Shown: positions 1 through 45,368 of the stretch, one piece after another | Layout: each line of letters opens with the position of its first letter | Position numbering within the stretch: the first letter of the stretch is position 1 | Assembly (NCBI GenBank): GCA_001794755.1 | Contig: MGKT01000005.1 | Coordinates: 1 to 45,368 of the forward strand | Reading direction: 5' to 3' | DNA: 45,368 nucleotides | From: Candidatus Yanofskybacteria bacterium RIFCSPLOWO2_02_FULL_44_18 | Lineage (GTDB): Bacteria; Patescibacteriota; Minisyncoccia; 2-02-FULL-40-12; GWA2-44-9 | Translations under genes and position numbers: made by a program | The notes under the pieces: model-generated | What the model was told of the DNA's origin: nothing | Database searches by the model: none | Seen by the model: the letters and a program-made list of their open reading frames with translations, nothing else

Positions 1-2907
1 AACGCGGCGGAAATTACAATCCATCGCATCAAATCATACGATGAGCTCTATGCTTCAACGCTTCAAGAAGGCAATGATATGTTCGCGGAAAAAACGAGGG
101 AACTGTGGCAACAATTGGCTGTGCACGGCGTCTTAGGTCAAGACAAGGAAGGCAAAACAAAACTCCTTGAGTATACGGACCTGGACGGGAACGGCTGTAT
201 TGAATTATTAAAAATGGCCGGTATCAGACACAAGTTCACGTTCACAGAAAAAGGATCTTGGCGCGATGGCTATATTCATTTTGACACCGGCGGCCGGCAT
301 GGACTGATAATAGAAGACGGCGGAAAAACAGCCTTCTTTGATCATCACACTTCATCATACGGTATGCCCACTTCGGCATCGGAAATCACATATCAAGCCC
401 TGATTGATATGGGATTGCTCAAAAAGGAGGAATGGCTGGACAACATGGTCAAATTCATCACCCAAGTTGACAATCGAACATATCCGCATGAGGCCGATTA
501 TTGGAAATACTCCTGGCGGACCGTGTTGGGCTTGCAAAGATACTTAAACTCAAAACATCTAGTCGAATATTTTAGATCCGGCCGAGATCCGACAATACTT
601 CTTTCAGAGAATGATTTATCAAAAATGGGGTTACTGAAAGCCTCTTTAAAACAAAAGGCAATAGTTGAAAAATCATTCGCGAGATTGGCGGAAATGGAAA
701 GAGAGGGATTGGTAATTAACAGCCCGCGCTACGGAAAAATTGCCGTTGACATAGGAAAGACCGTGGCCGGTGGATTTGAAGCGGCAAAAGCGCACGGCTG
801 CGATGGTTATATTATTTGGAAGCCGGATGATAACGGATTCTTTGTTTCGATGTCAAAATCAATAGCAATAACGCCCAAGGAGGGTGTTTTGGTCCGCGGC
901 ACAATGTGGATAAAGCCGCAAGACGATTTACCCAGACAAACTAAACTGAGTGAAATCATAACCCAGCTTGCCGCTCCGATTACACCGCAGGGGAAACTAT
1001 TGGAATATCTGGTTGAGGAATTAAAAAACGACCTAACCGCTCGCTTGGACAAGGGGGAAATGAAAGCCGCTGAATATGCACAAAGCATGGCTCGACTTTC
1101 AAAGGAGACTGAAATATCATTAAAAGAGATGAGCACCGAAACACCGACAACTCCGCAGCAAATAGAAACGGATTCGAACATAACTAAGGGTAAAGAAGGA
1201 TTAAGAGAAGAAAAACTTCGGGCGCTGGACCAAACGATTGAAAATATCAAGGTTTCAGCTTCACCCAAAAATACCCTAATCGAAGCGCTGGCGGCCGGCT
1301 TAATTACGGCCAAGGAATTCAAATTTTTAAACGCAACTCTTTTTGCCACGGAAAAGAAACCCAGAACGCCCAGAAAAAAGAAGGTTGTTATTCCCCAAAC
1401 GGAGCTTGATGCGGCTGACGCGTTGCTAGGCAAAGAAAATCAACCCCCCAAACCGTCCATGACTGAACAAGAGGCCCAGGACATGCTTTTGGGCAAGGAT
1501 ACTTCCGCTGAAGACAAGCGCAAAGAAAAAGAAGCGGCAGACATGCTGCTCGGCAAAGATCCGGAAGATGAGCGCAGGGAGAAAGAAGCTCAAGACATGT
1601 TGTTGGGCAAAGAAATTCCGACTGTTAATATTCCCCCAAATATACCGCCGGAGCCAGAGGCAAGAACAAATATTCCCAATGTTCCATCTGATCTTGAGGC
1701 TAGAATAGCCAAGCAAAGGGATTGGCTGGATATTGTACGCGGGCGGGCGGAAAGATCTACGCTTGGCATCAACGGCGATTCGGCCGAAGACGTTCGAAGA
1801 GCGGAAGAAGAATTACGACGATTGGAATCATTAAGACCCGGCCAAGAAGCAAGCCCCATCCAGACCGAACGCTTGGAAAATAGCCCTTCGCTCGGACCCG
1901 AGTTTCAAAACCGCGCGACCGTTGCCCATCAAGAAGCCAAAGGACGGATTCAAAAGGTCGGGGGATGGTTTAAAGAAAGACTTAAAGGGTTTTTAACTTT
2001 GGGTTTCACGGAATTTAAACAAGCCCGGAATTTTAAAAAAGCGACCGAGAGGGGCGGCGATGAAATTAAATCCATGGTTAATCGTATTCAAGAAACCCAT
2101 AATTTGTCTCTGTCTGCTTCCGAAGAATACGTTTACGCGATTGACAAAATGCTTGAAGAACAAGGTTTGATTCAAAGGGATGTTCAAGGCCGCGTTAGAC
2201 GCGATATCACGCCCGATGAATACTGGGATACCGTTGATTTTGTCACAGCAAAACGAATCAGAAAAAACGACGAAACAATCAAAAAAATTGTTGACATAGA
2301 AATAAACAACCTGCGCGAGCGCCTCAAGGATGGTAAATGGAATAGTTATAAAACCGCTAACACCGGAGAGAGTGTCTTCGTCTCAGAAAAGCTTGAAAAA
2401 ATGAGAGCCGAACTGACAGTTAAACTCAAAGAAATGCAAAACGGCCAAGCCAGAAAAGACGAAGTTGGGTTCGCGAAAATAATAAGAACAAATCTAGATA
2501 AGAATTGGTGGGCCCGCCGAATCTACGGCACGGCTGATGTTTTGGTCTGGTTGTCGCTTTTGGGCGCGGGTGCTTTGAATTGGCTGGGCGGCAAAGGCGT
2601 TGCCGGATCGGCGGCAGCGACGGAACGCGTGGTGGATCACGTCAAATCAAGCGGGGGTTTGGATGGCGTTCAAATCAGAGAGAATCCCTGGAATACGCTC
2701 AAAGAAGTGGCTCATGCTTTGGGATTGAATCCGACCGACGCCCAGATGGAGGCAGGCACGAAAATATTGGACGCGGATAACGGCATATATGAGCCGGACT
2801 GGAACACCGGCGACACCACTGGCCTTGTAAGTTCCCGCACCTTGCCCAAAACTTTTATATTTAAAATATCGCAGGCCGCTTTGAGAGCTGTAGGCGCACC
2901 TGTATAA
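1..2907 (+). CDS. 5'-truncated large protein: DHH-phosphoesterase-like N-terminal region, xADMLLGK repeats, C-terminal hydrophobic segment
   Basis: Frame 1 is open from base 1 with no stop before the track ATG at 79. DLDGNGC, HFDTGG and FFDHHT resemble DHH family motifs. Four A-[AQ]-D-[MA]-LLGK repeats and a late hydrophobic stretch (DVLVWLSLLGAGALNWLGG). Confidence 0.75.
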   Translation, partial: NAAEITIHRIKSYDELYASTLQEGNDMFAEKTRELWQQLAVHGVLGQDKEGKTKLLEYTDLDGNGCIELLKMAGIRHKFTFTEKGSWRDGYIHFDTGGRHGLIIEDGGKTAFFDHHTSSYGMPTSASEITYQALIDMGLLKKEEWLDNMVKFITQVDNRTYPHEADYWKYSWRTVLGLQRYLNSKHLVEYFRSGRDPTILLSENDLSKMGLLKASLKQKAIVEKSFARLAEMEREGLVINSPRYGKIAVDIGKTVAGGFEAAKAHGCDGYIIWKPDDNGFFVSMSKSIAITPKEGVLVRGTMWIKPQDDLPRQTKLSEIITQLAAPITPQGKLLEYLVEELKNDLTARLDKGEMKAAEYAQSMARLSKETEISLKEMSTETPTTPQQIETDSNITKGKEGLREEKLRALDQTIENIKVSASPKNTLIEALAAGLITAKEFKFLNATLFATEKKPRTPRKKKVVIPQTELDAADALLGKENQPPKPSMTEQEAQDMLLGKDTSAEDKRKEKEAADMLLGKDPEDERREKEAQDMLLGKEIPTVNIPPNIPPEPEARTNIPNVPSDLEARIAKQRDWLDIVRGRAERSTLGINGDSAEDVRRAEEELRRLESLRPGQEASPIQTERLENSPSLGPEFQNRATVAHQEAKGRIQKVGGWFKERLKGFLTLGFTEFKQARNFKKATERGGDEIKSMVNRIQETHNLSLSASEEYVYAIDKMLEEQGLIQRDVQGRVRRDITPDEYWDTVDFVTAKRIRKNDETIKKIVDIEINNLRERLKDGKWNSYKTANTGESVFVSEKLEKMRAELTVKLKEMQNGQARKDEVGFAKIIRTNLDKNWWARRIYGTADVLVWLSLLGAGALNWLGGKGVAGSAAATERVVDHVKSSGGLDGVQIRENPWNTLKEVAHALGLNPTDAQMEAGTKILDADNGIYEPDWNTGDTTGLVSSRTLPKTFIFKISQAALRAVGAPV

Positions 2908-2914
2908 TAAATTT

Positions 2915-3247
2915 ATGGCACTGACACCGACCCAAGAAAAAATAGCGGATCGGATTGGAGAATTGCTCGCCGAGTCGCTTTTGGATGAAGAAACAAAAGA
3001 TCTGATTTTGTCGAATTTGGGAAACATCCCGGAAAATTTAGTAAATTCGCTTTTGTCCGCCCTTGAAGCCGAACACGAAAAACTTGACGAGGTCACGGCC
3101 GAAATCCAAACTTTCATCAAAGAACAGGATGGGGACTGGCAGACATTGGAAACTAATCAGCAAAACTACGCCGCCCAATTCATGGAAAAGGCTCTGAAAA
3201 ACTTGGAAGCCGAGGCCGAGATTGAAGATATAAAAAGCTCGATGTAA
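2915..3247 (+). CDS. small acidic helical hypothetical protein
   Basis: 110-aa ORF 7 nt after the preceding stop, same strand, followed by a terminator hairpin. Confidence 0.65.
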   Translation: MALTPTQEKIADRIGELLAESLLDEETKDLILSNLGNIPENLVNSLLSALEAEHEKLDEVTAEIQTFIKEQDGDWQTLETNQQNYAAQFMEKALKNLEAEAEIEDIKSSM

Positions 3248-3270
3248 TAGTATTTTCACATTTTTGAAAT

Positions 3271-3292
3271 AGCCTTGTAAAAGGCTGTTTTT
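3271..3292 (+). terminator. Rho-independent terminator
   Basis: AGCCTT-gta-AAAGGCT followed by GTTTTT. Confidence 0.75.
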
Positions 3293-3314
3293 CGTGTTAA
3301 GATATGTTTCTACA

Positions 3315-5126
3315 ATGGTCAAACAACTCGGAAAATATATAGGAATCGTTTTCTTGGTTTTAATGATAGCGGCGGCTTTGGTCGTTGCTTTCAACCCCGT
3401 ATCGAAGAGCCAGGACATTTCCCTTTCGGATGCGGTCGCTAAAATAAACTCCGGAAATGTAAAGGAAATCGTAGTTCGCGGCGACACTTTGGATATTACG
3501 GCCGCGAATGGAGATAAGTTTACAAGCAAAAAAGAATCGGACGTGTCAGCCGTTGAAACGCTTTCCAGTTTGGGAGCGGAAAAAAACAAGCTTGCGGCCA
3601 TTCAAATAACGGTGGCTGAAGCCAGCGGTGCGGCTGTAATATTCAGCGCCATAATTCCAATCGTGCTTCCTTTTCTTTTAATTATTTTTGTATTCTGGTA
3701 CATGTTCCGCCAAGCTCAAAAAGGTTCGATGCAGGCTTTCTCATTTGGCAAAACCAGAGCCAAGCTTGCCAACGGTGAGGGAAAGAAAAAACTATTCTTT
3801 AAAGACGTTGCGGGTTTGGTGGAAGCAAAGGAAGAAATATCCGAAGTTGTGGAATTCCTTAAAGATCCAAAAAGATTTCACAAACTCGGCGCCAGAATCC
3901 CCAGAGGAATTCTACTTGTCGGTTCGCCGGGTACCGGCAAAACATTGCTGGCTAAGGCTGTGGCCAATGAGGCCAATGTTCCGTTTTATTTCGTTTCCGG
4001 TTCGGAATTCGTGGAGATGTTCGTGGGTGTCGGGGCGAATCGAGTCCGCGACACATTTGAGATTGCCAAGAAAACAGCTCCGGCAATTATTTTCATTGAT
4101 GAAATAGATGCTGTCGGCCGTCATCGAGGGGCCGGGTTGGGCGGAGGCCATGACGAACGCGAACAGACGCTCAATCAAATCCTCGTTGAAATGGACGGTT
4201 TTGACACGGACAGCGCTGTCATAATTTTGGCCGCGACAAATCGTCCAGATATTTTGGATCCGGCGTTGCTGCGCCCCGGCCGGTTTGACCGCCGCATCAT
4301 TCTTGATGAGCCGTCATTGAACGACCGGGATGCGATACTTAATATTCATGCCCAGGATAAACCTCTGGCTAAAGACGTGAATTTGAGAGTTGTGGCCGAA
4401 CGGACGCCGGGATTTTCCGGTGCCGATTTGGCCAACCTTTTAAACGAGGGGGCAATACTCGCCGCTAGAAAAAACCAAAAAGAAATCGGCCAGGATAACA
4501 TATTGGAAGCGATTGAAAAGGTGATTCTCGGGCCGGAAAGACGCAGCCATATTTTTTCCAAGAAGGAAAAAGAAATAACCGCTTTCCATGAAGCCGGCCA
4601 TGCTTTAGTCGCCATTTCCCTGCCTCATACCGACCCCGTCCACAAAGTTTCCATTGTTTCGCGTGGCCGAGCCGGCGGATACACGTTGAAATTGCCGACC
4701 GAAGATAAGCACCTTAAATCCAGATCCGAATTCGAGTCGGAGTTGGCCGTTCTTCTCGGCGGTTATGCGGCCGAAAAAATAATGTTCAAAGAGGTAACCA
4801 CCGGAGCTTCTAATGATTTACGGGTCGCTTCCGATCTGGCCAGACGCATGGTCACTGAATTCGGCATGTCTGAATCACTGGGGCCAATTACATACGGCGA
4901 CAAGGATGAGTTGGTATTTCTCGGAAAAGAATTGTCCAATCAAAAAAACTATTCTGAAACAATCGCTTACGAGATAGATAAAGAAATAAAAAGACTGGTT
5001 ACAAAAGGATTAACTCTGGCTAAAAAGGTTTTAACGGAGAAAATAAATCTATTAAACAAGATCGCTCGAGAACTCATCACCAAGGAAACGTTGGAACAAA
5101 AGGAATTCTACGCCTTAATACGCTAA
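3315..5126 (+). CDS. ftsH: ATP-dependent zinc metalloprotease FtsH
   Basis: [15 protein letters not shown] Walker [14 protein letters not shown] region [25 protein letters not shown] zinc site. The track start (GTG 3294) falls next to the terminator, so ATG 3315 is preferred. Confidence 0.97.
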
Positions 5127-5146
5127 TTGTGCTAGAATTCCGTTAC

Positions 5147-5221
5147 GGGCGTGTAGCTCAGTGGTAGAGCGCCAAACTTATAATTTGGATGCCGCAGGTT
5201 CAATCCCTGCCACGCCCACCA
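5147..5221 (+). tRNA. tRNA-Ile(TAT)
   Basis: Cloverleaf with GGGCGTG/CACGCCC acceptor, anticodon loop CTTATAA, T-arm GCAGG TTCAATC CCTGC, encoded CCA. Confidence 0.93.
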
Positions 5222-5223
5222 GC

Positions 5224-5297
5224 GGGCGGTTAGCTCAGTTGGTTAGAGCGCGTCGTTTACACCGACGAGGTCGAGGGTTCGAGCCCTTCACCGCCCA
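5224..5297 (+). tRNA. tRNA-Val(TAC)
   Basis: GGGCGGT/ACCGCCC acceptor, CGTCG TTTACAC CGACG anticodon arm. CCA not encoded (ACAA). Confidence 0.94.
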
Positions 5298-5300
5298 CAA

Positions 5301-6011
5301 ATGAATGTTTCCATCGTCTACGAGGATAGTAATTTAATTGTTGTTAATAAACCCTGTGGTCTAATTGTTCATCCTAAGAATAAGAACGACGAGCAGAAAA
5401 GTTTATGCAATTGGGTTAAGGAAAATTATCCAAATCTGGAAAATGTCGGCGAACCTTTTGATGCGTCAGGTGATAAAATCCCGCGCTGGGGCATTTTGCA
5501 CCGTTTGGATAAAGAAACCTCCGGCCTAATCATCATCGCCAAAAACCAGAGTTCTTTTGATTATTTTAAAAACCTTTTTCAAACGCACGGCATATCGAAA
5601 AACTATTACGCCTTGGTTTACGGACAACCCAAAGAAAAATCCGGCACCATTGATTTGCCTCTTGGCCGCATCGGCCTTAAAAGAACAACCCAGATTACAG
5701 GCAAAAAACTAATCGATAAAAAGGAGTCCGTCACAGAATACGCGGTTCTTAAATTATTTGATAAATATTCCCTTCTGGATGTTTCCCCCAAGACCGGCCG
5801 GACGCATCAGATTCGCGTTCACTTAAAATCAATCGGCCATCCCATCGTCGGAGATTTTGTTTATGCCCCCAAAGACTGGCCCTTGCCCGAGGGTCTAAAC
5901 CACCTTTTCCTCCACGCCTATAAACTAGTATTCACAGCCCCTGACGGCAAAGCTTTAAGCATTGAATCGGATCTGCCTCAAGATTTGCAAAATGTGATAA
6001 ATAAGATATAA
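5301..6011 (+). CDS. rluD: RluA/RluD-family pseudouridine synthase
   Basis: NKPCGLIVHP, GILHRLDKETSGLIIIAKN (catalytic HRLDKxTSG), GRTHQIRVHLKSIGHPIVGD. Confidence 0.93.
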   Translation: MNVSIVYEDSNLIVVNKPCGLIVHPKNKNDEQKSLCNWVKENYPNLENVGEPFDASGDKIPRWGILHRLDKETSGLIIIAKNQSSFDYFKNLFQTHGISKNYYALVYGQPKEKSGTIDLPLGRIGLKRTTQITGKKLIDKKESVTEYAVLKLFDKYSLLDVSPKTGRTHQIRVHLKSIGHPIVGDFVYAPKDWPLPEGLNHLFLHAYKLVFTAPDGKALSIESDLPQDLQNVINKI

Positions 6012-6021
6012 TATCCAGACA

Positions 6022-6393
6022 ATGCAGACACACATCAAGGCCGCGGAGAACCCAAGTAAATTTGAAGGTATTCGTCCGGGCTGGACAATTAAAGTTTTTC
6101 AAAAGATTAAAGAGGGCGAAAAGACCCGTGTTCAGGCATTCGAGGGCATGGTAATCGCCCGTAAACATGGTTCAGAAAACGGCGGAACAATCACTGTTAG
6201 AAAAGTTTCGGGAGGCTTTGGAGTTGAAAAGATTTTCCCCGTATTTTTACCGACAATCGACAAGGTTGAAATCGTAAAAAAGAGCCATGTCCGCCGGGCA
6301 AAGCTGTATTATTTGAGAAGCAAGTCCTCTAAAGAAATCCGCCGCAAAATAAAAACCGAGGCGCCGGTCAAACAAGAAACTGTCGCCGTCTAG
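6022..6393 (+). CDS. rplS: 50S ribosomal protein L19
   Basis: RVQAFEGMVIARKHG, TITVRKVSGGFGVEKIFPVFLPTIDKVEIVKKSHVRRAKLYYLR. Confidence 0.95.
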   Translation: MQTHIKAAENPSKFEGIRPGWTIKVFQKIKEGEKTRVQAFEGMVIARKHGSENGGTITVRKVSGGFGVEKIFPVFLPTIDKVEIVKKSHVRRAKLYYLRSKSSKEIRRKIKTEAPVKQETVAV

Positions 6394-6404
6394 CGGCGGT
6401 TTAT

Positions 6405-6491
6405 GCGCGGGTGGCGAAACTGGCAGACGCACTACCTTGAGGTGGTAGCGCCCGCAAGGGCATGGAGGTTCAAATCCTCTCCCGCGCACCA
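6405..6491 (+). tRNA. tRNA-Leu(GAG)
   Basis: GCGCGGG acceptor, CTACC TTGAGGT GGTAG anticodon arm, long variable arm, encoded CCA. Confidence 0.93.
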
Positions 6492-6493
6492 AA

Positions 6494-6565
6494 GCGCGCT
6501 TAGCTCAGTGGTAGAGCATCGTCTTGACGTGACGAGGGTCGTGGGTTCAATCCCTACAGCGCGCA
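6494..6565 (+). tRNA. tRNA-Val(GAC)
   Basis: GCGCGCT/AGCGCGC acceptor, TCGTC TTGACGT GACGA anticodon arm. No encoded CCA. Confidence 0.93.
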
Positions 6566-6588
6566 CAGATAACTTGAAAATTAATTAT

Positions 6589-6665
6589 GCCGCGGTAGCT
6601 CAGTGGATTAGAGCGCATCCCTGAAGAGGATGGCGTCGGGTGTTCGATTCACCCCCGCGGCACCA
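6589..6665 (+). tRNA. tRNA-Phe(GAA)
   Basis: GCCGCGG/CCGCGGC acceptor, CATCC CTGAAGA GGATG anticodon arm, encoded CCA. Confidence 0.94.
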
Positions 6666-6700
6666 TAATTAAAACCAGCTAATAGCTGGTTTTAATTATG
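6664..6700. terminator. 17-bp perfect hairpin, probable (bidirectional) terminator of the tRNA cluster
   Basis: CATAATTAAAACCAGCT-aat-AGCTGGTTTTAATTATG immediately after tRNA-Phe. Confidence 0.65.
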
Positions 6701-6808
6701 TGTTATCCCCCGTTTTTCTGTTATATCCACTTTCCCACTTTCAAAACTGAACCTGCTTGATATAATAAAGCTACTGTATCTAGACCAGTACAATTATTTA
6801 TACACAAT

Positions 6809-7480
6809 ATGAGAAAGGACAAGGTAAAAGCATTCGAATTACGAAGACAAGAAAAAAGCTACTCGGAAATTAGTGAGCTCCTTGGAATACCAAAGAGCAC
6901 TCTCGCAACATGGTTTAAAAAGGAAGAATGGTCCCAGCAAATAAGAGACCGTCTGGGCTCAACCGAATCACTCGCCTATCCCGAAAAGCTCGCGCTGATG
7001 GTTAAAGCCACCAAAGAAAGGTGGGCCAGATTGCACCAGCAATATCGGGACCAGGCTGATAAAGAGTTTTTTAAACTTAAAAAAGATCCATTATTTATAG
7101 CGGGGCTAATGCTCTATTGGGGCGAAGGTGACAAAGTTTTAAAGAATTGCCAAGTCAGATTAAGTAATAGCGACCCGAGAATGATAAGAATGTTTTATGT
7201 TTTTTTAAAAAAAACATTAGTCGTCCCCGAAGAAAAAATTCGGGCAAATCTATTATTATACCCTGACTTAATTGATGAGATGCAGAAGAAATTTTGGAGC
7301 AAATCAATTGGAATAACCTTAGATAAATTTAATAAATCAGTTTACATAAAAGGCCGACACCCAACAAGACGCCTTTCCTATGGCGTATGTAATATTTTTG
7401 TTATGAGCCGAGAATTGAAAGAAAAAATAATCAGGTGGACAGAATTGATACAGGTTGAATTGCTCAAAAATATGGTTTGA
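6809..7480 (+). CDS. HTH protein with YWGEG motif, LAGLIDADG-like candidate
   Basis: N-terminal HTH (KSYSEISELLGIPKSTLATWFK) and FIAGLMLYWGEGDK resembling the LAGLIDADG helix of LAGLIDADG-like proteins. Confidence 0.8.
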   Translation: MRKDKVKAFELRRQEKSYSEISELLGIPKSTLATWFKKEEWSQQIRDRLGSTESLAYPEKLALMVKATKERWARLHQQYRDQADKEFFKLKKDPLFIAGLMLYWGEGDKVLKNCQVRLSNSDPRMIRMFYVFLKKTLVVPEEKIRANLLLYPDLIDEMQKKFWSKSIGITLDKFNKSVYIKGRHPTRRLSYGVCNIFVMSRELKEKIIRWTELIQVELLKNMV

Positions 7481-7519
7481 ATTTTGCCACATTTTATTAT
7501 AAGATTGTTAAAAGTTTTT

Positions 7520-7590
7520 GCGGGTGTATCACAGTGGTAGTGAACGGCGTTGCCAACGCTGGTACGAGGGTTCGATCCCCTTCACCCGCT
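7520..7590 (+). tRNA. tRNA-Gly(GCC)
   Basis: GCGGGTG/CACCCGC acceptor, CGGCG TTGCCAA CGCTG anticodon arm, discriminator T. Confidence 0.93.
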
Positions 7591-7624
7591 CTAGGGTTTG
7601 GTCTCGTCAATAATTTCTGATAGA

Positions 7625-8134
7625 ATGTCTCCAATGTTCATTTTAAGTTTCATAAGCAGGGTAAATAATTCAATAGCCAGAAAAGTAAAGCGCGACGAAT
7701 CCGGGCTTTATTTGTATCTGACTTTTCCAATATCAGTCGCCTTTCTTGTTACTTTCGTTTCAGCCCGAATAATCAGCCACTTCGCTCCCTGGCTGTTTCT
7801 TTCCATAGACGGAGTTCACGTCCATCATTTTGCCTACGGTTTCTTTATCCTCACAATATCCGGTTATCTAGCTTTGACATTCAACGGACCAAGGGCAACA
7901 CTTTTAATCGCTTTTTTGCACGGTATTGGTTTGGGCCTTGCCCTCGATGAATTTGGCATGTGGCTGCATCTCCGAGATGATGATATCGCCCGATGGAATT
8001 TCGACGGTTTGCTCATTTTCGGAGCTTTAATCATAGCCATCGTATCGGCAAAACAGGGGTTTAAGACATTGCGCACTCATTTCCCGTTTAGGTGGGTTGT
8101 AAAGTTGGTCCAAAATAGCATCGAAAAGGCCTGA
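7625..8134 (+). CDS. multi-pass membrane protein
   Basis: Several hydrophobic segments and conserved-looking HVHHFAYG and GLALDEFGMWL motifs. Track start 7598 is TTG; ATG at 7625 or 7634 is more likely. Confidence 0.75.
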   Translation: MSPMFILSFISRVNNSIARKVKRDESGLYLYLTFPISVAFLVTFVSARIISHFAPWLFLSIDGVHVHHFAYGFFILTISGYLALTFNGPRATLLIAFLHGIGLGLALDEFGMWLHLRDDDIARWNFDGLLIFGALIIAIVSAKQGFKTLRTHFPFRWVVKLVQNSIEKA

Positions 8135-8149
8135 AAAACAGGCCTTTTT
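8124..8149 (+). terminator. Rho-independent terminator
   Basis: AAAGGCCTG-aaaaa-CAGGCCTTTTT overlapping the stop of the membrane protein gene. Confidence 0.8.
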
Positions 8150-8164
8150 GGGCCCTTTTTATAC

Positions 8165-8193
8165 TTGACTTTTGGGGCTGTTTTTGATATAAT
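8165..8193 (+). promoter_or_regulatory. sigma70-type promoter
   Basis: TTGACT - 17 nt - TATAAT upstream of the 3D-domain gene. Confidence 0.75.
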
Positions 8194-8219
8194 GTATATG
8201 TAAGCTGAAGAGGCTAGAA

Positions 8220-8261
8220 TTGGGGTTAAATGGCTACTGTAGCCGTTTTTTGTTACCCCAA
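8220..8261 (+). promoter_or_regulatory. 5' leader hairpin / possible attenuator
   Basis: Outer arms TTGGGGTTAA / TTACCCCAA enclose GGCTA-ctg-TAGCC followed by GTTTTTT. Confidence 0.5.
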
Positions 8262-8283
8262 ATCCAACCTTAGAAAGCACAAC

Positions 8284-8844
8284 ATGAATAAGATAATTAG
8301 AATCGCGATCGTTTCTTTGTTACTTTCAAATTTAATAGCAATACCGACTCAGGCTGCTTTCTATGATTGGATGAAATTATCCAAAACCGCCGATGAAAAG
8401 ATTGAACTGCCGCAGTCTTCAGATTGGTCATTTGATTCTCTGTACAGCAATATAAAGAACGTCGGAATGGGTTCTGTGAAGAATGGCAACATTGGAAGCG
8501 CGTCGGTTGTCGGCGCTTCGGCCCCTATCACAATTAAGAAGGCCAAGGCCTCAAGCCGGACTTTCAAGGTATCCGCGTCCGCGTACTCTTCAACCAAGGA
8601 CCAAACCGATGATTCTCCGTTTATCACCGCTTCCGGAACTTATGTGCGTGACGGCATCATTGCCGCAAACTTCTTGCCCTTCGGCACCGCAGTCAAAATT
8701 CCGGAAATATACGGCGATAAGATATTCATCGTTGAAGACAGGATGAATAGCCGATATTGGTACAACGTCGATATCTGGTTCCCGGAAAGAAGCATGGCCA
8801 AAGACTTCGGCCGAAAAACGGTTACGATAGAAGTGGTCTCATAA
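8284..8844 (+). CDS. secreted 3D (Asp-Asp-Asp) domain protein
   Basis: Signal peptide-like MNKIIRIAIVSLLLSNLIAIPTQA. C-terminal IIAANFLPFGTAVKIPEIYGDKIFIVEDRMNSRYWYNVDIWFPERSMAKDFGRK matches 3D-domain style. Confidence 0.85.
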   Translation: MNKIIRIAIVSLLLSNLIAIPTQAAFYDWMKLSKTADEKIELPQSSDWSFDSLYSNIKNVGMGSVKNGNIGSASVVGASAPITIKKAKASSRTFKVSASAYSSTKDQTDDSPFITASGTYVRDGIIAANFLPFGTAVKIPEIYGDKIFIVEDRMNSRYWYNVDIWFPERSMAKDFGRKTVTIEVVS

Positions 8845-8877
8845 ATCTAAAACTCCCCACACGGGGAGTTTTAGATT
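8844..8877. terminator. strong bidirectional terminator hairpin
   Basis: AATCTAAAACTCCCC-acac-GGGGAGTTTTAGATT, 15-bp perfect stem. Confidence 0.75.
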
Positions 8878-8883
8878 ATCTTG

Positions 8884-8956
8884 TCCGCCCCCTGGGACTC
8901 GGACCCAGAACCTTATCCTTAAGAGGGATCTGCTCTACCAATTGAGCTAGGGGCGG
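8884..8956 (-). tRNA. tRNA-Lys(CTT), non-canonical T-loop
   Basis: Reverse complement CCGCCCC...GGGGCGG acceptor, anticodon loop CTCTTAA, T-arm CTGGG TCCGAGT CCCAG. Confidence 0.85.
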
Positions 8957-8979
8957 ATATAAAATTTTATCACATCGTG

Positions 8980-9051
8980 CGTCCCCGGCAGGAATCGAAC
9001 CCACATCAACAGCTTCGAAGGCTGCTGCTTTATCCGTTAAGCTACGGGGAC
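8980..9051 (-). tRNA. tRNA-Arg(TCG)
   Basis: Reverse complement GTCCCCG/CGGGGAC acceptor, GCAGC CTTCGAA GCTGT anticodon arm. Confidence 0.93.
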
Positions 9052-9075
9052 TAATAATATATTAAATATCATATT

Positions 9076-10233
9076 TTACCTCAATGAGCGACATTTTTCA
9101 ATTACTTTTGGCAGTACCTTTAATACATAATCAATATCTTTTTTTATTGTCTGGCGGCCGAGACTAAAACGAATTGCGCCGTTTAAGTATTTTTTAGGAA
9201 CACCGATGGCTTTCAGAACATGGGACGGTTCAACGGCATGCGACGTGCAGGCCGAACCGCTGCCGGCATGTATGCCGTGCTTATCTAGCTGAAGCAAAAT
9301 CTCTTCATTGCCAACACCGAATATTGAAATATTAATGTTGTTGGGCAATCTGTTTTTCTTTGGCCCGTTAAGCCTGACATCGGATATTTTTTTTAAAATA
9401 TTGGAAATAAAATAATCTTGGAGTTTCGGCAGTTTTTTGTTTTCTTTTTTATTAATCAGCGATATCGCTTTGGCTAACCCCAAAATAGCGGCCGTATTTT
9501 CCGTTCCCGCTCTGCGGCCTCTTTCCTGATTGCCGCCGAGGATGAGAGGTTTAATCTCTAAATCTCTTTTGACATACAAAACGCCGATGCCCTTGGGGCC
9601 GTATATTTTACTGCCGTTGAATGTCAGAAAATCCACGCCCAACTCGTGGACATTCATATTAAGGTACTCCGTCGCCTGGCATGCATCGACATGAAACAGT
9701 GGTCCACGATTGCGCGCGCTCAATGGTAGTTTACTCCTATATTCTTTTAGTAACTTCCCGATTTCTCTTATAGGCTCAATTGTGCCAATTTCGTTATTGG
9801 CATACATGACGGAAATGAGAACAGTGTCTTTTTTGATTAAATTTAATATATTTCGAGGATTCACAAAACCTTCCGCATCCACGCTGACTAAATCAATCTT
9901 GAATCCTTCCCCGGCGAGTTTCCCTATGGGCTCTAAAACTGACGGGTGTTCTATGGCAGTTGAAATAATGTGGCCAGAGCGGAATTTGTCCGCAACTCCA
10001 AATATGGCCGTGTTATTCGCCTCCGATCCCGACGATGTAAAAACAATCTCCTCGGGTCTGGCATTTATAAAGCGGGCGATTTGGGCTCTGGCCTGTTCTG
10101 TCTGGACTCGGGCGGCCCTGCCCCCATCGTTAAATGACGAGGGATTTCCGCACAGGTCCATAGAGCGACTCATCTCTTTTTTAACGCGGTTATCTATCGG
10201 AGTCGCAGCCGCGTTATCTAAATATACAGTCAT
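9076..10233 (-). CDS. cysteine desulfurase (NifS/IscS family)
   Basis: YLDNAAATPID, SSGSEANNTAIFG, FNGSKIYGPKGIGVLYV (PLP Lys), GSGSACTSHAVEPSHVL (catalytic Cys loop). Likely start at internal Met (10233). Confidence 0.94.
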   Translation of the reverse strand: MTVYLDNAAATPIDNRVKKEMSRSMDLCGNPSSFNDGGRAARVQTEQARAQIARFINARPEEIVFTSSGSEANNTAIFGVADKFRSGHIISTAIEHPSVLEPIGKLAGEGFKIDLVSVDAEGFVNPRNILNLIKKDTVLISVMYANNEIGTIEPIREIGKLLKEYRSKLPLSARNRGPLFHVDACQATEYLNMNVHELGVDFLTFNGSKIYGPKGIGVLYVKRDLEIKPLILGGNQERGRRAGTENTAAILGLAKAISLINKKENKKLPKLQDYFISNILKKISDVRLNGPKKNRLPNNINISIFGVGNEEILLQLDKHGIHAGSGSACTSHAVEPSHVLKAIGVPKKYLNGAIRFSLGRQTIKKDIDYVLKVLPKVIEKCRSLR

Positions 10234-10235
10234 GT

Positions 10236-11522
10236 TCAAGCATTGAGGCATTGGGTCTCCAGGTATTGGAGAACTTTTTCGTTCAATAGAGCAGATGAAA
10301 TATTTTCTCGTATCGCCTCGAGATTCAAGGGCATATTTTTATCAATCTCTCCTCTTAGGGTAGCCGTTTGAATGGCTTCTTGGATTGCTCCTTCAACCTC
10401 TGATTCTGACGGCTTAAGTTTTTCTTTTTTAGCCATAGCTTGGATGACAAGAGAAATTTTAACCTGTCTTTCCGCATCTTTGCGCCATTCTTGCCTTAAA
10501 TCATCCTGAGTTTTTCCGATGTGAGCAAGATATGGGCCGAGTTCCAAGCCGTTGCGGTGAAGGTCGCCGTCGAATCCTTCAATCATGCGGTCCAGCTGCC
10601 GGTTCAGTAGTATCTCCGGTACATCGAATTTATTTTGACCGATAATGTAATCCAGAATTTTCAATCTGACTCTTTGTCTTTCTTTGGATCTTTTCTCGAC
10701 CTCCAGGCCTTCGCGTATGTTCCTTTTTAAGCTCTCGACGCCGTCAAAGTCGCCCAAAGTCTTAACAAAATCATCGGTCACGTCCGGAAGTTCCGTTTTC
10801 TGTATCAAATTCAGATTAACGGTGAAATCTAGCTTCTTTCCAGCTATTTCTTTGTGGTAATAATCAGCCGGGGCAACAAGAGAAAATTTCTTTTCCTCAT
10901 TTTTTTTCATTCCGATAATATTATCTTCAAATCCGGGCATAAAACTTTTACCGCCCAGGACAACGGGATGATTCTTGCTTATTCCGCCTTCAATTGGCTT
11001 GCCGTCCAGGCAAACTTCAAAATCAACTTCCACCCTGTCGCCGGATTCGGCCGGGCCGTCTTTCTCAATCAGTCTGGCTCGGGAATTTCTTATCGTCTCG
11101 AGTGTTTCATCTATTTCCGCGTCATTGATTTCTACGGGATCAGGACTCACTTTAAAATCGGAGAAGTCGGCAACGGCCACATCGGGATATATCGCCAATT
11201 TAACTTTGTATACAAGTTTCTGCGGCGAGTTTTCAATAATCTTAAATTCGGTGGCGTCAATTAGCTCGTATTCCTGTTTCTGCAAACATTCGGCCAGGCT
11301 GCCTTTAATGGCCAAGTCCAGAGCTACTTCCCTTATTTTTTCTGGCCCGATAGATTTGCGGATTTGATCTTTTGGGACTTTGCCTTTTCTGAAGCCGTCA
11401 ATTTCAAGATCTCGGCCCAACTCGGACTCGGCTTTATCCACGTATTCGGCCAAATCGTCTTTACCCAGTTCTACTGTGGCCTCCAATATGGTGCTGTCTA
11501 TTTTATTGTACGTCGCTTCCAT
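10236..11522 (-). CDS. tig: trigger factor
   Basis: VDKAESELGRDLEIDGFRKGKVPKDQIRKSIG N-terminal ribosome-binding signature, FKBP-like and C-terminal regions. Start at MEATYNKID. Confidence 0.94.
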   Translation of the reverse strand: MEATYNKIDSTILEATVELGKDDLAEYVDKAESELGRDLEIDGFRKGKVPKDQIRKSIGPEKIREVALDLAIKGSLAECLQKQEYELIDATEFKIIENSPQKLVYKVKLAIYPDVAVADFSDFKVSPDPVEINDAEIDETLETIRNSRARLIEKDGPAESGDRVEVDFEVCLDGKPIEGGISKNHPVVLGGKSFMPGFEDNIIGMKKNEEKKFSLVAPADYYHKEIAGKKLDFTVNLNLIQKTELPDVTDDFVKTLGDFDGVESLKRNIREGLEVEKRSKERQRVRLKILDYIIGQNKFDVPEILLNRQLDRMIEGFDGDLHRNGLELGPYLAHIGKTQDDLRQEWRKDAERQVKISLVIQAMAKKEKLKPSESEVEGAIQEAIQTATLRGEIDKNMPLNLEAIRENISSALLNEKVLQYLETQCLNA

Positions 11523-12750
11523 CTTGTTTTTCGTTAACTGTTTCTTCGACTTTAAATGCTTCCTGGGGCGAACGGACATCTATTTTCCAGCCTGTAAGCT
11601 TAGCGGCCAAACGGACGTTTTGCCCCTTTTTACCGATGGCCAAAGAGAACTGATCATCGGACACCTCGACCAAAGCGTGCTTTCTGATGTCGTCTAAAAT
11701 TTTAACATCCAAGACTTTGGCCGGAGAAAAAGAGTTGGCGATGAAATCGTTAATTTTTTCACTCCACATGATAACGTCAATTTTCTCCCCTCCGAGATCG
11801 TTGATAACAGTTTGGACCCGCACTCCTTTTTGTCCTACCAATGATCCGATCGGATCGATGCCTTCTTCTTTCGACGAGACGGCTATTTTTGTCCTTGATC
11901 CGGCTTCCCTGGAAACGGCTTTTATTTCAACGGTGCCCGAATCTATTTCCGGAACTTCGACGCGGAATAGGCCGGCTACGACTCCGGGATGGGCACGGGA
12001 TAATATTACAACCGGGCCGCGGGGGTTTTCCTCAACCTTCAGAATCATGAATCGGTATCTCTGGCCCATGCGATAATTTTCATTCGACACCTGTTCCAGC
12101 GGCGGCAGAAGACCATTTGTTTTTCCGAGATCGACAAATACCAACGCTCCGTCGCGGCGCTGGACCAAACCGCTGATGATTTCCCCTTCTCTGCCTTTAA
12201 ACTCAGAAAAAATCGCTTCCCTTTCAGCTTCCCTCAATCTTTGAATTATTACCTGTTTGGCTGTTTGGGCGGCAATGCGGCCGAATTCCGTTTTGGGTTC
12301 AAGCGTTGCAACCAGTTCGTCTCCTACTTTTATGTTTTTGTTTTTTGTTTTGGCCTCTTCCAGAAGAATGTGTTTTTCGGGATTATATTTTATTTTTATC
12401 TCGCCCGTTTCCGTCTGGCTTATCTCATCTTCCGAGTGTTCCATTCTCCGGCGGCTTTCCATGTCCTGAAAATCAGGCTTCTCATCAACAATTTTAATCG
12501 GCAATTGTCCCGTTAAATATCCTTCCTCATCCACGCCTTCGACGACATAGTGGGTCTGGGAAATGTCCAAAGCTCCCGTATCCATATTTAATTTGGCCTT
12601 TATTATTTGGCCCTTCTTGCCGTAATCTCTCTTGTACGCGGCCGCGATTGCCGCCTCTATCGTCTCCAAAACGCTGCTCTCGGGAATGCCCTTCTCTTCG
12701 GAAATCTGCTTTATGGCTGACACGAATTCTTTAATGTTGAACATATTCAA
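11503..12750 (-). CDS. nusA: transcription termination/antitermination protein NusA
   Basis: N-terminal domain, S1 region (GLVQRRDGALVFVDLGKTNGLLPPLEQ), KH regions (DPIGSLVGQKGVRVQTVINDLGGEKIDVIMW, AIGKKGQNVRLAAKLTGWKIDV). Confidence 0.96.
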   Translation of the reverse strand: MNMFNIKEFVSAIKQISEEKGIPESSVLETIEAAIAAAYKRDYGKKGQIIKAKLNMDTGALDISQTHYVVEGVDEEGYLTGQLPIKIVDEKPDFQDMESRRRMEHSEDEISQTETGEIKIKYNPEKHILLEEAKTKNKNIKVGDELVATLEPKTEFGRIAAQTAKQVIIQRLREAEREAIFSEFKGREGEIISGLVQRRDGALVFVDLGKTNGLLPPLEQVSNENYRMGQRYRFMILKVEENPRGPVVILSRAHPGVVAGLFRVEVPEIDSGTVEIKAVSREAGSRTKIAVSSKEEGIDPIGSLVGQKGVRVQTVINDLGGEKIDVIMWSEKINDFIANSFSPAKVLDVKILDDIRKHALVEVSDDQFSLAIGKKGQNVRLAAKLTGWKIDVRSPQEAFKVEETVNEKQDGSDVQ

Positions 12751-12770
12751 TTGTGCGTTGATTTAAGAAA

Positions 12771-12793
12771 CAAGCCCGCCAGCGGCGGACTTG
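12771..12793. terminator. terminator hairpin
   Basis: CAAGCCCGCC-agc-GGCGGACTTG, downstream of the minus-strand membrane protein. Confidence 0.55.
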
Positions 12794-12846
12794 TCTAGAT
12801 TAAAATCAATCAGGTACGTATATATTATCAAAAAAGAAACAACCTG

Positions 12847-13521
12847 TCAAATAAGTTTTCTTTTATTGACGAATTCATACAGCGGGCCAATGAAAGCGCC
12901 GGTAAAAAAGAACCAGATGTATTCGCCAAGTGGAACACCGAAATACAGGCGCGTATACCAAGCCTCTCTAAGATACCAAAAATCTTTGATAAAAGTCGGG
13001 TATATGAAGATAAGCAGATAATAAATAGCGGACCCGATAAAAAGCATGAATAAGCCGCTAAAAATAGAATCCGCAAATAAATCGGTCCGCACCGATAATA
13101 TATAGGCCAAACTAATTAAATACGCCAAAATAGAAGAATAAAATGAACCCATCTGCAAGACATAATACAAAAATAAATATAAAAGCGAAAAACTTAGTAT
13201 AAAAATTACCGGGTTGCCCGGATCTTTGATTTTAATTCTTCTCTTTCTGAATCTTTTTCGATATATTTCTTCGTAAATTACAGCGGCAATTCCACCAATT
13301 GAAAAGCCAATAATAAAATCTTCAACACTTACACTTGTTCCCAGTACATTCAGGGGTCTCCACCAATCAATAATATTTGTGGTTTGGCTGACTAATCCGC
13401 CAAAACCAAACAAAATGCTCACGTAAATTATCTCATATCTTAAGTCCCTTCTGTGCATAAACAAAACTAACCAAACCGCAAAGAAAATTAGGGACCAAAA
13501 TAAATACAAATACTTCGCCAT
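12847..13521 (-). CDS. multi-pass membrane protein, lycopene-cyclase-domain-like candidate
   Basis: About 7 hydrophobic segments. SVEDFIIGFSIGGIAAVIYEEIY and VPLGEYIWFFFTGAFIGPLYE are reminiscent of CrtYc/d-type repeats. Confidence 0.7.
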   Translation of the reverse strand: MAKYLYLFWSLIFFAVWLVLFMHRRDLRYEIIYVSILFGFGGLVSQTTNIIDWWRPLNVLGTSVSVEDFIIGFSIGGIAAVIYEEIYRKRFRKRRIKIKDPGNPVIFILSFSLLYLFLYYVLQMGSFYSSILAYLISLAYILSVRTDLFADSIFSGLFMLFIGSAIYYLLIFIYPTFIKDFWYLREAWYTRLYFGVPLGEYIWFFFTGAFIGPLYEFVNKRKLI

Positions 13522-13550
13522 AGATACATTTTATATTATTTTAAATAAAC

Positions 13551-13572
13551 AAAAAGCCGGCGGTTAGCCGAC
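13551..13572 (-). terminator. Rho-independent terminator
   Basis: Minus strand GTCGGC-taacc-GCCGGC followed by TTTTTG, directly after the methyltransferase stop. Confidence 0.7.
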
Positions 13573-13573
13573 A

Positions 13574-14218
13574 TTAGTTCCTGCGGACAATGTAATGTAA
13601 AATATCACCCACCCTTTCGTAGGCGATGAAACCGAAGCTGACTTGTCGAAGAAGATCGTCAAAATCGGGTGGCAACCAGGAATTGACCAATACGGGTCTG
13701 TCATTGCCAAATTTTTCGCTCCGACCGTTGTACATGCCGCTCATGGTTCCATACGGAATGCTGATATATCCAATGGCGCCGTGCTTTAACACTCGCCTGA
13801 TTTCCTTGAGCGCCGGCAACGTTTTGAATCTAGGAAGGTGCATCAATGTCGTGAAACAGACGAAACCATCAAACATTTTAGATCTAAGAGGTATGGCTAA
13901 AATGTTGCTTCTCATCAAAAAGGCCCGGCCCTTCGCAATCTCCGCACCAAGAATCTCTTTGCCTTTCGCCAACATCGCAAAAGAAAGGTCGACTCCCACA
14001 CACCTAAATCCATCTTCGGTCAGCATTTTGGCATCTCGGCCTGTACCACAACCGACATCGAGAATGAGTTTTCCTTTTAAACGTTCAGTGAATATATACC
14101 AAAATTCATCTCGCCAGTGGGCCGGATTGACGTCATTCCACTTATCGGCAATCCTGTCATAAGACTCAATCGTCTTTTTTTCTTCCGCACTCAATGAGAG
14201 AAAATCTGCTTTCACCAT
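13574..14218 (-). CDS. class I SAM-dependent methyltransferase
   Basis: LILDVGCGTGRDAKMLTEDGFRCVGVDLS motif I/II, VCFTTLMHLPRF. Confidence 0.88.
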   Translation of the reverse strand: MVKADFLSLSAEEKKTIESYDRIADKWNDVNPAHWRDEFWYIFTERLKGKLILDVGCGTGRDAKMLTEDGFRCVGVDLSFAMLAKGKEILGAEIAKGRAFLMRSNILAIPLRSKMFDGFVCFTTLMHLPRFKTLPALKEIRRVLKHGAIGYISIPYGTMSGMYNGRSEKFGNDRPVLVNSWLPPDFDDLLRQVSFGFIAYERVGDILHYIVRRN

Positions 14219-14315
14219 TTTCCTCCTCAGAAAGAACTCGAATATTATACATTAATTTTGAAATTCGTCAAAACATAGAAGACTATCCACAAAAAAATAT
14301 GGACAAATAGCCATT

Positions 14316-15980
14316 TTGGGATATCGTGGCGGTGTGGATCCACTTCAAAATCAAAACGAGCTCGACAAAAAACTTGCCGACATCCAAATGAACCGGGCTG
14401 ATGAAGACCAGCAAGCCCTGGCCAGTAAACTTGGCTTGCCCTTTTCCGATTTGAAAGGCAAGCCGATTGACACGGAAGCCTTGGCCATCGTCGAGGAAAA
14501 TATCGCTCGGGCCGGAGGGTTGGCCGTAATATACAAGCAAGGAAGCAACACAACCTTAGCATTATTGGATCCCGACAAAGAGGAAGCCAAGCAGGTATTA
14601 GCCGGCCTGAAAACCAAGGGATACGCAATTTCAATAATCATCACCACCCAACGCGGCATCGAGAGGGCCTGGGTCCGCTACAAGGATGTGATTAAAAAGG
14701 AGGTTTTTGAAATTGGAGCCATAAAGGTGAGCGAGGAGGAAATAGCAAACTTTCAAAATCAGATCAAGAGCATATCCGATCTAAAGAACAAGGTGGCCGG
14801 TTTGTCGGTCACCAAACTTTTGGAAATACTGCTGGCTGGGGCATTGAAAATCGGCGCTTCGGATATTCACTTTGAACCTCAAGGACAGAAAACACGCTTG
14901 AGGTATCGCCTGGATGGTGTTTTAAACGATGTGGCCGATATTCCGTCTGAAGAATACAAAAAAATAGTAAGCCGGGTAAAAGTCCTTTCCAAGCTTAAAA
15001 TAAACGTTTCCGACAGCCCGCAGGACGGCCGATTCACGATCCATCTCTCAAATGTCGACATTGAAATCCGCGTTTCCGTTCTGCCTAGTGAGTACGGCGA
15101 AACTATTGTCATGCGCTTGCTTGATCCGCGAACGATTCGCCAGCAGCTGGAGGATTTGGGCATGCGTCCCGATCTGCTCGAAATCGTCAAAGAGCAGCTG
15201 AAAAAATCAACGGGAGCGATACTGACAACGGGCCCCACCGGTTCCGGCAAAACCACCAGTCTTTATGCTTTCATTCAGTACGTCAATTCGCCTGACGTGA
15301 AGGTCATAACCATCGAGGACCCGATTGAATACCATATTTCCAGCATATCCCAAACCCAAGTTGAGCCGGAGAAGGGGTATAGTTTTGCCACCGGATTGCG
15401 AGCCATCGTTAGGCAGGACCCGGATATCATCCTTGTCGGTGAAATAAGAGACGCTGAAACCGCCGAAATCGCGCTGAATGCCGCTCTGACCGGACATCTC
15501 GTGCTGTCCACGCTTCACACCAACAACGCGGCCGGCACAATTCCCCGCCTCATTGATCTGGGAATTCAAGCTCAAACAATCGCGCCGGCCATAACCATGG
15601 CCATGGCCCAGAGATTGGTGAGAAAACTATGTCCGTCGTGCAAAAAGGAAAGCATTTTATCTCTCGAAATTATGAAAAAAATAGAAGCTCATTTGTCAGG
15701 CATAGCTAAACGGTACGGCATAGATTTGAGAAATATTAAGATTTTTGAAGCCGGCAAATGCGATAAGTGCAACCAGACCGGATACTTGGGACGAATAGGA
15801 GTATATGAAGCATTTTTAATCACGCCGGACATGCAAAAACTCATTCTTTCTTCACCTTCTATTCCTGAAATTGAAGCAGCGGCTGTTGAACAGGGCATGG
15901 TTTCAATGCTTCAAGACGGATATCTTAAGATGATTGAAGGCCTTACGACCATGGAGGAAATTGAAAGAGTTTTAAGTTAA
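14316..15980 (+). CDS. pilB: type IV pilus assembly ATPase PilB / GspE family
   Basis: TTGPTGSGKTTSLYAF Walker A, VITIEDPIEY, QVEPEKGYSFATGLRAIVRQDPDIILVGEIRDAETAEIALNAALTGHLVLSTLHTN, CxxC pair CPSCKK / CDKCNQTGYLGR. Exact start uncertain. Confidence 0.95.
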   Translation: MGYRGGVDPLQNQNELDKKLADIQMNRADEDQQALASKLGLPFSDLKGKPIDTEALAIVEENIARAGGLAVIYKQGSNTTLALLDPDKEEAKQVLAGLKTKGYAISIIITTQRGIERAWVRYKDVIKKEVFEIGAIKVSEEEIANFQNQIKSISDLKNKVAGLSVTKLLEILLAGALKIGASDIHFEPQGQKTRLRYRLDGVLNDVADIPSEEYKKIVSRVKVLSKLKINVSDSPQDGRFTIHLSNVDIEIRVSVLPSEYGETIVMRLLDPRTIRQQLEDLGMRPDLLEIVKEQLKKSTGAILTTGPTGSGKTTSLYAFIQYVNSPDVKVITIEDPIEYHISSISQTQVEPEKGYSFATGLRAIVRQDPDIILVGEIRDAETAEIALNAALTGHLVLSTLHTNNAAGTIPRLIDLGIQAQTIAPAITMAMAQRLVRKLCPSCKKESILSLEIMKKIEAHLSGIAKRYGIDLRNIKIFEAGKCDKCNQTGYLGRIGVYEAFLITPDMQKLILSSPSIPEIEAAAVEQGMVSMLQDGYLKMIEGLTTMEEIERVLS

Positions 15981-15983
15981 AAA

Positions 15984-16155
15984 CAAAAACCCTGTAATCT
16001 GTAGGCAAAACCCGGATTTTCAAAAATCCAGGACAGGATAATTCTAAGGAGTTATCCAGTCGGAACCGAATAATCCATTATGATAGTATCCCGAATTAGG
16101 TCGGTGGTGTATGAAAATACGCTGACCCAATTGCCTACAGATTACAGGGGTTTTT
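15984..16155 (+). ncRNA. candidate structured RNA or TIR element of unknown family
   Basis: CCCTGTAATCTGTAGGCAA (15990-16008) pairs perfectly with TTGCCTACAGATTACAGGG (16131-16149). Internal hairpins GGATTT-tcaa-AAATCC, GGATAATTC-taag-GAGTTATCC and GTGTAT-gaaa-ATACGC, then a T-run. No ORF. Confidence 0.6.
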
Positions 16156-16212
16156 AAGAAAAACGATCCCTTTTGGGGATAAATTAATACTCTTATTTTA
16201 ATCTAAAAACAA

Positions 16213-17229
16213 ATGCCTGTCAATCCTCCTAAAATGGCCCCAAAAGCCACTCCGGAAGACCAAATCCTGGATTCGACTTTAAGGCCCGGAACATTTGAAG
16301 AATACATCGGTCAGGAAAAAATTAAAGCCAACCTAAGGGTCGCCGTCGGCGCGGCCAGGAAAAGAAACGATCAGATGGAGCACATCCTTCTGCACGGCCC
16401 GTCTGGCCTGGGCAAAACGACTCTTGCCTTCTTGATTGCCAAAGAATTGGGCAGCAACCTTCGAATAACGTCCGGCACTGCTCTTGAAAAGGCCGGTGAC
16501 GTCGGTTCGATTCTTACCGGTCTTTCAAACGGCGATGTTCTTTTCATAGATGAAGTCCACCGTCTAAATCGCAACGTCGAAGAAGTTATATATCCGGCCA
16601 TGGAGAACTACAAGCTTGATATCGTTATAGGGAAAGGCAATTCGGCCAAAACGCTGCAAATAGATCTGCCGCGTTTCACCCTCATTGCCGCAACCACCAA
16701 GATATCGGCCCTTTCGGCGCCCTTTCGCTCACGATTCGGCCTTAACTTCAGACTCGATTTTTACAATGAGAAAGACATTGAGAAAATATTATCCCGATCA
16801 TCAAAAATTCTGGGTGTTAAGGTCGAAAAAACCGCCCTTGAATCGATGGCCATGGCCTCGCGCTGCACGCCAAGAGTGGCAAACAGAATATTAAAACGCG
16901 TCCGGGACTACGCCCAAATGAAAGACGCGGATATCATCACAGCCGACCTTGCCGCCAAGAGTCTGTCGATGCTGGAAATAGACCAGAAAGGGCTGGAAGA
17001 AACGGATCGGAAGATTCTTCTTGCAATAGCCAATAAATTCAACGACGGGCCGGTTGGCTTGAAATCGATTGCCGCCGCCATATCGGAAGAGGAAGAAACG
17101 ATTGAAAGCGTCTATGAGCCGTATCTGATGCAACTTGGCTTTTTGGCCCGCACGCCCAAGGGCCGCGTCATTACGGCGGGCGGCAAAGAGCATCTGGGCA
17201 TTATGCCGAAGCAAACGTTGGATCTTTAG
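16213..17229 (+). CDS. ruvB: Holliday junction DNA helicase RuvB
   Basis: LRPGTFEEYIGQEKIKANLRVAV, LLHGPSGLGKTTLA, LFIDEVHRLNRNVEEVIYPAMENYKLDIVIG, GPVGLKSIAAAISEEEETIESVYEPYLMQLGFLARTPKGR. Confidence 0.97.
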   Translation: MPVNPPKMAPKATPEDQILDSTLRPGTFEEYIGQEKIKANLRVAVGAARKRNDQMEHILLHGPSGLGKTTLAFLIAKELGSNLRITSGTALEKAGDVGSILTGLSNGDVLFIDEVHRLNRNVEEVIYPAMENYKLDIVIGKGNSAKTLQIDLPRFTLIAATTKISALSAPFRSRFGLNFRLDFYNEKDIEKILSRSSKILGVKVEKTALESMAMASRCTPRVANRILKRVRDYAQMKDADIITADLAAKSLSMLEIDQKGLEETDRKILLAIANKFNDGPVGLKSIAAAISEEEETIESVYEPYLMQLGFLARTPKGRVITAGGKEHLGIMPKQTLDL

Positions 17230-17305
17230 CAACGCTCGGCTGAATAAATTAACGGGCGTCCTCGACAATCACGGCCACGTCGAAGACGTTATCATAAACA
17301 ACGCA

Positions 17306-17779
17306 ATGAGATGTATGGGAGTTGACCCCGGAACGCACCGTATAGGCGTCGGGATAATTGATATCTCCGGCCCAAAGATGATTTGCTGCCACTACGAACT
17401 AATCGAGAACTCCGGGGATGACAAAATAGCGAATTTTAAAACGACAGCGGCGGCGATTTCAAGGTTGGTAAAAAAATATAAGCCCGATATTGCCAGTGTG
17501 GAAAAATTATTCTTCACCAGCAATCAAAAAACAGTCATGGCCGTGAGTGAAATGCGCGGCGTCATAATAAACACTATCGCCGGTTTTAATATTCCCTTAT
17601 CCGAATACACGCCGTTACAAATAAAAATGGGGGTCACCGGTTACGGTAAAGCCGACAAGGGCCAAATCGAAAGAATGGTCAGGTTAATATTGGGAATCAA
17701 AGAAAAAATAAAACCGGATGACGTGACTGACGCTTTGGCCATTGCAATTTGCGGAGCAACTAATTATAATCCCTATTAA
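17306..17779 (+). CDS. ruvC: crossover junction endodeoxyribonuclease RuvC
   Basis: MGVDPGTHRIGVGII, ASVEKLFFTSNQKTVMAVSEMRGVI, GYGKADKGQIERMVRLIL, DVTDALAIAIC. Start set at internal ATG 17306. Confidence 0.94.
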   Translation: MRCMGVDPGTHRIGVGIIDISGPKMICCHYELIENSGDDKIANFKTTAAAISRLVKKYKPDIASVEKLFFTSNQKTVMAVSEMRGVIINTIAGFNIPLSEYTPLQIKMGVTGYGKADKGQIERMVRLILGIKEKIKPDDVTDALAIAICGATNYNPY

Positions 17780-17859
17780 CATTTCGACATTTTAACCAAT
17801 CTCTGTTTTGGTTATTGGTAACCCTAGGTAACCGAAGAGCCAAGCAAAGACGATTTGCC

Positions 17860-18024
17860 ATGTTCGAAACAAAACTTATGTGGGCCGACGAGATTACGAG
17901 AAAGGGGTCTGACGGTGACCTTGCCGATGGTGTTGTTGACGATGCGGACGACGACGACACAGACGATGATGATGACGATGTAGAAGACAAGGATTTGGGT
18001 GATACTGGCGAAGAAGAGTGGTAA
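17860..18024 (+). CDS. small Asp-rich acidic protein
   Basis: ORF ending DDADDDDTDDDDDDVEDKDLGDTGEEEW, followed by a strong terminator. Confidence 0.6.
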   Translation: MFETKLMWADEITRKGSDGDLADGVVDDADDDDTDDDDDDVEDKDLGDTGEEEW

Positions 18025-18057
18025 TAAAAAAACTCCGGCCGCGCCGGAGTTTTTTTA
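18025..18057. terminator. bidirectional Rho-independent terminator between convergent genes
   Basis: AAAAAAACTCCGGC-cgc-GCCGGAGTTTTTTT. Confidence 0.88.
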
Positions 18058-19251
18058 TTTTATCTTCAGAAATTTTCTAGGCCCGATTTTCAAAATATCG
18101 TCTTTTTTAACAACAGCCTCCCATTTTGTTTGAATATCGCCGTTAATCGAGACGCCGTTTTGATCCATTAGCCGTTTGGCCTCGCTCTTTGATTGAACCA
18201 GTCCCGACGACACCAAAACATCCAATATGTTTGCCATGCTTTCTTTTATTTCATATACCGGCATATCCGTGGGGAGTTCGCCCTTGGAAAAAACACTGTC
18301 AAAATTTTCTTTGGCCTTCTGGGCTGCCTCTCGGCCGTGGTACATTTCCACAAGTTTAAAGGCCAGCTCCTCCTTAAAATCCTTGGGATTCCCCCCGTCT
18401 GCCGTCTCTTTTTTTCGGCGCTCAATCCATTCCATTTTCTCATTCGTGCACAGTTGAAATACATCGGCTATCATTTCATCGGCAATTATGGCCATGGTTT
18501 TGCCAAACATCTCCTCGGGATTGTCATTGACTGAAATAATCCCACCCTCGGTCTTTGACATTTTTTTCCCGCTGGCTAAAATCAAAAGCCGTGTCGGCAG
18601 AACCATTTTGTCTTTCCCCTTCATTGCTTTCATCAAATCTCGACCGACAACCATGTTGAACACTTGGTCGTTGCCGCCGGTTTCACCGTCAATATCCATC
18701 GCCACCGAATCATATCCCTGCATCAGAGGATACAGTAATTCATGAAAGCCGAGCGGTCGGTCTTTCTCTAGCCGGTCGCGAAACAAGTCTCGAGCCAGCA
18801 TCTGTTTGGCTGAAAACTGGCCAGCCAACTCAATAACGTCCCTGAATGTCAGTTTGGAAAGCCAGTCGCCGTTATATTTGATTTCGAAAGATTCCGGCGG
18901 CAATATTTTTTCGAGCTGTTTTACGTAGGTAGCCATGTTCTGTTTGATTTGCTCGTCAGTCATCGGTTTTCGGGTTGAATCATTGCCTGTAGGGTCGCCT
19001 ATTAGCGCCGTAAACGTGCCGATAACAATAACCGGCTTGTGGCCCAAATCTAAAAGATCCTTAAGGAACAAAAGTGGAATTGTGTGGCCAATATGAATCT
19101 CGGGTCCGGTCGGATCTATGCCGAGATATACTCTTAGTCCGGATTCATTTTTCAATCTTGCCGATACTTCGTCAAAATTGGGAAAAATGTTTTTTATCTC
19201 CAGCCTTCTTTCGAGAACCAATTTAATGTCAGACACATCTTTTGAGAGCAT
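18055..19251 (-). CDS. tyrS: tyrosyl-tRNA synthetase
   Basis: YLGIDPTGPEIHIGHTIPLLFLKDLLDLGHKPVIVIG, GYDSVAMDIDGETGGNDQVFNMVVGRDL, KMSKT, C-terminal S4-like region. Confidence 0.94.
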   Translation of the reverse strand: MLSKDVSDIKLVLERRLEIKNIFPNFDEVSARLKNESGLRVYLGIDPTGPEIHIGHTIPLLFLKDLLDLGHKPVIVIGTFTALIGDPTGNDSTRKPMTDEQIKQNMATYVKQLEKILPPESFEIKYNGDWLSKLTFRDVIELAGQFSAKQMLARDLFRDRLEKDRPLGFHELLYPLMQGYDSVAMDIDGETGGNDQVFNMVVGRDLMKAMKGKDKMVLPTRLLILASGKKMSKTEGGIISVNDNPEEMFGKTMAIIADEMIADVFQLCTNEKMEWIERRKKETADGGNPKDFKEELAFKLVEMYHGREAAQKAKENFDSVFSKGELPTDMPVYEIKESMANILDVLVSSGLVQSKSEAKRLMDQNGVSINGDIQTKWEAVVKKDDILKIGPRKFLKIK

Positions 19252-19321
19252 AATATGATAAATGATATATGTTTAAGAATGGCTTGTCCATAATCATTTT
19301 TTATGGCAAAATAGGGGCACC

Positions 19322-21490
19322 GTGATTAAAAACCACTTGAAGCGAATGATGCCGTTTTTTCGATTTAATAAACGACTCTTAACTAAAGGGTTTTTTTTAA
19401 ATATTTTTAAAAAAATGCTCGTTCTGGCCGCTTGGGTCGTAGTGGTAGGCAGTATTATATTCCTGGTCTTGTTCATATATTATCAGCAAAGCCTACCCGA
19501 TCCCGAAGCTATCGCATCCAGGCGTGTCAATGAATCAACAAAAATATATGACCGCACTGGGGAAACGCTATTATATGATATCCACGGCGAAGAAAAAAGA
19601 ACTATCATTCCGTGGGATAAAATTCCTCAAAATTTGAAAAATGCCGCATTGGTTGCCGAGGACAGCAATTTCTACAATCACAATGGAATTGATTTCAAGG
19701 GCATCGCCCGGGCCTTTATAAAAAACATTGAGGATTTTGATTTGTCGCAGGGCGGATCCACGATAACACAGCAGCTCGTAAGAAACGCCCTTCTCGGACA
19801 GCAGAAAACCATTTCCCGCAAGCTCAAAGAAGCGATTTTATCCATAGAGGTCGAGCGCCGATTTTCAAAAGACCAGATATTTTGGATGTACCTCAACGAA
19901 ATTCCGTACGGCTCAAACACGTACGGCGTCGAAGCGGCCAGCAAGACTTATTTCGGAAAGTCAGTTTCTGACATATCTCTGGCAGAATCAGCCATTTTAG
20001 CCGCCTTGCCTCGAGCAACCACGTATTATTCCCCTTATGGCAACCATGTTGACGCCCTGCTCGCTCGGAAAGACTTTGTTTTAAAGAGAATGCTGGATTT
20101 AAAATATATATCTCAATCCGAGTATGAGTCCGCCGTAAACGAAAAGGTCGCCTTCAAGCCGAATCTGGAAAACATCAGGGCTCCTCATTTTGTGCTGATG
20201 GTAAAAGAATATCTTACTCGAAAGTATGGCGATGATGTCGTCGAAAACGGCGGCTTGAAGGTCATAACGACCCTTGATTCCAATCTCCAGGAAATTGCCG
20301 AGGAAGTGGTTCAAAAATATTCAAAGATTAACAAAGAGAGATACAGAGCCAACAACAGCGCCTTGGTGTCTTTGGATCCTAAAACCGGGAATGTTTTGGC
20401 TCTGGTTGGATCCAGCAACTATTTCGATGTTGAAAATCAGGGCAATTTTAATGTTGTGACGTCCCCAAATCGCCAGCCCGGATCCTCATTCAAGCCTTTC
20501 GCTTATGCCACCGCCCTGGCCAGAGGGTACACCGATAGCACAATACTTTTTGATTACCGCACCGAATTCAATCCCTACTGTTCTCCCGATTCTTCCCAAT
20601 TAAGAGACCGCTACGGCCTTAGTTGCTACCATCCTCAAAATTACGACGGCGTCCACCGGGGACCGGTTACGATGCGCCAGGCCCTTAGTCAGTCATTGAA
20701 CATACCCTCGGTCCAGGTTTTGTATCTTGCTGGAATCAAAAACACCACAGATACGGCGGAGAAAATGGGCATAACCACTTTAAACAAGCCCAGTGGTTAC
20801 GGCCTGTCGCTTGTGTTGGGCGGAGCGGAAGTTCGGCCAATTGATATGGTGTCAGCATACGGCGTTTTCGCGAACGATGGGGTGCGCAATCCCTGGGAAA
20901 TCGTTCTGCGTGTCGAAACTGGCGACGGAACGGTTCTTGAAGACAAGAAAAATCAGCCGATTCGGGTTTTAGATTCCCAAATCGCGAGATTGGTTAATAA
21001 TATGCTTTCAGACAATACTGCCCGAGCGCCGATTTTTGGATATAACAGCCCTTTATATTTTCCGGGACGCGACGTGGCGGCTAAGACAGGGACGACCCAA
21101 GAAAATCGGGATGCTTGGGTGGTGGGCTACACGCCAAACATTGCCACGGCCGTATGGAGCGGAAATAACAACAACACTCCCATGACCCAGGCCGGCGCCG
21201 GCATCAGCGCCTCGGGTCCGATGTGGCATGAATTCATGAACCGGGCCTTTGCTTACGTCAGTGAGGAGAGTTTTATCAAACCTGACCCGGTTAATGTTGG
21301 AAAAATAATGCTCAACGGAGATTACGCGTTTTACAAAGACGATGCTTCTACTCCGGAATACCACAACATCTTATACTACGTCAAAAAAGAAGACCCTTTA
21401 GGAAATTACCCGGCCAACCCTCAAGAAGATCCACTTTTCCACAATTGGGAGTGGCCGATACAAAATTATTTAGGATCGACGGCTATATGA
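19322..21490 (+). CDS. class A penicillin-binding protein (PBP1A-like)
   Basis: Transglycosylase EDSNFYNHNGIDFKGIARA and GGSTITQQLVRN; transpeptidase RQPGSSFKPFAYA, SQSLNIPSVQ, KTGTTQENRDAWVVGYTP. Confidence 0.95.
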   Translation: MIKNHLKRMMPFFRFNKRLLTKGFFLNIFKKMLVLAAWVVVVGSIIFLVLFIYYQQSLPDPEAIASRRVNESTKIYDRTGETLLYDIHGEEKRTIIPWDKIPQNLKNAALVAEDSNFYNHNGIDFKGIARAFIKNIEDFDLSQGGSTITQQLVRNALLGQQKTISRKLKEAILSIEVERRFSKDQIFWMYLNEIPYGSNTYGVEAASKTYFGKSVSDISLAESAILAALPRATTYYSPYGNHVDALLARKDFVLKRMLDLKYISQSEYESAVNEKVAFKPNLENIRAPHFVLMVKEYLTRKYGDDVVENGGLKVITTLDSNLQEIAEEVVQKYSKINKERYRANNSALVSLDPKTGNVLALVGSSNYFDVENQGNFNVVTSPNRQPGSSFKPFAYATALARGYTDSTILFDYRTEFNPYCSPDSSQLRDRYGLSCYHPQNYDGVHRGPVTMRQALSQSLNIPSVQVLYLAGIKNTTDTAEKMGITTLNKPSGYGLSLVLGGAEVRPIDMVSAYGVFANDGVRNPWEIVLRVETGDGTVLEDKKNQPIRVLDSQIARLVNNMLSDNTARAPIFGYNSPLYFPGRDVAAKTGTTQENRDAWVVGYTPNIATAVWSGNNNNTPMTQAGAGISASGPMWHEFMNRAFAYVSEESFIKPDPVNVGKIMLNGDYAFYKDDASTPEYHNILYYVKKEDPLGNYPANPQEDPLFHNWEWPIQNYLGSTAI

Positions 21491-21746
21491 CGACAAGTCT
21501 AAACTTGTCGGAATCCTGCATTTGCCTTCTTATCTCGGGCAGACGCCACCTTAATTCTTGCGAGACCAGCCTTAGTTTGGGTTTTAGATAGATAATATTT
21601 GACCGGGTGTCGATTTCCAGTTCGATGTCCAATCGGCCGAACATGTTAGACAATACTCTATTCAGGGAATCAAAAATTTGATTCGGGGGACGTATCGAAT
21701 CGGTGTTTTTAATTTTTTTGTTTGAGTTTATGTGTCTAAACATCAA
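21483..21746 (-). CDS. small hypothetical protein (DciA/DUF721-like candidate)
   Basis: 87-aa ORF with ATGA overlap to the end of dnaN. Confidence 0.6.
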   Translation of the reverse strand: MMFRHINSNKKIKNTDSIRPPNQIFDSLNRVLSNMFGRLDIELEIDTRSNIIYLKPKLRLVSQELRWRLPEIRRQMQDSDKFRLVVI

Positions 21747-22834
21747 GTTCTAAGAGGCATGACCAAATACGTTGAGTCTGGTTTATCATGGTGCGGTTTT
21801 AAGACAAGGGGGCTCCCGGGGCCGGTAAACTCCAGCACAACATTCGGCGTCATTATTGTTTTGAGGCCGTCAAGCAAGTAGTTGTAGTTCAGGGTTATTT
21901 CAAAATCATCTCCATCAATAAGAGCGCCTATTTTTTCTTCAATCTCCCCCTTGTCGGAATTCTTGGCCGTTACTTCCAAATTATCAGTCCGGGCTTTGAT
22001 AGTAATATCCGACACGTGGGACGAAAAAAGACCAGCTAAGCGGATACTGTTTTCCATTTCTTCTTTTGCTAATATAATTTTGGTTTTGAAATTTTCGGGA
22101 ATTATTCTCGCGTAGTCTGGATAAGAACCTTCAATAAGCCTCGAAACAACCTCAATGTCATCATTCTCAATCGCGATTTGGTTTTCATGTATATAAACAT
22201 CAACATCTCCTTCAATTTCGGAACAAATCCTTATAAACTCGCCGGCTGTCGGCCTGGGTAATATTATTTTGATTGGTTTTTTGAGTTGAAGGCTTATCTT
22301 TTTTTCTGCCAGCCTGAAACTGTCTGTGGCCACGAAATATACAAATCCATTGGCGTTGTATATATAAATGCCGGACAATTCGGGCCGCGCCTCTGATGAA
22401 GAGGCCGCGTCCATTACCGCCGATAATCCTGATTTTAACAATTTAGCCGGTAGTGTTGTAACGGGTTCACTCTTGATTTTAGGAATAATAGGGAAATCTT
22501 GCCCACTTAGACCGAGTATTTGAGTTTTGTGTTTCTGGGAATTAATATGCAAAATATTGTTTTTTGCCGTGAGGGTTAATTTGTCATCCTTCATGTTATA
22601 AACGAGATTGGAGAATATTTTCGCCGGTACTGCTATTTCACCAGCCTCGTCTATTTTTGAACCTATAAAACAATTTATACCGACTTCCAAATTTGTGGCT
22701 GAAACTTTAAGCCGTCCGTTTTCGGTTCTTAAAAGAACATTATTTAATATCGGCAATGTCGTGTTTCTATTAACTATCTTCTCGGACAATCCCAACGCTT
22801 TTTTTAAATTTTCTCCGGCGACAGTTATCCTCAT
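21743..22834 (-). CDS. dnaN: DNA polymerase III beta subunit (sliding clamp)
   Basis: ENLKKALGLSEKIVNRNTTLPILNNVLLRTENGRLKVSATNLEVGI, ATDSFRLAEKKI, C-terminal TYLVMPLRT. Confidence 0.96.
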   Translation of the reverse strand: MRITVAGENLKKALGLSEKIVNRNTTLPILNNVLLRTENGRLKVSATNLEVGINCFIGSKIDEAGEIAVPAKIFSNLVYNMKDDKLTLTAKNNILHINSQKHKTQILGLSGQDFPIIPKIKSEPVTTLPAKLLKSGLSAVMDAASSSEARPELSGIYIYNANGFVYFVATDSFRLAEKKISLQLKKPIKIILPRPTAGEFIRICSEIEGDVDVYIHENQIAIENDDIEVVSRLIEGSYPDYARIIPENFKTKIILAKEEMENSIRLAGLFSSHVSDITIKARTDNLEVTAKNSDKGEIEEKIGALIDGDDFEITLNYNYLLDGLKTIMTPNVVLEFTGPGSPLVLKPHHDKPDSTYLVMPLRT

Positions 22835-22849
22835 TTATTTTTGATTAAT

Positions 22850-23050
22850 ATCTGCACGTATTAATATATATTTAAAAAATTATTACTACTATTAAGAATG
22901 TGTTTATGTGGAAAAGTTTTTATCAATATATTTTTAACAAGGAAATATTGATGAAATTTATATGAATATAAGTTTGTATGGTTGTTAATAATTACTACAC
23001 AAAAAAGATATTGTCCGGGATAAAATATTAAATATTAAATATTATTCCTT
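22850..23050. other. oriC: putative oriC (dnaA-dnaN intergenic)
   Basis: AT-rich. On the minus strand TTTTCCACA and ATAAACACA box-like sites, then TAATAGTAGTAATAA, then an A/T tract. Also 3x AAATATT at 23023-23043. Confidence 0.65.
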
Positions 23051-23059
23051 GCGTATCCC

Positions 23060-24433
23060 CTATCTATCAAGTGAGTTATAAACACGTTCTTTGATAAGCA
23101 CTAACTCCTGTTTCAATGGTTCGTCTCCGGCGGATTCCCCTCTTATTTTCTCGCAAGCGTGAATAACGGTGGAGTGGTCACGGCCGCCGAGCTTTTGGCC
23201 GATTTCTGGAAAAGATAGTTTAGTTTCTTCCCTAAGCAAGAACATTGCTATTTGACGCGGTTTGACCACTTCTTTTTTTCGACTTCTTTTCAAAAGGTCG
23301 TTAATGGATATGCTGTAAAAATCGGCTACCGATTTAAGGATTGTCTGGGGCGATGTTTTTCGATAAGGAGTCGTCAAGTAAGCGTTTAATATGTTTTTAA
23401 CTTCTTTTACATCAGGCACCCGGTTGTATATTTGACTGAAAGCAATGACCCTGTTTAAGGCCCCCTCTATCTCCCTGACATTTTTTTGAATATGGGTGGC
23501 GATGTAGCTCAAAACATCATCTTCAAAAGACTGGTTTTTTAAATTGCACTTGGCTCTTAAAATGGCAAGCCGGGTTTCATAATCGGGAATGCCGATATCA
23601 GCTATCATTCCGCCTTGAAATCGCGATCTTAGCCTCTCCTCGAGGGCGGCAATAGCCTGCGGCGGCCGGTCTGACGATAATATTATTTGCTTGTTCTTTC
23701 CATAGAGCTCATTGAACACGGAAAAAACTATTTCCTGCGTTTTTTCTTTAGCGGCGATAAACTGAATGTCATCAATCATTAATAAATCCAGTTTTGAGCA
23801 GTTATTTTTGAATTCTTCTATGGTCTTGTTCCTAATCGCCTCGACAATATCAACCGTGAATCTTTCGGCGGAGGTGTATAGAACTCGGCGGGCTCTGTTT
23901 TCTGAAAATAGCTTGTTGCCGATGGCGTGCAAAAGATGGGTCTTGCCTAATCCTACACCGCCGTACAAAAAAAGAGGATTATACATTCTGCCGGGGCTTT
24001 TGGTTACTCCTTGGGAGGCGGCATGGGCCAATTCATTGTTTGACCCTACGATAAAAGATTCAAATGAATAGCGCTTATTAAGATTAGTGACACTGTCGAT
24101 GTCCTGATCATCGGCAGGCGTGGACTTTTCTTCCAGTTCCTTTTCCAGAATAACTTTTGATATATCATGCTTGAGCGTTTCTGGCTTGGGCCGGCCGACA
24201 GCGTATTTAACTTCCCTTACCTCGGGAGACAAAGTCCTTATTGATTGAAGAATTTTCTTGTTGAACTTGTTCTCAAGCCATTCTTTTATGAAGCCATTAG
24301 GAACGCTGACCACGACGCTGTTTCTATCCCGGGCGATTATCACTGTGTTTTTAAACCAGGTTATAAAAGTTGCTCGCGACAAAGACAATTCCATTTCACC
24401 AAGCACTGCCTTCCAAAGCTCTTCATTGGTCAT
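23060..24433 (-). CDS. dnaA: chromosomal replication initiator DnaA
   Basis: YSFESFIVGSNNELAHAASQGV, NPLFLYGGVGLGKTHLLHAIGN, LLMIDDIQFIAAKEKTQEIVFSVFN, C-terminal PRQIAMFLLREETKLSFPEIGQKLGGRDHSTVIHACEKI. Confidence 0.97.
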   Translation of the reverse strand: MTNEELWKAVLGEMELSLSRATFITWFKNTVIIARDRNSVVVSVPNGFIKEWLENKFNKKILQSIRTLSPEVREVKYAVGRPKPETLKHDISKVILEKELEEKSTPADDQDIDSVTNLNKRYSFESFIVGSNNELAHAASQGVTKSPGRMYNPLFLYGGVGLGKTHLLHAIGNKLFSENRARRVLYTSAERFTVDIVEAIRNKTIEEFKNNCSKLDLLMIDDIQFIAAKEKTQEIVFSVFNELYGKNKQIILSSDRPPQAIAALEERLRSRFQGGMIADIGIPDYETRLAILRAKCNLKNQSFEDDVLSYIATHIQKNVREIEGALNRVIAFSQIYNRVPDVKEVKNILNAYLTTPYRKTSPQTILKSVADFYSISINDLLKRSRKKEVVKPRQIAMFLLREETKLSFPEIGQKLGGRDHSTVIHACEKIRGESAGDEPLKQELVLIKERVYNSLDR

Positions 24434-24678
24434 GATGCGAAAAAGTTAAGAATACTACGAGGTCAATTATGACATTAAAATTATTTGGGCCGAAAGTGCG
24501 CTTAAGTTGATATTCTGTTTATAACTTATCTTATTTTCAATTTTTTATGATTTTCCATTTCTTAGCGCTCAAATAGATATAACAGTCGGGAAAAATATGT
24601 AAATATTGACCGGTTCAAAATTCATCGTGCGGTGATGAAATTGATTGACGAATGAGTTTTTTCGGGTATCATAAGGGT

Positions 24679-24825
24679 ATGACTAAAGCCCTATCAGGCA
24701 CATGGCGGCCCAAAAAAAAGAAAAGGAAGGTTAAGCATGGGTTTCTTGGCCGCATGAAAACAAAATCAGGCCGGACGGTACTGGCTCGTCGACGCAATAA
24801 GAGCCGGGCCAGACTAACGGTTTAA
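24679..24825 (+). CDS. rpmH: 50S ribosomal protein L34
   Basis: MTKALSGTWRPKKKKRKVKHGFLGRMKTKSGRTVLARRRNKSRARLTV, read directly; too short for the ORF track. Confidence 0.93.
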   Translation: MTKALSGTWRPKKKKRKVKHGFLGRMKTKSGRTVLARRRNKSRARLTV

Positions 24826-24830
24826 TAATA

Positions 24831-25178
24831 TTGGCAATCCCAACAGTAAACAGACTGACGCGGAGGGAGGATTTTGAAGAAGTGTTTAAAAAGGGAAAAA
24901 CTGTTAGTGGCAGTTTTTTATTTTTGAAACGATTGATTGACGGCAGAAAGACTAAACCAAGAATAAGCGTTGTTGTTCCGCTTAAAACCGCCAAAATGGC
25001 GTCCCAGAGAAACAAAGCCAGGCGGATCGTGTCCGAGGTCATCAATTCCCTACTTGATAAAATTGATTCAAAATTGACGGCGGTGATAGTTGTAACGAAA
25101 ATGCCGGAAAATAATATAAACAAACTGCTTCGGGACGATTGTTTGAGTGTTATTAAAAAATCTAACATATTAAAATGA
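24831..25178 (+). CDS. rnpA: ribonuclease P protein component
   Basis: NRLTRREDFEEVFKKGKTVSG, SQRNKARRIVSEVI; follows rpmH. TTG start. Confidence 0.9.
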   Translation: MAIPTVNRLTRREDFEEVFKKGKTVSGSFLFLKRLIDGRKTKPRISVVVPLKTAKMASQRNKARRIVSEVINSLLDKIDSKLTAVIVVTKMPENNINKLLRDDCLSVIKKSNILK

Positions 25179-25402
25179 CCAAAGCATTCATTTTTGCAAT
25201 AAAGTTGTATCAAATTTTGGGAAATTCTTTTCGTGCCTCCTGGCTCTTTCCGGTTCAATCACAATGCCGTTTTTATCCGAGTTGTTCAGAGTATGCCGTA
25301 ATGGCAGTGGAAAAGGATGGTTTCCACCGCGGCTTCACAAAGAGCATCCGCCGCTTTTTAAGATGCAACCCGCTTTTTAAAGGCGGCGTTGATTTACCGT
25401 AA
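25175..25402 (+). CDS. yidD: membrane protein insertion efficiency factor YidD
   Basis: CRFYPSCSEYAVMAVEKDGFHRGFTKSIRRFLRCNPLFKGGVD. Confidence 0.94.
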   Translation: MTKAFIFAIKLYQILGNSFRASWLFPVQSQCRFYPSCSEYAVMAVEKDGFHRGFTKSIRRFLRCNPLFKGGVDLP

Positions 25403-25404
25403 CC

Positions 25405-26112
25405 ATGTCCTCACTTTTTAACGAAATACTGTACCGCCCCCTGCTTAATCTGGCAGTTTATATTTATGCCGTAATCCCTGGACAAGATTTTGGCATCGCA
25501 ATAATAATATTGACTATAATAATCAGGTTTATTTTTTTACCGCTTTCAATCAAGGCTCTCAAATCCCAGCGCTCTTTAAGCGAGCTTCAGCCCAAAATGA
25601 ACGAGATAAAAGAAAAATACAAAAACGATAAAACCGCCCAATCGGCGGCAATCATGCAGCTCTACAAAGACAACAAGGTAAATCCTTTTGCCGGATGCCT
25701 GCCGCTGCTTGTCCAGTTGCCCGTAATTTTCGCGTTGTATGCCGTGTTCAGAGACGGCATCGGTTCCGGGGTTGCCGGCTATCTTTATCCGTTCGTGCCC
25801 CACTTTGACTCAATCAATCCGATTTTTCTGGGTTTCTTGGACATATCAAAGCGCAATATCCCCGTGATTATTGTCGCCGGTTTGGTTCAATGGCTGCAGT
25901 CAAAACAGCAGGCCGCGTCAATGAAGGTTCAGGGCGCCGGCAAGGAAATGGCCGCGTTTAATAATCAAATGTTGAATTTTATGCCCATCATGATTATAAT
26001 TATTGGCTGGAGTCTGCCTGCTGGTCTGATGCTGTATATTATAGCCACCACCGTCTTTTCAATATTCGAGCAGGCTCTGATTAAAAAGAAATATGATCAA
26101 CAACGAGCATAA
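25405..26112 (+). CDS. yidC: membrane protein insertase YidC
   Basis: FGIAIIILTIIIRFIFLPLSIKALKSQRSLSELQPKMNEIKEKYKNDK, NPFAGCLPLLVQLPVIFALYAVFRD. Confidence 0.95.
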   Translation: MSSLFNEILYRPLLNLAVYIYAVIPGQDFGIAIIILTIIIRFIFLPLSIKALKSQRSLSELQPKMNEIKEKYKNDKTAQSAAIMQLYKDNKVNPFAGCLPLLVQLPVIFALYAVFRDGIGSGVAGYLYPFVPHFDSINPIFLGFLDISKRNIPVIIVAGLVQWLQSKQQAASMKVQGAGKEMAAFNNQMLNFMPIMIIIIGWSLPAGLMLYIIATTVFSIFEQALIKKKYDQQRA

Positions 26113-26563
26113 ATCCCAAATTGAAAAATTCGTGGCCAGCTTTGCCCATTATCTTGACGTGCCCTGCAGCGTGGAAGTGAGAGAAGAAGATCAGGCTGGA
26201 CGGAAAGCAGCTTTCGTTTCGATTTCGACGGCTGGCGACGCCCGGTTTTTGATAGGCAGAAACGGCCAGAATCTCCAAGCTTTAGAGCATGTGTTGAGAG
26301 CCATTGTGCTTAAAGAGAACGAAAATATCCAAAATATCGTTGTTGACATTAACGACTACAAGAAGTCAAAAGCGACACGAGTCGTGGAATTGGCCAAAAT
26401 GGCCGTAACCAAAGTCAGAAACACGCAAAAGGCCGAGGTTCTTTCCCCTATGTCCTCATACGAAAGAAGAATCGTCCACATGGAATTGGCATCATATCCT
26501 GATATCGCCACCGAAAGCATCGGCGAAGAGCCGCAAAGACGAATAGTGATAAAGCCCTACTGA
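26093..26563 (+). CDS. jag: KH/R3H RNA-binding protein (Jag/KhpB-like)
   Basis: FLIGRNGQNLQALEHVLRAIV (KH), ARVVELAKMAVTKVRNTQKAEVLSPMSSYERRIVHMELASYPDIATESIGEEPQRRIVIKPY (R3H). Confidence 0.9.
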   Translation: MINNEHKSQIEKFVASFAHYLDVPCSVEVREEDQAGRKAAFVSISTAGDARFLIGRNGQNLQALEHVLRAIVLKENENIQNIVVDINDYKKSKATRVVELAKMAVTKVRNTQKAEVLSPMSSYERRIVHMELASYPDIATESIGEEPQRRIVIKPY

Positions 26564-27609
26564 TTTATTCTTAATGAGTAAATCAAATTGTCCGGCCGAT
26601 TAAGAATAATAAGGCGGGATTCGTCAGGGGAAAGCATGACTTCTGACGGATTGAACGATTGAGATGTTTTTGTCAGGGAAATGATATCTCCTTGGGGGTT
26701 AATTAGAAATATTTCATCGCCCGAGCCGCCATCTTGGCGGCTTACGCATACTACTGAGTTTGTCCCCCAGGAACACTGACCCGCCGCAATATTTTTGGAA
26801 ATTTTTACCTCGGTACCTGTATTTAAATTCAATATTCGGGACTCCAAAGAACCGTTGTCAAAACTTGAATATATAACCGCAGCACCATCGCCGCGCCAGG
26901 CGGTATCAAGTTTCATTAATCCGTCAAATATTTTTCTTATCTCCCCGTCTCTGTTGAGGCTGAATACATAGTGGAGCTGGTCGGCCGAATTTATGGCGCT
27001 GACGACTATCAAATCGTCGGCGAGCCATTTTAAATCCGTGTCCAGGAAGGCGGTCTTAAAGATTCGATGGCTGTCGGAACCGTCGGGATTAGAAATATAA
27101 ATTTCCCCCCCTTCGGGAGTGCTCTTAAAGTAGGCGATTTGGCTTGAGTTCGGCGAAAAAACGGCGCTCCTCACGTTTCTGTCGAGAGGAATTGTTTTTT
27201 TCGTGTCGTAGCTGTAATACCTGAATTCGTTTCCGAGTGGGCCGTAGAATTTAGCGATGACCTGTCTTTTATCTGGGGCCCAAACCGCGCTCAAGAAATC
27301 GCGCAAGATACTTTCCGAAATCGTTTCGGTTGTATTCGTTTCCAAGCTTGTCTTAAAAACTCTGCCTGTGCCTTTTTCGTAATAAATGACAGAATTTCCG
27401 GACATTACCGGTGAGATAGCTTCGTGGTTGCTTACCCGAGACGCGCTTTCTTTGTTTTTTTCAGCCGGTGCTTCGTTTGCCGAACCATCAAATTTGTCTA
27501 TTAGCCGGCCTGACAAAGCCTCGCCGCTCGGATTTAAGATGTAGCTTAACAAAAAAACGTTTACGCCGATTAAAGACAAAATGGATATCGTAATATTTTT
27601 TCTTGACAT
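26557..27609 (-). CDS. membrane-anchored TolB/WD40-like beta-propeller protein
   Basis: N-terminal TM. Repeats such as AVFSPNSSQIAYFKSTPEGGEIYISNPDGSDSHRI and LSPDESRLIIL. Confidence 0.75.
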   Translation of the reverse strand: MSRKNITISILSLIGVNVFLLSYILNPSGEALSGRLIDKFDGSANEAPAEKNKESASRVSNHEAISPVMSGNSVIYYEKGTGRVFKTSLETNTTETISESILRDFLSAVWAPDKRQVIAKFYGPLGNEFRYYSYDTKKTIPLDRNVRSAVFSPNSSQIAYFKSTPEGGEIYISNPDGSDSHRIFKTAFLDTDLKWLADDLIVVSAINSADQLHYVFSLNRDGEIRKIFDGLMKLDTAWRGDGAAVIYSSFDNGSLESRILNLNTGTEVKISKNIAAGQCSWGTNSVVCVSRQDGGSGDEIFLINPQGDIISLTKTSQSFNPSEVMLSPDESRLIILNRPDNLIYSLRINQ

Positions 27610-27610
27610 T

Positions 27611-28261
27611 TTATGCGGCTAATTGTTCAACTTCGGCCAGTGTTCCTTTGACGCCCTCGACGGCAGCTTCATTCGCGTTTCGGTAAGAAGCTTTTTCGTC
27701 TCGGTAGCTTAACCATACGCCGACTATCACCCACGGCATGACATCAAGCAAGGGAATGAGGTTGGCGACCGCGGCGGCGGCGAATTTCGACAGGGGCGAT
27801 TTTTTTAATGCCGCGTATGATTTTACGGCCATTTTTCTTACCGGTTTAAACTTTCTGACGAGGCGGGCCGCCTGGCCGCCGCGACGTTCGATGAGGGCCA
27901 TATTTTTCGGCAATTCTTGAAGCCAAGCACTCGCTTTTTCCGCAAACTCATCGGCCCTTTTTTGTTTGGTATTCGTGAACCAAAATATCAAGAACATCAG
28001 CGTCGACAGTGCAAATGATACCAACATTGCAACCGGAATTCCAAAACCAGTAAAAGTGGTGAGATCGATTAGCTCGATTACGACTGCCAATCCGTACAGA
28101 ACAGAATATTTAAAAAAAGACGGTTTTTTGTATTCCATGCCTTCTTCGTACAAGCTTTGGCTCTGCTGGTACATGTTTTCCATTTCCCTCTCTGTCTCCA
28201 TAGCGTTTGAAATTTCAATTTGCTTAGCTAGTATAAGTTTTAAATGGTTTTTTTCGTCCAT
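27611..28261 (-). CDS. membrane protein, T4SS-like operon member
   Basis: 216-aa ORF with several TM segments, lying between the beta-propeller and VirB4-like genes on the same strand. Confidence 0.7.
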   Translation of the reverse strand: MDEKNHLKLILAKQIEISNAMETEREMENMYQQSQSLYEEGMEYKKPSFFKYSVLYGLAVVIELIDLTTFTGFGIPVAMLVSFALSTLMFLIFWFTNTKQKRADEFAEKASAWLQELPKNMALIERRGGQAARLVRKFKPVRKMAVKSYAALKKSPLSKFAAAAVANLIPLLDVMPWVIVGVWLSYRDEKASYRNANEAAVEGVKGTLAEVEQLAA

Positions 28262-28265
28262 GTTT

Positions 28266-30017
28266 TTATTTAATATTGGTTTGGGCCCACTCTTTCTTGG
28301 CTTGCTCGATTTCCAATATCTGTTTAGGATCGGATGTTATGATTTGGTCTTCGGCAAATGAAGCCACCACTCGGATTCCAACGTGAGATTGGCCCAGGAA
28401 AAATAACCCGTATCCGACCCGGGCTTCCAAGAGATATAATTTCTCGGCGTCGGTCAGATTGAATGTTTTTTGGAGTAAATCTATGGATGCCGGGGATTGT
28501 TTCATCAATATCTGAATCGAAGAGTTGTTAATTATTGACTTTCCCAAGTCTGTCGCCAAAAATTCGGATATATCCTGGGAAATAGTGGTAAGTCCGGCGT
28601 AATATTTTCGAGCCCTCTTGGCAATGTTAAACAGAAATTGGGCGCCGATTTCGTATTTCATCAGAAGCCAGGCTTCATCGACGACAATTAGCCTTTTTTT
28701 CAGTTCACGCCGCATCGTGGTCCAGATATAGTTAAGAATCGAATACATGGCGATTGGCCGCAGCTCCTCTTCCATATCGCGGATGCTAAAGACGATTAAT
28801 TGATTATCCAAAGAAACATTCGTCGGCTGGTTGAGAAAGCCGCTGAATGTGCCATCGGTATAGCGTTTTAATCTCAACACCAGCGATTCAGCCCCGGTCA
28901 TGCCTTCCAATATACTCTGAAGGTCAGAAAGTACCGGCGGCTCTTGTTTTGTGAAATCACCGGCGGCGCTGATGTCTTTAATAGCGTATGTTTGATGGAT
29001 GGCCTCATCGAGAATGGAATTTTCTTCCGGTGTAAGCTGGCCGAACATCAATCGGAATAAGCCCACTAAATTTAAAACGTGGGATTTGAACACGTCAGCT
29101 GGCGATTCGTCCTCGTCCGGTATCGGTAGATCGAAAGGGTTTATGTGTTGGTCGGAATTTATGGATATCTTTACATTTGCGCCGCCCACCGTTTCCGACA
29201 GGTATTTGTATTCATCCTCGGGGTCGATAATTATGGCTTGGGTGCCAAAGACAAGACTCCTTAAAACTTCCAATTTGATTGTGTAGGATTTACCAGCACC
29301 CGATTTGGCGAAAACTGTGCAATTCGCGTTCTCCAGATTGAACCTGTCAAACAGCACCAAGGAGTTGTTGTGCGTGTTTATGCCGTACAATATTCCGTCG
29401 TTGGCCGTAAGATCAAAGGAAACGAAAGGGAAAATAGACGATAACGGCTCCGTATTTAATTGAGTAAACACATTCAACCGGTCTTTGGCTAACGGCAGGG
29501 TGCTCATATATCCTTCAGACATTCTGAAGACCGATGATTTGGGATACACAAGCTGATATTCGAACATGCCCTTTAATTTGCTCTCCGTTTCATCCAAATC
29601 TTTTAGAGAATCCTCATATATCGTTATATACACACCGACGTCAAAAAGTTTGTCCGTCCCCTGCTGTAATCTGTCGCGTAAGTTTTCTATGTCGCCGACA
29701 GCTGTTTCCAGAATGGGGTCGCGGACTTTTCCGGCCGAGGCTTCTTCCATCATTTGCGATTCGAGTTTGGCGAGGTGGTCCCGGAGCTGTTTCAGGGCCT
29801 GGGCCGTGTTTTTCGGGTTGACGTAAATGGCTATATCTAAAACCCGATCCAGATTTATTATCGGCGAAAACCAGCTCGTGTTTAAATACCGAGGGTAAGT
29901 CGAAAGGAATATCGTGCGGGCGTATTTGCTTCCGACCTGAATGTAATTTGGTGTTACGTTGATTGCCGGAGGGGCGAATAAGTCGTCGAATTGTTTGTTT
30001 TGATCAAGTATCGGCAT
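28266..30017 (-). CDS. VirB4/TraC-type conjugation ATPase (ATPase domain half)
   Basis: FAKSGAGKSYTIKLEVLRS Walker A, IIIDPEDEYKYL, KKRLIVVDEAWLLMKYE Walker B, ATDLGKSIINNSSIQILMKQS. Confidence 0.9.
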   Translation of the reverse strand: MPILDQNKQFDDLFAPPAINVTPNYIQVGSKYARTIFLSTYPRYLNTSWFSPIINLDRVLDIAIYVNPKNTAQALKQLRDHLAKLESQMMEEASAGKVRDPILETAVGDIENLRDRLQQGTDKLFDVGVYITIYEDSLKDLDETESKLKGMFEYQLVYPKSSVFRMSEGYMSTLPLAKDRLNVFTQLNTEPLSSIFPFVSFDLTANDGILYGINTHNNSLVLFDRFNLENANCTVFAKSGAGKSYTIKLEVLRSLVFGTQAIIIDPEDEYKYLSETVGGANVKISINSDQHINPFDLPIPDEDESPADVFKSHVLNLVGLFRLMFGQLTPEENSILDEAIHQTYAIKDISAAGDFTKQEPPVLSDLQSILEGMTGAESLVLRLKRYTDGTFSGFLNQPTNVSLDNQLIVFSIRDMEEELRPIAMYSILNYIWTTMRRELKKRLIVVDEAWLLMKYEIGAQFLFNIAKRARKYYAGLTTISQDISEFLATDLGKSIINNSSIQILMKQSPASIDLLQKTFNLTDAEKLYLLEARVGYGLFFLGQSHVGIRVVASFAEDQIITSDPKQILEIEQAKKEWAQTNIK

Positions 30018-30639
30018 TTGCGCTTAATTTAGACCCGGGATTGTACAGTCCATAGAAAACATTCATCAGTTCCTGGCCCCGAAGCGTCTTTATTTTCACT
30101 CCCAGCCCGGCCAGGCCTCCGAAAACAAGCTCCGTCCTTTGGGCCATTTGATTGCGGTATGTTTGGAGATGGGCTTCGTCAATCTGAATCGCCTTGCCCT
30201 GTCCGCCGAAAACGTTTTTTATGGTGGCCAAAAACCCCTTGCCTGTCGGCTTTTCGAAAACATAAAAAGGAATTACAACATAAAACTTTTTTGACATAAT
30301 ATTGGCCAAGGTAGATATTTCTTTTACAAACTTTCCATACTCGGCGGCCTGTATTTTTAATAACTCATTGGTGGCCTCATTCCCGGCCGCCTCAACTATT
30401 TTAATATAGTCATTGATGTCATATTTTCGAGAGCTGACGACGATTTGAATCGGAAAATCAATCGAATTTAAAAAACTCTGGAATCCTTGGGTGATTGCCG
30501 CCTGCTCGTCATTGGACCGCAGTTCAAAGTTGATGGCCGCGACTTCAACCACGCTTCTCAATGATCCGTCTTTGAGTATGATTATCTCATCATTGATGCC
30601 GCTGATGTCTATGAATTGTTTGGTTGAAACGTCGGCCAT
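30004..30639 (-). CDS. TraC/VirB4 N-terminal-domain-like protein
   Basis: IILKDGSLRSVVEVAAINFELRSNDEQAAITQGFQSFLNSIDFPIQIVVSSRKYDI resembles a VirB4/TraC N-terminal domain; overlaps the ATPase ORF by 14 nt. Confidence 0.8.
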   Translation of the reverse strand: MADVSTKQFIDISGINDEIIILKDGSLRSVVEVAAINFELRSNDEQAAITQGFQSFLNSIDFPIQIVVSSRKYDINDYIKIVEAAGNEATNELLKIQAAEYGKFVKEISTLANIMSKKFYVVIPFYVFEKPTGKGFLATIKNVFGGQGKAIQIDEAHLQTYRNQMAQRTELVFGGLAGLGVKIKTLRGQELMNVFYGLYNPGSKLSANADT

Positions 30640-30935
30640 TATATTATTTTATCATTATCTTTCCGGAACATATATTTCTTGGTGCGGAGGGAATAATTTA
30701 TGAAATATACGATGTAGTTAAGAAGGGGTTCGTCGTCTATTTTTAGAAAAGCCAGAGCTAGAGCGATGGTGGAAATCGGTATGGCAAGCACCCAAAACCA
30801 GATTCCGCCTTTGAGCGTCAAAAATAGAAGGTAATCAATGCCGGCGCCGGAGGCAATCCATATGAATTGTTTCAAAGTAAACGGCCCGACCAATTTCACC
30901 TCCGTCTCGATAAATTGTGGTATTTGAAATCTCAT
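30639..30935 (-). CDS. PrgI-family protein
   Basis: FQIPQFIETEVKLVGPFTLKQFIWIASGAGIDYLLF with two TM segments, typical PrgI/VirB3-like. Confidence 0.87.
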   Translation of the reverse strand: MRFQIPQFIETEVKLVGPFTLKQFIWIASGAGIDYLLFLTLKGGIWFWVLAIPISTIALALAFLKIDDEPLLNYIVYFINYSLRTKKYMFRKDNDKII

Positions 30936-33478
30936 GAGTTGTCTCGATCCTCACCTTTGGGTGGAGCCGATTTTCCTGTTTGTTGCCTGTATCTCCTTAC
31001 CGCTTCAGTTATTACATCTTTGGCACTCATTCTCGGATTTTCTTTCAAAATTTGAGGCTCAAGATCTGCGGCTTTGAGTTTATCATCTCCCGACAGACCG
31101 GTGTAAAGATTATCATAAAACTGTCTCTGCCCCTCTTGGTATTGTCTCTGTGACTCCTGATAGCGCATTCTTCCTTCTTCCATTTCATTTTCTATTCTTT
31201 TTTCGCGCTCACTGGGTAATTCATCGTTGTCAGAGTAGGTATCGGATTCGCCTGGTCCTTTTGTATTTTCCGCAGATGAATCTAGTGGGTTACTTAATGT
31301 GGGTGGTTGATTTTGGAACGGCGCAAATCCGGCCTGTCTTTTTGGTTTGGGTTCGTCGGCCGTCAGTGTCGTGTCTTCATCTATCTCGATTTTTCCAACC
31401 TGTGGCCCGGGGTTTCTCAAATTTATTGTATTTTGTTCACTGACACCTGAGGTAACATTACTGGTAGGCGTGCCTGGTGAGAACCCTCTTATCGGATTGC
31501 CACCCGTCCCCCTGCCGCGGCCGCCCTGGGGCTGATTTTGATGTCCTTGACTCGGTTCTGATCGTTGGAAGTCCTTACGGGGTGCCTGTTCATTAAGAAT
31601 TCTAAGCTTTTCGTCCGCACCTTGCTCATTCAAGATTTGCTCCAGACGATTTCTCATATTAGCGCGAACCTTTGGTGATACTTTAGTGTCATAGAGTTTA
31701 TCTTTAAGGGAGGTTTTGAATGATGGCGATGCCCAAACATCGTCGGGCATGGCGGCAATATTTTTTGGCTCTGTGTTCAGCGATTTCCTAACAGCTTGTT
31801 CTTCAGTAGTGGGCTTTTCAAGTATTCCAAGACCTCCGCGCACTTTATTGACATCGGCGGCTCGAACTTTGCCAACATCATCCAAGAATTTTCTTGTTTC
31901 CGGAGAATCCTTCCCGCCCAACACATCGACAGCTTGTTCGATGTCGGTAATATTAAATTTACCCGCCTGTTTTGATTCAGAAGCCATATGCGATAAAACA
32001 TCTCTTCTGGCGGAAAGAGGAAGGCTTTTGTTAAATGCGACTTTCTTCAAGTCCTTAATTCCTGCAAATTTCGCTTCTTTGGCCGTTTTCATTAAGTCCT
32101 GGACCATGAAAGGATTCATGGCGACACTAGACAAGGTTTGGTTGAATTGATCATCACCCAAGGCACCCTTTTTAACGGCTAACTTGCGATAAGCATAACC
32201 TTCGGCCGAAGAAGCATTTGTGGATTTAACTTTTTCACGAAGCTGATTAATATCTAATTTGCCGGTATCATAGGCATCCTCGATTTTTTCAAAGGCTTGA
32301 CCAGCATTTTTAACGAATTCTTTATCAGATCCTTTCACGCCAAATCTCTGTTTCCAAGTCGCCTCTCTCCTCTCCTGTTCCGCTTGGCCGCCATAGAGCA
32401 AGTTCATGCGCCCGGGCAAACCGGTTTTCTTTATTTCTTCTCCCTTAGCCCCCAAAGCTTTAATTGCGGCATCAACCTGATTTATGCCCCATATCGATTG
32501 CTTGCCCCAGGCCACGGTTTTACCGATTCCGGCCTTGGAAAACATGGAGAAATTCATCGCGCCCCTAGTCCCAAATATTAATGTTGCGCAGACAATGCCG
32601 TATCTAACAATGTCTTGAAATGGAATTGAAATGTTGCCCAACGTCGAAGGCGGTTGGGCAGCGAATTCCTTGGCGATTTTTGGCCAAACTTCAGCCTGTT
32701 TGGTCAAAACAAGTAGGGCAAAGTACATAATCAGTAAAAAATAAGGCAAGAATAGATTCCAGCCAATGAAAAAATCCCACCATTTTGTAAACCATTTTTT
32801 ACTAAATGGGAGCAGATATGCAAGCCAGGCGACCGGAGAGACGATTAAAAGAGCCCATAGAATCGGAATTCTAAGAAAAGTAAAAACGACGGCTGTAAAT
32901 ATACTTCCGGCGTAAACGAACAGAAAAATCACCATTGCCGCCAAGCCGACGATGGAATTTGAAAGTTGGGTGCTAAAAGCGCTTCCAGACATACCGCCCT
33001 GATTAAAGGTTGTTTGGAATAATGAAGCCGGATTCCAGGCTTGGCCCAGACGAACCGATATGTCGCCAATCGCGGTCAAAAAAACATTGCTTATGATCTG
33101 ACTGAAATCGATAATTAAAACGCCAATTACAAAACTGAAATTAATCAGAACAGCGCTTATGATAAATCTGGTTATGAAGTCTCTTGAAAGACTGTATGGC
33201 CCTACTTGTTTAAAGATATCAAATATGGTCGCGAAAGCAGCAACTACCAGGACAATAATAAAAAACATATTACTGATATCACGAAATATTGTCCAGGATT
33301 CCCTGATTATGGCAATGTCGGAATTGTTGGTTGGATAAACGGGGACGTGAACCAGATAATTTAGCAGATTCGCAAGCCAGGAAATAGCGGTGCCAATGGC
33401 CGTGCCGAAAATAAAAAGCATTGACCCAACAAGTTGGGCGATACCGCTCATGGCAATTCCTGTAATCCAGCTGAACAT
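30932..33478 (-). CDS. VirB6/TrbL-like polytopic membrane protein with long soluble tail
   Basis: Several N-terminal TM segments followed by an extended tail rich in Q/G/P and charged repeats (RYQESQRQYQEGQRQFYDN). Confidence 0.8.
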   Translation of the reverse strand: MFSWITGIAMSGIAQLVGSMLFIFGTAIGTAISWLANLLNYLVHVPVYPTNNSDIAIIRESWTIFRDISNMFFIIVLVVAAFATIFDIFKQVGPYSLSRDFITRFIISAVLINFSFVIGVLIIDFSQIISNVFLTAIGDISVRLGQAWNPASLFQTTFNQGGMSGSAFSTQLSNSIVGLAAMVIFLFVYAGSIFTAVVFTFLRIPILWALLIVSPVAWLAYLLPFSKKWFTKWWDFFIGWNLFLPYFLLIMYFALLVLTKQAEVWPKIAKEFAAQPPSTLGNISIPFQDIVRYGIVCATLIFGTRGAMNFSMFSKAGIGKTVAWGKQSIWGINQVDAAIKALGAKGEEIKKTGLPGRMNLLYGGQAEQERREATWKQRFGVKGSDKEFVKNAGQAFEKIEDAYDTGKLDINQLREKVKSTNASSAEGYAYRKLAVKKGALGDDQFNQTLSSVAMNPFMVQDLMKTAKEAKFAGIKDLKKVAFNKSLPLSARRDVLSHMASESKQAGKFNITDIEQAVDVLGGKDSPETRKFLDDVGKVRAADVNKVRGGLGILEKPTTEEQAVRKSLNTEPKNIAAMPDDVWASPSFKTSLKDKLYDTKVSPKVRANMRNRLEQILNEQGADEKLRILNEQAPRKDFQRSEPSQGHQNQPQGGRGRGTGGNPIRGFSPGTPTSNVTSGVSEQNTINLRNPGPQVGKIEIDEDTTLTADEPKPKRQAGFAPFQNQPPTLSNPLDSSAENTKGPGESDTYSDNDELPSEREKRIENEMEEGRMRYQESQRQYQEGQRQFYDNLYTGLSGDDKLKAADLEPQILKENPRMSAKDVITEAVRRYRQQTGKSAPPKGEDRDNS

Positions 33479-34806
33479 TATTGAGATTGCCTGATGACGT
33501 CTCCGTCACCAGGAGTATTGTCTGATCCGCCCAATCCTCCATCGCACTGGGCGATGCAGGCCCGGAAGGCGTCAGCGCTATCAATTAAATTACTGCAACC
33601 TAGTATGCATTGGTCGCGATTATCTCCTGAACCGATTCCTCCGCTGTCTTCCGACGGGAAACTACTGGGATCGGGGAGATCAGGCAGATTGCCGCTGTAA
33701 AACTCATGGCTTTCCGTCGAATCTCCCAAATCGGAAAGTCGACGCAATAAAAGGTTGGTTCCGACCTCAATTATACTTCCGAGTTGTGTCGCGCTTGATA
33801 TCCAGTTGAACTCGGATTGCAAAGCGGCGCTGACGTTCGCCTCGATAATGCTGCCTGGAGTTTTAATGTCTTTGTAGGCTATGCATCTTCCGTTAACTCC
33901 TTTTGATATACATGATTCGGTTGCGTTATTACCCCTTTTTGACGTGAAACCCTTGCCGGAAACGGCCTCATTTATATCAGCGCTCAACTCCGCCGATTTT
34001 TGCGCTTCCAATTCATCAAGTGATTGGAATAATACGCCGTAATAATTGTTCTGTGGTTCCAACAATCTATTAAACGCTTCCCAGCCGCCGTTTTCGCCGA
34101 AATTCTTTTGGTAGTCCTCATAGCTGAAGTTGTTAGGCATGGTGCAGTTTGTTTTTCCCGATAGAGAATCCAAGCTTCCGTATCTGGCGTTATTGCTCGG
34201 TACCGATGTTTTCTTTTTCACACCGAATGTTTTTTTAACTTCCTTATCAATGTAATTGCAAAGGTTAGAGTTGCTTAACTGGGCCCTAAAAAAGTCTTCA
34301 CCGCGATACAAAGCGTTTGCCTGAAATGTGCGCCAATTTTTCACGTATGTGGGTCCGCCGTCACGGCCAGCCGTGCGGGCCAGATTAAGGATACCCGAAA
34401 CAGCGGCATTCAATACTTCTCTTGCAACACACCTTGCAATCACATCTCTAACGGCTTCCTTGTCTTTTGAGTTTTTGAGAATGCTTCTGACTTCTTCTTG
34501 CGTCTGCTTGTCTGATACCGGTACGGCCCCGATGCCAACTAATCCGCCGAGTTTGTCGGTAATGGGTTTAGAAGCCAACACGGGTTTTTTAAATAAACCT
34601 ATAACACCGTTTTTAATAAAATTTATACCTTTCGTTTCGAGCCAATTTACCCCACCATCTACATATGACTGAAATTTGGCCGAGGCGACGCCGCCAGCAA
34701 CGCATGAAGAGCCGCCGATAAGATAATTGGCCACGGCAGCCGAAGATTCAACCGGCAAGGATATTCCCAGCAATGAGATGATTAATATAATACTTGTAAA
34801 TTTCAC
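33478..34806 (-). CDS. secreted cysteine-containing protein of the T4SS-like operon
   Basis: Signal peptide (MKFTSIILIISLLGISLPVESSAA), multiple Cys, C-terminal CILGC-x12-CIAQC. Confidence 0.75.
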   Translation of the reverse strand: MKFTSIILIISLLGISLPVESSAAVANYLIGGSSCVAGGVASAKFQSYVDGGVNWLETKGINFIKNGVIGLFKKPVLASKPITDKLGGLVGIGAVPVSDKQTQEEVRSILKNSKDKEAVRDVIARCVAREVLNAAVSGILNLARTAGRDGGPTYVKNWRTFQANALYRGEDFFRAQLSNSNLCNYIDKEVKKTFGVKKKTSVPSNNARYGSLDSLSGKTNCTMPNNFSYEDYQKNFGENGGWEAFNRLLEPQNNYYGVLFQSLDELEAQKSAELSADINEAVSGKGFTSKRGNNATESCISKGVNGRCIAYKDIKTPGSIIEANVSAALQSEFNWISSATQLGSIIEVGTNLLLRRLSDLGDSTESHEFYSGNLPDLPDPSSFPSEDSGGIGSGDNRDQCILGCSNLIDSADAFRACIAQCDGGLGGSDNTPGDGDVIRQSQ

Positions 34807-35705
34807 TGAATTGATTGAAAATAATTTTTTACGCCCAACTCCTCTTTTTTAATTTTTTGTTCATAGGCCTCGACTAAGGAAGGAACTGATTCAGCCATGT
34901 CTATCAAAGCATTAAGGGAATTAGTGGCATTGATCGGATCAACTTGCCCTTTTTGAAGAGAAGAATTGGAGTTTCTAAAGTTTGTGACAAAAGACGATAA
35001 AATTTCATGCTCTTTTTTCCAATTTTCCGGAACTTTTACGTCCTGAAACGAGCGCGATATGTTAAGAGCGATATTCGTATATTGGCTGAAAAAAGAAATT
35101 ACTTCGGAATTAGAAAATCCCTTTGCACCGATATTTTCCAGTTGATCTATGAGCTGATACGCTTCGCCATAATAAGCAATGAGTAGATCTTTGAATATTG
35201 GTTTTAGAGATTCGAGATATATTTGCTGGTTTTCTCTGGTTGATTGGACAGTCGGAAATTCAATAGAGGCAATTTGCCCCGCTTCGACACGGTCGATGAC
35301 GCTTGATGTGATGTCGTCCAGCGACTGGAAATAGTTTGGACTGTCTTCTTTAAGCGAGCCCTCCACAAAACCTGACAAAGTTAAATTTACGAACTGATCA
35401 GTAACGCTCCCTCCAATCGGTGTCAATCCTGATATTAAAGGGTCATACCCATTAACAACCTCATCGCCGTCTAAATAGCCATCGCCGTCCGTGTCCGCAT
35501 TATTAGGATTAGTTGTCCAATAATCTTCTTCGCTATTTGTAAGGCCATCATTATCTGGATCATTGTTCACGCCTGGAAGCTGGCTCGTCACGGGGATTCC
35601 GACATCGGCTAGAGACAAAAATCTAAACTTGCTTGATGTTTTATACAAAGCAAAAACGGCAATCACTGCCAGGAATGCCAGGAAAAGTTTAATTCTTAAC
35701 TCCAT
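34803..35705 (-). CDS. membrane-anchored protein with thrombospondin-type-3-like calcium repeats
   Basis: N-terminal TM. DPDNDGLTNSEEDYWTTNPNNADTDGDGYLDGDEVVNGYDPL. Confidence 0.8.
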   Translation of the reverse strand: MELRIKLFLAFLAVIAVFALYKTSSKFRFLSLADVGIPVTSQLPGVNNDPDNDGLTNSEEDYWTTNPNNADTDGDGYLDGDEVVNGYDPLISGLTPIGGSVTDQFVNLTLSGFVEGSLKEDSPNYFQSLDDITSSVIDRVEAGQIASIEFPTVQSTRENQQIYLESLKPIFKDLLIAYYGEAYQLIDQLENIGAKGFSNSEVISFFSQYTNIALNISRSFQDVKVPENWKKEHEILSSFVTNFRNSNSSLQKGQVDPINATNSLNALIDMAESVPSLVEAYEQKIKKEELGVKNYFQSIQ

Positions 35706-35766
35706 TTAAGTTTAGTATATCACTTTTTATCATAAAAAATGGGCAAAAATGTGTATATCTTAAATA

Positions 35767-35792
35767 AAAAAACAGCCATTTCAGCTGTTTTT
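35767..35792 (-). terminator. Rho-independent terminator
   Basis: Stem AAAAACAGC / GCTGTTTTT flanking catttcag; downstream of the minus-strand gene ending at 35816. Confidence 0.75.
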
Positions 35793-35815
35793 AAAAGAGT
35801 TGATAAGTTGTTAGT

Positions 35816-36187
35816 TTAAGGTGTCTTACTTGTGCCAATCATGTATATTATCTTGGCATAAGCGACAGGTACACAAATGAGACCGGCGTAAACAAGACAA
35901 GGTGCCTTTCCCGTTGACATTCCAAGGACGTTATTTCCTATTATTGGCTTATAATTTTCATACAATTTGACAGTAGGAAACATTACGAACGTTCCCCCTT
36001 TTGGCGGCCCAATGATTAATAATTGATTGGCACTGCACGTGCAGGGCATTTGAAATAAAATGCGGCCACCAAACGGAGTACTCAATGGATTAATAAAACT
36101 AATTACGCCGGCATTGGAGGGAATTGGAAAAAGGATTAAAAAAGAAAGAGATATTATTACAAATGCGCCCAACAATCTCTTAAGCAT
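35816..36187 (-). CDS. small secreted/membrane protein
   Basis: Signal-like MLKRLLGAFVIISLSFLILFPIPSNA, CTC motif, C-terminal hydrophobic stretch. Confidence 0.65.
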   Translation of the reverse strand: MLKRLLGAFVIISLSFLILFPIPSNAGVISFINPLSTPFGGRILFQMPCTCSANQLLIIGPPKGGTFVMFPTVKLYENYKPIIGNNVLGMSTGKAPCLVYAGLICVPVAYAKIIYMIGTSKTP

Positions 36188-36195
36188 GTTTTACA

Positions 36196-36966
36196 TTATA
36201 GCATTTGTTTTAATCTCGCCCAATCGTCAAGACCAAGATTCTCGGACCTGGCATTGGGTGATATCCCAGCCCTTTTGAAAATATCGACTATCTCTTCTTT
36301 TCTAATTTCCAATTTTTTAGTCAGGATCGAGGCTAGTTGCTTTCTTTTTTCGCCAAATCCCAAGCGCATTAAATTAAATATTTTCTTGGCGTCGTCGCTG
36401 TTAATTTTTTCCCCGGGCTTTAATCTGATGATGGCTGAATCTACTTTTGGGGACGGTTGAAAACTGCCCTTTTTTATCATGTCAATTTTTTTTGCATCGG
36501 CATACATCTGAACGGACAAGGCCAGCAAATTCATGTTTGGCGGTTTGGCCATAATTCTTTCGGCCACTTCCTTTTGAACGACTAAAACTATAATTTCCGG
36601 TTGCGGCCATTGTTCAAGCGCGAGACGAATAAAGTGAGATGTGATGTAGTATGGTATGTTAGCGACTATTTTGTACCTCTCTTCTTTTAGAAATTCCCTC
36701 GGAATAAATTTCAAAATATCACTTTCGATAATTTCAACATTGCTGTCAGAAAATCTTTCTTTCAGAAAAGGGATTAACCTAAAGTCTTTTTCTACCGCAA
36801 TAACGCGAGATGCCCTTTGGGAAAGAATATCAGTCATGCTGCCTTTTCCCGGCCCGACTTCAATAACGGTATCTTCAGGTGTGATATCGGCCGCATTAAC
36901 AATCTTGTTTAAAATTTTTACATCCGTCAGAAAATTTTGTCCCAGTGATTTTTTTGCGAATGTCAT
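36196..36966 (-). CDS. rsmA: 16S rRNA (adenine1518/1519-N6)-dimethyltransferase
   Basis: KKSLGQNFLTDVKIL, VIEVGPGKGSMTDIL, VANIPYYITSHFIR, FQPSPKVDSAIIRL. Confidence 0.95.
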   Translation of the reverse strand: MTFAKKSLGQNFLTDVKILNKIVNAADITPEDTVIEVGPGKGSMTDILSQRASRVIAVEKDFRLIPFLKERFSDSNVEIIESDILKFIPREFLKEERYKIVANIPYYITSHFIRLALEQWPQPEIIVLVVQKEVAERIMAKPPNMNLLALSVQMYADAKKIDMIKKGSFQPSPKVDSAIIRLKPGEKINSDDAKKIFNLMRLGFGEKRKQLASILTKKLEIRKEEIVDIFKRAGISPNARSENLGLDDWARLKQML

Positions 36967-38976
36967 TTATAGATAATTAATGGTTTCTTCGTCATTTCCG
37001 AAATCGAAGAATTTGTAATCAGCGACATGGGCCGGTATCTCTCCGATAAAGCGGGAGGGCAGATTTGATTCCGTGGAGCCGTATATGGATCGGTATTTCG
37101 TATGGGTCAGAATCAGTCTTTCTTTGGCTCTGGTTATGGCCACATAGCAAAGACGACGCTCTTCTTCCAGCTCTTTAGGGTCTATAATTGCCCGGTTTTG
37201 AGGAAAGAGCCCTTCTTCCATTCCGACGATAAAAACATTCGGGAACTCCAGTCCTTTTGAGGCGTGCATGGTCATGAGGGTTACTTTTTGAGCCACTTCA
37301 TCGGCGACGGGATTTTCTTGGAGCAGCGCTATTTCCGCCAAAAATTTCGCCAGACCGGTCTCCTCGTCTTGAGATGGGTTGCCAGCCGCATCGTATTTTT
37401 TGGCGACCGTCAGCAGCTCTCTTAGGTTTTCCGATCGTTCTTCAAGATTTTCATAGGCCAGCTTTGTTTCGCTCAAAGACTTCAAATATTCTTCGTATTT
37501 TGTTTTTTCTATAACGTGCTTGATTAATTGGGTGAGTTTTTCCGTTGCCGCCCGATTGCGCAAATCCAGAATTAGATTCCGGAACGCCTTTAAGCTGTTT
37601 GTCTGCTTTGGGGCAAGGCCGTCGTCAATAATTTGAGCCATGGCCTCGACAATGTTTGATTCATTTTTTTGCGATACTTTTTCCAAAACTGCGTTGCCTA
37701 AACCGCGGGGCGGGATGTTGATAATCCGCTCGAAGCTGATTGCGTCAGCCGGGTTATTTATGAATTTTAGAAATGCCAGTATGTCTTTTATTTCCTTGCG
37801 TTCGTAGAATTTGATGCCACCGACGATGTGGTACGGCAAACCATGTGAAATCAAAGCCTCTTCAATGGCCCGGGATTGGGCATGGGTTCGGTACAAGACC
37901 GCAAAATCGTTTAATGATTTTCCGTTATTGGCGAGATTGACGATGTTTTGGACGACAAAATTTGCCTCCCCTCTTTCATTGAGCGTTTCTTTGATTAGGA
38001 TTTTGTGGCCGTGGTCATTTTCCGTCCAAAGTTCTTTCGAAATCTGGCTCTTATTTTTTGATATGACTTCTTGGGCGGCGGCAATGATGTTTTTGGTCGA
38101 GCGATAATTTTGTTCGAGCATAACAATCTCGGCTTCCGGATAATCTTTTTGAAAGTTCAAAATATTTCGGATATCGGCCCGGCGGAACTGATATATGCTC
38201 TGCGCGTCGTCGCCGATGCAGAATATGTTTTTATTTTTTTGAGACAGCAGTTTAATCAATTGATATTGATCATGGCTGGTGTCTTGATATTCGTCAACCA
38301 AAACGTATTGCCAAATATCCTGATATTTTTCCAGTATATCGGGCCGGGTCTTGAATATTTGAACCGTAAAAGATATTAAGTCGTCAAAATCCAAAGCATT
38401 CATTTTTTTAAGCTGATGCTGATACTGCGAAAAAACTCTGGCCACAAGTTGCGAATAGAAATCATTTTTGGGCGCGTTGTCAGGCGAGATAAGTTCCGTT
38501 TTCAGGCCGGATATTTTAGACAGAATAATTCTGGGGTTATATCTTTTTGTGTCAATTTCGATGTCGTTCATTATTCTTTTTACCAAGGCCGTCTGGTCAT
38601 CGCCGTCAAGAACGTTGAAATTCCTGCCGTAGCCCAATATTTCAATTTCTCTTCTCAATATTTTCAGGCAAACCGAGTGAAAAGTGCCGATAAGCGGCAC
38701 GTACGGATTTATGAATTGCCAGCGCAAATTTGTCGGGTACTTGCGGCCCAGCAAATGACCTATCCGTTCCTGCATTTCGTCAGCGGCCTTGTTTGTAAAC
38801 GTCAAACACAATATGTTTTCCGGCCTCACGCTGTTTGATATTAAGTTCGCCGTTCGGTGAGTCAGGCATTTTGTTTTTCCCGATCCGGGGCCGGATATAA
38901 CCAAAACAGGCCCTTTTAGGGCCTTGACTGCTTCGATTTGCTTATCATTTAAACCGTTGAATATTTTGTCGGACAC
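36967..38976 (-). CDS. UvrD/PcrA-type superfamily 1 DNA helicase
   Basis: LNDKQIEAVKALKGPVLVISGPGSGKTKCLTHR, CLTFTNKAADEM, VDEYQDTSHDQ, GDDAQSIYQFRRADIRN, MTMHASKGLEFPNVFIVGMEEGLFP, RRLCYVAITRAKE. Confidence 0.96.
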   Translation of the reverse strand: MSDKIFNGLNDKQIEAVKALKGPVLVISGPGSGKTKCLTHRTANLISNSVRPENILCLTFTNKAADEMQERIGHLLGRKYPTNLRWQFINPYVPLIGTFHSVCLKILRREIEILGYGRNFNVLDGDDQTALVKRIMNDIEIDTKRYNPRIILSKISGLKTELISPDNAPKNDFYSQLVARVFSQYQHQLKKMNALDFDDLISFTVQIFKTRPDILEKYQDIWQYVLVDEYQDTSHDQYQLIKLLSQKNKNIFCIGDDAQSIYQFRRADIRNILNFQKDYPEAEIVMLEQNYRSTKNIIAAAQEVISKNKSQISKELWTENDHGHKILIKETLNERGEANFVVQNIVNLANNGKSLNDFAVLYRTHAQSRAIEEALISHGLPYHIVGGIKFYERKEIKDILAFLKFINNPADAISFERIINIPPRGLGNAVLEKVSQKNESNIVEAMAQIIDDGLAPKQTNSLKAFRNLILDLRNRAATEKLTQLIKHVIEKTKYEEYLKSLSETKLAYENLEERSENLRELLTVAKKYDAAGNPSQDEETGLAKFLAEIALLQENPVADEVAQKVTLMTMHASKGLEFPNVFIVGMEEGLFPQNRAIIDPKELEEERRLCYVAITRAKERLILTHTKYRSIYGSTESNLPSRFIGEIPAHVADYKFFDFGNDEETINYL

Positions 38977-39003
38977 GCAAAGATTTTATCAGAAAAATGA
39001 AAA

Positions 39004-39029
39004 TAAAAAAACGGACCAAACTGGTCCGC
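39004..39029 (-). terminator. Rho-independent terminator
   Basis: Minus strand GCGGACCA-gtt-TGGTCCGTTTTTTT after the P-loop kinase gene. Confidence 0.8.
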
Positions 39030-39652
39030 TACATTCGTAATTTGATACGGCCGACAATATCTGCGATCTGGCTTCTAGTCGTCTTTTCGGTGCCGCTGTT
39101 ATTTATGGAATAAAGATTGTCCCTCCGAGCCACAAATTCATATAATTTTCTGGCTTGCTCGCACATGTACTCTTTTGGATATGGCGCGCTGGGTTGCCAG
39201 TTATCAAATGTTGACGGTAACAATGGTCGTTCCTCATCTCTATCGAGAGCGATTTGAATCTTACAATCCACGGCAATGAAAAAAAGCCCAGCGCCGTGTT
39301 TATTAGCTGCCCCCTCAAGCCGTTTTTGTTCCCCCTCTTCAAGAACATGCCCATCCATTACAACTATACGTTTTTCGGAAAGAAGTTTTTCCAGTACGTT
39401 GCCAATTATCGCCGTCACATTTGTGTTCCACATCAGGCCCGCCTCCCTCAAAATCTGGCGGGCGGAATTGGCTTGGATGTGTGTGCCGCCAAGCAATTCA
39501 GTAACATGTTTGGCGACTGTGGTTTTGCCCGAACCGGGGAATCCGGTCACGGCGATGATAGTGGGCTTTTCAGATTTTTCGCCTAATTTTGTCAGAGATA
39601 AAAAATAGTTAACCAGGGAATCTAGTTGTTGTGGAGTCATGCCTTTCTCCAT
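39029..39652 (-). CDS. P-loop nucleotide kinase-like protein
   Basis: IIAVTGFPGSGKTTVAKHVTELLG, RIVVMDGHVLEEGE. The track ORF extends to 39907 through a tRNA gene; start MEKGMTPQQ (39652) preferred. Confidence 0.82.
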   Translation of the reverse strand: MEKGMTPQQLDSLVNYFLSLTKLGEKSEKPTIIAVTGFPGSGKTTVAKHVTELLGGTHIQANSARQILREAGLMWNTNVTAIIGNVLEKLLSEKRIVVMDGHVLEEGEQKRLEGAANKHGAGLFFIAVDCKIQIALDRDEERPLLPSTFDNWQPSAPYPKEYMCEQARKLYEFVARRDNLYSINNSGTEKTTRSQIADIVGRIKLRM

Positions 39653-39757
39653 AGAACTGGCACTATAGTACATTCTTTTTGTGATTATGCAACTCGCGGT
39701 CACAAAGGGATTTTGCCTTTCGATCCACTCAAACAAACACCACCAAATTTGGAATTG

Positions 39758-39828
39758 TGGACCTGGCGAGAATCGGACTCGCGCCTCCGCAATGCGAATG
39801 CGGCGTTTTACCACTGAACTACAGGCCC
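39758..39828 (-). tRNA. tRNA-Ala(CGC)
   Basis: Reverse complement GGGCCTG/CAGGTCC acceptor with G3:U70 wobble, CCGCA TTCGCAT TGCGG anticodon arm. Confidence 0.92.
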
Positions 39829-39905
39829 AAATTTTATATATTTTACCATAAAGTTGAGTTTTTTCCAGGATTATTGTAGGATTCGACAGTTCTTTGAGGT
39901 AAACC

Positions 39906-40481
39906 ATGACCGAAATTGATCACAAAGTTATCATAGAGCAATTTCGCAAAATTTCATCCTTGCCGCCAGACCAGGACTTTTCGTGGGCGGATGTGGATTT
40001 TGCCGTAGCGGCGGCCAAAAATTTTCTTCTCGAGGCATTGATTTTTGGAAAGCCGACCCATTTGGCAAATCTTTGCGACGAAATCGATAAAACATGGCAA
40101 AGAGTTCAATTTTCACCATGTGCCAACGAGAATCATCTTCGATATAAGACCAGACTTGAGTTTCTCTGGAATCAGTCCGTTTTTATCAAAACCGTTCTGC
40201 TGCCCAAACTCAAGGCTCGCAAAATGATCCGGCGCGACTATTGGCGATTCCGGATTCTTGAAAAGATGAGAAGTACCGAGAAGATTACGGCAAAAAACAT
40301 TTCCATAGCCACGAATCTGAAACTTGGGACCGTCTTGCCGATATTGCGCGAACTTAAATCAGCCGACTTCATTAAACAGGTCAGTAATAACGGCCATGTC
40401 ACTATTACGCCCGAGGGTATCGCCTATTACAATGAAATCGCAGACATGTTTGCTATGAGCAAAATGGTTGCCTCCCACTAA
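39906..40481 (+). CDS. winged-helix-like hypothetical protein
   Basis: 191-aa ORF. C-terminal EKITAKNISIATNLKLGTVLPILRELKSADFIKQVSNNGHVTITPEGIAYYNE resembles a wHTH. Confidence 0.7.
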   Translation: MTEIDHKVIIEQFRKISSLPPDQDFSWADVDFAVAAAKNFLLEALIFGKPTHLANLCDEIDKTWQRVQFSPCANENHLRYKTRLEFLWNQSVFIKTVLLPKLKARKMIRRDYWRFRILEKMRSTEKITAKNISIATNLKLGTVLPILRELKSADFIKQVSNNGHVTITPEGIAYYNEIADMFAMSKMVASH

Positions 40482-40509
40482 GGGGGGTTTTCTTTCGGGT
40501 CAGCGCAAG

Positions 40510-41370
40510 TCACTTTTTAAGTGCTGATAGTTTGCTGTCCAAAGATGTCATCGGATATAGGTCGGCAGGGTAAATATCGATTAATTTAATACCAAATTTT
40601 CTGCAAATGCCCTTCTTGTATTTAATAGAACGATCATACCGGGGACTATCTTTGGCCAGACCAAAATATTCAATAAAAATTTTACCGTCCTGAACAGACC
40701 AATCCGATTTATGATTTGAATTCGGGTATTTTTGATTTCTATTATGCGGGATATCATTCCTTGTCAACCAGTCGTCAATAATTATTTCTGATGCGGAATC
40801 ACACTTATGACCGTCCGAGGCCATACCCATAGTTCTCTTATACATTTTGTTATCATGAGATCTATTTGGAATTAACCCTGCTTTTGTAATAGCATTATTC
40901 CAGGATCCAAAAATATTTATAGCCCTATGGGATGTCTGGGTTAAATCTCTTTTGGGCGGAATGCGATTCTCTTTTTCATAATATTCTCTGATGGATTGAA
41001 TTATCTCTTCTTCCGAATATTTAAATCTACTTAATTTTGAGCAATTCACCGAGCAGTACAAGGATCCACCCCTTTTGTTTATTTTCTGGCACCTGTTGCA
41101 ATATCTTGTTGGCCATTTTGGATATTTTTGGTTATTAACACGAGCCGCGCAAGATCTAGAACAATAGTTAAATAAGGATGTACAACTCCCAGGTCTGTAA
41201 AAAGTATTACTGCATTTAGTGTTTGAGCAAGATATAATTTTACCTGTCCTTTTAAATTTATAATGGCAATTTTTGGAACAAAATGAATGATAGCCATTCG
41301 CTTTGTTAAAAACAAAATAAGCTCGTTTTGTCAGAAAGTATTTAGAGCACAATTTGCACCTGACCCGCAT
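40510..41370 (-). CDS. multi-zinc-finger protein with putative PD-(D/E)XK nuclease domain (homing-endonuclease-like)
   Basis: Several CxxC clusters, FGSWNNAITKAGLIPNRS repeat, and SASEIIIDDWLTRNDIPHNRNQKYPNSNHKSDWSVQDGKIFIEYFGL...YDRSIKYKKG. Confidence 0.78.
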   Translation of the reverse strand: MRVRCKLCSKYFLTKRAYFVFNKANGYHSFCSKNCHYKFKRTGKIISCSNTKCSNTFYRPGSCTSLFNYCSRSCAARVNNQKYPKWPTRYCNRCQKINKRGGSLYCSVNCSKLSRFKYSEEEIIQSIREYYEKENRIPPKRDLTQTSHRAINIFGSWNNAITKAGLIPNRSHDNKMYKRTMGMASDGHKCDSASEIIIDDWLTRNDIPHNRNQKYPNSNHKSDWSVQDGKIFIEYFGLAKDSPRYDRSIKYKKGICRKFGIKLIDIYPADLYPMTSLDSKLSALKK

Positions 41371-41439
41371 GTTGTTAATGTACCAAGGAATAAGTCGGCA
41401 CGCAATGACTCGAACTTAGATGTTAGATTCCATTTTTTG

Positions 41440-41511
41440 TCAGGCTGGAGGGAGTTGAACCCTCTGTCTCTATCGCCCGAGGATAGCGTGTTACCGGTAC
41501 ACTACAGCCTG
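41440..41511 (-). tRNA. tRNA-Pro(CGG)
   Basis: Reverse complement CAGGCTG/CAGCCTG acceptor (C1:G72), CTATC CTCGGGC GATAG anticodon arm. Confidence 0.92.
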
Positions 41512-41514
41512 ATC

Positions 41515-42951
41515 TTACAAATAATATTTTTTCATTCTCTCCTTCTCGTCTTCTTCCTGGGCCTGTTCAATTTTCTGCAAGGCGGACTTCAGTTCTTCAG
41601 GCGATTTTTTATCGAGCTCACGGATTCGTTCAATCAAATATTCCTCGGTATTTCTTGCAGGGTCATCCAATACTTCCGCCAGCAAAGAGTTCAATATTAA
41701 CCCAATCTTGGGCCCGGGCGCAACATTCAGCTCCTTCATGACATCTTGGCCGTTAACTTTAAGCATTTTTACGGATATTGGATCGCTGGAAACTTTCTCA
41801 ATTACGTATTTTAGGTGCCGCAGTTTGTATGGTACCGCTTTGGGCCGGCCCGATCCGATTCTGTCGGCTTCCCTGACTTTAATAAGGTCGTATATGTTTT
41901 CTTTGCCGACATTAACCAGAAGCCTTCTTACCGATGATTCCGTTACTTCGCCGACATTGTAAAAAAACATATGGAAGCGCACTAGTTTAATTATTTTTTC
42001 GGCGATGTCATTCGGGAATTTAAGCCGGGCCATAATTTGGGCAACCATTCTGGCTCCGACGACGTCATGGCCGTAAAATGTCGAATATTTGCCTTCCCCC
42101 CTTTTAGTGCGAGGTTTGCCGATATCATGGAATAAAGAAGCCAGCCTTATTTCAAATGAGTATTCTTTTTCAACAGCGTATTTAAGAGCTAAAATATTAT
42201 GTTCCCAAACCGTATATATGTGATGTAAATTCTGGGTGACACCGATTCCTTCGCGCAGCTCCGGCAGAATATATTTCAGCAATCCTGTTTCTTCGAGAAG
42301 CAAGATTCCTTCATGGGCCCACTCGGAGTTTATTGTTTTTATAATCTCGTCTCTTGTCCTCTCTTTTGATATTGCTTCAAGCCAGCCGGCATTTTTTTGA
42401 ATGGCCTCTTTTGTTTTTTCTTCAATTTTGAAACCTAGCGCTGTGGCCAGGCGCGTGCCGCGTATCAGTCTTAACGCGTCTTCGCCAAATCTTTCCTCTG
42501 GCTTTCCAACGGCTTTGAGAAAACCCTTTTTTAAATCTCCTTCGCCGTCGAAAGGATCAATAATTTTGCCATCTAAGCCCATGGCCATAGCGTTTATCGT
42601 AAAATCCCTTCGTCCCAAATCATCCTCGAGATTGGCTACGAATTTTATGTCTGTCGGATGCCTCTTGTCGGAATATTTGTCTTCTATCCTATACGGAGTG
42701 ACCTGGATTTCTTTGAGTGTCGGATCTTCAGAATCTGTTTTAACGGTAACCGTGCCGAAGTGGTTTTCGTAAAAATGGTCGGAAAATATTTTTTGTATTT
42801 CTTCCGGTTTGGCGTTAGTCGTCACATCCCAATCTTCCGGCGTTCTGTTCAAAAGCAAATCTCTTACGCATCCGCCCACAGCAAAGGCCTCAAACCCATT
42901 TTCTTGAAGTTTTAACAAAATCTCGATTATTTCCTTTGGTAGTTGCATCAT
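41515..42951 (-). CDS. cca: CCA tRNA nucleotidyltransferase (with HD domain)
   Basis: FAVGGCVRDLLLNRTPEDWDVTTNAKPEEIQKIF, RRDFTINAMAMGLDG, EDALRLIRGTRLATALGF, LFHDIGKPRTK. The track start (42981) lies inside a tRNA; ATG 42951 or 42948 used. Confidence 0.95.
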   Translation of the reverse strand: MMQLPKEIIEILLKLQENGFEAFAVGGCVRDLLLNRTPEDWDVTTNAKPEEIQKIFSDHFYENHFGTVTVKTDSEDPTLKEIQVTPYRIEDKYSDKRHPTDIKFVANLEDDLGRRDFTINAMAMGLDGKIIDPFDGEGDLKKGFLKAVGKPEERFGEDALRLIRGTRLATALGFKIEEKTKEAIQKNAGWLEAISKERTRDEIIKTINSEWAHEGILLLEETGLLKYILPELREGIGVTQNLHHIYTVWEHNILALKYAVEKEYSFEIRLASLFHDIGKPRTKRGEGKYSTFYGHDVVGARMVAQIMARLKFPNDIAEKIIKLVRFHMFFYNVGEVTESSVRRLLVNVGKENIYDLIKVREADRIGSGRPKAVPYKLRHLKYVIEKVSSDPISVKMLKVNGQDVMKELNVAPGPKIGLILNSLLAEVLDDPARNTEEYLIERIRELDKKSPEELKSALQKIEQAQEEDEKERMKKYYL

Positions 42952-42956
42952 CTTCG

Positions 42957-43028
42957 TACCCCCGGCAGGAATTGAACCCACATTTACCCCTTAGGACGGG
43001 GCTGTTCTATCCGTTGAACTACGGGGGC
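42957..43028 (-). tRNA. tRNA-Arg(CCT)
   Basis: Reverse complement GCCCCCG...CGGGGGT acceptor, GCCCC GTCCTAA GGGGT anticodon arm, GTGGG TTCAATT CCTGC T-arm. Confidence 0.9.
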
Positions 43029-43066
43029 AGTTGAATTCACACGAATTATATCAATTTTTTATATCA

Positions 43067-43094
43067 TTGACAATGAAAATCGGTTTGATAAAAT
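43067..43094 (+). promoter_or_regulatory. promoter of TA operon
   Basis: TTGACA - 16 nt - TAAAAT. Confidence 0.65.
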
Positions 43095-43112
43095 GTAATA
43101 AAAAATATTACA
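43094..43112. promoter_or_regulatory. candidate TA operator (inverted repeat)
   Basis: TGTAATA-aaaaa-TATTACA between the -10 box and the antitoxin ATG. Confidence 0.5.
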
Positions 43113-43116
43113 AAAC

Positions 43117-43326
43117 ATGAGAAACATAATTAATATATCCCTACCAGAGGACATGGCTAGAAAAGTGGAGCGAGAGGTCAAAAAAGGTAAATTTGCCAGC
43201 ACAAGCGAATATTTTAGACATCTTTTGAGAATGAAGGAATTTGAAGAGGAAATGGAAAAAAGACGAGAAGACTTTCAAAACGGGAAAGGTATCAAGCTCC
43301 GTAATGTAAAAGATTTGTTCAGATAA
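43117..43326 (+). CDS. ribbon-helix-helix (ParD/CopG-like) antitoxin
   Basis: INISLPEDMARKVEREVKKGKFASTSEYFRHLLRM. Confidence 0.87.
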   Translation: MRNIINISLPEDMARKVEREVKKGKFASTSEYFRHLLRMKEFEEEMEKRREDFQNGKGIKLRNVKDLFR

Positions 43327-43589
43327 TGGAAATTATATTTCTTCCCGTTTTCAAGAAAGAGATTGACGAGTTGCCGGAAAGGATTAGAAAAATGGCCGAG
43401 AAAAAGCTTAAAATTTTTCTTAAGGATCCTTTTGAAAAAAGCCTGAAAACACACAAACTCAAGGGCAACCTGAATTGGATGTGTTTTTTTTGGATAAACA
43501 GAGATTATCGAATTGGTTTTGAGATTGTAAATAAAAAGACAGTCCGACTTTACTATGCCAGGATTCACGATAAAATGTATAAGAAATGA
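43326..43589 (+). CDS. RelE/ParE-family toxin
   Basis: EIIFLPVFKKEIDELPERIRKMAEKKLKIFLKDPF..HKLKGNLNWMCFFWINRDYRIGFEI..VRLYYARIHDKMYK. TAATG overlap with the antitoxin. Confidence 0.87.
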   Translation: MEIIFLPVFKKEIDELPERIRKMAEKKLKIFLKDPFEKSLKTHKLKGNLNWMCFFWINRDYRIGFEIVNKKTVRLYYARIHDKMYKK

Positions 43590-43663
43590 GGGCCGGTAGC
43601 TCAACTGGTAGCAGCGCTTCCATGGCATGGAAGAGGTTGTGGGTTCAAGTCCCATCCGGTCCA
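43590..43663 (+). tRNA. tRNA-Ala(GGC)
   Basis: GGGCCGG/CCGGTCC acceptor with G3:U70, CTTCC ATGGCAT GGAAG anticodon arm. Confidence 0.93.
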
Positions 43664-43700
43664 CAAATAGTTTACATAAGCCTTAATTATTGTTTAATTA

Positions 43701-44606
43701 ATGAAGTTCAAAACAGACAAGGAAATTCTCATGGCCCATGCAGAATTGTTCATTCCCAACAGAGAAGAGCTGTTATCCCTCAAGACCCATGAACCCTTAA
43801 TACAATTTGAAATCCTGCCGCCCAAAGGAATCTCCGAAGGACGCCAATCAAGAGTTTCAATTTTAGAATATTCTGTTGAAGGAGTTTCAAGGAGAGTAAT
43901 ATGGAAAAGAATGGGTGTTGGTAAAAATCTAACAGAAAGTGAAGCCAAAATTCTGCAATCCCGCCTTGTTCCCTATCGTGGTGAACTTGTTGGTTCAGGT
44001 TGGAATATACCCGAAATCTATCACAGCCAGATAGTCCCCGTTAGCAGTGAGTTTCAAATTTTTTCTTATGAACAGTACATTCCCGGCGGCGACGGCCAGC
44101 TGATGGTTGAAAATCCGGACGAACCTCAGTTTCTGAAGTGGATGCTTTTGAGAAAAGTTATTGAATCTCTGGCCTCATATTCGGATATTGGAGAAATTGA
44201 AGTTCAAGGAGAAAAATTATCAGGTCTACCCCAAGGATTAGATTTAAAACTCGCCAATATCGTTGTTGAAAGAGAAACCGGAAAAATGTTTTTTGTTGAC
44301 CTGTTTGGCCCCAAGGAAATCAAAGACGGAAAATGGCTGACCTATTCCAAAAAACTCGACAGCTTGTCAGAAAGCAATTTGATGGCGATTGCCGCGAGCC
44401 GTGAGGGAATGATTTTGAGACTTTATCGTTTAATTGAACAAAAATGGGTAGAGTCAGGTGGAATAACTCAAGAACGATTACGAAAAAATCTTTTTCATTT
44501 GTTAGACAATTCCTCTTTGCCTGAAAAGGAAGTTTCACTGATAAAGAGAGAAATAGGAGCAAATTTCCCTTGGCTTGATAAAATTTATTCCGAAAGACAG
44601 ATATAG
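43701..44606 (+). CDS. hypothetical protein with protein-kinase/APH-like catalytic motifs
   Basis: RRVIWKRMG (candidate VAIK-type Lys), GLDLKLANIVVERETGKMFFVDLFGP (resembles DLKxxN...DFG). Confidence 0.75.
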   Translation: MKFKTDKEILMAHAELFIPNREELLSLKTHEPLIQFEILPPKGISEGRQSRVSILEYSVEGVSRRVIWKRMGVGKNLTESEAKILQSRLVPYRGELVGSGWNIPEIYHSQIVPVSSEFQIFSYEQYIPGGDGQLMVENPDEPQFLKWMLLRKVIESLASYSDIGEIEVQGEKLSGLPQGLDLKLANIVVERETGKMFFVDLFGPKEIKDGKWLTYSKKLDSLSESNLMAIAASREGMILRLYRLIEQKWVESGGITQERLRKNLFHLLDNSSLPEKEVSLIKREIGANFPWLDKIYSERQI

Positions 44607-44624
44607 GGCCTCCAGTGGGGCCTT

Positions 44625-45194
44625 TTATAACACCCCCAATTCTTTGAGGATTTTTTCGAATTGACTTACGGCGCGTTTGGCTTCAGCGTAGCGCAGGAAG
44701 TAGTCAGAATCATGAGCCAGTCTGTTTCTAATTTTGTGCGCCTCCCATAACGCATCGAGATTTTGAATTTGGCCGGATTGAATATTTTGAAGGCGCTCGC
44801 CCATTGTCTCGCCGGCAAAACCGGCCCTTTTTAAGGCATCGTTCATCAAGGCATCGGCTTCGATAACGGCAAATTTCCATTCGCCCTCTTTGGGCGAATC
44901 AATGTGCCTTTTTATCTCTTCCCATCTTGCCTGCCAGGGACCGCCGGGTGCCGTTTGGGGTGGAGAAATTTCCTGAATAAGCGACGGTTTCGGTTTGACT
45001 TTGTGGGTTTTAATTTTAAGCCAGACCAGAATAATCAGAAGAACCAAAGTTATAAAGATGCCTAAAATTTTCAGATTCTGAAAAATCCAGTATGACTGCC
45101 AGCTTTCAATGAAATCAAATATCCGGGCGTATTGAAAATTAGAAAAGTCGAAAAGTTGAGCCGTTTCTTCCAGTGCCGAGAATTGAAAAATCAT
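44625..45194 (-). CDS. membrane-anchored protein with soluble C-terminal RNRLAH motif
   Basis: One TM ([16 protein letters not shown]) followed by [25 protein letters not shown]...[19 protein letters not shown] overlap with upstream gatA. Confidence 0.75.
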
Positions 45195-45368
45195 ATGTTT
45201 TGTTCTAATTGATGCCCGACCCTTAAAATAGTTTCCTCATCAAAAGCCTTTCCGATTATATGGAAACCGACCGGCATATTACTTTTCGAACCCAGGCCGC
45301 ACGGCAAGGACAAGGCCGGCAGACCGGCCAGATTTATCGGCACGGTATAGATGTCTTCGAGATACAAA
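45191..45368 (-). CDS. gatA: aspartyl/glutamyl-tRNA amidotransferase subunit A, C-terminal fragment
   Basis: Minus strand translates [58 protein letters not shown], an amidase-signature C-terminus; runs off the window edge. Confidence 0.88.

Follow-up and report, generated by a model that had tools for sequence, protein, structure and literature searches.

Parcubacteria make up a large share of bacterial diversity, and in their minimal genomes little noncoding DNA survives. What, then, is the long inverted repeat that separates pilB from ruvB in a Candidatus Yanofskybacteria genome, and is it a regulatory element of one of these genes, a mobile repeat, or a gene in its own right? We addressed this question starting from a window of 45,368 nt, the whole stretch of DNA analysed here, and extended the analysis to related genomes.

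An inverted repeat between pilB and ruvB

In the ORF list for the window, the repeat is flanked by pilB (14316..15980, plus strand) and ruvB (16213..17229, plus strand), both of which are conserved neighbours. A sequence-only reading of this DNA had described the interval 15984-16155 as free of ORFs and enclosed by a 19-bp closing stem with A5/T5 ends, and had pointed to TTTTAAG on both sides of it. These features are borne out by the sequence: positions 15990-16008 and 16131-16149 are perfect complements over 19 bp, the A5 and T5 ends are present, TTTTAAG occurs at both 15970 and 16152, and no ORF of 80 aa fills the interval. With one mismatch or bulge, the arms extend to 15985-16008 and 16131-16154. 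The fold energy of 15984-16155 is far below that of dinucleotide shuffles on the plus strand (z = -8.85), and that of the minus strand including its leader is similarly low compared with shuffles (z = -7.4). The element is present as a single copy in its own 631-kb genome.

Distribution and genomic context

Homologues were recovered by DNA search in 25 of the 28 genomes of the same family. Using ruvB as the anchor to locate the element in family genomes, we found it directly upstream of this gene at all 26 family loci with a contig intact over the element. The RuvB alignments of G006, G011, and G013 broke into two pieces at about residue 237, a pattern that would be seen with an insertion of ~25 residues, and for G001 the first piece alone was listed.

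The 26 family members were aligned (alignment A1), and five helices together with a capping hairpin were used to build a first covariance model, R1. With this model, the element was recovered in 41 of 45 order genomes and in at least 156 of the 286 class genomes (55%), prevalence figures that are lower bounds because R1, like the subsequent models R2 and R3, was built on the wrong (plus) strand, which reduced sensitivity. Matches fell in one place per genome; this place is palindromic, and the second match listed is its opposite strand. An exact-word search of genome contigs with one stem arm gave no match; a gapped pattern matched 16 contigs, from Candidatus Yanofskybacteria, Azambacteria, Portnoybacteria, and unclassified Parcubacteria or Patescibacteria.

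The neighbourhood is well conserved. Within the family, pilB adjoins the element at 25 of 26 loci (the exception is a contig end) and ruvB at 26 of 26. At 62 further loci from the class outside the family, pilB lies within 300 nt in 55 and ruvB within 400 nt in 55; both genes are nearby in 49 and neither in one, so that pilB and ruvB are each missing from the vicinity at seven loci. The distance from element to ruvB ranges from tens to hundreds of nucleotides. As the element persists when either neighbour leaves, it is part of neither pilB nor ruvB.

Covariation of the predicted fold

Double changes were observed at 32 pairs in the family alignment, compared with 16.4 after shuffling. We then considered 51 class members (alignment A4), in which 48 of 50 pairs had both sides changed in at least one sequence; the double-change cells numbered 677, against 215 in shuffled data, and the covariation score was 0.608, against 0.184, although pair counts are inflated in A4, as in the shorter-form alignment A7 described below, by the fitting of these alignments to the model. 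The covariation was lost when the partners were shifted by 1-3 columns. When all well-occupied columns were scanned for mutual information, the 29 strongest pairs were 29 pairs of the model; the scan itself is structure-free, and the underlying alignment was fitted to the structure. By eye, the side-hairpin loop might form a pseudoknot with the internal loop, but the column scan gave no signal for it, and a GGGG/UUCC pairing proposed by plus-strand RNAalifold gave way to the P5 hairpin, which covaries. The sequence-only reading had suggested an alignment and covariation analysis as a check, and compensatory changes were found across both the family and the class.

These results bear on an alternative raised at the outset, in which the repeat is a MITE or another element with terminal inverted repeats. 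The inverted repeat and the flanking TTTTAAG of the Yanofskybacteria genome would fit such an origin. The element is single-copy, however, and occupies a fixed locus in many families across the class, its compensatory changes fall within a conserved internal structure, and TTTTAAG is specific to this genome, with no flanking duplication at the element ends in relatives. We regard a mobile origin as extremely improbable, the least credible of the explanations considered here.

Strand, promoter, and terminator

G-U pairs are tolerated in RNA and appear as A-C on the complementary strand, such that the mismatches within a conserved fold reveal which strand is the RNA. Read on the plus strand, A-C outnumbered G-U by 186 to 66 in A4, 60 to 31 in A1, and 68 to 35 in A7 (binomial p of 2e-14, 0.003, and 0.0015, respectively, which are optimistic given that cells are not independent). 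On the minus strand, paired cells rise to 92.1% (A4), 93.0% (A1), and 85.1% (A7), and this strand folds better in 46 of 51, 23 of 26, and 27 of 29 sequences of the same alignments. The plus-strand loop CGRA becomes UYCG on the minus strand, a tetraloop of the UNCG type, and the helix extends through GGY-UYCG-RCU. In the window, the minimum-energy fold of the minus strand is close to the conserved architecture, in contrast to that of the plus strand, which is unlike it.

A promoter search on the same strand gave a concordant result. The pattern TTGACA, 16-18 nt, TANAAT with at most one mismatch was found in all 26 family members (160 nt upstream, minus strand), compared with none in shuffles and 0 of 25 on the plus strand. 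At the 62 other class loci, 41 had a promoter with at most one mismatch (0.1 in shuffles) and 55 with at most two (2.9 in shuffles). Neither this signal nor the strand asymmetry depends on the fitting of the alignments. The putative promoter of the window comprises a -35 box TTGACA (16218..16223, read 16223 to 16218), located inside the first codons of ruvB and conserved in 26 of 26 family members, and a -10 box TAAAAT (16195..16200, read 16200 to 16195), separated by a 17-nt spacer; it matches the consensus at 11 of 12 positions and is the sole sigma-70-like site in 15900-16300. Between the promoter and the first helix, the minus strand has at 16166-16180 a small hairpin that resembles a terminator and is followed by a T-rich tail.

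At the other end, a candidate terminator U-tract, UUUUUGUUUUU (15979..15989, minus strand, read 15989-15979), overlaps both the stop codon of pilB and the outer end of helix P1; across relatives, some ten positions at the 3′ end of the minus strand are rich in U. The terminator had been placed earlier at the TTTTT of the right end; it is instead the A-runs at 15979-15989 that give the tail on the complementary strand. As judged from these signals, the element would carry both a promoter and a terminator of its own, as expected for a stand-alone noncoding RNA gene.

The minus-strand assignment follows from the G-U/A-C asymmetry, the fold energies, the UNCG-type tetraloops, the promoter, and the 3′ U-tract, and reverses the strand of the sequence-only reading. 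Together with the covariation among 26 members of the family and 51 of the class, these lines of evidence show a predicted RNA gene at 15979..16188 (minus strand) that would be transcribed leftward from ~16188 to 15979 (~210 nt, the exact 5′ and 3′ ends of which we infer), divergent from ruvB and convergent with pilB. The plus-strand reading, which had been the initial basis of R1-R3 and of the synteny argument, was overturned by the excess of A-C over G-U, as was a pilB 3′ UTR element, considered after a promoter search of the plus strand had come up empty. The tight position between the two genes could be accounted for by a ruvB riboregulator or leader on the plus strand, or by a 3′ UTR element of pilB; the strand tests nevertheless favour the minus strand, the plus-strand fold holds more A-C mismatches, and there is no plus-strand promoter upstream of the element, such that this explanation appears highly improbable. 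The earlier suggestion of a riboregulator of ruvB also conflicts with an RNA that lies on the opposite strand, divergent from the gene, and is kept where ruvB is not nearby.

The conserved fold runs from 16154 to 15985 on the minus strand and consists of a long closing stem, P1, carrying an irregular P3-P4 arm and two variable side hairpins. In RNA order, the 5′ arm of P1 (16131..16154), in which 25 of 25 pairs have double changes in the class, is followed by hairpin P2 (16095..16130), which has seven covarying pairs and is missing from many class members. The 5′ arm of P3 (16087..16093) leads through the 5′ side of a conserved internal loop (16077..16086, consensus CUUAG) into P4 (16048..16076), the UNCG-type apical loop of which is UCCG here and UUCG in many relatives (CGGA at 16061-16064 on the plus strand). 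The 3′ side of the internal loop (16041..16047, consensus CUCGGA) and the 3′ arm of P3 (16034..16040) complete this arm; both sides of the loop are defined by conserved columns. Hairpin P5 (16011..16032), supported by covariation and the minus-strand fold, precedes the 3′ arm of P1 (15985..16008), identified by complementarity and covariation. Of the three hairpins originally drawn inside the closing stem, one lies outside the conserved fold. This proposed 9-bp hairpin, GGATAATTC-taag-GAGTTATCC, is a feature of this genome alone, and one of its base pairs forms in just 1 of 26 relatives; in the conserved fold, GGAGTTAT pairs instead with ATAATCC at 16070-16076, and the P3/P4 arm, the alternative to this hairpin, is paired in 92.6% of cells.

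A shorter form outside the class

A second covariance model, R2, was built from the class alignment and matched eight genomes outside the class with E-values from 3e-9 to 1e-3; the match in G478 is probably due to chance. In four of these genomes, five sequences have in common a shorter form with P1, P3, P4, and the same UYCG cap, together with an invariant CGACAAGCAU bulge (RNA orientation) on the 5′ side, opposite a short strand. A model of this shorter form, R3, matched 33 genomes outside the class. The shorter form exhibits strong covariation and the same strand bias as the class (A7), and a promoter on the same strand was found at 18 of 26 loci compared with 1.3 in shuffles, being missing or weak at the other eight. 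R3 matches class members weakly, at the right place, and the two forms are probably homologous. The neighbours of the shorter form are VanW-like, ClpP-like, or other genes, as named by eye from sequence. Two tandem copies are present in G608 (L226:1286-1402 and L226:1501-1617), the only duplication seen.

One may postulate a cis-acting scenario in which minus-strand transcription from within ruvB represses that gene, or the transcript pairs with pilB-ruvB read-through mRNA. The -35 box lies within the start of ruvB in the window, the RNA is antisense to any such read-through, and both neighbours are kept at 49 of the 62 class loci outside the family. This mechanism requires no compensatory fold, however, and it sits poorly with a ruvB distance that varies from tens to hundreds of nucleotides, with genomes in which ruvB or pilB is not nearby, and with the different neighbours of the shorter form. 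We therefore consider antisense or interference improbable as the function of the element, even though the tight pilB-ruvB neighbourhood in the class may leave room for a local role.

Known RNA families

A search of Rfam 15 (4227 families) returned no match at 15984-16155 on either strand up to E = 1, in agreement with the lack of RNase P, SRP, tmRNA, and 6S landmarks in the initial description. Known RNAs were found elsewhere in the genome. An RNase P identity was considered and rejected: the match in this genome fell below the gathering cut-off, but RNase P RNA is present at G000:C6:179091-179543 (RF00010). tmRNA (RF00023) is located at L192:17199-17553, with none in the window. LOOT RNA (RF03000) occurs in three copies elsewhere in the genome (L190:4590-4706, L190:13206-13326, and L192:6048-6165). 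A tRNA-Arg (anticodon CCG) at L187:7979-8051 (G000, contig C2, ~47579-47651) lies inside the 23S rRNA gene (LSU match L187:6607-9590) and is flanked by the complementary arms GATGATTTCGAAAAGGAT and ATCTTTTTCGAAATCATC, apparently a tRNA carried in a 23S helix insertion. On contig C6, L181:9513-9708 matches group I introns (RF00028) at 50.5 bits, just over the cut-off, and a tRNA search there found none.

SRP RNA was pursued as a possible identity given that RF00169 was missing from the genome. Neither RF00169 nor the helix-8 motif matched at the locus, a genome-wide motif search yielded no convincing site, and no SRP RNA was recognised in the order. The identity was rejected as Ffh and FtsY are missing too: PF00448, which represents their GTPases, had no full-length match in the 45 genomes of the order, and all 14 controls were found. 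The absence of SRP in Parcubacteria was already reported in 2015 (PMC4508563).

The main specific rival is an extremely divergent 6S RNA, in which the element would be a candidate promoter mimic binding the sigma-70 RNA polymerase. Its size, single copy, strong sigma-70 promoter, and long closing stem are consistent with this, and no 6S RNA was recognised in the order or in the scan of G000. The absence of an RF00013 match at E ≤ 1 on either strand is weak evidence against it, since the Rfam model found 5 of 14 control genomes and evidently misses divergent 6S RNAs. The hallmark of 6S RNA is a large symmetric single-stranded bubble, and its apical sequence is poorly conserved. A 6S layout can be drawn, with P1 as closing stem, a central bubble in the P2/P5 region, and an apical stem made of P3-P4, but it seems doubtful, as hairpins or a short one-sided bulge, rather than a large bubble, occupy the junction. 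Furthermore, the conserved nucleotides are found in the P3/P4 internal loops and the cap, and in the shorter form the invariant CGACAAGCAU bulge faces a short strand. A 6S identity is thus unlikely in our estimation, albeit less so than the antisense scenario.

No description of this RNA was found in the main texts of published open-licence papers.

Discussion

Our analyses indicate that the element is very probably a minus-strand gene for a stand-alone noncoding RNA, given its promoter, terminator-like end, and covariation, and the fact that its neighbours are not fixed. The discrete noncoding RNA of the sequence-only reading accordingly stands, with class-wide conservation as additional support. 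Transcription would start from the near-consensus sigma-70 promoter overlapping the start of ruvB and end at the pilB stop codon, where P1 and the U-tract would form an intrinsic terminator.

The explanation we favour for its function is that of a trans-acting ribonucleoprotein RNA, which appears reasonably likely. Such an RNA may be abundant and have a housekeeping role in Parcubacteria as the RNA component of a ribonucleoprotein. The conserved internal loop of P3/P4 would then be the likely protein- or RNA-binding site, and P1 could hold and protect the RNA ends. There is about an even chance, in our view, that it represents an undescribed CPR housekeeping RNA of Parcubacteria and further lineages of the phylum, belonging to a ribonucleoprotein without a known counterpart in other bacteria. 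If so, it would be a candidate ribonucleoprotein kept by genomes that discarded even the signal recognition particle. The RNA is likely to be important given that it is single-copy and structured, has a near-consensus promoter, and occupies the same locus across dozens of families, and its sequence, strand, ends, and structure provide a concrete target for finding a new ribonucleoprotein. Its novelty is a match to no known RNA family, and this would lessen if the RNA proves to be 6S, in which case 6S-like control of RNA polymerase would survive in these genomes in unrecognisable form.

Among known systems, the element matches neither LOOT (RF03000) nor any other of the 4227 Rfam families, yet with the orphan RNAs LOOT, raiA, and OLE it has in common that it is a conserved bacterial structured RNA without an assigned function. 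Relative to 6S RNA (RF00013), it has no sequence or covariance match, lacks the large symmetric bubble, and carries its conserved motifs in the apical arm, but it shares a length of ~170-210 nt, a long closing stem, a single copy, a sigma-70 promoter, and an intrinsic terminator. Although it has no helix-8 motif, Rfam match, or Ffh/FtsY partner in the order, it resembles SRP RNA (RF00169 and relatives) in being single-copy and of the housekeeping type, and in combining a long stem with an arm that bears internal loops and a tetraloop.
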